Shown piece by piece: positions 1-64,000 of a stretch of 64,000 nt of DNA; the first letter of the stretch is position 1, and each line of letters opens with the position of its first letter. The DNA lies in the NCBI GenBank assembly GCA_009192285.1, contig WBVU01000009.1, forward strand, positions 930,001-994,000, read 5' to 3'. Made by a program: the position numbers and the translations under genes. Origin of the DNA: Morchella semilibera. Lineage: Eukaryota; Ascomycota; Pezizomycetes; Pezizales; Morchellaceae. The notes beneath the pieces were generated by a model. It was not told the DNA's origin. It ran no database searches and saw only the letters and a list, made by a program, of their open reading frames with translations.

Positions 1-1500
1 ATCCTCGTCTGTTCGGACCCGCTGGTACTTTGGTGGGGAGCCACGCATCCGCCAGAGAACGTAGCGGGCAATGCGGCAGGTGTACAGACCTACACAGAAG
101 GCCCAGGCTACCCAGAAGAGAGACCACAGGACCAGAGCAATGGCGCCGGGACCGGGGGTTCCGTTAACTTTCTCGGCACCACCCTCTACGGGTTTGGCTA
201 GGGCGTTGCTTGTACCAGGGCGGATGCGTGACAGGAGCTCTATAGGGGTCTTGGAGATACGGACCAAGACCATAGTGATGCTAGAGGGGGTCACAGGAGC
301 CTTGACAAATGTGATTACCAGGTGAGGCTTCTCAGAGGTATCGGTGTGCATTATGGAAGTGTTGTTTTTGGAGCCTGGGATGTGGACAAAGGCAGATCCT
401 TTAGCAGCTCTCTGCAGAGCTGCTTGGATGGCTTCTATACGTTGCTTCCGCTGTATATCATCCCTATGGGAGGCGGTGATGGGGACAAGGAGATTTTTCT
501 TCTCTTCCGCCTCCATCTGCTCGGCCTCAGTCAATTCAAGGTCGTCCTCATCCTTATTCTCCAACTCCTCCTTCTCGCTCGTCAACAACCTCGTTAGAGG
601 GTTACCGGCCTCCTCGATGATTCTTGCCCAGTTTGGGTAGCCCACCTGAGAGTTGTCTGATCTCTCTGCAGGTACGCTGACGAACCTGATCCGTGGCTCT
701 GGGTTCATCGTATATAGCACATCGAAGGCCGCGTCAATCTCGCTCCCACCAGAGCGGCCGCTGTTGTGACGGCTCATGAGGACATGCAGAACCCTTGCGT
801 CCACGCTCTTCCCATCAGCATCCCTAAACCGCGTTCTTGTCACCGCACTCGTAATCACTGGAGCAAGGCGCCCCGAGAGCGGGTGGGCCTCCATGAGACC
901 CCATGGCGTACCACTGTCCTGAGGTGACCCACAGTGATTGATGTGTCTGAGCGTCTGCTCAAGCGACAACTTGGCATCCGCAACCTCGCCATTCTCAAGC
1001 TGCTTGAGCTCGTTGTTGTAGAGGGCGTGGTACTCGAGCTCTGGGATGGTCCGGAGCGGCCGGAACGAGGGCGCTGTAATCCGGTGGATTGTGGGGTGGC
1101 AGAGCGTGATGTTGCCGTCGTTCAGAGCCGGGATGCCGTCGGAATGGATTCGTAGCTTGAATATGGATTCGTCGAATACCGCATCTTTGTGGGTGCTGGA
1201 ATGCCGCTTGATGCCAAAATACCCAGCATCTCTCTGGGTTGGGTTTAGTGAATCTAGAATCAAATTAATTAGCTATTAACAACAAAAAAAAATTAAATTG
1301 GAGAGGGCTTCGCTCATACCTAGATCAGTATTTGCGTACATCCAAAACAAACTCTCATACTTGTGCCAATGGTTTGCCCCAACAGTCTCCTGCTGCAGCA
1401 TGCGAGGTTCGAATCCTCGAGGGGTGGCCGAAACTCCCCCGACAGCACTCAGCAGCAGTATGGAGGCTGCATATCCAAAGAATGTGTACTCTTTCCCCAT
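1..1500 (-). CDS. Unidentified type I membrane protein with signal peptide, partial (C-terminus beyond left edge)
   Basis: I do not recognise this protein. The frame is open from the start at 1500 through exon 2 to the window edge, giving 478 visible residues. Exon 1 is 1500-1320; the intron 1319-1254 (66 nt, GTATGAG...TTCTAG, GCTAAT branch-like site) leaves phase 1; exon 2 is 1253-1. I chose the ATG at 1500 rather than 1545 because it has a strong ATCACCATGG context and is followed at once by a signal peptide (hydrophobic core AASILLLSAVGG, likely cut after VSA). A long lumenal region follows, with an E/K-rich stretch in its second half. One transmembrane helix (about residues 431-455, ending GLYTC) precedes a short basic tail containing PPKYQRVR. 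The topology suggests an ER, Golgi, vacuole or plasma-membrane protein with a lumenal domain. Reading of exons is secure; function is unknown. Confidence 0.75.
1403..1419 (+). other. tRNA T-arm-like palindrome inside a coding exon
   Basis: CGAGG-TTCGAAT-CCTCG forms a perfect 5-bp stem with a 7-nt loop and contains the Pol III B-box GGTTCGAATCC. No box A or acceptor stem lies at the right distance upstream, so it is not a tRNA gene. On the other strand it encodes RGFEPRM in the secreted-protein exon. Confidence 0.4.
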
Positions 1501-3993
1501 GGTGATAATGAACGTGTGCGAAGTAAAAGTAAGGCGTCGTATCAAACGTCACCGGAAAAGCAAAACCCAGAGAGTGTAAAAAAAAAAAAAGAGAGAGAGA
1601 TTGTGTGTGTGCGTGCGTGTGCTGTGCGTGTGTGTGCGTTTATAGGGCAATAAAATGAACGACTTGACAAAAAATAAACAAAAATAAAATAAAACAAGAA
1701 AAAGGAACGGAAAAACAAAACCCCGCTCGCTGGTGGACCACACGTAAGGGGGAGTTGATTCGTACTCAACGTTTGGATAAGGGAGAGAGAGAGAGAGAGA
1801 AATCATGGTGGACCGGCGGGTTCAATTCTCTATATACAGTCCTCAACCACCGTGCCACACAAGACCCGGAGAAAAGAAATCGTGAAGTACTAAACCCACA
1901 TGTAGGTTGGTGGTTGTCTTTGCCGAGTGGATGGGAAGAATCACCGGGGGGGGGGGGGGGCGAGAGAGAGTGAGAGTGAGAGAGTCAAAAATAACTGAGA
2001 GGGACCGGACCCTGGAGCACCGGGCGCTGGCTCACGCGGGAGATTTAGCTCAGGTACCCGTATTTCAACTTGACTTGCAGTTATTTTCCGTAATAGAGAT
2101 TTTTCTTTTTTTCTTTTTTTTCTTTTCTTTCTTTTTCTTTTTTTCTCTCCTCTTTTTCTTTCCTTTCTTTTCTTTTTTTTCCCTTTTGTCTGGGGAGGGA
2201 GGGGGGAATGCGGAGGTGGAGGTGGAGGTGGAGATGTCTGGTTGTAGATTCACGCCGTTGCATTACCGGGCCTACTCTACTTTACTGCATACTACTACTA
2301 TAAAGTCTACTAAATTTACTATTATTATTACTACTGCATGAGCAAGAAGTAGACTACAACTGTCAACCCTCACCATCACCACCAAACCAAACCAAACCAT
2401 CGCAATATCACAACGACCCACCAAACAACCAACCAAGACGCAATACGAAAGACGCCATATAAGTCACCGTATGTATCACCCCTTTCCTCAACACCGCCCC
2501 CCCCTCTCTCCCTCTCCCTCTCTTTCTTTCTCTCTCTCTCTAACTCTCGATCTCCCAGATACATACAAAGAATCCCTAAAAAAGACAGAACTCGGTCAAA
2601 TAAAACCAGCTGACTGACCCCCCCTAGGGCCTAACAATGTCTCAACAACACCGACCTCTTGGCACCACCCCCCCCCGCCTCTCCACAACCACTCAGGTAC
2701 ATACAACCCCGTTAGATACATGCACTCTAGCTGCTACTTGGTTTGGGCACTGACTAACTCGAGACCCTAAATAATCTCCACCTACGTACCTTACTGTCCC
2801 TCCCTGTCCCTACCTACCGTTACGGCAAAAAGAAGAGAAAGAAGAAAAGAAAAGAAAAGAAAAATAAGAATACAAAAAAAGGGGGGGCTTAAAACTCTAA
2901 ACACATGCACTGGACCTTTGATGAGTTCTAGGGTTTGGTTTATATTTCGCGCGCGCGCACTCTCGCGACAGACCGCAGCGCAGCTCCTTTTCTTCCTCTC
3001 CCCTTTACTCCATCCAGTACTCTGATCTGGAGATCAAAGCTTGTGGCCCCATCCCCATTTCTATATCCATGTGCAATTAATCTGCACCGGGGGGTTACGG
3101 TGGTTCTAGAATACACTTGGTAATCATGTAGGCACCAATGGAACCGGAGTGATCGACAGTGCAATCACAAAAGCAGCAGCAATCATGTTGTTTTCCTAGT
3201 ACTTTTTTTTGATTCCGAACTACCCGGCCGGTGGTTCCTTCCTCCTTCTCCTTCTAGACCCAGGGTACCGTACCGTACCGTACATACCTACCCGAGGGGG
3301 CCGAGTGCGCGCGATCGATTGGCCGGCTGATTGATAACCATAAATCCCCCCCCTCTAAAGGGAAATAAATCTCCCGACCAGCAGCAGTAGTAGGTAGTAG
3401 TGGGGGAGAAGAAACCCTGAGGTGGTGGGTATCCATGCGTAAATGATTCTATTTCGGGGCTGACGTCGGGATTTCGAGAGAGAGCTCGGACTCGGGCCAA
3501 TTCTGAACTGGGCTGGACCGGGTGAGATGCAGGTACCCGCCCGGTCCACGTTCACTGGCTTTATGAGATATTAAACATTAAACGGCTTGGGGGAGCCACG
3601 ATGTGTGCCTGAAATCTAATCAATACCAAATCTAAGGCACCCACTGAGATTCTGGATCTTGTGGGGGGAGTTTGGGTTATTATAGCCTAGCCTAGCATGT
3701 ATGTAGAGTTGTGTATGTGCATTGATTGGTATTGCGCTGCAGCTCTCTTGGACGGCGGCCTCGAGCGTTATATGAGAATTGGAATGATTTAAACTGCTTA
3801 TGGGATCTGATCGTATACACAATGGTACTACTGATATTGGTGTAATTATGGAATTATGGCTGCAACTATGGAGGGCTTTTTCTCATATCAATTACTTATA
3901 TATAGAGAGAGAGGGTATTTATTTTTGATTTTTTGATATCTATTCTATCATTATATATCCCCCTCCTCTATCCCATCCCCATATCGAGTCTCT
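1501..3993. other. Intergenic, simple-sequence rich, no gene seen
   Basis: This stretch holds a (GA)n tract at 1782-1800, a run of 15 G at 1946-1960, a long T/C-rich tract at about 2100-2190, ATT/ACT triplet runs near 2280-2335, CT-rich DNA at 2500-2545 and an A/G tract near 2830-2890. I see no conserved ORF, tRNA or transposon end in it. It is the upstream region of the leftmost gene and the downstream region of the SET gene. Confidence 0.6.
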
Positions 3994-5944
3994 TCACTCG
4001 ATACAGACAATCACGACCTCTGCCTCTTCGCCCTCGAGTCTCACACCGATACTCTCGCTCCCAAACACCCTCATCCCCCACCTCAACAACCCCTCCGTCC
4101 ACCCCTCCCCCGCAAACACCTCCGGGCGCCGCATTAGCTGCGGCCGGAAAGAGCGCCTTATACAGCTCTCCCACCTCGACCAGCTCCTCCTCCTCCTCCT
4201 CCTCCTCCTCCTCCTCGTCACCATCGGGCCTCCCACACTTGCCCGTCTCCAGCAAGCGGCCAAACCACCTCCCCCACGTCTCCGGGAAGCTATCGCGGTG
4301 GAGATAGCGCCAGCAGAGGAACAACGTAAAGACCAAGTCCTCCTGCCCAGCCATCTGCAGCTCCAGCGGCACAATACTCCCGAAACACGCCTCCACAGCC
4401 GCAGAATACACGGGGTCCTCGGAGCGCGGACACGAGCGAGACGGCGAGCTGCTTGCTGTCGCGCAGGACCCCGCGGATGACGCCCTCGGACTCGGCGGCC
4501 GCCGCGGCCATGATGGCGAGCTGGGCGTCGCGGTAGGTCTTTGCGGCGCGGCGCCGGGGCGTCGTGGCGGGCGGGAGGGCGGGCTCGGGGGGGATGTTGT
4601 TGAGTTTGTGGCGGACGGCGAGCAGCAGCTGGCGGTGCGTTGCGATGGTGTTTCGGAGCGTGGTGGTTTGTGCGGTGGGGTTGGCGGCGAGGAGCGGGAG
4701 CTCCTCGGGTGTGGCGGTCAGGAGGTGGAATAGGCTGAGGAGGGAGGGCGGGTAGAGGGAGTCTGGGTTCCGGGGGGTCAGGTGGTGGATGCCGGATGGG
4801 AAGGGCGAGGGGGGTTGGAGCGCGCGGATCGATTCCTGTGCGGGGGAGAGGGTGGGGAGGAAGCGGAGGACGACGGTGTCGAAGGGGTTGGAGGGAAGGG
4901 TGAAGCCATATCCCATCAAGACTGTATAGAGAATACTGTTTAGTATAATTACTATATGGGGGAAGGTTGTGTAGGTACAGACGTTCTTCATTGCTCTTTG
5001 GTCCGTAGTTGTTGCAAACCTCTCCGCCGGCGGGGATCTCGTCGCCGCTGAGAACATTGAGGGCGCCATCACCGGGGGCCCAGGTGATCTTTGTGAGGGG
5101 CTGATGGTTCACGGAATCAATGAGCGGGAAGAGCGCCGGTAGACAATCCGGATCATCAATCTCCGTCATTGAGAATTCTGTTTTCCAATTGAGCAGCTTT
5201 CCCGGGAACGATCTCGACGAGAAGACCGTCGCCGCCCAAAGAAACAGCTCCCTAATATCATTGACACCAAAAATCATCAGCTCAGCGGCCACCATCTTGA
5301 CCTCCTCACCACCTCACAACTAACTAACCAAGTATATTCCCTCGCAGCCCGCGACCCCACACTCTTCTCCCTCCTGAGCGCCTCCGCCGCGCAAGCCCAC
5401 TCCTCCATCCACGCCTTCTTCCGCGACCTGACCTCCTCGGCGTTCAGATTGCACCCAGCCAGCCACTTGATGTCCTCAGCGGTCGAAATAGAGCGGCGTG
5501 TCGAACGTGCGCGGTAGGATGCGCAGGTACGGGGACCAGAAGCTCGACTCGCCCTTGAGCCGCTCGCCGACGACGAAGGTGCAGAGCGCGGCGTGCGGGG
5601 TCACGGCCGCAATGAACGACTCCGAGTAGTGCGCCTGGACCTTGGCGTAGTCGATCGCGAGGGCGTGCGGACATGTCAGCAGCGTTGAGGACGGCGGGAT
5701 GCCGGCGGTGGTGAGGACTTTGCTGCCTTCTTCGGATTCTAGGTGGGGAGGGTAGAGTTAGCTGCTGATGGCATGCGGATTTGGAAAATATATAAACATA
5801 TATATATATATAATTATATATTTATAGTAAGTATACCGGGAGGGGTGAAGATGAGGGACTCTTGGATGAACCCCCGTTGGCGATGATCCATTCGCCAAAC
5901 TTCTGGAAAGCCGCATCGGTGGAGAACTCGCGGGCTGCAGACAT
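3994..5944 (-). CDS. SET-domain protein lysine methyltransferase-like (SETD6/SETD3/Rubisco-LSMT class), frame-broken
   Basis: Exons read 5944-5837, 5738-5329, 5251-4983 and 4921-3994, with GT..AG introns of 98, 77 and 61 nt. The N-terminus (EFSTDAAFQKFGEWIIANGG) and the core are typical of the SETD6/LSMT-like class: ELFLWAATVFSSRSFPG, then FPLIDSVNHQP (the conserved DxxNH region), then GGEVCNNYGPKSNEELLMGYGF (the NYG element near the S-adenosylmethionine and substrate site). A C-terminal helical region follows. Members of this class methylate lysines of ribosomal or other proteins. Four one-base breaks disturb the frame: one base missing at the C5 run 5871-5875, and one extra base each near 5481, 4420 and 4126. 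With them discounted the length is 570 aa, ordinary for the family. An acidic glutamate run (about residues 487-498) lies near the end. Family call is confident; the substrate cannot be told. Confidence 0.8.
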
Positions 5945-6180
5945 TTTGAGGGGGATCGTGCGCGTGTTTGAATTGTTTGAATTGTTTTTTGAATTGAGGT
6001 GAGTTCGCGGGTTTTCATAAAGGAAAGAGAGCGGGGGAGTTGATGTTGAGTTTCTGTTATCGCGATAAGGAAATTGGTTGTTACAACTTCTCTCTTTTCT
6101 TTCTTCTTCCCTCAAACTTCATCTCTCCTTCACTCTTTCTCACCTTCTTCTTTTTTCATATCATCTTCAACTACATCTCC
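5945..6180. promoter_or_regulatory. Shared divergent promoter region
   Basis: The 236 bp between the two opposed start codons is the only upstream space for both the SET gene and the DUF1992 gene. The side facing the + gene has a strong T/C-rich tract (about 6090-6175) ending at the ATG, as is common in fungal core promoters. No clear TATA box is visible. Confidence 0.5.
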
Positions 6181-7691
6181 ATGTCCTTGAAACTTGTTGG
6201 AAGACGCTCTATTATACATCTATTCCGTCCTATTCCCAGTGGTACTCAGCTTACACAGCACCGTCTCTACAGCTCAAGCTCTAACGACGCCACCACCACC
6301 ACCCAGCAGAGCTCTCCTCCGGCCTCAAATAATGAAGAACCAGAACCAGAATCTGCTCTTACCCGCCGCTTCACCGCCATGGCCGAAGACGCCCTCACTG
6401 CCTCTCCGCGCCGTGCCTCAGAGATCACCTCCGAAAACACCTTCTCCGAAGACCTAAAGCGTGAGCTCGAGGCCCGCATCGCCGGAGCCGACTTCAAATC
6501 CGCCCACGCCTCTGCCATTGCCTCCTCAAACCTCCCATCCTACGCCTCCAAACACACGCGCGACATCGCCTCCGCCCAGCACTGGACCGGCACCGAATCC
6601 ACCTCCGACAGCGTCCTCCGCATGCTCGTCGACGCCCACAAGCCCCTCAAGAAGGACCTCCGGGACGGCGGGGGACCGGCAAACATCGACCTCCGCCCCA
6701 CCCCGAAATACCAGCCACGCAGCAGCGGCGACCGCATCGCGCGCGCCCGCGAAAAGTCAACCGAATACTCGCTCGCGCGCGACGCCCAGACGGACGCCGA
6801 GCGGGCCGAGATCCGGCACCAGTTCCGCGAGCGGTTCCTCCCCGAGTCGCGGGCCGTGGCGTCCGTGAACGCGCTCAAGTCGCTCGCCGACGAGCGCATC
6901 GAGGAGGCGCGCCAGCGCGGCGCCTTCCGCCACAACAGCATGCGCGGCAGGCCGCTGGAGCGGGACCACACGGCCGAGAGCCCGTTCCTCGGACACGACA
7001 GAGTACCTGCTCAACCGCATCATCAAGGACCAGGACATTGTTCCGCCGTGGATCGAGAAGCAGCAGGACCTGGCGGGCGGCGGCGAGGGCCTTCCGCGAG
7101 CGCTTGAGGGTCGAGTGGCGCCGGCATGTCAGTCGCTGTATCGCGGCGGAGGTGACGGGGCTGGAGGAGCAGTGCCGCCGCGCAGAGAGGTATGCCGAGG
7201 CCGAGGAGCGCCTGCGGAGGATCGAGGAACGTGCGGCCAGGATCGAGGAAGGGAAAGAGGTCCCCGGCGAAGAAGAACCACCCGTCTCCACCACCGGTGG
7301 GTCACTAACGCCGTTTAGGGACCCCGTGTGGGAGCGGACCGAGGCATCGTACCACAACCTGGCCATCGAGAACCTCAACTCCATCACACGCACCTACAAC
7401 CTCATGGCGCCGGAGCTGGCCAAAAAGCCCTACTTCTCCCTCGACCGCGAGCTCAAGACATGCTTCCGCGAGTGCGCGCCGCAGATCTCCGCAGAGATCA
7501 GGGCGAGGGCCACGAGGCCAAACACACCGTCGTCACCATCATCCTTGAAGAAGGGGGATGTCGGGATCCTGGAGAGCCTGGCGGGCGAGGGCGCTGCTGC
7601 CGCGGTCTACGATAGCAAGAAGCCGAATTACGGGTTTAAGGAGTTTTGGCGGGACGTGTTTGGGAGGGGGAGGGGGGAAGAGGCCGCTTGA
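6181..7691 (+). CDS. DUF1992 (DNAJC28-like) mitochondrial protein, frame-broken
   Basis: The DUF1992 domain is recognisable: ADERIEEARQRGAF...RGRPLE, NPFL-type segment SPFL, then EYLLNRIIKDQDIVPPWIEKQ and a long charged helix ending in RAFRERLRVEWRR. These match the conserved block of DnaJ homologue subfamily C member 28, a mitochondrial or Golgi-associated protein of unclear role. The start at 6181 is preferred over an upstream in-frame ATG at 6040, whose extension only translates the T/C-rich leader. From 6181 the N-terminus is basic, lacks acids and reaches RLYSSSS, a good mitochondrial presequence. Two one-base insertions break the frame, near 6991 (CTCGGACACG) and between about 7070 and 7090 (GCGGGCGGCGGCG). 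With both discounted the protein is 502 aa. The second half (about 7290-7691) stays open to the stop. Coding is strongly GC-rich, like the SET gene beside it. Confidence 0.78.
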
Positions 7692-8050
7692 GGGAGGGAG
7701 GGTTGTTGGGCCCGTCTACTATTTGTATGTATTTTTAATATAGTTCTTTTTAGTTTACTCTTCTTCTTCTTTCTCTTGATTATGGGTGTATTGGGCACTA
7801 GGACTAGGGGATTGTGGTGGTAAATAACACCCATCCCACCACTGGTCTCGGGGGTGGTGGTTGGTGGTTGGTGGTTGGTGTCGGGCGAGTGATACTCCGT
7901 GACGCAAGTAGAAGTTTATCTACTATTTATCTTCCACTATCCTTTTGCGCCCCACAACCTTATTGGTTGTGACCGGCCCATATGAAAGGTCTAACTGGAA
8001 TTGGGGGAGTCTCTGGCAGAGCACCCAAGGCTAAAAAATAATTAAATGAT
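7692..8050. other. Intergenic between DUF1992 gene and SINE cluster
   Basis: It contains a short GGTGGTTGGT tandem repeat (about 7850-7880) and the segment ATGAAAGGTCTAACTGG at about 7982, which recurs with one change near 8574. No ORF of note is present. Confidence 0.4.
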
Positions 8051-8213
8051 AAAAAAAAGCCGGCAACAAAAGACTTATGTGAAGAAGTAATCATCCCTCA
8101 AGAGCGTCGCTACCATGTTGGGCTTTCTCATCACTGCTCCCACCAGGATTTGAACCTGTCGTGGTCATATGACGAAGCCCAGTGTATTACCACTAGGCCA
8201 CGCCACGATACTT
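8051..8213 (-). mobile_element. tRNA-derived SINE-like element, family 1 copy A
   Basis: On the minus strand there is a perfect Pol III box A (TGGCCTAGTGG) followed 44 nt later by a perfect box B (GGTTCAAATCC), the spacing of a tRNA without long variable arm. Acceptor, D and anticodon arms do not fold properly, so this is not a working tRNA. The sequence continues for about 100 nt past box B and ends in ACATAAGTCTTTTGTTG before a T-rich tail. Head, GAAAGCC block and 3' end are shared with copy B at 8927-9060, which supports a dispersed SINE family. Confidence 0.55.
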
Positions 8214-8611
8214 TTCTTTGTGCCGTTGTAGTTTATGGGCCCTCCATTTCTTGGCAACGCATCAAACCTGTGAACTGGATTGCATCACAGGGAAATAGAG
8301 ACTTTTTAGCCACGGGTGTGAAAGGCAAAAAGGCAACGAACAAAAAATTATTAATTCTCAAGGCTATGCTGCATGTGTTTGCCTCCTGGCGCATATAAGG
8401 GGCTCACAAGTACTCTGAGAAGGAAATCATAGGCATAAGGATTGAATATATCTCCATATATGCGTACCTTCAAGCTTCTTGTAGTTGAAAATATTTTATC
8501 ACATCCTACCTGCATCGTCTTGGAAGTCTTGGGGGTAAATAATCTTTTGTTCGTTGATGGCTAAAAGACTCTAATGAAAGGTCAAACTGGCGGGAGGTCA
8601 CAGGCTCAATT

Positions 8612-8627
8612 GGGGGGGGGGGGGGGG
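8612..8627. repeat. Poly-G run (16)
   Basis: An uninterrupted run of 16 G. Comparable runs lie at 1946-1960 (G15), 12432-12447 (C16) and 40927-40941 (C15), all outside genes. Confidence 0.9.
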
Positions 8628-8926
8628 TAGCGTATATGTGTGTGTGCTCTTCTTCTCATATGTGTATATATGTCTTACTACCCTCCTCCATAGAGTGCCC
8701 GCACCATCGATCGACTCTACCTCCGGGCCCGGGCTTTATCTTGACCGCTACGGGGCAGGAGCGGGATTTATCAACAAATTCCAGGGACGACCGACTCAGC
8801 CCGCCTACACTTGCTACAAGAGGTATGTATCCACCATAGGTGCTGGCCGTGACGGAAGTCAATGATGCCCCCCCCCAAACAAAAGAAAAAGCCCTACATA
8901 TCCGCAGAAAGATATCTCCATCTTTC

Positions 8927-9060
8927 CAGCAAAAGACTTATGTCCCCCACCCGGGGACGGCTTTCCTAACGTTAGTTGTGCTCAGTGAGGCACCAGGGGT
9001 TTGAACGAGCGGCAGCACCAGTCAGAGGATCTGTCTCATACCGCTCGGCCAAACCCCAGT
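8927..9060 (-). mobile_element. tRNA-derived SINE-like element, family 1 copy B
   Basis: On the minus strand a box A (TGGCCGAGCGG) is followed 44 nt later by CGTTCAAACCC, one change from the box B consensus. It then shares CTGGTG, GAAAGCC and the terminal ACATAAGTCTTTTGCTG with copy A. Box A here is Ser/Leu-like, but the box A to box B distance is too short for a tRNA with a long variable arm. No tRNA fold can be built. Confidence 0.5.
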
Positions 9061-9440
9061 GGTAGCAGGTGTTGGTTTTGCGCCTTTGGGCACAGCCTTG
9101 CCGTGGGCGTGAGGGCGGGCGGTAGGGGGCACGTGTGCTGTAGACACGGGTTGGTAGAAACTCTAAATCTGAGAGAGGCGGGTGCGGGTGGGAAGGTGGG
9201 AGGAGAAATTACATGTACTTCTAAGGGGGGGGGGGTGCATACTAATAATAATAATAATAATATACATAAGAAGTAGACTTTCAACAGATGTCTAACCTCC
9301 ACCAGCGTGTCATCATATCAGGCTACAGTGCTGCCGTTGCGGGGGTGCAGAAAGTGCCACATGTTAGTGAACGGCTCTGTGACCTTTCTATCTCGACCTA
9401 CATCTATCTGATGAGCCCTATAAATACGGGCACTTCCCCT

Positions 9441-9574
9441 TGGTCGAGCTACATTTCTTTTGAGGGCGGGAGTGGTCGGGGAGGAAGATTTCGTCCGTTC
9501 TGGTAAGGAGGGAACGGATGGTTGTCATAGCCTACGGGCTGCATACATGTATGGAGTATAAATAAATAAATAAT
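9441..9574 (+). mobile_element. SINE-like element, family 2 copy 1
   Basis: The unit starts TGGTCGAGCTACA, a box A-like sequence (TRGYNNAGY), and ends GTCATAGCCTACGGGCTG...GGAGTATAA followed by an AATA-repeat tail. The next copy begins immediately after the tail. The end block recurs in copy 2 and, inverted, near 9780-9802. Confidence 0.5.
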
Positions 9575-9702
9575 TGGTCGAGCTACAGCCACCTTATTCC
9601 ATTAGGTCCTTAGGATCGAACCCTCCAAGGGAAGCTTAGATTGTAGTACGCCGCCATAGCCCTAGGGGCTGGATGCGAGTATGAAGTAAACAAAAAAAAA
9701 AA
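9575..9702 (+). mobile_element. SINE-like element, family 2 copy 2
   Basis: It repeats the start TGGTCGAGCTACA of copy 1 and has a box B-like GGATCGAACCC 38 nt further on. It ends CATAGCCCTAGGGGCTGGAT...GAAGTAAAC with an A-rich tail (11 A). It abuts copy 1 head to tail and is followed by a truncated third start (GCTACAGCCACCTT at 9703). Confidence 0.5.
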
Positions 9703-9761
9703 GCTACAGCCACCTTCATGGATTATCACTCGGTATTCTGGGTTAGGGTTTTGCTACATAC

Positions 9762-9840
9762 CTTTTTTTTTAAACTGTATCCAGCCCTTTGGCTATGACA
9801 ATATCACACAACCCCAGAACTACCCTCACTTCCGCCACCA
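9762..9840 (-). mobile_element. SINE-like element, family 2, inverted 3' fragment
   Basis: Read on the minus strand this gives GTCATAGCCAAAGGGCTGG...CAGTTT followed by a run of A, the same 3' end and tail as copies 1 and 2. The left limit is set by the tail; the inner limit is approximate. Confidence 0.45.
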
Positions 9841-12800
9841 ACGTCAACAAAGGAAAATTGTTCAACAGAAAAGAAAAGAAAACTAATGTGTAGCCTCCGC
9901 TCCTCCATCCAGTCACTCATTCCCTAGACCATCCCACCCTCAGTTGAGTCCCCTTTCCCTCCCCGCTCCTCCCCCATCCCCCTCGCCTATCTCCTGCCCA
10001 TACCCCGCCCACTGCCTCCAAATCCCTAACGCCTTTTCGGCCCCTCCTTTTGTCCATAGCAGTTGCTTAAACGTTGTTACTACATACTTCAAAGTGTTTG
10101 TGACTTGATGGGCCAGAAGATCTTGCAGATGGTCCCTCTCCTTGTTCTCTGGGTCTAGGTACATGCATCACGGGGTGCTGGTGGGGGTTAAGCATTGTGT
10201 TTGTATCCACCCACTCGTAGAGACGACACCGAGCTCAAGCTCACGAATCCTCGGAACTTATCCCCCACAGGCCGGTTTGGCGGTAAGTCTTGGTTACCTT
10301 CTATACATGTAGTCGTGATCTATCCAAGGGCCCTCTCGCGTAATGTGCTCTTAAAATGGAACTACTCAGTGCTCGTCCAAACAAACCTGTAGCGACTGAT
10401 GTTACGGATTCATAGCTTACTTGAAGTTCGTTTGTTACTCCCGCCTTCCCCCAACGGGGAGCGACCTGATGACTCCAGGGCTACTCGTGCAGTTACTAGG
10501 CCCGTCGAACCCACAAACCCAAAGCCCCGAACCAACTGAGCCCGCACCTCTATATATCACCCTAGAAGTAAGTCTCTGCGCCTCCGCAAAAGGCCCTCAT
10601 GACCCAAAGCAAAATCCCAGCCTAAACCGTAGAGTTGAATGCATCCCGCCAACCCTAAGCGCTACAAGTCGACAGAGTTGAGAATTGCACATCTCTCCGA
10701 GTTGGTTGATGGAAGCGAAAGAAAAGTGCTGTGTGGAAGGGCCCAATGCCAAGACAGGACTGCTTGTGGGTTACCCAGCCGAGTGAGAGGATGTGACTTG
10801 CGTGGGCCGGCACCGCACACACACGCACACACACATCACACTGGCGACGACGGGATAAGAGTACGCAACATCTTACTCGACCTGTAGATACTGCTCTGCC
10901 TCTCCCAACCAGCAACACCAGTTTGGAGAGAGATGGCATTACAGGATTTAAACAGACATGTAAGCTATAGCAACGTACCCCAGCCCAGGTACGGATAACT
11001 AACAGAAATCAATGGCACTTTGATCATGAAGAGACATACAAGCCGGTACGCTGCTAGGAGCCCGAGGTTATTCAGTGCTGTAGCACTAGGGTCCTTATAT
11101 ATCGGGGTCCAGCCGACTTGGGTCTGCAGGCCATGGATTAGAGCAGAGATGCCATATCGGCACTCTGCCATGACGAAACCTCGACCTCCTAGGCCTGGAG
11201 TTACATGAGCGCTCAATGGTACAGGTTCCTCGCCCCCTACGATGGAAATATGAGTCTCGCCTCAAATGGTCATGATACGAGCTAACTACAGGTGTGAGGG
11301 TTATCGATAAGGCGCATTCTCACAGTGTCGCAGGGAGGGAGCGAGGCATACCATAGACAGGAGCTAGGATAGGCCGTGTAAACCAAAGACACAACTATGT
11401 ATGTACCTCCCTCTCTCTAACACAGACACACAAATCCCCCCGCCAGTCGTCACAGCCTCTACACAGCCCTCCCGTATACAGCCATTCTCTGGCGGGGAAC
11501 CCTAGCACACACCTACTTATCTTCAGCACCACGGGCAAACTGTCAAACCAAGAATCATCTGGAGTACAGTGAAGCTGCCGACCAATACCGCCCGCTTTAG
11601 CAGAGCCTATGCTGCTGCGGATAAGCAGATCAGGGCTCCTCGATTAAGAGCAGCCGTAATATTACACTGCTTGCCGGAAGAGTAGATGTATCCAACCACT
11701 GTATTTTCTTAGACGTCCAACCCAAAGCCTCGTCAACTAGGAGAGTTGATATTGTGAGTAATCTCGCTCCAAGCTGCTTTCTCGGTGGTTTCGCGGGGGG
11801 GGGGGGGTAAGGTTTCATTTGAGGGTTGTCGGGGTAAGTGGTAAGTGGATAATTTTGCCATTCTAGTACAGGTGCGATAAGCCTACATTTTATCTGCAGC
11901 GTTAACGACCGGAAGGTTGTCGTTCTCGTTATCCGCTGTTATCACTTCCGTTGATACCGTCTTCTCCTTTGACCACAACCTCTATTGTCGACGACACATT
12001 CCCTATTTATATAAGATGGTTGGTACCATAGTCCTACCAGGAGAAGGGTCAACAAGGTAAGAAAGACAGCATTGAACTATTACCGTGTAGATACATCGTC
12101 TACAGTAGACAGCTAGCTATGTGTTTTTAGCTGCTGTTAAGCTGTACAGTCTAAATGTGGTTCCAAGCCGTCTACACGCGTTGTAGAACAATTGTCCTCG
12201 GCTTAACGCTATAGGTCCCTTTCTTCAGACGTCCGATCACCCGTTACAGTATCGCAAGCTCATCAGTCTTCTTAATTAAACGCCACCCCGATCGAACGAC
12301 AAAAAACCCTCAAAGAGGACATCCTAAGCCACCTATAGTAGCTCCACACATCACCTCGATTTTTTTTTTCCAATACACCACCCCCCTCCTCTCGGAAATT
12401 CACGGCTTTTGACATGATCCCACTCTCAGTTCCCCCCCCCCCCCCCCAACCATCGCTCTCCCCGAAACCCGGGTATTTTTTCCATTCGCCCCCCTCCCCC
12501 AGGCTGAGGTCACAGGCGGTCACTCGTCGATCACAAAACCAAACCGAGCCAAAACGCGCGACGATGTCATCGATGTAACCCCGTATTCTTTGTGTGTTGG
12601 GGGCCGAGAATGTATTTTACGTAGGTAAATACATATGTACATACATGTACTTATTTTACGATCCCAGTACTGCTGTCATGAGCGCCGTGTGTGCAGGTCG
12701 GGCCCAGACCACACTCAGCACTAAGGCTAGCTGCTGCTGCAAGATTATTATTTCGATCGGCATAGCCTGCGTACATGTATGTAGGTACCTTACTCTGCAT

Positions 12801-15109
12801 ATAAAAATATGCAGTGCCCCTAGAGTACAAATCCGAGATCTTGGTGTAACCGCAATCTATTTCGGCCCCACGTCCTGAAGTCCGAGAGCTCCGAGTCTCG
12901 AACATCGTATATAGATATTGTAAGGGTTTATATCATATATAAACCCTTTAACCAGCTTTCTGCAGGGCACACCCGAGTGATTAGTGATGATGATCAAACA
13001 TTTAACCTGGTGCCTATCCGTCACGCTTCCTGTCACGCCCATCACCCACAGCTAGTGAGTACTGATCTGCTCTACCTCCATCCCTCCACCCCCCCTCCTC
13101 CCCCCATACCTCGCATAGCACCTCCATCTACTCTATGAAACCAACATAGCCGCCTATAAACTAGCCCCCAACAATATAAAATTCATGAGTCTACACCCCA
13201 CACTAGGAAAACCAACACCATGACCCCAGCCAGGCACTATAATCGTGAACAGACTATATATATGAAAAAGCGGTACCTGCCAAGGCTCCCCCCCCCCCCT
13301 TCCTCTTTAGGTAGTGGCTAAGTAGGGCACTATCTACTTTGCGCAGCTCCAGAAAAAAAAAATAGAGTTCTGACCCCCACCCCTCCGGAGGCTGAGAAGA
13401 CCTGAGGAGCCACCCCATCTACATTACATGATGTAGGTACACACATTGTAATACCCAGTCCCCACGAGGCTCGTTCCACTGCGCCTCCGGCTGCACAACG
13501 GTGTATGTACGAGTACACAGCAGAGCTAGGTCGAGTCTGCACGCGCGTGCACATCTCGGTAGCAGTCCGGCCGGCGAACCTTTAAGGAGGGCTTGTCTAG
13601 CTGGGGATGATGATACGACCGTCGGGATGCGAAGCCTTCGGTAAAAACAAAAAGGAAAAAAAAAAAAAAACGGTGGGGGAGGGAGGGCACGAACACGATC
13701 GATCGTGCGTCTCTGTTCAACGCTACTACTCTAGCTGGGTGCAACGTCGGCCGCACCGACAGCAGATCAGGTCCCCTTTCTGCAGATTGGAGTTAGATAC
13801 ATGGATGTGATATCGGGTGCTGATAGTGGGTAGGGCGGTAAGCTCGGTCAAATTAAGCCTTATATACTACATGTAGTAGGCTAGGGGAAATGAATGACCG
13901 TGTATCACCGCATGCCCGCGAGTATGGAGGTTCAGTGGACTGAACGGAACACACACAGCACAGAAGGAAACGTGGGATGGAAGTTGGAGTGGGATGGATG
14001 AATGGGATGAGAAGTGGGATAAGCGAAACACACACACACAAACTCCTCACCCCCCCACGATGTGCAATAAAACAAAAACAAATATTGTCAGATCATGTGG
14101 AGGCTATTGCTCCGCTCTCTTCCTCGCTACGATTTCCCAATGCCCCAATCCAGCGCCGCCATTCCGTGGGGAGAACTCTCTTCTCTGTCTCAAGTACGAC
14201 ATATCAGGGAGAAACCTAACCCTATCCCTACAAGTTAGCCCACGTCTGAGACAGAGACAATGCACGTCAACCTCAACGACGACATCTCCCCATTGTTTGG
14301 ACAAGGGCGGTATTGCGAATGGGGCTCTATGTGTGCGATTGATTAAATTACATGCTTCTAAACATAACTGCCTGGTTAACTGATTCCTCCATATCTATAA
14401 TCTGCGCCTTGGGAAAAGTGAAGTGAAGAAAAGAATATGTTTCACACAATTAAAAACCCAACCACTGGAGTAAGCATATAACTTTCAAGTAAAGTAAGTA
14501 CACTTTAACCCAGTAAGAATACACAAATAAAATCCATACAGTATCAATCGAACCTCGATCCCCAAAACATGCACTTCGCACAATGAAGCTAGTTATTGAA
14601 TGGCTTCTAAATGACAGAAAAACCTTTCTTCTGTATAGAAAGGCTATGTTATTAAAAAGTGGTAAAGGATAAAATATAGGGAAGGAAAAAAAAAAAAAAA
14701 ACTACACAGATAGTACGCCGGTTGTTTCCCCCCACCACCCTTCCCCCCCAATATCCCCTAATTGGATATATAATACCAGTTTCCTCTAAAAGATAAACCA
14801 CAAACGAAAAGACATGACGTGCAGTCTGCCAATAGACAAAGTAGATAGAGTGAGAGAGCGAGATATAACAAAGCTCAAAAATATAAAAATATAAAAAAGA
14901 TACTTCAAGTACTCCAAATCCAAAGCCCAACCAATACCCACCCCTTCCCAATGACACCTTGTCGCCGCCGCCCCCGGCCCCAACAAATGAAATCCGGACA
15001 ACAAATAGACAGGGAAAAAAAAAAAAAACACCGATACAAATGAAATAGATACTAGGCTTAAAACTTGTCACTTTTTTTTTGTTCTCCTCTTGCGAACACC
15101 CTTTCCCCT
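9841..15109. other. Intergenic, no supported gene
   Basis: Short ORFs here have no visible domain and overlap on both strands. The region holds C16 at 12432-12447, CA-rich DNA near 10816-10840, several TACATGTA sites (for example near 10309, 12640, 12771 and 13869) and one strong palindrome (12922-12948). The last 400 bp before the next gene contain A and T runs. Confidence 0.5.
12922..12948. repeat. Perfect 12-bp hairpin palindrome
   Basis: AAGGGTTTATAT and its exact complement are separated by only CAT. It is not flanked by a gene end, so a terminator role is not evident. Confidence 0.7.
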
Positions 15110-17005
15110 TCACCTTGCAACCCCAATAAGTGCCACTTGTGATGTTATTGCCATATTCCAATCAGCCACCTGCTCGTCCGCATCCATTTCCCATAAAGTG
15201 TCGGCCCATTCGGAGCTAACATTGAAATCCTCAAAGAGCCCAAGTCCTTTTGAGTTCTCCTCCGACTGACGTTTCAGCCCTGCTGCCTCCATCTCCTCCA
15301 GCGCCTCGAGCATCATACAACCCGAGCTTGCCGTTCTCCTCCGATCCATTCTCCTCGGCGGGGTCGAGAGAACCTGCCCGTACGAAGAAACCGATGATGC
15401 CGAAGACAGCATCAATTCTGGGGTGGATGTGAGAGAGCTTGTTATGCTCGGTTTTCTGTGCATTGGGGTGATCGGCAGTGACATTCTTGGATAGATCTCC
15501 TCGACATCATAGTCGCTGTCGCTGTCGCTGTCGCTGTCGTCTTCGTCTGATGAGTAGTCCCCAGTTGGGCTGTTGTAGAGCCAGGATGTTTTCACCTTCA
15601 ATGAATCAATCCCTGGGTAGTAGATTGATTCAGCGTCGTCAAGGATCTTGATTTCGTCGCCAGTCAGTCCCCCGAATCCGATGGAGTCGTTGCGGACTTG
15701 CATCATGCTTTGCCCACCGCGGCAGAAGAAGGTGGCTATGGAAGATTTCCGTGAATTAGGAACTGAAGACTCCTTTGTGTAAACAAGTGCTGGCGAGTCC
15801 TCAATATCTGAGGACATACCATCATCTTCCTCGTCATGTAAAGGTGATGCCGTGGGACGGGGTGGCCGGGGCTGTGAAGCTTTGTCTGGTGACTCTGATA
15901 CCTTCTTGTATTTAGGTACTGATATTGTGATGTTATTGTTTGGAGCCAAGGGCGAGAATACTGGAGAAGCTGGGATACTCTCAAAGGTATTTGTTGGCAT
16001 CGGGAGGTATGTTTGGGTAAATTTAGCTGTGGTATCCACCTCTGTGGTTTTATTCATCGGCGATACTCCTCGAGATGCATCAAACCAAGGACTTGCCAGA
16101 TATACGGGAGTAATCTCTTCCAAGTGTGGAACTCGGTGAGTATTCTCTTCGTGCTGATAGCTATAACTTCTGTAGATTTCTTCCTTCTCTTCAAATTCTT
16201 CATCACAATCTTCTTCGAGTGTTTGAGAAAGTAGTTGTACTCCAGCCTCTGGGGACAGCGAGAAATCATACTCTTCCGGCGCAAGCATAGACGTATCCAG
16301 CACGACCGCTGGTTCCAAGGATGGAACAGGTTCGTTAACCCTTCTGATAGAAAATGGAGGAGATACCTTCTTTGGGGCTTGAAGATTGAGTGGTGGAGGT
16401 GGTGGTCGCCGGCTGATGCTCTTGTTACGCTTGGGAGCTGATTTGAAAAGTCGGAACCGTGAGTGCGCAGTTGCGCGAGTGTTTGGTGTAAGAGGTATGG
16501 GTGATATGGGTGTTCGTGCGACTGGAATCACAGGGCTTGGTGGAGTGTCATCTCTCTTCTTGCTGTGAAATTGGAACGGGTGGAATCCTTTGAATATGGA
16601 AGTTTTTGTGTTGATTGAAAGAGGTTCCTGTTCCTTGATCCTCATCTTCTCGATCTTTTCGATCTTCCCAACAACTCCAACCTCTTCGTCACTATACTCT
16701 GAAAATTCATCATCCTCCTCAATCAAAGTGACGGCTGGTGAGGCAATAAGTTCGTCTCCAAATGCTAATGGTGAATTTTGGGAGTACTGCTTCTTTATGG
16801 AAGCAATGGATGTCATTGAAGACCTCTTTGAAGACCACGGCGACGATGACATGATTGAAACACCCTTGCTTGATGGAGAAGCTTCACCGCCCTCTGCCCT
16901 ATATGGCTTTCTACCAATACTGGCCTTTGGCGAACAAGGCCTTGAGATGGTTGTTCTAGGCGTTGCTGGACGGGGGTTGAACGAAAAATCTGGTTTGAAG
17001 ACCAT
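15110..17005 (-). CDS. Large low-complexity Ser/Pro/acidic protein, 631 aa, unknown function
   Basis: I do not recognise a domain. This is one uninterrupted frame of 632 codons, far too long to be chance in this composition, and it has a clean start with ATG context ACCATGG-like (MVFKPDFSFNPRP). The protein is Ser/Pro-rich at the N-terminus with many S-P sites. It carries acidic clusters (EEDDEFSEYSDEE near residue 95; a DSDSDSDSD run near 505), a proline run (PPPPP) preceded by a basic patch (SAPKRNKSISRR), and a C-terminal part with more structure (LFEDFNVSSEWADTLWEMDADEQ). The pattern suggests a mostly disordered, phosphorylated regulatory or scaffold protein, probably nuclear or cytoplasmic. 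No signal peptide or membrane segment is visible. The coding call is strong, the role unknown. Confidence 0.8.
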   Translation of the reverse strand: MVFKPDFSFNPRPATPRTTISRPCSPKASIGRKPYRAEGGEASPSSKGVSIMSSSPWSSKRSSMTSIASIKKQYSQNSPLAFGDELIASPAVTLIEEDDEFSEYSDEEVGVVGKIEKIEKMRIKEQEPLSINTKTSIFKGFHPFQFHSKKRDDTPPSPVIPVARTPISPIPLTPNTRATAHSRFRLFKSAPKRNKSISRRPPPPPLNLQAPKKVSPPFSIRRVNEPVPSLEPAVVLDTSMLAPEEYDFSLSPEAGVQLLSQTLEEDCDEEFEEKEEIYRSYSYQHEENTHRVPHLEEITPVYLASPWFDASRGVSPMNKTTEVDTTAKFTQTYLPMPTNTFESIPASPVFSPLAPNNNITISVPKYKKVSESPDKASQPRPPRPTASPLHDEEDDGMSSDIEDSPALVYTKESSVPNSRKSSIATFFCRGGQSMMQVRNDSIGFGGLTGDEIKILDDAESIYYPGIDSLKVKTSWLYNSPTGDYSSDEDDSDSDSDSDYDVEEIYPRMSLPITPMHRKPSITSSLTSTPELMLSSASSVSSYGQVLSTPPRRMDRRRTASSGCMMLEALEEMEAAGLKRQSEENSKGLGLFEDFNVSSEWADTLWEMDADEQVADWNMAITSQVALIGVAR

Positions 17006-20000
17006 GTTGGGCGATTGACTATATTAATCGAAACAGCATATCAATATGGAAAAAAACTGTTTTCGAAGCACTGCCGGGCTGTAGTGGATATATGTAGTTG
17101 CTAAAAGATGTGAGTAAGGTTGTGTTTGTTTTATGGGGTTAAGGAGGACCTACTGCAAGCTCGATCAGGCTGATTAAATCCGGGGGGAGGGGAGGTATTT
17201 GTTTTTTTCTTGTTATTTCCAAATAGAGGTCCGGATGGAATGATAGTACTAATACAAACAATAGTACTTTTAAAGACGGGGATGGCGGGTACGGCGTGGT
17301 AATATGGTAAAAAAGAATAACGGGGTTATTATTTTTCTTACTTTAATGAAAGCTGTGGAGGTGGAGCAAGCCGAGGGTTACATATACCTATATAAATCCC
17401 CGGCATTTCTCTATGCAAAACCGGTACGCGTTAGGGGTCCTTCTGGAATTTCCAGGTAAAGTGACGGTGTTGAACCGTGCCGCAAGCTGAAAACAGATTG
17501 GTATAGTCGTAGCTGGCTCGTTTCCATGGAATGCTTGCCTGTAACTGTAACTGGTCTTGAGCGTTTGGACTTTTCACCCTTGCCCGGTACACAGACACAC
17601 AGGCACACACAGGGCACACAGACTTATTGTCCTGGCACTTTACAGGGGCTTGTGGGTCAGCCCGGCGATCTGTCAAAGCCCAAAGCTCTCATACATACAT
17701 GTGCATACATACATCCTTGTGGGGGCTCCTGTTACTGTTGGTGGTGGTGTTCACCTGTCCACTGACTACCAACTGCCCACTAGTTCATGCTGTCGTTATC
17801 GTTGTCGGTGCCAACACAGGTCTCTGAATATACCAGCCTGAGTGGCTGGATTGAGACTCATATTGACAGTCATCGTAAATGATCTCTCGATTATTCACAT
17901 GCCTAATATAAATGTAGGTTCGAAACAAATGAGAGTGAGAGAAAGTTATGAGCCAGTTCTATGATATATTGATAAATGAGAGACACACAAGTGCGGGCGG
18001 GCGGGTATCCGCATTGGACAGATTGTGCCCCGGTTTACCGCGTTTGTGCTATATCAAATATTGCTTTTTTTTTCCTCTTTGTAATACCGCGGGTGCCTTC
18101 TTAGGTCTCAGCAATATTGTTGGTTTCCTTCTCCGCCGAGGTTTTCGTTCGTTTCTTTCTTTTTCTTTTTCCTTTTCTTTTTTAGTTTTCGTTCCCAAAT
18201 TACGAACGACATCATCGAGAACGTGGAATTGAGCAATTGATATTATTGTAACTTCCGTCACCCAAGAAGTCCAGACTCCTCCTTTTTTTTCTCGTCGCAA
18301 CTAACTCATCACGGCCTTATTTACGGAGATCCAACTCCGAAATAGGTTCGTCCTAGCCAAGAGCATACCTACTACATTTTTTGTATTTGGCCTCTAGATA
18401 ACCACTACTACTACCTGTAGCAGACAAGTAACGCGCCCCAGAGTTTAGTAAACACCCCCATCCTCTTGAAAAACCCAAGGCTTTTTTCAGCGACAGACCC
18501 ATACAAATTCGGTACCCCCGCTAACCCGAAAAGAAGGCTGCCATCCCCGGTATCAACAAGGCACGGATTGCACTCGCATCCTCAGGGGTCGTGCGGCTCG
18601 GCGAAAGGGCACGAAAGCGACCCAACATCAGTTGCACGAACTCCGGATGCCTGTCCTACGGTGAGCGTTTTCTTTTTTTTTGTCCCTTCGTTTGTTTCCT
18701 TTTCTTCCCTATCGCCAAAGGCTAGAAGCGAGCTTAACTTTTCCATTATTAAAGAAACTCCGAGGATCGGCCATGGATGTAATAATAGCATTGCGAACCT
18801 GCATATGATTCCCGCAACTAGATGGTTAAAAGAATATCAGCTGCAATTCGATCACAAAAATCGGGTTTGGAATCATCCGATCGTCTATTATGATAATAAA
18901 CCGCTTGGGAACTGTTAAATGCTTTACCTGTCCGTCTATATTTCTATACTGAACTATATTATAAAGTACATATATGTACCGTACTTAGGAGAGAGTCGAA
19001 ATTAAGGTGATGTTTCTCGGTTTTAACCCACCAGTGGCTACCACAGACCACCGACACCAAAGCGCCCTTTATTACCCTCATGCAAGCCAAAGCTTCGAAA
19101 GCTTAGGTAGTAGATTCCATTGAAAAATCTCACCTAGTGGTCTTACCGATGAGACCGTATGTTTGAAAGGTAAATACTCCTATTATTATCCCTGTTTTGG
19201 TGGTAACACTGCACTGTTTATCATGTGCCGCTGTGCTGCTGTACTCCCGTAGGTACTCCCGTCACATTAAAAGGGGACCTGCCAAGATGGTATGCGGTTA
19301 GACTAAGCCTCACGCCGTGACATCATTCTCGTGATGTTACCGACAATGGAGTGCGCAAGATATACTTGTAGGTAAGTACGATCACTACCCAAGGTTTGGA
19401 TACATGTAGTGGGGTACATTTAAGCCCCCTCATGTTCATGCATGTTCAGATGACGATGGTTGACATGTAACTGGCGTTGATAAACGTGGTGTCTGTGATA
19501 GGTGTCCTCGTTGCTATGAGGGGAACCACAAATACCAACTCACGAACGTATCCGCATCTTGACTTCCGAAGGTCTCGGTGGTTGGCCTTTGGTTTGTAGG
19601 AAACACATTTGTTATATCCGATGAAAATGCCGTGACACGTCCGTTAGGGGGTGATGTTCCAGTTTTAGCTATATCTAGCTTATCGATGACAACAACCAAG
19701 AGTCCATGTGCGGAGATTAAGAAAAAATGATCATGCGTTGCAAACTCATTGTCCGCAAGATGGTGACGACTGTGGCACCGTAAATTTGGAATTCCTGGAA
19801 GCTTCCAACAATATTCTCCGATCTTGGGTCCCAGTGTTGAAAGTCATGACCACTCACTCGACAACGTTACACGGATAAATCAATCTTTAAGCCTATTCCT
19901 AAATGTCCCCAGTAACGGTGATTCCATCAGTATACCTATATGTAGCTCTTGTGTCTTCGCTCCTTAAAAGTTCAGTTAATAAAGCGAAGAATATGATGAT

Positions 20001-23000
20001 AGAATAGCATACCGAAAATTCAAGTGTGGCCGAACCGTACCCGGGATTGAAACATTATCTTATCAGACAGCTATATGATTACGAAATCACCAGTCAAAAT
20101 GAGGTGCCCGAGAACATTCCAGCCTATGATCTTACTTTCGTAATCTAGTTCTCCAGAGCTTTCTAAGTTCCAGAAAGAATTCTCATGGTTTGTTTTTGCG
20201 GGGAAATATTGAGATCGAGTAGTTTGCTGCGCTTGCACCCCACGCAGGTACCGGGGATACTCACGTTATAGGTATGGTTGGTATCAGCATGCTTCAATAA
20301 AGCAGAAGAGCCTGCTAGGTTTTTCAAGATTCCGAACCCCCTTGTGTGATAATCCATGATTCACTCATCACTCGTGGTGGATCCATGATCTTGGTGGTTG
20401 GTTCTGCACGGTACACTCAGCTACCAATTGAAATGGAACAAACAAAGCTGGCCCATGTGTGTGGGGAACTGGCATGCATGACAGTTATGTTTCAATTTTT
20501 TTTTCCAGTTAGTGATCAAGACATGCTTGATAGAGAACTTCGTAGCGGAGGAGGAAAGCTAATGGAGAAGTTGCTTCCCGAATCGAACCACGAGCACGAG
20601 GGAAACAGAAACTTGTTTGTTGTCCCATCATCACAACATAACAACAGTCAGGAATCAAGCTTGGTGAGTAAATGTATATAGAAAGAAATCGCGCGGGATA
20701 AACTTTAATCGGGTGAGTTTACTATTTGGGAATCCGCAACCTTTCTGTAGCACTGCAGCCGTGATTCCATCATCGCTCCTCACTCGGTCAGAGCTCCCGA
20801 TCAAACAGTTGTTGAGAAATGGCTTGATTGACATGACCACCTTCCGGCCTAATTGATCGAAGACAGAAAACTGGCATCTAACTACAGGGAACAGGGATCG
20901 ATAGACTTTCTTAGCGGAAATCTCCCCACGATGGGATTAAGATTAAGGGAGGTCTAGCCTCGCTTGTTACCCTCCCATATGCACTCTACCCCTGACTTCA
21001 CCTACGTATGTAGGTATTTCTTCTTATTCTCCGGAGTATGCACCATACTAAATCAAAATATATATACGCGAAAACAATGATCTGATAAGATTCGACCATT
21101 GGAGCGAAGCTCTACAGCTTCCATCTTCGTCACTCGGAGATTAGCCGAATTGTTCCCGACTTCCGAGTGTATTGCCTACATCTAGATGTAGGTATCTACT
21201 CGAGTCAGCATATGAGGTATCCTTTTGACTGGAGCTTTGACTACCGATCCAGCATGGGGAGTCAACCTGCAAGGTCGAGAGATTCACACGAAAACAAGCT
21301 ACAGCAGCAGAGCGCGATGGAGCCTATGGAAACTCTCCATAAGCACTGACTCTATATCCTTTTCCAATTCTTACTGACCTTTTAACCATTGATTTTGTTT
21401 GACAGAGACACCTAATTAGCTAAGGGCAAGATCAGAGATTTGGAATTCGGCTTACCTCAATCCCAGTTGTCGATGAATTTGGATATACCCGGCCAGTTGA
21501 TGATTTCCGTCCTAATATCTTCAGGAGACTATGGAAGCGAGGTCAATTTGAGTGAAGGGATCATGACCTTGCGCAGCTCTAATAACCTTCCTCTGGGGAT
21601 ATCCTAGTCGCTATTTAAAGCTGGTGGCCCTTTTATTTGTATCGGGTCTCCCATTGCTATGTTGCGACGCCCAGGCTCAGTAAACGTTTCAAGTACTGGA
21701 GGAAATTTATTGAGATCTTACGACATCTTTGAAAGGCTCGGTTTACCGGTTTGGGTGGAGTTTTTGGCCTGCTTTTGCGGAACATAAAAGCTTTGGTTGC
21801 ATGAACCCTCATGGAAATCTTCGAAAGTGCTAGGTGGTTTAAAGTAGAGGTCGACCTTTATACTGAATTTCTGCTAAATGTCCCCATGAAAGCAGCCTCA
21901 CCCTAATATATCCATCAAAAGCACAATGCAATCCGATCTTCCAAGATCCGCAAAAATAAAATCGAACCACCACAAACAACACGCAATCAAAACTCCGTCA
22001 AAAGATTAACCAATGGTTATTTTTGGCTGTCTAGAATGCAGATATTGTTTCACTTAACGAATATTACATAAAAAATTAAGAATTATGAGTGGAAGGGGCC
22101 CGTGTTTCCATCACATCTGCCTGGGGATATGAGATTCTAGGCAATCTCTTACCCTTGGGATTTATGTCTTTGATCCCGTCCTGACCAACTTTGGCCATTT
22201 ACAATTAGCTATCGATCGGTCTAACTTGATGATTCACTAACTAGGCAATCAATCAATCGGTAGATCTGGGCCTAGCCCTGGAAGGCCGTGACTTCCTGTC
22301 TTACTACATACATGTACCAAATCTACTTGCGGGTGAAGTATTGTCTTTAGTGATAGCATGGTTGCCAACGCGATTGGAACAATACTTAATTTTACCCCAA
22401 TTACTACGGGGGAATGTCTCCAGAGCTGCGGCCATGGTTGCAGCAGGCCATAGTTCTGGAGACTTTCTCCTACCCTGTAGTACATGTACCACCTAAGTTT
22501 AAGTAGGAGTTCATAACATTTGCTTGGCGCTGATGACTACTTGATCAGGGTATATAGAAAGCGCGCTATTACAGCGGGTGCCGTGTCAATCTCTAAGATG
22601 TTTCAGCCTCCATTAGAGGTTTTTGCTTTTTTTTTCTTTAAAGGAGAGCACCACTTACTGAGCAGAGCGTAAGGGATCCAAACCTGTATCCTGGGCTCTC
22701 ACAAATAGTTACTGAAACATCCCTCGGGCCCTTTGAAACGGCCATTTAGGTACACTTGCTCACAGTTTTTTCCTGTTGATGGCGGCCAGGGACCCCAAAT
22801 CAGTAGTTAAGACCACCTTGGCGACGCCGACCCTAAATTACAATAAAAACTGCCATCAGACAGGATCCCCCCCCAGGTGAGTGGTACATACATGCAGTTT
22901 CTCTCCCTTCGAGTACATGACATCGACCAGCTAACTAATTCCTCACGCAAACATCCCGCATCCCGCCACGTTCCACGCCTTGAGATCAGCGGCACGCCTT

Positions 23001-23628
23001 ATCTCACAAATCATCTAGGGATTGGGCCTTGATTATGGTGCTTTGCTCTGTTTGATGTGGTGGTGGTACATCCCGCAGCCTTGCATCAATACATAGTGAT
23101 TTCATGCATATTTCCACGTGCAGAATTTTGGAAGCTTCCTTGAAGGTTCTGAGGTTTCAGCCTCAGTGTGCGGTAGACGTGCTACGTGAGGTCTTGAGCG
23201 GATATTACATATCGAACGAGAAGGGAATCAGCGTGGCGTATAGTTAGCATTATGGATATAACTCACGGTCAACCCGAAATATCTAAATAACGGGAACTCT
23301 GATACTAGGCTTGTTTGAATATATCTTGATATATACGCACATGCAATGTAGTGACCGCCAGTCCCATGGATCATGAGGGATCACTCGGGTTTTGTATGAC
23401 TACATGTTTATTGCATGCCCATGGGACTATCGCAACCCTCTACTCCTCGCCTCCACCCCTCTTCTAGATTCACGCTAAATCACCGAAGCAAATTGGCAGA
23501 GGAGTAGAGGGTAAACAACCAATAGCTTAATCGGTTCTTCTCCCACTACCATATAGGAAGGGAAAATGAGAATTGGGTGTGATTAAGGGGTCTAGTCCTC
23601 TCTGAAAAAATTGCAATAAATACATGTA
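17006..23628. other. Long intergenic stretch, no supported gene
   Basis: ORFs up to 150 codons occur (for example near 18466-18918) but show low complexity, no domain and no splice logic linking them. TACATGTA sites recur. Just before the first MITE there are nested inverted repeats at 23360-23428 and 23435-23512. Confidence 0.45.
23435..23512. repeat. Inverted repeat, 14-bp arms
   Basis: ACCCTCTACTCCTC at 23435-23448 is matched exactly in reverse complement at 23499-23512, with a 50-nt centre. A second pair with 10-bp arms (AGTCCCATGG) spans 23360-23428 immediately upstream. It may be a small MITE or relic; no target duplication is clear. Confidence 0.55.
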
Positions 23629-23840
23629 CAGTGGCGGACACACAGAACCGACCATCAAACTATCCTTCACCCACTGACTTTCAACACAACACTTGTCCAG
23701 GAAGAAAGTCCTTCTGTAAAATAGTTCTGTTACCTACCCCCAACAGCCCTACAGAAGGGATTTCGAAATAAATAAAAAACCACTTCCCTATAGCTTCTAG
23801 AACAACTTAACTAAGGGTCGGTTTTGAGTGTCCGCCACTA
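23629..23840. mobile_element. MITE, Tc1/mariner type, copy 1
   Basis: The 212-bp element has terminal inverted repeats of about 25 bp beginning CAGTGGCGGACAC and ending in the complement of TAGTGGCGGACAC, extending inward to AACCGACC. It is flanked by TA on both sides, as expected of Tc1/mariner/pogo insertion. It has no transposase ORF, so it is non-autonomous. The flanks are TACATG-TA and TA-CATGTA, so the empty site would have been a TACATGTA-type sequence. Confidence 0.8.
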
Positions 23841-23900
23841 TACATGTATATACATAGGTTGAGTACATAACATATAGCTAATATGTAATACATGTATGTA

Positions 23901-24133
23901 CAGCCCTGTTCGAAAAGTCCTGGCACCATACTACATGTATATGTATATTGTGTCTATGAATTCTAGACACCAACAACCACCTCTCCTGCGCATACTCGGA
24001 ATTGATAGGTATGGCCGTAATGAAGATATTGTAGCTCTCTGTTATTATAGTCACAGTAATTGGAGAATTAGAAAATAGAAGAAACGCCCTCGTACTTTTG
24101 ACCCGGGGTGCCAGGACTTTTCGAACGGGGCTG
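23901..24133. mobile_element. MITE, Tc1/mariner type, copy 2 (different family)
   Basis: The 233-bp element has inverted ends CAGCCC[T/C]GTTCGAAAAG continuing to TCCTGGCACC, about 28 bp with one mismatch, and TA at both flanks (23899-23900, 24134-24135). It contains no coding capacity. The ends differ from copy 1, so this is a separate family that landed only 60 bp away. Its left flank is also TACATGTATG. Confidence 0.82.
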
Positions 24134-24135
24134 TA

Positions 24136-25148
24136 CAGGTATTCGGTGACGTGAGACTTAATTTGGTACAACCCAACGGTCAATTTGTTAAAACTAATTG
24201 CAGGGACGCGTATACTAAACGTCATGTCGTCCTCTTTTAGGTCTTCAGTCCTTCATATGTCTATATCACGTGTGCCACATAAGTATAGTATAAGTACATG
24301 TACATGTATAATATTAAATGTGAATTAAGCACAGCGAGTAAGTAGAAAGCGACAGCATGTCGACATGTCGCCCGTTTTCCTTCTTTCTTTCGTATTTTTA
24401 AGGCCTCAATGCCGAAGCATACGATGCAATGGTAACTGGGTATTAGCATCTACATGTACCTATCAGCCAATTGTAATAAGCCTACATAAGTAAGTAGTTA
24501 GTAGCCTCTGTACAATTACATATACATGTAGTCAACGAATGCCCCTAGAATCGGCCGATAGCTATAGGTTTATGTAAATAGATCCGCCAATGACATCAAA
24601 GGTCCCAATACATGTAGTCAGTAAAGCGAGTGTGAATCCTTATTTCCAGGGCTAGGGTTCCGGCGCATCATAACCAACCACTCTGGTTTCAAAACCCACA
24701 AGAAGAATCTTCCAGAAGCGCCTTAAACGCGTTTAGGAAACATCTTTACGCGTCCTAGCCCAAAGTCAGAGACAGGAAAAGTGAGTGTTCTCTGATAAAC
24801 CGCGCCAAATCACGTGTATCAGGGACTGTTTAGCTTGGCACCCTTTCCACGCGCAACACAAAGCGCGACATCCCATCATCATCGGCACCCACACACCTAA
24901 ACACCTCTTCCCCACTCATCCCCTCCCTCCCCTCCCCCATCCCCTACACATTTTCTGTTCGAGTTGCAACTTTAGCGATTTTAGCATTTTTTCATCCCGA
25001 ATTGACTTACCATTCTCTACTACTACTTACTTGCTTGCTTCTAATTCCCCCCCAGGAGCCAGTCTTTGCACCGTTTTTCGAGATATCGCCGTCAAGAAAA
25101 TCGATCACTCGGCTATAGCTATAAGACAGACTAGAAGAAACGAGAGAG
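24136..25148. other. Intergenic upstream of the large repeat protein
   Basis: It carries several TACATGTA sites (near 24297, 24303, 24450, 24524, 24610), then C-rich DNA at 24890-24950 and mixed T/C-rich sequence up to the start at 25149. This second half is the likely promoter and 5' leader. No TATA box is obvious. Confidence 0.45.
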
Positions 25149-28100
25149 ATGGCGCCAGCGCGCCGATCTACGAGGTCGAAGGCGGAAACGGCGGACAATA
25201 AAACGGAGACAGCGCCAAAAGTTCCCGCAACACGTGTTGCGAAGAAAACGAAGGCTGCTGCTGCGAAAGAAGTCGCCATTGTGAAAGAGACAATTCAGGA
25301 AGAGACAGCCGAGGAAGAGGCGGTGGAGAAAGAGACAGCCGAGAAAGAGACAGCCGAGAAAAAGACGGTCGGGAAAGAGGCCGAGGAAAAGAATGTACGG
25401 AGGTCTACACGAGCCAGGAAAGGCGCCAATGCTGAAGCAGAGAAGGAGAAAGTAGTGGAGGCCAAAGATGGAGATAAACAGGAGACTGGGGAGAAAATAA
25501 AGAATGGGATCGAGGAAGCTGACATTACACCTGCTGTCCCTGAATCTCGGCCTGTACCTACTAGCGATGTCGGCCCAACCAAACCACCCGTAAAAGCCAG
25601 AGTGACCAGGGGCCGTGCTACTAAGGGACAGACTACAGTCACCGCACCAGCGGAAGAGGAGGTGGTTGTTGACGAGGCTACTATCACTTCTACTGCACCC
25701 GCCCCCATAGTTAGGCGGTCTACACGGGGAAACCGTGGAACTTCAGAAGCTCCTGCAGACAGTACCATTACTGTAGTACCTCCTGTGGAAAAGCCTAAAC
25801 GCGGAAAGAAGGTCGCCGAAATTTTCGAAACTACCGCCGCCGAAAGTGCTGCCGCTGCCTCTTCAAGCGCAACACCTCACTGGGCTAAAAAGAAAGAGAG
25901 GAAGGCAGAGGTGGAGCCAATTGCTAGTAGCGAGGTGGATGCCCCAGAAAAAGCAGCAGCGAGAGGAAGGAAGAGGAAGGCTGCAGCATCAAAAAAAGGG
26001 AAGGGGAAGGCGAGGAAAGTACAAGAGGAACCCGAGGAGCCTGAAGTCGAGGAGCCCGAAGCCAAGGAGCCCGAAGCCGGGGAATCCGGAGCCGAGGGGG
26101 CCGTGGCTGAGATTTCTGGTACTCCCACCAAAGAGCCAATCCCAGCCGCCGAAGAGGAGTCCACTATCGACAACGATGCAGTAACAGATCACGAAGTTGC
26201 CAGGAAGGAATCTAAGCACCCCCCAATGCAACCAAGCCTTCAAAGAAGGCAAATGCTACTGCAAAGAAGACCGCCACTAAGAAGGCGCCAGTTACTAGAA
26301 AGTCAGCAAGGGGGAAAAAAGCCGAAGAAGTTGCCCAAACAGCCGAAAATGGAGATGGGGCTGCTCCATTTGAGCAAGCAGATCTAATTGCGGAGGATAC
26401 CCCGGTGGCCAATCCACAAGTGATCACGGAATCTTCCCAGAAAGTCAATGACGAGGATATTGCCCCAAATCCAGTACCGGAATCTTCGCAAGTCACCGAA
26501 ATGGATGACTCTCACGGGGAGGATGCAGATCAAGCACCAAAAATCCAGGATTCCGGAGTTTTCATCGAGTCTTTCAGAAGCACTCAGGATAAGCCAGCAG
26601 CAGCCCCCAGAGAACAAGTTGACATCAAGGAACAATTGAAGGGAGATGGCGGGAACGAGGACTCCATGCCCGTGGAGGGGGTTAGGAATGAGGGCGCCAG
26701 CGCTACTATAAATGAGGATCCCTCATCTGGAGAGAAGACCGAAGAAGCCAAGGGTTCCGTTTCTGCAACAAGGAGTGATGGCCCCGGGGATCAAGTGGGA
26801 GATGTCACCGAAAAGATATTTGGGGCTGATTCTCCACCTACCAGCAAAACTAAAGCCCCCAAGCCTAGAAAGAAGTCTGCGGCTACCAAAAAGAAAGAGC
26901 GTGCAGCTACAATCAAAAAAGCAAAAAGTAAACCACAACCTGAAACTGACGCTGATGGTGATGTCAATGTCGATGCTGAGCCGGAGGTAGAAGTTGGCCA
27001 CAAAAACGCCCCTTCAAGCGCGAGGGTTATTGATCCTGCTACTGTCCTTGGCCCGAGAAAGAGTGGTGTTGTTAAAAAAACCACAACGGCCAGGAGGGGG
27101 AGAAGTGCTGCAGCCAAACGGGGGGTCTCCACAATCGGAACTATTCAAGACGATGGAATTATGTCCGACCAGGGCAATGATGCAAAGCCAGAGACTATTG
27201 GCGAGAAACCGAAAGGTGTTCAAGATGATGAACCAATTAACGCTGTGCCCGAAGAAATATCAGTCAGGCAGGGCTCAAGTGAAGCAGTTACTCGCGTGAG
27301 CGGGGATGTTTTGGATGAAACAGTTCACGAAGAAACTTCTGGGAAGATTTCAGAGGAGGCTATCATCGCGCATGATGAGGATGAAGATTTTGCTCTACCA
27401 ATGTCTAAGCCCATTATCCTTTCCCCGACCAGATTCACCTCACCAGATCCCAATCTAGACCCTATCAAGAGTTCAGTACCATCATCGCCGGTAACTTTCA
27501 ATCTATCGCATCCGCAGCTACACTCCTCTCCACTTCGTAATGCTAGTCAAGAGCCCGTTCTTGCCTCTCCAGGATCGGTTACCACACCTAGGGGCCCTTC
27601 GCCGATCAAAAAATGGGCAACTCCTAATAAACATACGCCCAGTCGCCTCTCTAAGAGTGGAACCCCACTCAAAAACCTTGAAGGTAAAAGCATAAATCTT
27701 TGACTTTTAGAAGTATACTAATCTCGTTACTATCTCGCCTTAGACTCGAGAGATATTAGGAAAGTCGCCAGTACCCCCACACGGGCGCTGAATGTCGATG
27801 TCCAAAGCAGCCCAGTTATGATGCCACCCCCGACCCCAGATCTTGTTGCTGGCGATGGAAGAAGCCCAGTCAAACAAACGCCAACCAAGGAGCCACTGGT
27901 AGGCGATGTTGTCCTGAGTAATTCAAAGATCACCTTAGAAATGGAAAATAAAGGGCATATTAGTTCAAGTCCCGTCAAAAACCCGACACCTATAAAAGGT
28001 CAAACTCAAACCCACTCTCACTAGTTACCAACTGCTAATAGTTTCACAGCCGATTCTTTTATTTTATCTAGCCCGGCTGGTCGTTTAAGCTTTTCCGAAG

Positions 28101-30939
28101 ACCTCCCCAGCCCAGCTGCAAGGAAATTGGAGAGTGGAATCCCACTTCTAAAGAGCCCAGTTACATCTGGTTCCTCAATAAGTAGTCCTATCAAGAAAAC
28201 TAAGCTTGGTAGGTTGCTTGAAATTTTTCTTTTACCTGATCTTGTTAACAGAAAATGTAGATTTTTTGAGAAACACCAAAACCTCAGCACTAAGTTCATC
28301 ACCAAGTTGGAACTTGTCTTTTACCTCGGGAGATGGCGACGACGATGAAGATGAAGATGATAACGTCGGTGATGATACATTTGCTGATCGGGGGTCAGTC
28401 CAAAATGAGGATTTTGTTGATAGACTCGGTGAAGGGGTATCTATAGAATCTGTTCATAAAGAAGTAGTTGATCAGGAAGAGACTTTTGCAGAAAAGCCAA
28501 TGACTATTCCCTCTAACATGCGTAAGTCACCCTTTGCGAAACTTTTTGGGGTTCAACTAACAAAACCACCGCATAGCCCAAGAAGAAGGAGAAGAAGAGG
28601 GAAAAGAGATGGGCGAGAGTAGTTCATCTAACCTAAACGAAAGTGCCCTGTTCAAATTGCTTGATAAGGCTAAGAATGCTGTTGAACAAGGTATACTCCA
28701 TTCTTCCTGGTTATTACAGTATCTAACGCGCGATAGAAGAGCTTACGCCTTTGATCCCTGAGTCAAAAGGCGATATCGCCGAATGTGACCTTACATTCAC
28801 AGCATCTGACAATGATTTTGACGAAGATATCCCGTCCTCTCCTTTGGAAGAGTCCCCACTGAAACCTCAAGAGTTTTCATATGAGCCTACCGCAAGTATC
28901 TTCCCCCCTAAGCCGGACGATGGCAAAGAGGGAGAGGAGGAAGAGGAGGAAGAGGAGGAAGAGGGAAGCGATACTGAAGTTTTTTCCCCGATTGTGATCA
29001 ATAAACAGTCGGCACGTGAGGGAGAAGAAGAAGATACGGACTGGGGTGTCGGCGACGAGGACGGTAAAGGTATCAAATTCCACTTAGACCCTGAGAGCCC
29101 AGGAGGACGTCTTCAAGAATTCCGTACCTCTTCACCCCCGAACATCTGGGGAGCCCAGGAGGGCAACGCTGCCAACCTATTCCTAAATTCATCGCCTAGC
29201 ATGGCCGACCAGCCGGGAGATGACACGGAATTCGAAAAATCATACGCTCGTGGGCAAGAAGAAGAAGAAGAGGCAGAGAAGGGAGAGACTCCAAGGACTC
29301 TTGGTGATGATACATTCGAGCAATCGTATATTCGTGGCCTTGATATTGGCTCTGATAAATCATATGAAGGTATCAATCTATTACCTGACGAAGAGGCCCA
29401 GAAGACACCAATCGATGTGGACAATACTTTCGAGCAGTCATACATTCGTGGTCTTGATGCAGGCTCTGATCAATCATACGATGGTATCAACCTTCTGCCT
29501 GACGAAGATGTCAGCAAAAAACCGCTAGATGAGGATAATACATTTGAGCAGTCATACACCCGTGGTATTGATACTGGTTCCGACCAGGAGTATGAGGGCA
29601 TTAACCTGCTACCCGATGAAGAGATAGGGGAGATAGGGGAGGACACTCAATTTGAAATGTCGTTTCTGCGAGGAGTGGAAGATGAGAAGGAACAGATTAG
29701 GAAGGAGAAAGAAGAGAGTATCCAAAGGGAGAGAGAGGCGAAGATAGCCAAAGGCCGTAAAAGGTTTTTGGAGGATCCACAAGAGGATTTTCAGGCCCTC
29801 AAGAAAAGCAAAGGGAGAGATGGCCGCCGTCTAACCTTCCATCCAGATGAGCCAGTCTCTAAAAAGATCTCCCCTAAGAAGAAGACTAGGCGGATGTCAG
29901 ATAGCACTGTGACAGACCGTCAATATTACCTCAAGCACTCTCGACCAGATGAGGTCCAGCTGAATTGGGAGGAACACATCAAACGCGTGAGGAAGGAGCG
30001 TCTTGCGGTCCCCAAAATTCAGAGAGCATATCGAGCCTATCGGGCTTATCGGGCTACCTTTGCTGAAACTACAGAGGCATCTACTGAGGATGAAATCCCA
30101 GTCCCCCCCGCCACGGAAGCGGGTGAAGCCCCATCTATCACGAAAGGGAGCGCCCTTCTTCACCCTCCAGTCCGTCCATCAAGGGTGAGATTTCTCCTTT
30201 ACCGATTATAACTATACCTAGCTAACCTAATATAGCTCCCAGAGAGAGTAACCCGTAAATCACAATCTCCATCATTAAGCACACTACTTCCAGGTTCTGG
30301 AGCTGGACGAATCAAGAGAAAGGCTGCCAACAACCTCGAAACTGGGGGGCGTCCTATTAAATCCAATATCCCTGTCTCAATGCCTGACCCAATGTTAACG
30401 ATGTGCAGCCGCCACACAGCTCAGAACGGGCTGTTCTCGGTGGGAATTAAATTCAAGACGATCAAAAAACCCTTTCCTCGCCCCAGTGATGCGGCCCTTG
30501 ATGCTGCAAGCCGGAAAGCAGCTCAGGAATCAAAAGAAAGGCGCTGGGGACTTATGCAGGAAACAGGTTGCATGCTCCACCCCGGTGAAGAAGAGGAATG
30601 GGTGAGCAATGGTAACTCAAGGATCCGGTGGGACCCGGAGTTGGTGTCCATTTGTGATGACGAAGGAGGCGCACCTCCGGAGCAGGGCAAACAGAAGAAG
30701 TTGCCAATGCGTAGCGTTCTTAAGGCACCAGTAAGTAACCAGGTCATCCGCGACTTATTGGTGAGATACTAATCTTTGGTTAGCCTCCATTGACAATTCA
30801 CGGAAACTGGGTTCCGGTTGCTAATGCTCCCCCCCTCCAAATCTCGAGGGAACCTGTTGAGGTATCGAGAGTTGTATATTTGGGAGAGTATGAACAGAAA
30901 GAACCTGTCTATGGCAACAAGAAGAAGCCTAGAAAGTAA
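25149..30939 (+). CDS. Very large charged nuclear-type protein with tandem repeats, about 1,810 aa, one frame break
   Basis: I do not recognise the family. Eight exons: 25149-27683, 27744-27998, 28050-28208, 28252-28521, 28577-28690, 28737-30184, 30236-30730, 30784-30939; introns are 43-60 nt and every junction keeps the frame. One base is missing at the C6 run 26219-26224; adding it makes the total a multiple of three (1,810 aa). The N-terminal third is K/E/A-rich, with RRSTR at residues 5, 84 and 189 and RGR/GKK patches resembling chromatin-binding basic motifs. The centre has many S-P sites and acidic runs. At 29231-29660 there are five repeats with core FEQSY.RG and GINLLPDE, three of them spaced exactly 114 bp. 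An IQ-like stretch (IQRAYRAYRAYRATF) follows. The last two exons encode a more ordered domain (MCSRHTAQNGLFSVGIKF; TIHGNWVPVANAPP) that is the best search target. Nuclear location is inference. Confidence 0.85.
29231..29660 (+). repeat. Coding tandem repeat, five units, period mostly 114 bp (38 aa)
   Basis: The F/FE core codons fall at 29231, 29315, 29429, 29543 and 29651, so spacing is 84, 114, 114 and 108 bp. Units share DxTFEQSYxRGLDxGSDxSY and GINLLPDE. The third and fourth units are nearly identical, indicating recent duplication or conversion. Confidence 0.85.
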
Positions 30940-31615
30940 GACGAGTTAAGGAAAACAACTTTTGGCGGTTCGAGTTGATTTTCTCCTTTTATCCTATGTC
31001 TACCGGGTTTCCGCAAACGCTTTCACTTGGAAATGGGGGTAGAATATTTCTCTGAATAGGCTGAAATACGGCAAAGGACTATTATTCTTGGACGTGGATG
31101 TGCGTGTATGACCTCTTTCCATATAAAAAGCGATACCTTTTTCTTTTTCTAGTCTTCGGTGTTTATCTGCACTTTCAGCGGAGGGAAATGGTTGTCTCTC
31201 TTTCACTCTACTGTCAATTTTCAGTTGTATAGTTTTTGGGGTTCACTGCGATGTTCTTTTGGGTTGGCACTCAAGTTTCATAAGTGCTTTTTTACTTTAT
31301 CACGTTGTATATGTGCATTATTCTACACGGGTCAGGATCATGATAGAAATATCAAAATATCAATTCAGGTTAAACTGCATGTAGTTACATGTAGACAGTC
31401 CCTGGGGCCTAAAGGTACTAATGGCTGCAATGTTTCGTACTCCTCCAGGCTACTCTGCCATATGCGTAATACACCGTGTGGTTGCTATGTGATTTTGCAA
31501 TCGATACTGCAGTTAGGTTTTGCCAAGACCCCTAAGGTCTTACCCGGCTCGGGTTAAACCATGTAGGTACAGCCGCATCTACAAACCATACATCTAGCTA
31601 ACCACAGCAACAACA
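30940..31615 (+). other. Intergenic between the repeat protein and SART-1
   Basis: This 676-bp gap between two + strand genes holds the 3' region of the first and the promoter of the second. It includes TTACATGTAGA near 31387. No gene is evident. Confidence 0.5.
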
Positions 31616-33821
31616 ATGGAGGAATCCCTATCTCTCGAAGAAACCAACAAGCTCCGAATATCTCTTGGCCTCAAGCCCTTAAAGGCTAATAATACCGAGT
31701 CTAAAACATCCAGTAATACCGCAGGTGAAAAAACTTACGATAACTCGGTTGAAGGTCACGAACGGCGAGCTGTCGACAACTGGAAGCAACACGAAACTGA
31801 GGTCCAAAAGGAAATTGCGCGGAAAGCTAAACTCGATGGCATCAAGAAGGCGCGTGATATTGCAAAAAGGTTTGCGCAGCTCGAGGGCAAAGGGTTAGGG
31901 GAAGAGGATGGGGATGAAGAAAACACAACGACATGGGTCAAAAAAATGAAGAAGCGACAGAAGAAGCTGGCGGAGAGGATGGCCAAGGAAAAGGAGGAGG
32001 AAGAGGAAAGAGCCATCAGGGAACATAAAGAGTATACTGCAGATCAACTAGCAGGTGTCAGAGTTGGCCATGATCTGGAAGAGTTGAATGAGGGAGAAGA
32101 AGGAACAATCCTGACGCTTAAAGATACCACTATAGAAGAAAATGAAGGTACGTTTAACTTATTTTCTACTAAAATCCATTTTTATTACCGAATACTGATT
32201 TTAGTAAGAGGATGGTGACGAACTTATATCAACCGACTTGGTTGAGCGGGAAAGGCTCAACGAGAGAATGGAACTGAAAAAGAAAAGGCCGGTTTATAAT
32301 GCTTACGATGACGACGAGAATGGAGGAGGAAGTATTTTAGCACAATACGATGAAGAAATTGATGGGAAAAAGAAAAAAAGGTTTGTACTCGATGGTTCTG
32401 GCAATTCTGCAGACATCAATACTCATCGGGAAGAAGTGATCGAGAAATTAAAGGCAAACCCTATCAAAATTACCTTAGACCTCCCAAGTCAGTATCTTTA
32501 ACTTGAGATCCTGTGGTTGCCGCACACTACTGATGAATAGTTTGAAATTGTAGAACCCGAAGTCGCCTCTGATTACGCTCTGAGCACGAGTATTCGAAAA
32601 TCTAAGAAAAAGAAATCAAAATCGACTCGGAAGAAGTCCGAAGACGACGATAGTATCACGCCACCTTCCGGGACTGTCGAAGAGGCACCCAATACCAACA
32701 CTATGGAGGTTGATTCGGCTCCTGCAAGTGCGCCCAAACCTAAAAGAACCTATAAAGAGACATCATTTGTCGATGACGAAGATCTGCAGGATTCTCTTGC
32801 AATTCAGCGCCGCGCTGCTTTAAAGAAACGTAAAATACTGAAGCCCGATGCTTTCGCTCGTAAACTGCTCGAGGATGCAGCAGCGGCGGTAGATGAGGCC
32901 CTGGAAGAAGCTGAGAATGCAATGGTAGATGATGAGGAAGGCCCTGGACTCATCATTGATGAAACAACGGAGTTTGTGGCAAACTTAAGAATGGCTGCCA
33001 TTCCAGAACGAAAAAACATTAAAGTCGAAGCTTCTAGAACCACGTCAATGGCCGATGATTGGGTGGAACCGCAGGATGGAGGTATTGAGGGGATGGAAAT
33101 TGATAGTGTTGATGAAGATGACGAGAAAGCCAGCTATAAACCTAATACCATCGCTCCTGGACCTCCGGTTGGAGCCCCCGAAATCTCAAGCACCGGTCTT
33201 GAAGAGGAAATGACTATGTCCAGAGGTGTCGGGGCCACACTCGCTATGCTTAATCAGCGTGGTCTCCTTAGGCGAGATGAACAAGCAGAGAGTAAAGTTC
33301 AGCTACTTCGCGATCGTCAGAACTTCAATGTACAGAAGCGACTCCGCGAAGTTGAGGCGGAAGAAAAGGCGAAGTCGCAAAGATTGCGTGATAGACAGAG
33401 CGGAAAGTTCGATCGCATGTCCGCAAGAGAAAGGGAGGAACACGCTCGTTGGGAGAACAAGCAAAGAGACCTTCAGGAGGCAAGGGATATACAGACAAGA
33501 TTCAAAGAATACAGACCAGATGTCAGTTTGCAGTATAAAGATGAATTTGGCAGAGATATGACACCAAAAGAGGTTTGTTACTTTTCAACTTATGTATTTG
33601 ATGTTACCTCATAGCTAACACGTTTATTCTAATAGGCATTCAAACACCTCTCACATCAGTTCCACGGGAAGGGTTCTGGAAAGGCAAAAACCGAGAAAAG
33701 GCTCAAGAAGATAGAAGATGAGAAAAAGAGAGAGGCCACATCAAGTCTTAACACTAATTCGGCGAGTGCCGTGCAGGCTGCTGCAAAGAAGGGGAAACAA
33801 GCGGGGGTGAGGTTGATGTAG
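31616..33821 (+). CDS. SART-1/Snu66 family tri-snRNP protein
   Basis: The family is a component of the U4/U6.U5 tri-snRNP and is needed for pre-mRNA splicing in the nucleus. Exons are 31616-32147, 32209-32487, 32554-33572 and 33636-33821, giving 671 aa; introns are 60-66 nt. The start (MEESLSLEETNKLRISLGLKPL) is the conserved SART-1 N-terminus. Then come VGHDLEEL.EGE..ILTLKDTTI and LVERERLNERMELKKKRPVYNAYDDDE, the family's HxIDxFxEGE and NxELRKKxP blocks. The C-terminal signature is SRGVGATLAMLNQRGLL, PDVSLQYKDEFGRDMTPKEAFKHLSHQFHGKGSGKAKTEKRLKK. In intron 1 the acceptor must be TAAG at 32208, since the nearer TTTTAG would bring a stop. Long charged coiled-coil regions fill the rest. Length is close to that of fungal homologues. 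No frame break. Confidence 0.95.
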
Positions 33822-35094
33822 GCGGAATCCCTTATATGACTAAACTGTATTGGCCAGGAGTGTGCGGCGGGCAGTAGAAGTGGTTTCAATGAGATATTTT
33901 GGGCTATCAAGTTGAGGTCATCAGCACAAACACTTGCGGAATTGAGTCTACCGTGATTTTGTCAGTAATTTTTTTTTATTGTTCAGCAGGACATATAACT
34001 ACATGTATCAGCATAGCGGATTGTCGGGGCAAACCGGAGCAGGACTAAGTTTCCGATGCATATTTTTTACTAAAGGATAGGAGTGATATAACCCATGGTG
34101 TAATACACGTGGCCGTAGTACAGGCTGTGAGTAGCCATGTGCGTGTGCTGCACTAAACCGGATTTTTAGTATTCCCTGCGCAGTCGCTTTTAGAACACTG
34201 GAATCATGGGAAAAGGGAAAAAAAGTGGTACTCGTCCTTTCATGTACTGGGTTACATCTAACGATTGCAATTAAATTACCCAGTAAATATGTTCTGTAGA
34301 ACCCCATTATGAATTAACGGATTGTGCTCTTTTCTATCTGGAGATCTCGGAAGAAAGTGGTAGCGATAAAATCGACCTAAAAAAAAACATGAAAGAATGA
34401 GCTATCTATGATACGTACATGTAGTTAGTTCCTTGCAATAATAATTGAGCCGTGCCGGTTAACAAAGCAAAGAAAAGTAAAGGGAAAGACAATGGAAAGT
34501 ATGGCGATCTCCAAACTTCGTTTTTCCATGTCGTGCATCTTTCTATGTGACCTGAAAAGGGCAAGCTTGTAGCCTAGTGAAAAATAATGCAGATACCATC
34601 ACAGTTGTCCCAATTTGTACGGCGTGTGAATTACTCGCCGTCCATATCAAAGCCCATTAAACGATATAACTGGAAGACCAAGGTTCCACATTTTCCGTAC
34701 ACCCCACACAATATGATATATATACCTGGGAGGATATATATGTGGCCGTTTCCTTCCGGACCCTTTCTAGAATGTTCTCTAATGCGTATTTAGTAGCCCT
34801 GCTACGGACAATAATGCGGAACCCGTATATGGACCCAATGAGTAGACAGATCGATACTAAAATCCAATTGTAGGGCCTATAGTTTTCTGACATTCCCTGT
34901 TGCTCTGAATTTATGAGAATCTGCAGCTTTGGTCAAATGGGGTGGGTCTGAAGACGGGAAATTCTCACTGGAAGCTGCGCACCAAAAACCGAGGTTGCGT
35001 ATGCCAGAGGATGAAAAGAAACGCAAGCTTAGTAAGCCCGGACATGCTCTCGGCCTGTGTAGTGGCCCTTTGGTTTTCAACCATCGCCATAGAC
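33822..35094. other. Intergenic between convergent SART-1 and coiled-coil genes
   Basis: It includes TACATGTA at about 34002 and 34419 and T/A runs. I see nothing gene-like. Confidence 0.45.
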
Positions 35095-35816
35095 TCAAAT
35101 ATTGATCAAAGCACTAAATGTCCTCTCAGTACGATCTCTCAAGCCTTCAATACGAGACAATATATCTTTTAGCTTAGGCTTAATCTCAGACGTGGCCTGT
35201 TCGCTGTCCCTAGCAAGATCCTTTCTCCAAGAGCCCAATATTTCAAGCTGCCTTTGAAGCGTATTGTTATGACACATGGAGGCGTCAACAAAGTTAAGAA
35301 AGCCATTCACCTCCTCGAGAACATTATTCAAATCGACAACCGTGAGATGGGTGGGGGAGATCTTCTCACTTGATGATAATTCAATATTATTGAGCTTGAA
35401 TCCACTTTCATAGCCCTTTTTTTTTTTTTTACCGACGTTCCTATTAATGAACTGATTCCATGTATGCGGGCTGTTTGCATGCTCATTTTCATAATTACTG
35501 CTGTTGAAATCTAAATATGATGGGCTCTGACGATAACTGTAATCGTATAAAGAATCCTTTCCCTCGACTGTCTTTCTTTCAGGGTCAAATAAAAAATGGG
35601 TAAGCAATAATCATACATGTGTGCTCAAAAAAGGATATAATTTACCTGTCCAGTCATGGAGTCCTTCTTTTTAAGGAACACCACCTTCTCTTCCGCTGCA
35701 ACAGTAGTCTTCAACTCTTTTCTACTCGCATTCTTTCCAATGATAGTAATTTGTCGGGTGAGGGGACTTTTTGCGATCCTGTTGAGAGGAACCCCCGAAG
35801 CCACCGCAGAGGACAT
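35095..35816 (-). CDS. Small coiled-coil protein, about 215 aa, unknown
   Basis: Two exons are proposed: 35816-35646 and 35571-35095, joined across a 74-nt intron (GTAAAT...AAAG) in phase 0. The chosen ATG at 35816 has A at -3 and begins MSSAVASGVPLNRIAKSP. The frame is also open further upstream, with an alternative reading frame starting at 35982 (MYPLDDCDDSDELQDID), so the true 5' end is uncertain and an indel cannot be excluded. The C-terminal 75 residues form a likely coiled coil (LNNVLEEVNGFLNFVDAS... to LKDILSRIEGLRDRTERTFSALINI). A poly-lysine stretch is encoded by a run of 13 A. The size and helical C-terminus resemble small kinetochore or spindle subunits in general character, but no family signature is visible. 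Confidence 0.5.
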
Positions 35817-36093
35817 TTTGTAATTCTCTGCAGGCGTTATTTTTGGCAGGGGTTGACCGGCCTTCTTTTCTAGGTTGAGTTGAGGAAACGAAGCTTTTGG
35901 GGCCCCAAAGTATTGGTATGGGTATGACAGGATCAATATCCTGTAGCTCATCCGAATCATCGCAGTCATCTAGTGGGTACATGGCGCCGACAAGAATGTT
36001 CAGCAAAGAAATTTGGGTCGAGGTTTAGGATCCAAGGGCTTCTCTCGACGGGAAATAGTCTCACAACGACATCTTTTGGCTTTGGCTTCTTGA

Positions 36094-36233
36094 GGAATTA
36101 GAGTGGTTTGGCCAATCCCTGTTTTTCAAATTTTGAGCTCAAATTTTGTTCTTGGCGGGATTTTTACACCAAAAACTATCGCCAAGAACTAAATATTTAG
36201 ATTCAGAGGTTGTTGGCCAAATCACTCTATTCC
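36094..36233. mobile_element. MITE-like element with nested hairpins
   Basis: The 140-bp segment begins GGAATTAGAGTGGTTTGGCC and ends with its near-exact reverse complement (GGCCAAATCACTCTATTCC), about 21-bp arms. Inside is a second perfect stem, TTCTTGGCG at 36149-36157 with CGCCAAGAA at 36180-36188, and an almost perfect palindrome around GAGCTC. No ORF is present. A target duplication is not clear, so the superfamily is unknown. Confidence 0.65.
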
Positions 36234-39200
36234 AAAGCGGTATATCCGAGCCCCGCTAGCGGAGGGATAGTAGGGCCGGGGATTCTAGAGTAATCACCTA
36301 CAACTACCGGCTTTGCATCGCCAATATGTATACCTTGGGCTCCAAACAAGCCCAGCCCTGTTTGATATCCACCGCTACAATGTCTATTTTTCCAAGATTC
36401 CGACAAGGACGAAAGACAGACTGCAATTGATTAGCAATCAGCTGTTTTATTCTACACAAAAACAGGTGAGTTTAATGCTATGTGTTTTTGGTGATGTTAT
36501 GGCGGAATTATTCAAGTAATGTCGCGATTCCACCATCGTTGGCAGAGTAGGGCGATCCATGATCATAAGAAAGCGCTAGCGGATACGGAATGATATCCTA
36601 TGTAAGTATGTTAAGTATGTGACCTAGTTCTTGCCCTAGATATTTTGGTGCGCCGTCTTAAGAACCTCAGTTGACGTTGGCTACAAAGACTTGGCAGATC
36701 AGACCTGCATGGGTGGCCTGGTTTGGAATGATGGGTAAATTTATACAGGATTCCGGTTCAATCGGGCACCATAACTCGTCAAATCCAAATTTTCATTACG
36801 AAAAATATGTTCCATTTACGCAACCTCTCCGCGGAAATGCTGAGAGCACTAGGATAATCCTAACCACCGGTGAAGGCGCCTCTCTATTACTCACTTCTGA
36901 CAATTTGTACGTTTTTGTCACTCTTGTGTGTACGAGATCAAATTAAAAGGCACACGCGTTTCAATGATCTTCTTGATTCCAGTAACTTACAAGGGTTGAG
37001 ATATAACGAGCATGGGTGAGTACAAACGTACGTAGTAGATCGTGTTCATCCCAATGATTTGTACTGATTGATCGTTACCTCTCTAAAATCAGACCCACTC
37101 TACTGTAATATTTTACATATAGTCCCGTTATATATATGTGCTCAAGCAAAGTATGCACGTACCTAGACCAGCTCTGTTCTTGGGTGTTTACAATCTGAGC
37201 GTTGTGAGAGGTACTTTTTGATGTTTAAACGCCACTTATCGCTGACACGGGAGCTCGCGGACCATGTTTATGATCGGCGGGAAAAATATAGAACCGCAGA
37301 ATCTAACAATTTAACCACATCGACATTATATTTGTCGCATACTGATCGTACGGAATAGGTGTAGATACACGTGTGTACACGTACACGTACTATTGAATGT
37401 AACTCCACAAATTGCCTCGAAACTAGATATGAGCATCTAAATCTAGCGTAATATCTAAGAGTATTTTCTGTAGATCTAGATGGTATGGGGAGGCCTTTGT
37501 TGTATGCAATAGGCCAGGTCGGCAATTTATATTCGCTTGTGTACCTACACCACGAATAATTTTAATCAACTTACGTACAAATCTTGCAAGGCATGTTTCC
37601 GAGGTATGCGGTGTGGTTTCCATTCTTCGTTGGGCGTTTTGTAATTTACGTGTAACAGGGCAAGCGGCGCTTACTCCAGGGTACTGGATACGAGTGATAA
37701 CACATGACGAACCGAGCGGGTTGGATCATTGACTCATTGAGGTTCTTATTTTTATTTATGAGAGCCGATCTGCCAAAAGCTAAATTCACTTTAGGTGCAC
37801 TTCCCATTCTGCCTCATCGTGCGTTGTCAGCCAGTCGACCTACACCCATCCGCACTTTGGTTCTAGAGGCTCTTCTCCGGAAGGTAGTATGCACCCCGCA
37901 AAGGCCGGGGTTCCAGCTAAAGCTTCGCTGAGTGCCTTTGCATTAGAAGAGAGCCAAACCTTCCACAATTTCATCATGCAAGACCAGCCTGACCCCGCCG
38001 GATAGCTCGAGAACGCGGCTGAGGTACGTGCATACCCCCGACGTAGTCCCATAACCAAAGATCAGACCAAAGGGCACACAATCTACAAATCCGGTGGATT
38101 TTGATTATGACTCTACGATACCAGAACAATTTGAAACTACAATGTAGTGTTTACGGTGAACGAGGTTCGAGTACGGAGGTCTAGGCGCCACCAAGCTTTT
38201 GCCCCCGAGGAATTAAATTTTATTCTCCATCGGCGTTTAATGGGACGCAGATCTCATACACCAGTAGTGCCCCTTTATCGAGCGGCAAGGGGAGGAAAGA
38301 CCCTGGATTTGTGATTTGAGAATGCCTATCATTGGTAATCTAGTGAGTTACACATCTGCATGTCGGCCCTCATGCTTCGAGATGAATACCCGGGGAAAGT
38401 CTGCAGCAAGTGCAGGGTACACGCAGCAGCAGCAACTTATTTGAACTCCTTGGTGTGAGGACTCACAGATCGGGATTTTCTCATAGATCTTTGGATATTG
38501 ATAACAGATGGAGGTGATAAGCTCTGTAATCACTGTCGCGCTGTTTCTCGGGGAACTAGGTCTTACCAGACGCTTGGTATTAAACTTGGTAGCGACCGCA
38601 TTTGCACAGTTTGGCTCACTTCTCATGTCTGAGGCAGCTTCAGAGCTAGCTATATAGAAAAAGAAAGGCCGGGGACCAACCACATGGCCACTAAATGTCT
38701 TACATAAAGTTTTGTGGGGAACGGATCTCGGTAGGCCCACACTGCCGAACTGCTTTTCCTACAGGCGTTCCTTTTTTCCTCCTTTGTCCTGGACTTTCCG
38801 GTACTTGTTCTGCCTTTCCTTCTCACTGAGAATTGGCTGAACACGTGGTGGTTTTTTTTTTTTTCTTTTCTGAAATGTTGTTGAGTAAGGAGGTTTCCAC
38901 TGGCTGTGACTCGAAATACAGCTGTAAGCGGTGCTTTCCAGCCGACCTTTCTTGCCCCTTTTACACATAATTATTCCATCAGGCTTCCAGTCACTTCGTG
39001 ACATGTCGAAAAGATGATCATGACGATTTTTTCTTTCTTTATTTTCCTCTCAGGATCCATACACACATATCTGCCGGAAGGGGAACCTCTTGTGGGGGTT
39101 TAGTGTGTAGCTACATGTAGGATCCTTTCTTCTTCGTGGATCAACCGCCCATCAACAGGTCCTCGTTGGCAGGTACGGTATTTTCATGCCAAAGTCAGTT

Positions 39201-41009
39201 TAGCCCTAAAGAAAAAAATCGTTTCTGGTGAGGTTCGGCAAGAGTAACCGCCGACTCAGTTTGACTGACAACGGTCGCTCCAGGCCAGGTGGAGGAAATG
39301 ATCGAATGTAGTTTTGCCTGGCAATTGCCATTAGTTGCCAGGGTCACAGTTGTACTCCTCTTTATTGTTCTAGAGTGCTAGAAGGCCGTGCGCAGGTGCC
39401 ACTGCGCTTACATGATTTACGTAACCGTCCGGGAATAAAAAAAGGGCATGGGCCTGAGCACGCAAGGTCAACCTCAAAAGAGGAGAGCTCTTCCCAAACC
39501 TTCCCACCTGACATACTAAACGGACATCGTGAGAGCTACCCGGTTGGGGTTTCTGTGAGCTAAGATTTACTCAACAATTTTGCAGCTCTGCCAGCATGGC
39601 AGCTCCAATTCCCTTGAAACCGCGGGTAGTTCCTCGAAGGGAAACATGTCCAACTGTGCGCTGTGAGCTGTTGGGTGTTCTCCAAGAAATGAAATTGGTA
39701 CGTTGGTTCGAATTGTTTACTGGTTGGCACCGTTAGCTGTCTGAAGCTCGGAAATATTGCACTTGTATTCACATGCCGTCTCGAAGTGCAAAGGACAAGC
39801 AAGTATGCCGTCCCCATGGGCCCTCTTTATACTCGAGCCTTAGGGAGATTGCCAATCGAACAGGCTGGCTTGGTATCAAACGTTAACTCGTAAGGCAGAA
39901 AAGAGTTGTTTCCACTTACATGTGTCCCCAGCAGGAGAACAGGACCAGAGATGGCCAAAAAAGAAACAAATATGAAATCGTCGATCTAAAAAAATTTCCG
40001 GAAGCGAAAAAAGAAACAATGAAAGAAAACAAAAAAACCCCAGATTCTGCAAGGATGCGGCCGCACAGACAAACAAGCGAGACAGCTGGGATGAGGTCAT
40101 GTGCTACAAAGACCCCTGGGGCGAAGGGCGGAGATGCGTCTGCTTGCTTGTGCTGGTTGTGTTTACCAGATGTGTTTATGATAGTAGTAGGTACATACAA
40201 TCTTGAACGGTGACTTATCCATCGTCAACGGTAACCGCAACCCTCAAGCACCTCGGATGAGCTGAAACTCTACACCGATCAGGCGGACATCACCCTAAGC
40301 CCTTCTATTATTTGGATCTAGTTACGGTAAACCGACGCCATCCAGTGTTTGGTTGGCGTAAGGTGCACGTGGTGCATGGAATTTCAACTTATTAGTCATA
40401 GATTGATCGCAAACGGGAAGGACAATGCGGAGGTCATCTTTGATGGGTGGGACTGGGGAAAAAAAGTCAGAGAGGCAAGACCAGTGTCCGATTGTTCCAG
40501 TAACCTTGCAAATAGAAGTGGTGGCGGTCTGCACCGTGCGAGAGAACTTTCCTCCTTGTATGAGCCGTTGAATTGGAAGTTTTCCAATCCTATATGGGTA
40601 TGGCGTCACACATCGTGGTCTCCGAATTGTCGAGGAATTAGGCGGGCATGAGACGGAATTGGCTTTTCCGGGGGTAGAAAAAAAAAATTTAAATAACTGT
40701 GCGTATGCGTCTGGTGTTGGTTGGGTGCGACGAGTGAATGTGCGTGCCCAAGCTCACAGCTAAAGGTTACTATTCTCCAGTGAGGGAGGGTCCATGGCAG
40801 GTTATGACCCCGGCGTGACCAACTCTATCACTCTTAAAGATAGGAAAGGGTAAGAAAAAAAAGAAGAAGCGTCTGGGTAACAGTCTGGCGTTGTGACTGT
40901 CCCGCCGCAGTTGATTCAGTCACGAACCCCCCCCCCCCCCCTCGAGCAGCCATATTCCTTTGCTAGTACCAATTGGACCTCGCTCCCACGTAATTCTCTG
41001 CCTTCTGGG

Positions 41010-41016
41010 TATAAAG
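41010..41016 (+). promoter_or_regulatory. TATA box of the F-box/LRR gene
   Basis: TATAAAG lies 61 bp before the start codon in a short leader (ends GTTTTCACTCATACG-ATG). Position and context fit a core promoter. Confidence 0.55.
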
Positions 41017-41077
41017 AAGGCATCTCGCTCCATCTTTAAAAAGATCATCAACACCATTCTCAGTTTTCACTCATACG

Positions 41078-42733
41078 ATGCCCCATAACGCCACTGACAT
41101 GCCCATGGAAATTTTGAACAACTCTTTCAGCAACTCACTCGCTTTGAATTCCACAACTCACTCGTCTCAGAAGCAGAGATGCTTCGCCCCTCAGAATCTC
41201 CCCGATGATGTGAGAGAATGTTCTCAAGTGAGGCCAGTATCGGAAAGAGGATGTGCCCCGATTGAGCTCCTCCCAATGGAGATATTTGGTATGTTACATC
41301 ATTGGAGAATTACCATCACACCCCCCCGACAGTCGCTAACATACTTAGATCAAATCATCCCCCACCTCGCAATTGATACCCCAAGCAATGGCTACGCACC
41401 ACGAAACAAGGATCTTGCGTCTTGTCTTCTGGTCTCAAGAGCGTTCCACTGTGCTACACTTTCAACTCTATACGCGAACGTTACATTCCCTCACTCCACA
41501 ATTTTCTCAAAGTTCCTAGCTCATATCTCAAGATACCCCGACCTGGGCGAGTTGGTGAAGCGGCTGGACTTCTCTCACTTCACCTCAGTGGGCCTGGGGA
41601 GGACCAGAAGGATGAACTACGAGATTCAGAAGTTGACTGCCACTACCCTTCGCAAGTGCCTTGATCTCAACCCTAACCTCCGAGAATTTTTTGCCTCCGA
41701 GGCTCTGGACGATGACATGGACCAGAAGGTGTTGGAGAAGTTGTTCTGTGACCTCCCCCGCCTGAATGCAGTGGATTTCTGTGCTGCTTCTTCAGCAGTT
41801 TTTGTTAAGGGCTTTTTGAACGCTGTTGCTCCAAACAATCCTCTACTGCCAGAAGTCATGCCAATCAAGAGACTTGGTCTTCATGGATGTACCACTCTTC
41901 CCCCTTCTATATTTGCCACTTTGTTGCCTCGTTTGTCCAATCTGACCCATCTCGATTTGACCCATACCCAAATCACGGACGGAACATTGCACGCTATCCC
42001 TAAGACCGCGAGACTCACCCACCTTTCGCTTTCTAAGTGTAACCGTTTGAAGGGACCTGCAGTCGTCGATTTCCTCATCAATCATCCTGCTACCCAGGGT
42101 CTAGTCCACCTTAACCTACTCTATGACACCGGAAGATACCGTCTTCTTACTAGTGCCGATGTAGATGAATTGCTGCCGGAGCTTCCCCGCACACTCCGCT
42201 CTCTGAACATCTCTGGGGCAAAAATTAACAGCACCCACGTTCCCCAGCTTCGCCGCCTTGCGAAGCAACTTGAGGAGCTATCCATTGGAAATGCGGATCT
42301 CTCCGCTGAAAATATGAACAGTATTCTAGAGCAAGGAGATGGTCTCGAGGGGCCAGGAAACGACACCACCTCAAGGTCCGCTCTACGATACTTGGACCTC
42401 ACCGGGATTTCATCCATCACACCATCCTCGCTCATGGACACCACTGGTTGCCTGCTTCTTACACAAGCCTCATACCCTCTCCGCGTCATTGAACTTGGCG
42501 AGAAGATCATTGAGGGCTTGAAGGACAGGCCTAAGTCAAGCAAGAGACTGGGTTGGACCATAAAGAGCCAGCACAGAAGGTCTTGGTACGTTCGCGAGAA
42601 GAGCGAAATCCCAGACGATGATGATGGGAGCCGCTCCTGGAAGATGGGCGGTAAATGGTGGGGGGGAAGGAAGGTTGGGATGGGCCAAGCTGAAATCAGT
42701 GGTATCTACGGATACTATGGTTTCGGGAAATAA
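41078..42733 (+). CDS. F-box protein with leucine-rich repeats
   Basis: Such proteins are usually substrate receptors of SCF ubiquitin ligases, binding Skp1 through the F-box. One 60-nt intron (41289-41348, GTATGT...CTTAG) is a multiple of three, so the unspliced frame stays open. Splicing restores the F-box PIELLPMEIFDQIIPHL (from about residue 61), followed by CLLVSRAFHCATLSTLYANV. The spliced product is 531 aa. Downstream are repeats of LRR type: LVKRLDFSHF, NLTHLDLTHTQITDGTLHAIPKTARLTHLSLSKCNRL, GLVHLNLLYD, TLRSLNISGAKI, ALRYLDLTGISSI. A tryptophan/glycine-rich tail (KMGGKWWGGRKVGMG) ends the protein. Residues 1-60 are Ser/Thr-rich. The target is unknown. Confidence 0.85.
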   Translation: MPHNATDMPMEILNNSFSNSLALNSTTHSSQKQRCFAPQNLPDDVRECSQVRPVSERGCAPIELLPMEIFGMLHHWRITITPPRQSLTYLDQIIPHLAIDTPSNGYAPRNKDLASCLLVSRAFHCATLSTLYANVTFPHSTIFSKFLAHISRYPDLGELVKRLDFSHFTSVGLGRTRRMNYEIQKLTATTLRKCLDLNPNLREFFASEALDDDMDQKVLEKLFCDLPRLNAVDFCAASSAVFVKGFLNAVAPNNPLLPEVMPIKRLGLHGCTTLPPSIFATLLPRLSNLTHLDLTHTQITDGTLHAIPKTARLTHLSLSKCNRLKGPAVVDFLINHPATQGLVHLNLLYDTGRYRLLTSADVDELLPELPRTLRSLNISGAKINSTHVPQLRRLAKQLEELSIGNADLSAENMNSILEQGDGLEGPGNDTTSRSALRYLDLTGISSITPSSLMDTTGCLLLTQASYPLRVIELGEKIIEGLKDRPKSSKRLGWTIKSQHRRSWYVREKSEIPDDDDGSRSWKMGGKWWGGRKVGMGQAEISGIYGYYGFGK

Positions 42734-45591
42734 ACGGCCCACTGAGAGTAGGATGAGCCTGGAATTACGGCTATCTGACAGAGTTTAGAAACTCCTCTCA
42801 CAAAATCCCTGTATTATTAAAACTCCCCGCACTTTGAGCTTTCCTCTTGCTTTTTTTGTCCTTTGGCTTTTATGGTGTTACAAGCGCTGGTTATCTTTTC
42901 GCTGTTTTTCCCCTTATCAACTCAACTGCATAGCATTTTTTCACTTTGGCGCCTTTTTTTACTTTACGGAATTTCCCCGGGTTTCCAGGTTTTCTTTTTT
43001 CTCCATTTGTGTTCATCTAGGGTTCCATTTGCAATTGTGTTATGGGTTTTGATGTTATGGATCATCTTTTTTCTAAGTCATCATTGGGATTTTAGTGTAA
43101 TTACATACAAGTAATTAAAAAAAATTGGCACACAAGAAACATTGTAATCGTCGAAGGAGATGCGTTAGGTGATGTGTTAGATGTGGGGCCCATCCCTTCG
43201 TTCATTTCCATATCCATTCCCGTCGATATCGACATACCAACGTATTCTGACACCCGGACTAACCCGCTAGTACACGCGTGTTCTGGGTTGTGAAACGCTG
43301 GGCGCGCCCTCGGGTAGGCCACCCAGCACGCCAGCACGGACGCATTTGAAATCGTTGGCTCACAGCTTAAACAGGTGCGCGCGGCACAGATTCTCACTCG
43401 CAGCAACGCGACCCTCTGTTACGTGTTGCCTTCGACCTTCTTCCACAAGACCGAAGGCCAAGCTAAGTAGTGAATTTGAGTTTTTTTAAAAAAGCAATTA
43501 TCCATGAACAGTTCCTGAAGGCGCTATGAGATTGACCAGTCGTTTCCGGTAAATCCCCCAATGTATTGGCGTGATCTGCTTGATATTTGACAAAAGGGGT
43601 ATAGTGGGGGCCGCCATTGATGTGTTTAAGGCGGCGGATTAGGTAGTACATACCAAACCATCGGAAGATCAGTCATTTCTCTTGATGATCCCCCAAGAAG
43701 CTCGAGTTTGTCCCCCCTGGCGCTCAATTAAGATGGTGGTGGTGGTGGGTTGATAGTTGTCGATCCTGAGATATTCATGTGAGACACTGACGTAGGGGTA
43801 GGGCAGTGGAAAACCAAGAAAACCAAGTTGGTTGTCGAGTGAGTGACATCTTATGACTCGGGACCATTATACACTTGTGAGGTCATGCTCACACCTTGGA
43901 TACAAAAAACTGAAGGATCTGCTGACTGAATTTTTTTTTTAATTTCTACTGAAGAATAGAGTATAGAACGCTAAGTCCAGAGGGATAGACTGGTTTGGAA
44001 TACGACTGTGAGGCTTGCATGCTACATTGGCTGCAGGTCACGGGCAGGTAGAGACTTGCATAGAGTAGGTAATATAGAGTTGACGACCTCCCTAGAGTAG
44101 GTACTCTGTACTCGTAATCTACGCGCGTGGCTATGAAAATTTTTCTCCGTTGAAGTGATTTTTTTCCCCCCAGGGCCTAGATGAGATATTATAAAGCTTT
44201 AAAGCTCTCCGTATGCAGGTCGATTTACGGAAGTCCAAAGCGCGTGGAATAAAAAGACTTTCTTGATATCTCCGCTCTGCTATTCTGGAGTAAGAAGGGT
44301 CGCCGCCCAATTTAAACTGCATCCCGTTCCGGACTAACGGCCCGCCCGCAAGCTGGGGTTGCAATGGCTTCATCACCTCTGCTGCTGCTGCCATCTGTTT
44401 GACAACCGGGTTTCAGACTGCTAGAGCATGGTCCGCCTCGCTCAACACGAAGGGTTGAGTCGGAATCGGGCTTGCCTCATTGGTCTATTGCTATGAGGGA
44501 GGGAGGGAGGTATCTGAGGAGATATTTTCCCCACCTATAATTTCTTTTTGGAAGCTTTGACCGGCAAATCGATGGAGAGAGTAGCCGGGCAGAACCACAG
44601 GTGGATGCGTGTAGTTTGCACTTCTCGAGGTATTTTTAGCCATTGAGTGATGGGGACGGATCAGTGCCGATGACTATGCTACGGAAAAGACCATCTCTTC
44701 TCTTCTCCGCTCTTCTTTTGTTTTTGCTTTGTTTTTGCTCCCTGGTCCTTGCAGATTTGTGGGAGCATTGGCCGGGGTAAAAAAAGTAGTGTTTCAATAT
44801 AAGTGTTCGAAGATGGAGTTAGGGAATCAAGAAGGGGAAACTAAGTCACAAAGGGTCCACTCACTAACGCATCAAGTGGAGTACTGTTGGTATTACACCA
44901 GGTGAAGAGATAAGCAAATTATACACTCCTGGGGGAGCAACAGAGCGCCGTTGGAATTCTGCAACAGAGTTGGTACCAGTACAACACATCTCTGCTAACG
45001 TTTCAACTCCGTTTTGCGGTACTAGAAGCGCGGCATATTGTTTATTTAGTACCTATACTACCAGTTCTATTTCTTTGAAGACCTAACCGGGTTTTGTTGC
45101 GATATATCAGTTAAGAATCGTGCAAAGATATAGAGGCGATTATAGACTGATGTCTAGTTGCTCTCTATGATAGGGCATATTGCCTGTACTCATCAGCAGA
45201 CACCCGTTGTGAAACGTGTACTAAACCTTCCCTAAGCGGCTTGTGAGCATTGTTGGTTGATACATGTAATTTAGAGTTTCCTTTGAGTCTTCAAATAACA
45301 GAAGATGAGGCAAATAGGTCGTGTTAGCCCTCCATATATCGTAAGCATATAATCCGAGTTTTCCCCCTTCGTTGCTGTCAATTAGGAAGTTGTTTCCGAA
45401 GGTAAAAGCAAATATCATTGACACTTGTCTAGGTCCGGGTAAACAGCAATTTGGGCTACCCTGTCGTTCCCTGAGTCATTCTCAACTTGCTATTTCCCCT
45501 CCCCCGCATGTAGCGTATCTTATCGATTGAGCCCCTCCACACCCCACCTCAGGCCAGCCTATCAACAACCGATACAGAAAAATTTCCAACA
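42734..45591. other. Intergenic between F-box gene and PheRS alpha
   Basis: T-rich DNA follows the F-box gene (42840-43080). The rest has short overlapping ORFs without domains, a palindromic ATAAAGCTTTAAAG near 44190 and TACATGTA at about 45261. Nothing else is supported. Confidence 0.45.
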
Positions 45592-47424
45592 ATGGCGACC
45601 GACCTTCCGACCCAGATTCTGCAGGCCTTAGACACCGCATCTGTGCTCCCGCTAGTGTCGTCAACCGCATTCCCGAATGTCGAGGCGACTGTAGTTAAAG
45701 GAGCTCTGGACTCCCTGCATAGCAAGGAGATGGTGGTCTATGAAACGGTGGACCGCGAGGACGCCGTCTTGACGGAGGAGGGGCAGAGCATTGTGAACGA
45801 TGGGAGCCATGAGGCAAAGGTTTATGAGGCGGTCTGCAAAGCTGTGGGCGGCTTGAAGATTAGTGAATTGCCCGTATGCTCACTTGGTCCTGTGAGGATT
45901 TGGGGGGTAATAGTGCTGATGGGAGGGTAGAAACTCGTTGGTGCGAACACGGCAAAGGTTGGACAAGGAAAGGCGTTCAAGGAAGGGTGGATCAAGAAAG
46001 ACGGCGACAAGCTGGTTAAGAAGGTTCGCGCTTGAATTGTACCCCCCCTCTCATAAGCAATTGCTAAATTAGAGCTTTTTTATAGGCTGCTTCGATCAAG
46101 GACTCAACCCGGGACCAGCTTCGTACCATCGCGGAAACACATACCCACCCAGAGAAAGACGTCCTCGTGGACCTCAAGAAGAGAAAATTGGTAGTCATGC
46201 AGAAGCGCATCAGCTTCAAGATCAACAAGGGCGCCAAGTTTGCCCTGCAGATTGTTAAGGAAGAAACCGATCTGACAGCGGAAATGATTACAAGGTTCGT
46301 TAGGTCGAGTGACATTTTATGTTTTAATTTTATGTTTTAATTTTTTAATTTTCTTTTTCTTTTCACTAATCTATCACTCGCAGCGGAGCATGGAAAACAC
46401 AGAAGTTCAAGCCATATAACTTCGCGGCTCTAGGTGCCCATACTCCCAGCGGAGCTTTACATCCTTGTCGGTACCCTTGGATGATCCAACTACTACGCTG
46501 AATTTTGTTCGTGAAACTGATTCTGGTTCGGGCAGTGAACAAGGTCCGTTCGGAGTTCAGGAACATTTTCTTCGAAATGGGTTTCACGGAAATGCCTACC
46601 AACCGGTAAATCACCTCTGTCGCTTCTACCTCTTAGGTGCAAGCTAACGACCCTTTAGTTTTGTTGAATCTGGCTTCTGGAACTTCGATACACTTTTCGT
46701 TCCTCAACAACACCCTGCCCGTGATCTCCAGGACACCTTCTACATTTCCGACCCCGCTGCCGCTGATAAGCCCCGTGACGACGAGACCGGCGAGACCCTC
46801 ACTGAGTACTGGGATAACGTGCGCGAAGTCCACCAGGAGGGTAAATTTGGCTCCCTCGGCTACCGCTACCCATGGAAGGAAGACGAGTCCCTCCGTCTCG
46901 TCCTCCGTACCCACACTACCGCCATTTCCGCCGCGATGCTCCACAAGCTTGCAAAGAACCCTGGTCCCGCAAGATACTTTTCCATCGACAGGGTGTTCAG
47001 GAACGAGACTGTCGATGCGACACATTTGGCAGAGTTCCACCAGGTTGAGGGTGTCATTGCAGACTATAACCTCACATTGGGTGACTTGATCGGATTCATG
47101 CGCACGTTCTTTGGGAAGATGGGAGTACATCAGCTGCGTTTCAAGCCTGCCTACAACCCCTATACAGAGCCTTCAATGGAGATTTTTGGATACCATGAAG
47201 GTCTCGGTAAGTGGGTCGAGATTGGAAACTCTGGGCAGTTCCGCCCGGAGATGTTGGAGGCTATGGGGCTGCCCAAGGACATGAGAGTGCATGGGTGGGG
47301 ATTGAGTTTGGAGAGACCGACCATGATTAGATACAAGGTCAGTAACATTAGAGAGTTGCTTGGGCACAAAGTCGATTTGGGATTCGTGGAAGCGAACGCG
47401 GCCGTTAGACTTGACAGGGAGTAA
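45592..47424 (+). CDS. FRS2: Cytosolic phenylalanine--tRNA ligase, alpha subunit
   Basis: This class II synthetase subunit forms an alpha2beta2 enzyme with the beta subunit and charges tRNA-Phe. Exons: 45592-45873, 45931-46023, 46086-46294, 46384-46466, 46536-46605, 46659-47424, giving 500 aa, the normal eukaryotic length. Introns are 53-89 nt. The N-terminal winged-helix domains ([14 protein letters not shown]...[11 protein letters not shown]) are those of the eukaryotic alpha subunit. The catalytic part shows [36 protein letters not shown], then [12 protein letters not shown], motif 2 ([19 protein letters not shown]) and motif 3 ([25 protein letters not shown]). Three introns start with weak donors (GTTCGC, GTTCGT, GTCGGT), yet the protein alignment across them is seamless. 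No frame break. The symbol follows the yeast cytosolic alpha subunit. Confidence 0.96.
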
Positions 47425-48287
47425 AAGAGAATACCCGCATCGCACTCGTTCTTGGGATTTCAGCTGGCTAGAAATATAAAAAAATGTTCTTTTCCCCGTT
47501 CGATAGCTTAATAACTAGATTTGTGAAATAACGAAATGTTACTGCCTTCTCATCAACCAACTACAATTCGCTCGAACTGTGACATAAGGGGAGGAGTAAA
47601 AAGTGCTAGCGAACCCTTGAACGGAAGAATAAATCAGGGTGAGGAAATGGGAATGGTTAGGTCTTTTCCTTTTATGACCTAATAATTCGCCTTAATTGTA
47701 GGCTCTCGAGTGATAGCGTATGGACTAGCCGGTATCGGGTGTAAAAGAACCATTCGCCCCAGAGTAAAGCTCACCCTAAGAATAAACAAACCAGATGGTC
47801 ATGCCCGCCGTGGAGAAGAGTCCGATGTCAGGATACCTCATCAGGATAAGAATCAAGCCATCGGGGCCCTAATTAGTTGCAACTAACCAACAATCTTCCG
47901 TTCTAGTTACTGTAGGCTGTGTCATAGTTCCCTGCACTAGGATGAGAGAAGACGATAGGACCTCAAGTTAAGTCATTAGCGTTGCATCATTCGGAGAGGT
48001 ATTGTCTGAGATGTATCTAATAGGACAGGAGATGGTTATCCTATCGACTAAGTATGTCTCTAAGTACTAGGTGCCGACTACGTGACTTTCCATATTGTGT
48101 CCTCGCCATCAGTTACGCCCTTGGCACTAAACATGACCTTTGTTCGTGGCATGACCTACATTACCTACGGCTGCATGCATTGACTGAGGATCGGGGGTGT
48201 TTCCGCGCGCCAACATGACAACTGCTAGTGCTAATGATCATGTAGAGACGTGGACAAGCCTCCCCCCTCGCTCACGAGCGAACACTG

Positions 48288-48294
48288 TATAAAT
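48288..48294 (+). promoter_or_regulatory. Orphan TATA box with downstream C/T-rich leader
   Basis: TATAAAT is followed by a C/T-rich stretch (48300-48345) ending CCCCATAG, resembling a fungal core promoter and leader. No credible ORF follows; the longest one overlapping it is 62 codons of proline-rich sequence. It may drive a non-coding RNA or be a relic. Confidence 0.3.
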
Positions 48295-48997
48295 ACCTCA
48301 CCATCTGCTCCCCCTCCCCCACTTTTCCTTCCTCCCCATAGCACATTCAACAACGCTTCTACCACACACCTCATACGATTCAGCGGGATACGATACCGGG
48401 CCATACTTTCTACCGGCTTGAGGCTTCGCACCTATTGAGGAACTTGTAACAGATATGAGGGGGGCTCGAGTTAGTGGGAGGCATGTCCCGGGCTCATAAC
48501 CTGTTGATTCGTATCGGGTTTGGGGTGTGGCCGTGTTGGGTGTGTTATGATTTGCTTTTTGGCGTTGGCGTTCAGGGTTATTGATTCTTTTTTTGGTGGG
48601 AGGGGTGGAATATACATGTTGGTTTGGTTTATCCATTCAGATGATGGGTTCCGGATAGCTATTGCACCGGAATCTACATGTAGTGAAGATATATTATCTT
48701 ATAAATACAGACATTTCACCCTTACTCTATATAGTGTATTCCAATTGGCAACTGTTTAGCGATTTTGAGCTGCCGTTTGGCGTCTGAGTATATTTATCCA
48801 GTTGGGGCCCTCTCCAAATTTGTGGTTGCGTTGTAGGGTTAGGGTATGGGACTGCTAATATCTGTAACATACCTATGACATTGTTATTCGCCTGTAATTA
48901 ATTGGCGAGAAACCGTGATTGTTTGATAGCTCTCCTTGACCCATATATTCAGAGACTTTGAGGAATCCAGCACCACCTGATGAGCACGGGTATATAG

Positions 48998-49300
48998 ATC
49001 ATGAAATATCACTCGACATGTCATTTTATCAGCACCTGAACCTACAGTCACACAGGCTTTTTTGGGGCTCTATAGAGCTCTCTCAAGCGACTATTGTTCT
49101 GCGAGGAGCTGTTTGTTGACACTTGAATACCATATTCATGTGGATCGACCCTCTCCGGCGTTGATATTAGTAAATAGTGATAGGGGGTTTTCGACTTACC
49201 TATTATCCCTAAGCACTATTTATTGACTAGATGTTTAGTGGTAAAACACTATCAGCTGTCGTGATTATATAGTCAAATCATGGAATATCACTCGCCATGT
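48998..49300 (+). repeat. Pair of 24-bp direct repeats 279 bp apart
   Basis: ATCATGAAATATCACTCG at 48998 and ATCATGGAATATCACTCG at 49277 are parts of 24-mers that differ at two positions and both continue to CATGT. Between them is a further inverted pair around AAATAGTG/CACTATTT. Confidence 0.5.
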
Positions 49301-52300
49301 TTCCCCTCGAGATGGATAAGCAGCGTCCTATTCAAGAGTTGTTTACTCCATCTGGGCGTCGCCAACGGAATCCCCTACTATCTTAAGGCCCACTTCTCAA
49401 GTGACACTGCAATCCCCTGCGTCTGGACACATTTTTTCCAGCTCATGAACGGTTTAATTGACACCCGCTCCCGTTAAGTCACTCTCTATATGTGCACCTT
49501 ACAATAAATGACCCTGCTAGGATAAGGAATACTCACCTCGAAAGCGCCCATAACCACTGAATTGGCTAGAAGGCCGTAATATAAACAAACATACAGATCC
49601 ACAGATCCCTACAACAATTGCTGAGGTTTTAGGTTTCGTATTTGCGCATTGGTATCCGCAGAGTTAGGGGGAGAAACTAAAGAATGGGCCTGGTTTATCC
49701 TCCTCCCAGAAAAACGGCTCATTGCCCAAAGATAGGCCTATGGGTAATCCACTAGAGTCTGCGCCTGAAAGGATTTCACCCTGGAGCTCATATACCGAGT
49801 GATTCACCATGACTCTAACAATCCTGGCTCGCCGTAGGATGTGATTCCTGTAGAGATTGAGAGCAGGTGGGTGGGTTTATTGGGTGTTGGTATTGCGGAG
49901 TTGGCGAAGAGTTTCTGGGGACTACTCATAATATTTCAGCCCTCGGAGGGGCCGAATTCTGATACAAGAGCTTCCTTGGGGCCTGGAATCGGATGACATA
50001 GCCTCCTACCGTATCTTGGTAATAGCTATCCGGGGGTTGATGTTGAGAGTGGGCGCGCCTTGGCTAACAGACACAACCGCGAAGTTAGGGCGCGTCGAGA
50101 GAGGAGTTTGGGGACGTGACTGCTAGCTCTGTCCTGCAGGAGCCGCCCGGGGCTTGGCACCCGCTTCTTCGCACACCACCTTCACCTCCAGGGGTATCTT
50201 CAGCTACTTTGTTTTTTCAATATTGGTATTTACTTTATTTGTGACTTTCTGGCGGTTGGTCGAAGTTTCTTACGTCCCGTTATTTTTGCTAACTCGTAAT
50301 ACGTACGTTAGACTTTGGAGATCTTTGTGAATAGGCTACTCGGGACCCCTTCTACTCGCCTCATTGTAACCAAAATTTGTATGGGAATGCAACCTCAACA
50401 TCGCCTTACACCACAACTATAAGAGAAAGAAGACAAGGGATTTCAATTTTATGATCCTCTATAGCTATACGGTCTGGGGTTTTAATACGGGTTCAAGGGT
50501 GGTACTTTCGAAATCTGATGTTGTAGGCCATTTGCTTGGTTGTGAGGGTGGTTTTTGGTTATTTTTGACATTGCACAGTAATAGAAAATCCTTCCTCTGA
50601 GCTCCTAAGAAATACGGCCGACCCTCAGGAATCACCCCTGACGAGTATCGGACCAAAATACTGGAAACAATCCTGCTTTGTCTTAGCGGGTAGGGCCTCG
50701 GCACAGCGGGTTTACTACTTACGGAACAGAGATGAAGACCTCTTCACGGGGGGTATGGTGATGCAATCTTTATGTTGTGGTGAAAAAGCCTTATGGATTT
50801 GTGATGAGGTGTAGGTTTTAAACTCGGTGTCAGCCTTGGCACGAGTGATCACTCATGATTAAGATCACACTCCCTGCCACCGCTGGGTTGTTACTTTCCC
50901 AGTGCAGCTCATAACTTTTCCATCGCCCCGCGTGGGTGATATCCCGACAAAATCTGATCTGAACGGCTCAAACAGACCAGTCAGAACGCATGTGGTTAGA
51001 TAGGTGATCTAAACGGCACCTCGACGGAGCATAGCGCCCTCGAGCCTCAGCTAGAAATATATTTTCTGGAGCCCACCTCCCCCCAGAGGATTGCCTTTTT
51101 GTAGAAGCACGGTATCGCTCTTAATTATAAGCTCAGAGCTTCGGGTACAATCCTATATTTTAGTTCGGAGGTCATCTTCAAACTTGAGGGTTGTTGAAAA
51201 ATTGCCTTTCTGCGCCGTAAGAAGGGGCTAGCTAGGGGGAAATGGTTTATACTATCTTAAAAATCGGGGTTTTTGACTACATCTACTTTTCCTACCGCCC
51301 CCCCAACGATAAGTCAACTATGATCAGACTATTTTATAGCTAAATATCGTAGAAAGAGATCAGGTAGCTAGGTGAAACGCGTTTATAGACGCTTAAGACC
51401 TGGGCGAATTACTGGTAGTAGCTTCTTAATATAAGTCTGGAGCGGGGGAGAAAAGGGATAAGTTGATTTGTTCTTGGTCAATGAACAATTACTTTGGTTC
51501 AGGAATATCCTAAAGCAACTTCATATCAACAACATTTACTTAAACCTAGACGCCCCAATAATCTGGAATGTACGAAGTCTAGGACCGGCTGGACAGAGGC
51601 TGAAGTTCTGTAGATCAGGACGACGGGCCGCTAAACTTGGACAAGTCTAGGCTAAGGGCCGGTCACTGAGTGCTATCGCTCAGGAACAAGCTTGTAAGGG
51701 GATTAAAAATGGATTAGTGGTCCCCGAGATCTCCCGGAGAATTTCAATGTCTTAAAACACACAACTTGGAACAAAAAAAGCAAAGTCTGCCGATGACTGA
51801 AAATAACATCAAGCTCGAAAAGGGATTTAGATATCAACCCAACATCCCGCCCTAAGGGGTACATGTAATTATGTACATGTAGTCAATAATCAAATAAAGA
51901 TTCCCATCGATGAGATTCAACATTTGATCGGGTAGAATATTCAGGATGCTCCTTGCAGTACTTGATGCAGTACAGGCCAGCTGGGCTAAAGACACCCCCT
52001 TAAAGTTTGTTGTAGGTGCAAATTGTTTAGATATGGGCTGGACTGAAGTCATGGAGTCGTTGCCAGGGACTTTAACGAGTGATTATATGTGATCCAGAGC
52101 AACGGAGGCGCCTGATAATGCAATGCAGGTGTAGAACACAAAGTCTCTAGAAAAGGGGCAATAACTCTAAACTATCTATGGTTTAGTCCGAGGGGGCCGT
52201 GGACAACGGGACAGTACAAAGTAAGTAAACCCGGGATTCTTTAAAAAACCGCAAGGCTGGTATAGAACACTAGGTCAGGGAGTATTCATCTATTATTTGG

Positions 52301-55300
52301 TTTTTATAGGATCGATATCGCTCCTGGCACAGGAGCTAATCTGATTATGGGAGATAAGTCGATCTTGAGCTACGTGTATGCAGTTGCAGCCTCTCGCTAG
52401 ATCCAGCCTCAAAAACCGGAGGTATAATTCCGACCGCCGCGACAATCTCAAGATGGGCGCTTTCTGGGTGTTCAGTTGCTGAGTTATGTAGGTGGGTGAA
52501 TTGCAATTGGCTCCACTCGTTGTTCATATTTTCTCCCAGTTCTCCCACTGGTAAAAACTTCTGTAGTAAAATAATTTGGAAAGTAGAAATAGGGCAAAAT
52601 CTAAGCTTTGTGGGTTTTACCCTAAGTAAGGGGACTTGTAGAGATCTTTGCCTGGGTGTCAATAACTGTCAATAGCACTCTAATCCCTTGCATCCTTCCT
52701 CGAGGCAAGGACCTCGAGATGTTTGTTTACCTCATGGCTAAATCAGGGGTAAGAGATTTAAGTAAGCAAGCGGAAACACCTGTTTATGTCGCCCCCTCCC
52801 CGTGCGCCAGCTTTCAAGCTTCCACTATATCAGGGCGAAGTTATTATTCCCGTCCTCGAGGTTCAACGGGCCCAGCCGATCCTAACTTATAGCAGAGTAC
52901 AAGTATATTTCTCCTAGTGCCGCGCCATCACTCTCTCGGTACCAACTTCTTGAAATTGACAAGACCATCATCGCGCCCCGATCTTGTTGCAGATCAATTA
53001 ATCCATCTTGTGTCTCGGCCGGACAGTTTTCGAGAAAGTCCCCTTGTCGTACGCGTGGGGGGACACCGCCTGCCCGGTGGTTGTGTGATAACGCGTTGTG
53101 TGGCTGCATGCGTTGGAGGGGGGGGGGGAGGGACGGGCGGGCGGGCTGAGACACACCCCAGCGGGAGAATGTAGGAGTCGGACGCGGCTAGGATTAGATT
53201 ACCCTTCCTTGCCCGCCACAAGTCTGATTCGTGAGTGGTTGCTCCATGCCGCGTTCTAGATGAATTGATGGGGTATGTTACAACAGATGTGCTCTGTAAC
53301 TCTATGTCTCTAAATTAACGCGTGCGGTATAGAAGTTCCGTCATTATCGACTGGTTGATAAGATATTCTAAGCGAATACCATATCAGCGCGCTGTGTGGA
53401 TGGGGAATGCAATTATTAACTCATACAAAGGAGCAAAGAATTCGACTCGCAGTGGTACTTACCGTCACCCAAGTACACGCGGGCTACATAATGTATGTAT
53501 GTAATGTATGTATGTGTTTACGAAGGTACCAAGGTACCAAGGCCTAGGAAGTTAACCAGGAATATCACCAATTTTCTTTACTTTTGGTCTCGTACCATAG
53601 GTAGATGGTCTCCAAGGCGCGGGCGGCATGAAGATAAAAAAAAAAACCTTGAGACCGTAAATTAAAGGGGGCGGCGAGTCATCTAATTATACCAGCTGTT
53701 TGAATAAGATAGACAATAAGATAGACAGAAAGCTTGCCATTGGCATTGCACCGGAGCTGTAATCCGCTGTGTGGCCTGGTCAATGATCAGCATGAGTTGT
53801 CGAAGATCCAGCCACAAATCAAAAAAGTGCTTGTAGTCGGCCTTTGCCGAAGCTCTTTTCGGTCCCCAGAGTTTGTTTTTCTTAATGCCTTTTACCCGAA
53901 TTACTAGGAGCTTTATCACGACACAATACCACAGGAATAATTATAATAATAAAAGCTATCTTCGGGTCCTTTAAATCAGTAGATGTAGTGGGATAGGGCC
54001 AATGCCAACGAGGTCTGTCCGCTTATCGAACTGGCGGGCGAGCGGGGCGGGGACTTTCTTGGCGCTGAGCTAATTCCGAGTTTGATCAATAACTCTAAAG
54101 TCTATTTTTGCGAGGGCACGAGAAGGGGTTCGATAACAACATGGGGGGGGGGGGCGAGTACTTTATTTGATCGCGTTCATTTACTCCCTCCCTGGCCCCG
54201 CGCGCGTCAGACCTCAAGAATGTTGCTAACACAGACCCTTCATTGGACGCAGGAGAGACTGGAGTTAATTCCTCTAATTGATTTTGAGAAATTGCGGCGA
54301 GCCCCAACAATAACAACAACATAATAAACTTGCAACCGGCTCTACCGATTAAAGGGCACAAACTGGCACTGTGTGGTACTTAAGCAAGAAGCCGATTCGC
54401 TCGGTGCTTTATCAAGTACAAAAAGAAGTTGCACTTTTCTGCCGCCGCACACTTGCGACGTCTGCATCAAGCCACTCGGGCGGACTACGAAAGTGACGCT
54501 CTGCAGCGCAGCTGAAGCCGAAGAATTATTTTTTTTAAGCCGTCCGCGGAGAGCGATGCGGGCCACACAGATGTTCAGGAACACGTTGTTAGGTTCCTCA
54601 TCTCTGCATTAAGCTCGTTGTTTGTGGATTTGTGGGTTCATCCAAGACTAGATTTCCATTTTCATCCGACCCGTCCGGCCGTAATCGAATGCGTTTTTTG
54701 GAAAAACAACCACCAAGGTGGATATATTTGGATGTCGGGGGCAGAGTTTTTGGTACTTCTCTTTCAGCCTTCACATGTGTCCACGTCAGGATCATCAGAG
54801 TCATGTCTTTGATATGACCAGGATTTCGTCATTGGCCTTTGTTCTGATAGCAGTAGGTAGAGTAGGTACTCTGAGTAGAATGCGTGCATAGCACGGGAAT
54901 ATTTGTGCAGCAGTTGTACTTAGTTTGCCTATTCTAGATCAGGCAGAGTTAATCCGGTACGACTGGTTATCCTTACAGTACCGTATGCTTCTGCTTTCTC
55001 GATTAGATGTAGCGTTCGGGGGTACAAAGATGTAGGCATGTATGTACCAGATCGAATCAACCCCTGGTGTATCAAGTTCAGCCGATATTACAGAGTATGT
55101 AGGTAGTAAGCAGGTACTTACATGTAGTAGGCATGTAGACTTTAGATATCTCTTTCTGCCAGAGAGTTGCGTTTCCTCACCCCCGTCATGGACATGCAGC
55201 ATGATATTTGAGTCCCAGTGCGCCCAACCCCCACAATCAACTCTGTTTAAGATTATTGCACACCAAGCATCCCAGAGCCTCATTTACCCTGCTTTTTAAA

Positions 55301-56057
55301 GTTATGATCATCACTGCCAGAGCCATAATAGCTTTCGCGTGTGGGGGGGTGTGGGTGTCGAGTGCTTCAGTAAACGGGAATGCCATGGGAGGAGGTTTTG
55401 GTTTGCATGCAGAAGGGACGAGAGGCAGATGTCCGCAATGCCGCAATGAGACGGCCACCATGGAATAAAAGTAGAGTAAATACACGTACATACATGTATG
55501 TACTGCCTAAGTAACTAAAGTAGATGAGTTGGCAAGAGGGTAAGTAAATGTACCTACCCCAGCCTGTCATAATTAACGTCTAGCTGCCTGACTACATGTA
55601 ATTAACAGGCATAGCTCAAAATGTTTATTTCCTTCTGGGAAGTACATGTATATACATGTAGTGTACCTCGGTCTTGGAACACTCCCCCCCACTGGTCTCA
55701 TGGCACTGATCACGATTGGATCAAATTTGTACTGAGCAGTTGAAAAAATCAAGTCACACGCCGGAGCAGAGTTTCCCAGAGTGCCCTTGCTGCCCCGATG
55801 CACACTGCACTGCAGATCCCCTGCGCTGCCTGACCCAGGAACGCATTATCATTATTGGAGGGTGCTCTAGAAAAATGGGCAAGAAACCTGGATCACCCAC
55901 CCCCCCTCCATATTGAATGGGATGCTCTACGGGACCAGCCAAATGCACTATGTATCACTCTAATCTATGTGCTTTACCAAGTGACCGTGAGTGAGTGGGC
56001 CCAGTACTACACTAAAGTACGTACTTGATACCCCTCCTCTCCCTCTCTCCCCACAAC

Positions 56058-56064
56058 TATAAAG
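56058..56064 (+). promoter_or_regulatory. TATA box of the exo-glucanase gene
   Basis: TATAAAG sits after a C/T-rich tract (56030-56053) and 145 bp before the start codon, in a layout typical of strongly expressed fungal genes. Confidence 0.55.
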
Positions 56065-56208
56065 CGAGCAAGGGGCTCTCGTTCTGGTGTGTAGAGTGGA
56101 AGAAGGTATATCTACAGCTAGCTTCAGTACAACAGCGCTTTAGTCCCCACAAGTATCCGAATACAGTGGTCAATTTCCTGGAATTCCTAATAATCATAAT
56201 AATCAACA

Positions 56209-57889
<1,681 letters not shown>

Positions 57890-59373
57890 AGCGCGAGCAC
57901 AAAAAAGAGATGCTTGACTGCTATTTTAGCCTTCATTTCATCATTTACGCGGCATGTTTTTTCAATAGGGCATCGATATTTACGCCTCGGTTCTGGGCCG
58001 GAGTTTTATCTGTTTTTTTTTTTTTACCCTTTTCCTTAATACCAGTGTAGTAGAGCTCTGTATTACATCATCATCATGAGCCATTCGCTCCCTATCAATT
58101 TCCTTTTTTATCTCTGACGTTGATTCTGATTCTGTACATTATGCTACACACGAATACTTTTGAACACGTAAAAACCGGGGGGGAAGAGTCAGAAAATTAA
58201 TTGATGAGAAATTTTCCAATCCCGCTTTTCTCTGCGGCTAGCAGGCTGCGTGTTTAATTTGGTGGGTGCATGGGGTAGCGATGTAGATCCATGTACCCCG
58301 CAAGTGCTGCAACTGGCACAGGTGTAGACGAGAGGGAAGGGAAATGATTGTCATAACACGCCCCTCTTCACTGAACCAGTCCATGTGCTTGTGGTACTTC
58401 CCGTAAACGCACTCACCGGAATAGCTACAACAAGGATTTTCCCCAATGCCATTGGTGGCGGTCAGCTGTTAGCCGTAGATATACGGATTGAACCTCAATA
58501 ATCATTATCCACTTACTGCACCCTGTAAGTATTTTCTTGGTACATAGGTACGTAGAGGAGGGGTACTGAATTCTCCCGAGGGATAAGTACCTACTACATA
58601 CCTATAACCTATATGTACCTACCCACAAAAACCAACCTTTCCGATGGCTATGCTACCAGACGCCAGCCTATCGGGAAGCTGGATATAGCAGGTACTTAGT
58701 TACTTACTTACACCTACCTATATTAATTACCACTACTGCATAAGCGTTGACCTGAGGGTAAGTACAAAGATGACATGAATATACATGTACCCTCTACCCC
58801 ACCGAACGAACGCCAGCTCACTGGTAAGCAGCTGCATGGTTATATATTACGCTCGGTGCGGGGTGCCCTGGTTCCCTGGAAGGCGGTTAATATCTCTGGC
58901 CGAGTGATGCCGTGTGATGTTTGGCCTAAGTACCTACATGTAGGTAGACGGATAGCGGTGTGTGTTTGTGTGTGTGTGGGTACTGCTAAGGGATGGACGA
59001 TGCCCCCGGATCTTGGTCTGGGAAACGTGCGGGCCCTGCGTGCGTGCATGCGTGCGGGGTGTGTGAATGGGTGTGGGTGGGGTACGTTGGAGGGTGGGGC
59101 ACTCTACAGTCTATTAGCTCCAGATTTACATGTAATTCAATTAAGCCTTGAGAGGGAGGGACGGGTATATGGAATGATTGATATGCGTATCCTACATGTG
59201 TTTATCTACATGCGGATCTTGATTGGGAAGTGCAATTCCTTTCTGTCGAAAAGTGCAGTGATTTTATGGCTCTCCGGGGTCTATAATGCGCTCCAGTTAA
59301 TGTGTGTTTCTACTGCAATAGAGAGAGCAATTGCATAGAACATAGGTAATAATAAATAATACTAGATAGTGTG
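57890..59373. other. Intergenic between exo-glucanase and retroelement
   Basis: It is rich in TACCTAC/GTAGGTA and TACATGTA words (near 58782, 58935, 59127) and a GTGTGT stretch at about 58960. The 187-codon ORF at 58775-59338 has no domain and consists partly of these words, so I do not call it. Confidence 0.5.
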
Positions 59374-59492
59374 TGTCACGAAACCGTGTCACAACACGTG
59401 GAGGTATAGTTGGTCACAACGCACTATATAGTTACTCGTAACTTGTACCTTAACTCTACAGACTCTTGGGGAATAAAAGTTTTGCTATAACA
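59374..59492 (+). mobile_element. Putative 5' LTR, about 119 bp
   Basis: The segment starts TGTCACGAAACC and ends TATAACA, so it has the TG...CA ends of an LTR. It contains a TATA-like TATATAG at 59425 and GAATAAAAG near its 3' end. It stands directly before a primer-binding site and the Gag ORF. The second LTR lies outside the window, so the limits are inferred. Confidence 0.55.
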
Positions 59493-59493
59493 T

Positions 59494-59511
59494 TGGTGAT
59501 CGCACCACAGG
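59494..59511 (+). other. Putative primer-binding site
   Basis: TGGTGATCGCACCAC begins with TGG, the complement of the tRNA CCA end, one base after the inferred LTR end. The tRNA is not identified. Confidence 0.5.
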
Positions 59512-59609
59512 GTACTCACGTACTTAAGGGTTTTCTCTTTTTTTGATTCGCAGTCAAGACAAAATAAGCCTTCATAATTGAGAATAAAAAAGGAAAAAGA
59601 ATACACTGA

Positions 59610-62600
59610 ATGCAGAAAGAAGATAACGAAAGCAACACTGGGATAAGTGGAGCAAACACTACGTCATTACAACGAAGCGATTTGGGAAACCCGAGCGGAG
59701 ATACAGAAAGGATAGACACGTTGACGAAACTTTCACAGCGGAAAGTACAACTAAATACAGATAATTGTGCAACCGGAGAAAAACAAGAAGCAGAAGGATC
59801 GTACCGATTGTCAACTCCAACAAAAGCGAAAAAAAATCTCGGCACAAACACCTGGGACGCAGCATCCCCACGAACACTGCAAACGGAAATCAAAGGACGC
59901 GTAGCAGGAACGCAACCACATAACCCGTACGCAAGAAAACCCAATCAACACCCGCTAAAATTTCTCAGGAAACAGCCAACAAACGGAAGTAAAATACCAT
60001 TCCACGAGGAATCAGAAACATCCGAATTATCTTCCCCCTCAGACGACGAAATGGCACACAATGGTTGGCCAAAAGTTAACCCCTTCAGTGGAGAAGGAGA
60101 AGAGCAGGTAAACAATTTCATCGATGACTTCGAAGCCGCAATGAGATGGGCCAGGACCCCGAAGTATGATGATACTGAGGCAGGAAGGCTTCAGTATGAA
60201 AGAGATAAGGTAATTATCATGCGTCATTCTATGACGGGAAGAGCCCTCAAGGAGACCGGACTGTTCAAACAGTCGGTGAAAGACAACTATGATGAATTTA
60301 TTGCTGCATTGAGGAGAACCTTTCCCAACACCTCACACACGGTATCAATTCAGGAACGCAGGCAGGCACGTGCGTTGCAAACCTATCACCTATTCTCACA
60401 AACAGTTGACGGTAAGGTCCTGGAGCCGGAGGAATACATCAGCAGAGCACAATGGTACCAACACCAATTGCCTGAGAGTCTCCATAATGAGTTAGGTCGG
60501 CTATTTTTGGACGGGCTAGCCCACCGAGGCGATGCATTTATGATAAGAGGGATGATCCCGGAAGTCGAAAAGCGGACCCTTGAAAAGGTGATGGAGGCCT
60601 ACAAGTCATGCGTATCGGGGGAAATGGGGAAGGGTGCACTAGAGGTAGGAGACGAAAAGTATATCTATGGATCAAAGGTGAACCACCCATCACATGACAC
60701 AGGTGACACCAATGGACATCCCAGAAGGAGTCAAGCATCACAGGCCCCATCCAGTGAGGACCTCATAAGGGCACAGATTAATATCATTACCGCGAATAAT
60801 GAAAGTGTGCTGAGGCAGGAAGCGAACACACGCAAGATGGCCCAGGTGGTAGAGGATCAGAATAGGAACTTCCAACGCATACTTACTCTGTTCGAAAGAA
60901 ATTCCACTCAGAGACAGGTACCACGTATTGAGCAAGTTAGCTCAGAGCCCAGGATAAAAGCGGTGGAAGAGACCTCTTCAGGTGAGACATCCAGTGGTGT
61001 TAGAACCCCAACAGCGCCGAGGGCCCCACCCCAGAGGACAGGTGGATATGACAGGAGGGAATTTACCCCCATGTGGGGAGCACCGCGTTCGAATCAAGCA
61101 GGTGGGTATGGCGGAGCAAAGGATCCTTTCATATGCTGGAACTGTGGACAAGAAGGTCACTCCAACTATGACTGCGGCAATGTAGCACTTCCCCCAGCCG
61201 AGAGAAGACGTCTACGTGAAGAACATAACATTCGAAGAGAGGCACGGATCAATGAGATAACAGCCAGAGGATGGGGCATGAATCCAGGCATATCTGCAAG
61301 CGCAAGTACCCCAGCCCCCGCAGCACCCAATCCACAAGCCGTGGCAGTGAATCGAATTGAAGCTACAACACAACCGCAGATAGGTTCCGATGACGAGCTA
61401 GAGACGGTGCTGGCTGATGAGGACGCGGAGGATCAGAAACAGACGTTTGCCAGCCGCTCCATTGACATCTATGACTGGACGGAGTCAGACGCCAGTGATG
61501 ATGATCGGGTACCGCAGACTGTCCTCACCTGCAGAATGGCGAGGGCAGAGATAGTCAGCGATGAGGACATGAAGGACGAGCAGGATGTGTTGCCGAAGAC
61601 CCGAACATACTTTCCAGAGATTCACTCACCACCGAGAGAAGCAGTTACAAGGGGGCAGGAGTTCAACTCCAAAAAGAGACGCGTTCTCGAGGAACTGGGG
61701 ATAGATGAGGGAACTGAAGGAGACACCGAGGACGATCCGGTTGAGGGGTCGCGTAGAGGGAAGGGGAGTAGGAATGCCGCGGACGATCAGGCGAAGGGAT
61801 CGCGTAGTGAAAGACCAAAGGCCGATATGCGTGAAGCAAAGGTGAGGTCAAAGGGGAAGCAGCTAGAATCAATTCAGGGAATGGTTGGTGAGACTCCCTT
61901 CGACTTCCACCAATGGCTGAAGGAAACTCGAATTTCCATGTCAGTCCTTCAATACCTTCAGGCAAGTCCACAGGGGCGCAGACTTCTGGGTTGGGAGATG
62001 GCGTTGGCCTATCCGCAGCGTCGCAGACGTCAGCACTCGACTAGGTTGATTGAAAGGGTCGAGGGAAATGAGAAGGGTCAGAGAATGGATAGATGGGTGG
62101 ATGAAGGAGGGAGACGGGAATGGTTTGATATAAGAAGCTGCACCATCAAGGACTTACAGACCAACAACTTCGGGTCATTTTTCATCACACTGACAGTGAC
62201 GGTTGGCAACCGAAAGTTAGTATTTAAGAAGACAGTGTTGGACCCGGGCTCTGACCTAAATTTGATTACACCGAGATCGGCAGGTATATGCGAAGCCACA
62301 CTGATCAACACAAAGGGGACAAGCATGTCCGGTATGGCTATGCGCACTGCAGATGGGAAGCGTCATCGGCTCAGGCAGGTGGCCGCCATCCCATTTCAGG
62401 TGAGTAGAGCTACATACAACCAGGAGTTCTTTGTCGTGCCAAACGAAAATGCCGAAGAGTGCGGCTTCTCCATTCTACTGGGCTTACCCTGGCTATATGA
62501 CGCACATGCTAAGTTCGATGTGCGCAACTTCATGTATACCATCCAATCTGAGGACGGTAGGATCCTAGAGCTGAGGGTCGTAAGTACGAACCCCGCAAAT

Positions 62601-62627
62601 ATCTCACGCTTGAGTACCCGCTGGTAG
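59610..62627 (+). CDS. Retrotransposon Gag-protease polyprotein (ORF1)
   Basis: This 1,005-aa ORF forms the particle protein and protease of the element. A disordered N-terminus (about 1-150) is followed by a gag-like helical domain (WPKVNPFSGEGEEQVNNFIDDF to about residue 340), a low-complexity linker, and a CCHC zinc knuckle C509-WNC-GQEGH-SNYDC522 (CX2CX4HX4C). An acidic linker comes next. A retropepsin-like domain begins near residue 860, with the active-site region VLDPGSDLNLI (Asp878) and the late motif ILLGLPWLYDAHAKFDVRNF. The residue after Asp878 is Pro where Ser/Thr is usual. The ORF ends at TAG 62625-62627, while the next frame is open and reads sensibly from 62561. The start at 59610 is the first ATG, 117 bp after the LTR. 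Confidence 0.85.
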   Translation: MQKEDNESNTGISGANTTSLQRSDLGNPSGDTERIDTLTKLSQRKVQLNTDNCATGEKQEAEGSYRLSTPTKAKKNLGTNTWDAASPRTLQTEIKGRVAGTQPHNPYARKPNQHPLKFLRKQPTNGSKIPFHEESETSELSSPSDDEMAHNGWPKVNPFSGEGEEQVNNFIDDFEAAMRWARTPKYDDTEAGRLQYERDKVIIMRHSMTGRALKETGLFKQSVKDNYDEFIAALRRTFPNTSHTVSIQERRQARALQTYHLFSQTVDGKVLEPEEYISRAQWYQHQLPESLHNELGRLFLDGLAHRGDAFMIRGMIPEVEKRTLEKVMEAYKSCVSGEMGKGALEVGDEKYIYGSKVNHPSHDTGDTNGHPRRSQASQAPSSEDLIRAQINIITANNESVLRQEANTRKMAQVVEDQNRNFQRILTLFERNSTQRQVPRIEQVSSEPRIKAVEETSSGETSSGVRTPTAPRAPPQRTGGYDRREFTPMWGAPRSNQAGGYGGAKDPFICWNCGQEGHSNYDCGNVALPPAERRRLREEHNIRREARINEITARGWGMNPGISASASTPAPAAPNPQAVAVNRIEATTQPQIGSDDELETVLADEDAEDQKQTFASRSIDIYDWTESDASDDDRVPQTVLTCRMARAEIVSDEDMKDEQDVLPKTRTYFPEIHSPPREAVTRGQEFNSKKRRVLEELGIDEGTEGDTEDDPVEGSRRGKGSRNAADDQAKGSRSERPKADMREAKVRSKGKQLESIQGMVGETPFDFHQWLKETRISMSVLQYLQASPQGRRLLGWEMALAYPQRRRRQHSTRLIERVEGNEKGQRMDRWVDEGGRREWFDIRSCTIKDLQTNNFGSFFITLTVTVGNRKLVFKKTVLDPGSDLNLITPRSAGICEATLINTKGTSMSGMAMRTADGKRHRLRQVAAIPFQVSRATYNQEFFVVPNENAEECGFSILLGLPWLYDAHAKFDVRNFMYTIQSEDGRILELRVVSTNPANISRLSTRW

Positions 62628-63013
62628 TGGACAAATATCAGCACGAAGTCACAGGAAAGGTCATGGAAAAATACGTATACGACTACGACCAGACGGGGGC
62701 AGCCCTAAAGCAGATACCTCGCCCTGAGGAGCTTTTCAGCAGATTGCAGGAAACTCTGAAGGCGGCTGAGCAGGAAGAGGACCTCATCGAGCTATCGACT
62801 AGTGACTCGGAGGCTGAGCAGGACAGGGAATATGAGGCAAGGTATGCTGCTCTGTGTCAGATGTTTGCAGAGGATGGCGGGAAGAAGGAGATAGTAGGTG
62901 AGTATCCCTATGTTGATGCAAAAACTTACTTGCAATTATACGGAGGATATGGTGAGCAGTCAATGGAAGCATGGAAGGAGTGTAAGGGAGATGGGAAAGA
63001 CTCAAAAAACTAA
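62561..63013 (+). CDS. Retroelement ORF2, -1 frame relative to ORF1
   Basis: The frame is open from 62561 to the TAA at 63011-63013 and has no ATG near its beginning, so it is probably expressed as an extension of ORF1. It encodes about 150 residues: RKYEPRKYLTLEYPLVVDKY at the start, then an acidic region (AEQEEDLIELSTSDSEAEQD) and YVDAKTYLQLYGGYG. Possible links from ORF1 are a 62-nt intron with donor GTAAGT at 62580 and acceptor ATATCAG at 62641, or a frame slip within 62561-62624. The last sense codons before the stop are AAA AAC within A_AAA_AAC. Confidence 0.6.
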   Translation, partial: DPRAEGRKYEPRKYLTLEYPLVVDKYQHEVTGKVMEKYVYDYDQTGAALKQIPRPEELFSRLQETLKAAEQEEDLIELSTSDSEAEQDREYEARYAALCQMFAEDGGKKEIVGEYPYVDAKTYLQLYGGYGEQSMEAWKECKGDGKDSKN

Positions 63014-64000
63014 ACTGGTTAAAGCTTATTGGAAGGGGTACAGAAGCCCACATGAAGGAAAGGGGATTAGGAATGGATATTGATATGGGAAAAGGCGTTT
63101 TTGATTTTGACTTTGTCTCCCCAAATAGTGGGATTATTGATGTTAACAAAAAAAGTGAGGGGGATGGGAAGGTTTCTTTTGTTATGAGAGGGCCAAAGGG
63201 GATCCAAGAGGATCGGATAGGTCTTGGCGGAAATGAGTGTTTTATTAGCGGAGAGGGAGGAGATGTGGCAGACGAGGGACTCATGTTGATTAGTCAGGAT
63301 GTGAGCATTAACAAAACTTTACCCGCTTACACTAAGTCCAAACCCCCAACAAGAAAAGAAGAAAAGAAAGAAAAAGAAAAAAGAGAGAAAAAAGAAAAAG
63401 AAGGAGACGAGAAAAATAAAAAACAGGAAAAGGGAGGCAGAGGAAGGGTAGAGATGGAGGAAGTCATAGATGAGTATGACAGGACAAGAAAAATGAGCAA
63501 CACGCAGGGTCGCGCGTTGAGAGAAGGTTGCGGGTGTTGCGCAGAAGGAAATTGCAAGCTGTGGAGGGAATGCAAGGAGGATTGCGTGTGTCTGTGTCCG
63601 GAGCCGCCTGACAATCTGAGAAGGTTTGTCAGGAAAGGAAAGGATCGCTCAGAGCTCGGATTCTGCAAGGATGATGAATGGTGGTATATCGGAACCCAAG
63701 GGACAACAGCAGACGAATTCATTTCAAAAGAGAAAAGGGTACGATGGAAGGAACCACTCGAAGAAATAAGATGGTTTACAAATGAAGAGGAAGTCGCCCT
63801 ATTCAGAATCGATGATCTATTCCTGAAATTAAACACAGGAGCTGAAATGTCACCAAGATGCATACCACAGAGAATCGCATATCAGGAGGAAAGAGAGAGA
63901 ACAGCGGAAGTAAGAATAGCCATCGCACAGGACATGAAATTTTCCAAAGGACCAAAAATCAAACCTCACATTCAGATGCCAGGGGAAACACTACTTCCTA
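62986..64000 (+). CDS. Retroelement ORF3, -1 frame relative to ORF2, open to the window edge
   Basis: The frame is open from 62986 without any stop to position 64000 (338 codons; first ATG at 63052). The likely entry is by -1 slippage at 63004-63010. Contents in order: FDFDFVSPNSGIID and other acidic or glycine-rich sequence; a K/E run (about 63346-63430); a cysteine cluster GCGCCAEGNCKLWRECKEDC and VCLC (63526-63597); a WWYIGTQGTTADEF block; and LFLKLNTGAEMSPRCIP (63820-63873), which resembles a retropepsin active site with Asn in place of the catalytic Asp. Reverse transcriptase motifs are not reached. The role of this spacer between protease and polymerase is unknown. Confidence 0.65.
63004..63010 (+). 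promoter_or_regulatory. -1 frameshift slippery heptamer A_AAA_AAC
   Basis: In the ORF2 frame the codons read TCA AAA AAC TAA, so the heptamer A AAA AAC has exactly the X_XXY_YYZ phasing of known -1 frameshift sites. Slipping back one base makes the next codon CTA at 63010, which is ORF3. The stop codon follows directly. A strong downstream pseudoknot is not obvious by eye. Confidence 0.6.

Follow-up and report, generated by a model that had tools for sequence, protein, structure and literature searches.

Programmed -1 ribosomal frameshifting at an A_AAA_AAC heptamer is the most likely means (probability approximately 0.8) by which pol is reached from the gag-pro frame in a retrotransposon at the 3' end of the window, i.e., the whole 64,000-nucleotide stretch of Morchella semilibera DNA analyzed here (contig WBVU01000009.1, positions 930,001 to 994,000, forward strand). 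The site is probably the gag-pro/pol recoding junction of its lineage, because relatives of the element change to the -1 frame at the corresponding place. The finding is an ordinary one, -1 frameshifting being well known, and the site is probably real; what makes it of interest is that slip signals appear to have been exchanged at a single junction. An earlier note, made from the window sequence alone, had proposed that slippage makes ORF3 and the polymerase, and slippage remains the best explanation, with the relatives at -1 at the corresponding junction and using other canonical heptamers. The description of ORF2 and ORF3 as two retroelement ORFs joined at this point was revised: ORF2 appears to be the tail of gag-pro, and ORF3 is already the start of the pol frame.

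In the proposed mechanism, most ribosomes would stop at the TAA after AAC and produce gag-pro. A few would slip back by one base on A_AAA_AAC, with the AAA and AAC tRNAs re-pairing one base upstream, and would enter the 863-codon pol frame to give a gag-pro-pol fusion. We infer both the slippage on the RNA of the window element and its rate; the stop directly after the heptamer, and not a pseudoknot, would be the only nearby help.

Architecture of the retrotransposon

The M. semilibera genome (56.76 Mb, 23 contigs) was searched for copies and relatives of the element. Coordinates beyond the window are given in region L002, whose position 1 corresponds to window position 59000. The features were as follows.

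59370..59492, + strand: 5' LTR, 123 nt, TG...CA (repeat search of L002, ends read by eye)
59610..62627 (L002 611-3628), + strand: ORF1, 1005 codons; gag, CCHC zinc knuckle, and aspartic-protease-like region
62561..62627, + strand: ORF1/ORF2 overlap, -1, without a canonical heptamer
62561..63013 (L002 3562-4014), + strand: ORF2, 150 codons, putative C-terminal part of the gag-pro frame; last codons TCA AAA AAC TAA
62986..63010, + strand: overlap of the gag-pro (0) and pol (-1) frames, 25 nt
63004..63010, + strand: candidate slippery heptamer A_AAA_AAC in the ORF2 frame, TAA directly after
62986..64000 and on to L002:6578 (outside the window), + strand: ORF3, start of the pol frame; RT and RNase H
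L002 6572-7543: ORF4, integrase zinc domain (Pfam)
L002 7530-8480: ORF5, integrase core (Pfam)
L002:8776-8898, beyond the window: 3' LTR, identical to the 5' LTR

The order of RT, RNase H, and integrase, together with the paired TG...CA LTRs, identifies the element as a Ty3/gypsy LTR retrotransposon, as judged from sequence. The LTRs (123 nt each, 100% identical, 8405 nt from start to start in the repeat search) are flanked by the 4-nt repeat ATAG (read by eye). At its full extent (L002:3987-6578), ORF3 has 863 codons, 338 of which precede the window edge. The Pfam matches over ORF3-ORF5, whose frames are broken in the window copy, came in the order RVT_1 (E 5.2e-5, in ORF3, bits under the curated cut-off), RT_RNaseH_2 (E 1.6e-10), Integrase_H2C2 (E 8.4e-9), and rve (E 3.8e-12). 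The ORF1 matches to zf-CCHC (E 0.018) and Asp_protease_2 (E 0.22) were both weak and under the cut-offs; the protease region of ORF1 was also matched by the protease region of its nearest relative, L034 (tblastn, E 3e-20). A second copy of the element was not detected in its own genome by DNA or by the ORF2 protein (best candidates scored), and none of 149 pattern matches in IMG/VR was confirmed as a relative by tblastn.

The candidate slippery site

The ORF2 end TCA AAA AAC TAA and the open -1 frame across it, both reported in the earlier note, were confirmed at 63002-63013. The sequence AAAAAAC at 63004-63010 is phased as A_AAA_AAC in the ORF2 frame. Upstream of it, the final stop of the -1 frame lies at 62983-62985, and this frame is open from 62986. 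The 0/-1 overlap contains an in-phase X_XXY_YYZ, one of the features of a -1 programmed frameshift signal. When heptamers of the form X_XXY_YYZ with Y = A or T and Z not G were counted, the site itself included, 38 of 2622 six-codon-slot stretches in the open frames of the element contained one in phase (1.45% by chance). The whole element has eight in-phase heptamers of that class in its 2647 codon slots, and an in-phase X_XXY_YYZ was found in none of the overlaps of its three other frame changes (two -1, one +1). A 2016 review counts both A_AAA_AAC and G_GGU_UUU among the heptamers most prone to shifting on mammalian ribosomes (PMC5009743). The codon-usage signal favoured the ORF2 frame up to ~62920 and mostly the ORF3 frame after ~63240; between ~62940 and ~63240, the frames were not separated by codon usage.

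Relatives in the same genome

Searching the genome with ORF3 returned ORF3 itself and 52 other scored places (of 486 candidates), and wide regions were examined for the nine best non-self matches. L034 is 34-36% identical to the window element over RT and RNase H. Its zinc knuckle, protease, and ORF2-like tail share one 703-codon frame (2749-4860), and its pol lies at -1 (4803-6863), giving an overlap at 4803-4860. The single in-phase canonical heptamer of this overlap, in the gag-pro frame, was G_GGT_TTT at 4827 (4.4% by chance). The L034 tail YIDASDYLLLYG aligned with YVDAKTYLQLYG of ORF2 at 12/24 identical positions (E 0.012 for a single comparison), a short and weak match. As the likely counterpart of ORF2 is in frame with the protease in L034, ORF2 is suggested to belong to the gag-pro frame, most plausibly as its C-terminal part rather than as a gene of its own. 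In L034, ~520 nt separate the protease end from the heptamer and only ~200 nt the heptamer from the RT homology. The AAA AAC TAA before the L034 stop was considered as the same motif and dropped, the in-phase canonical heptamer there being G_GGT_TTT.

A sister lineage in the same genome comprised L035-L042, L050, and L057. In three of its copies (L036, L038, L039), gag-pro is followed, after just one -1 change, by a single pol frame 1416-1449 codons long, and these copies can be read through 2475, 2493, and 2499 codons, respectively, with no other shift. L035 has the same -1 arrangement and, within pol (L035:4443-4500), a second -1 change that lacks a heptamer; this copy is young-looking, with LTRs 100% identical over 300 nt. 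Frames were more broken in L037, L040, L041, and L042, and L040 contains 1517 N. T_TTA_AAA was in phase in all four of L035, L036, L038, and L039 (0.2-1.4% by chance each, all of one lineage). A pattern with 5-9 free bases at the heptamer found eight places, all with TTTAAAA; with L037 and L041 added, TTTAAAA was present in 10/10 sister copies compared.

The position of the junction was also similar. From the protease end to the heptamer end, 452 nt were counted in the window element, 438 in L036, 444 in L039, ~435 in L038, and 486 in L035. The heptamer end and the RT homology were 990 nt apart in the window element; the corresponding spacing was 953-1011 nt in L035, L036, and L038 (L039 was left out, its alignment starting earlier). 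L034 fits these distances less well, and its short spacing to RT counts against the proposed reading. The junction and the -1 register appear to be common to the three lineages, and the heptamer is canonical but different in each. Conservation is suggested for the junction only and is not claimed for A_AAA_AAC itself. No significant similarity was found between the N-terminal pol of the window element and that of L036. Cys-rich stretches were seen at window ~63520-63590 (ORF3 residues 179-201, REGCGCC...) and from residue 88 on in the L036 pol (REGSRCA...), and are perhaps a shared small metal-binding module (E 0.35).

Downstream RNA structure

A stimulatory stem-loop or pseudoknot downstream of the heptamer is common among -1 signals but is not known from every case. 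The earlier note had suggested looking for one by RNA folding; 3' of the window heptamer, neither a stem-loop nor a pseudoknot beyond chance was found. Folds of 100, 67, and 50 nt had z scores of 0.06, -0.40, and 0.57, respectively, and the best H-type pseudoknot score (simple scoring scheme) was equalled by 16/60 shuffles. In L034, structure was at most weak: 2/60 shuffles reached the pseudoknot score after G_GGT_TTT, no pseudoknot candidate followed AAAAAC, and the fold z scores were 0.36 and 0.71.

In the sister lineage, a strong stem (43 nt, z -3.84 and -3.17, equalled by 0/200 shuffles) was found within ~5 nt past T_TTA_AAA. The pseudoknot score (simple H-type) was computed for two copies, L036 and L035, and was reached by 0/60 shuffles in each. 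Folds of 100 nt gave less marked values in four sister copies (z -0.29 to -2.36). The succession of T_TTA_AAA, strong stem, and H-type pseudoknot was observed at L036:4067-4129 and in nine sister copies, with a stem 1 of 11-13 bp and a stem 2 of 8 bp (simple score, L035 and L036). This signal block is nearly invariant across copies, too uniform for a covariation test. The sequence just upstream of the block varies between copies, and L057 shows a gap of one base in the C-run of stem 2.

Alternative explanations and other frame changes

The A6 frame change could be a one-base indel (a homopolymer assembly error or decay of the copy) and not a recoding site, which we consider unlikely. The same copy has three frame changes besides the A6 site; all of them lie close to a GGG run, and none has an in-phase heptamer. 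The caution in the earlier note about one-base breaks in host genes was justified, as one of the host genes seems to shift frame. In this DnaJC28-like gene (window 6850-7120), two apparent frame changes within ~100 nt were located near 6985-6998 and 7070-7090, with no intron signals (by eye). Two of its three frames were scanned with Pfam: the match in the first was confined to profile positions 1-34 of 70, and the other had none. The gene appears to be a pseudogene or to contain assembly indels. At window 26190-26400, two long ORFs come together close to a C6 run (~26220), with a Lys/Ala-rich tail running on in the other frame. Assembly indels in the window are plausible, since its host genes are not all clean. 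The SART-1 and phenylalanyl-tRNA synthetase exons in the window gave long unbroken Pfam matches, and one host gene has an apparent intron of 60-odd nt with a fungus-like branch site (by eye).

What argues against an indel at A6 is that in the relatives, too, pol follows gag-pro at -1 across the corresponding junction; if the A6 change were false, the element would be without the junction found in them. In addition, the three sister copies with one shift over 2475, 2493, and 2499 codons indicate that the assembly is not error-rich throughout. The same copies are continuous at the places of two frame changes in the window copy (L002:6572-6578 and 7530-7543), one separating RNase H from integrase and one within the integrase core. 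The other frame changes in the window copy may be assembly errors or real decay, which the identity of the LTRs over 123 nt does not tell apart. Since the window copy as assembled also changes frame both before and after the A6 site, it is either non-productive or mis-assembled.

The frame change between ORF1 and ORF2 is distinct from that at the A6 site and has no heptamer; the codon-usage signal switches frame near 62580, at this overlap. It is read as a lesion or an assembly error, not as a recoding site, because it is absent from L034 and the sister copies. That the overlap (62561-62627) is the true recoding site, and the A6 change the lesion, is highly improbable: the change there is also -1 and comes directly after the protease, but 62561-62627 contains no X_XXY_YYZ heptamer, the L034 protease and tail are in one frame, and the sister shift, ~435-486 nt past the protease, fits the A6 site and not the ORF1/ORF2 overlap.

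It is highly improbable that pol is expressed without slippage, by ribosomes that terminate at 63011 and start again at the ORF3 ATG (63052): this pol-frame ATG is 38 nt past the ORF2 stop codon, but reinitiation is judged unlikely because the relatives are without nearby pol-frame ATGs (the first is inside the RT homology in L034 and ~360-850 nt beyond the heptamer in L035, L036, L038, and L039), and the in-phase heptamer in the overlap would be unneeded.

Comparison with known systems

Like animal LTR retroelements and retroviruses, the window element has an in-phase X_XXY_YYZ, a short 0/-1 overlap, and pol at -1. Unlike in those, no downstream stem or pseudoknot was detected at the window site, and the shift comes after the protease, so that the protease is in the gag frame. 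With Saccharomyces Ty3, the element shares its Ty3/gypsy affiliation and the placing of gag and pol in different frames. The Ty3 frameshift is +1, as opposed to -1 at the window site. The 2016 review cited above calls Ty3 'mechanistically quite distinct' and cites a 2003 survey with pol at -1 in 28/51 animal LTR elements; it describes the proportion of +1 to -1 as less skewed in fungi (PMC5009743).

With the sister lineage, the window element shares the corresponding gag-pro/pol junction, the -1 register, and similar distances. Unlike the sister lineage, with its T_TTA_AAA, strong stem, and H-type pseudoknot, it has A_AAA_AAC and an immediate stop. Tentatively, and with somewhat less than even odds, related Ty3/gypsy lineages of one genome may keep the -1 gag-pro/pol junction and exchange the whole recoding signal, with the window element shifting on the heptamer alone. 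The signals exchanged would be A_AAA_AAC with an immediate stop (window element), G_GGU_UUU (L034), and U_UUA_AAA with a pseudoknot (sister lineage). If true, a single host would contain at least three canonical slip signals, with and without a pseudoknot, that serve one corresponding junction, a natural setting in which to ask how the ratio of gag to gag-pol is determined. The analysis also distinguishes a probable programmed frame change from indels of similar appearance in the same element, a problem in LTR element annotation.

Other retroelements of the genome

Twenty further loci from the ORF3 search (L013-L032) were viewed with only 1.5 kb of flank per side, which gives a partial view. 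An upstream frame with pol at -1 was found at 8/20 loci; at 5/20, a stop codon separated pol from a neighbouring frame of the same register; the remaining seven were without an upstream frame of 80 codons meeting pol. Among the eight -1 loci, three had no in-phase heptamer, which may reflect decay. An in-phase G_GGT_TTT was present in L022 and L026, which have the same 16-nt overlap, and an in-phase G_TTA_AAA in L014, L024, and L027 (read by eye); these five loci represent other retroelement groups, and their overlaps are short. In this partial view, -1 gag/pol arrangements look common in the M. semilibera genome.
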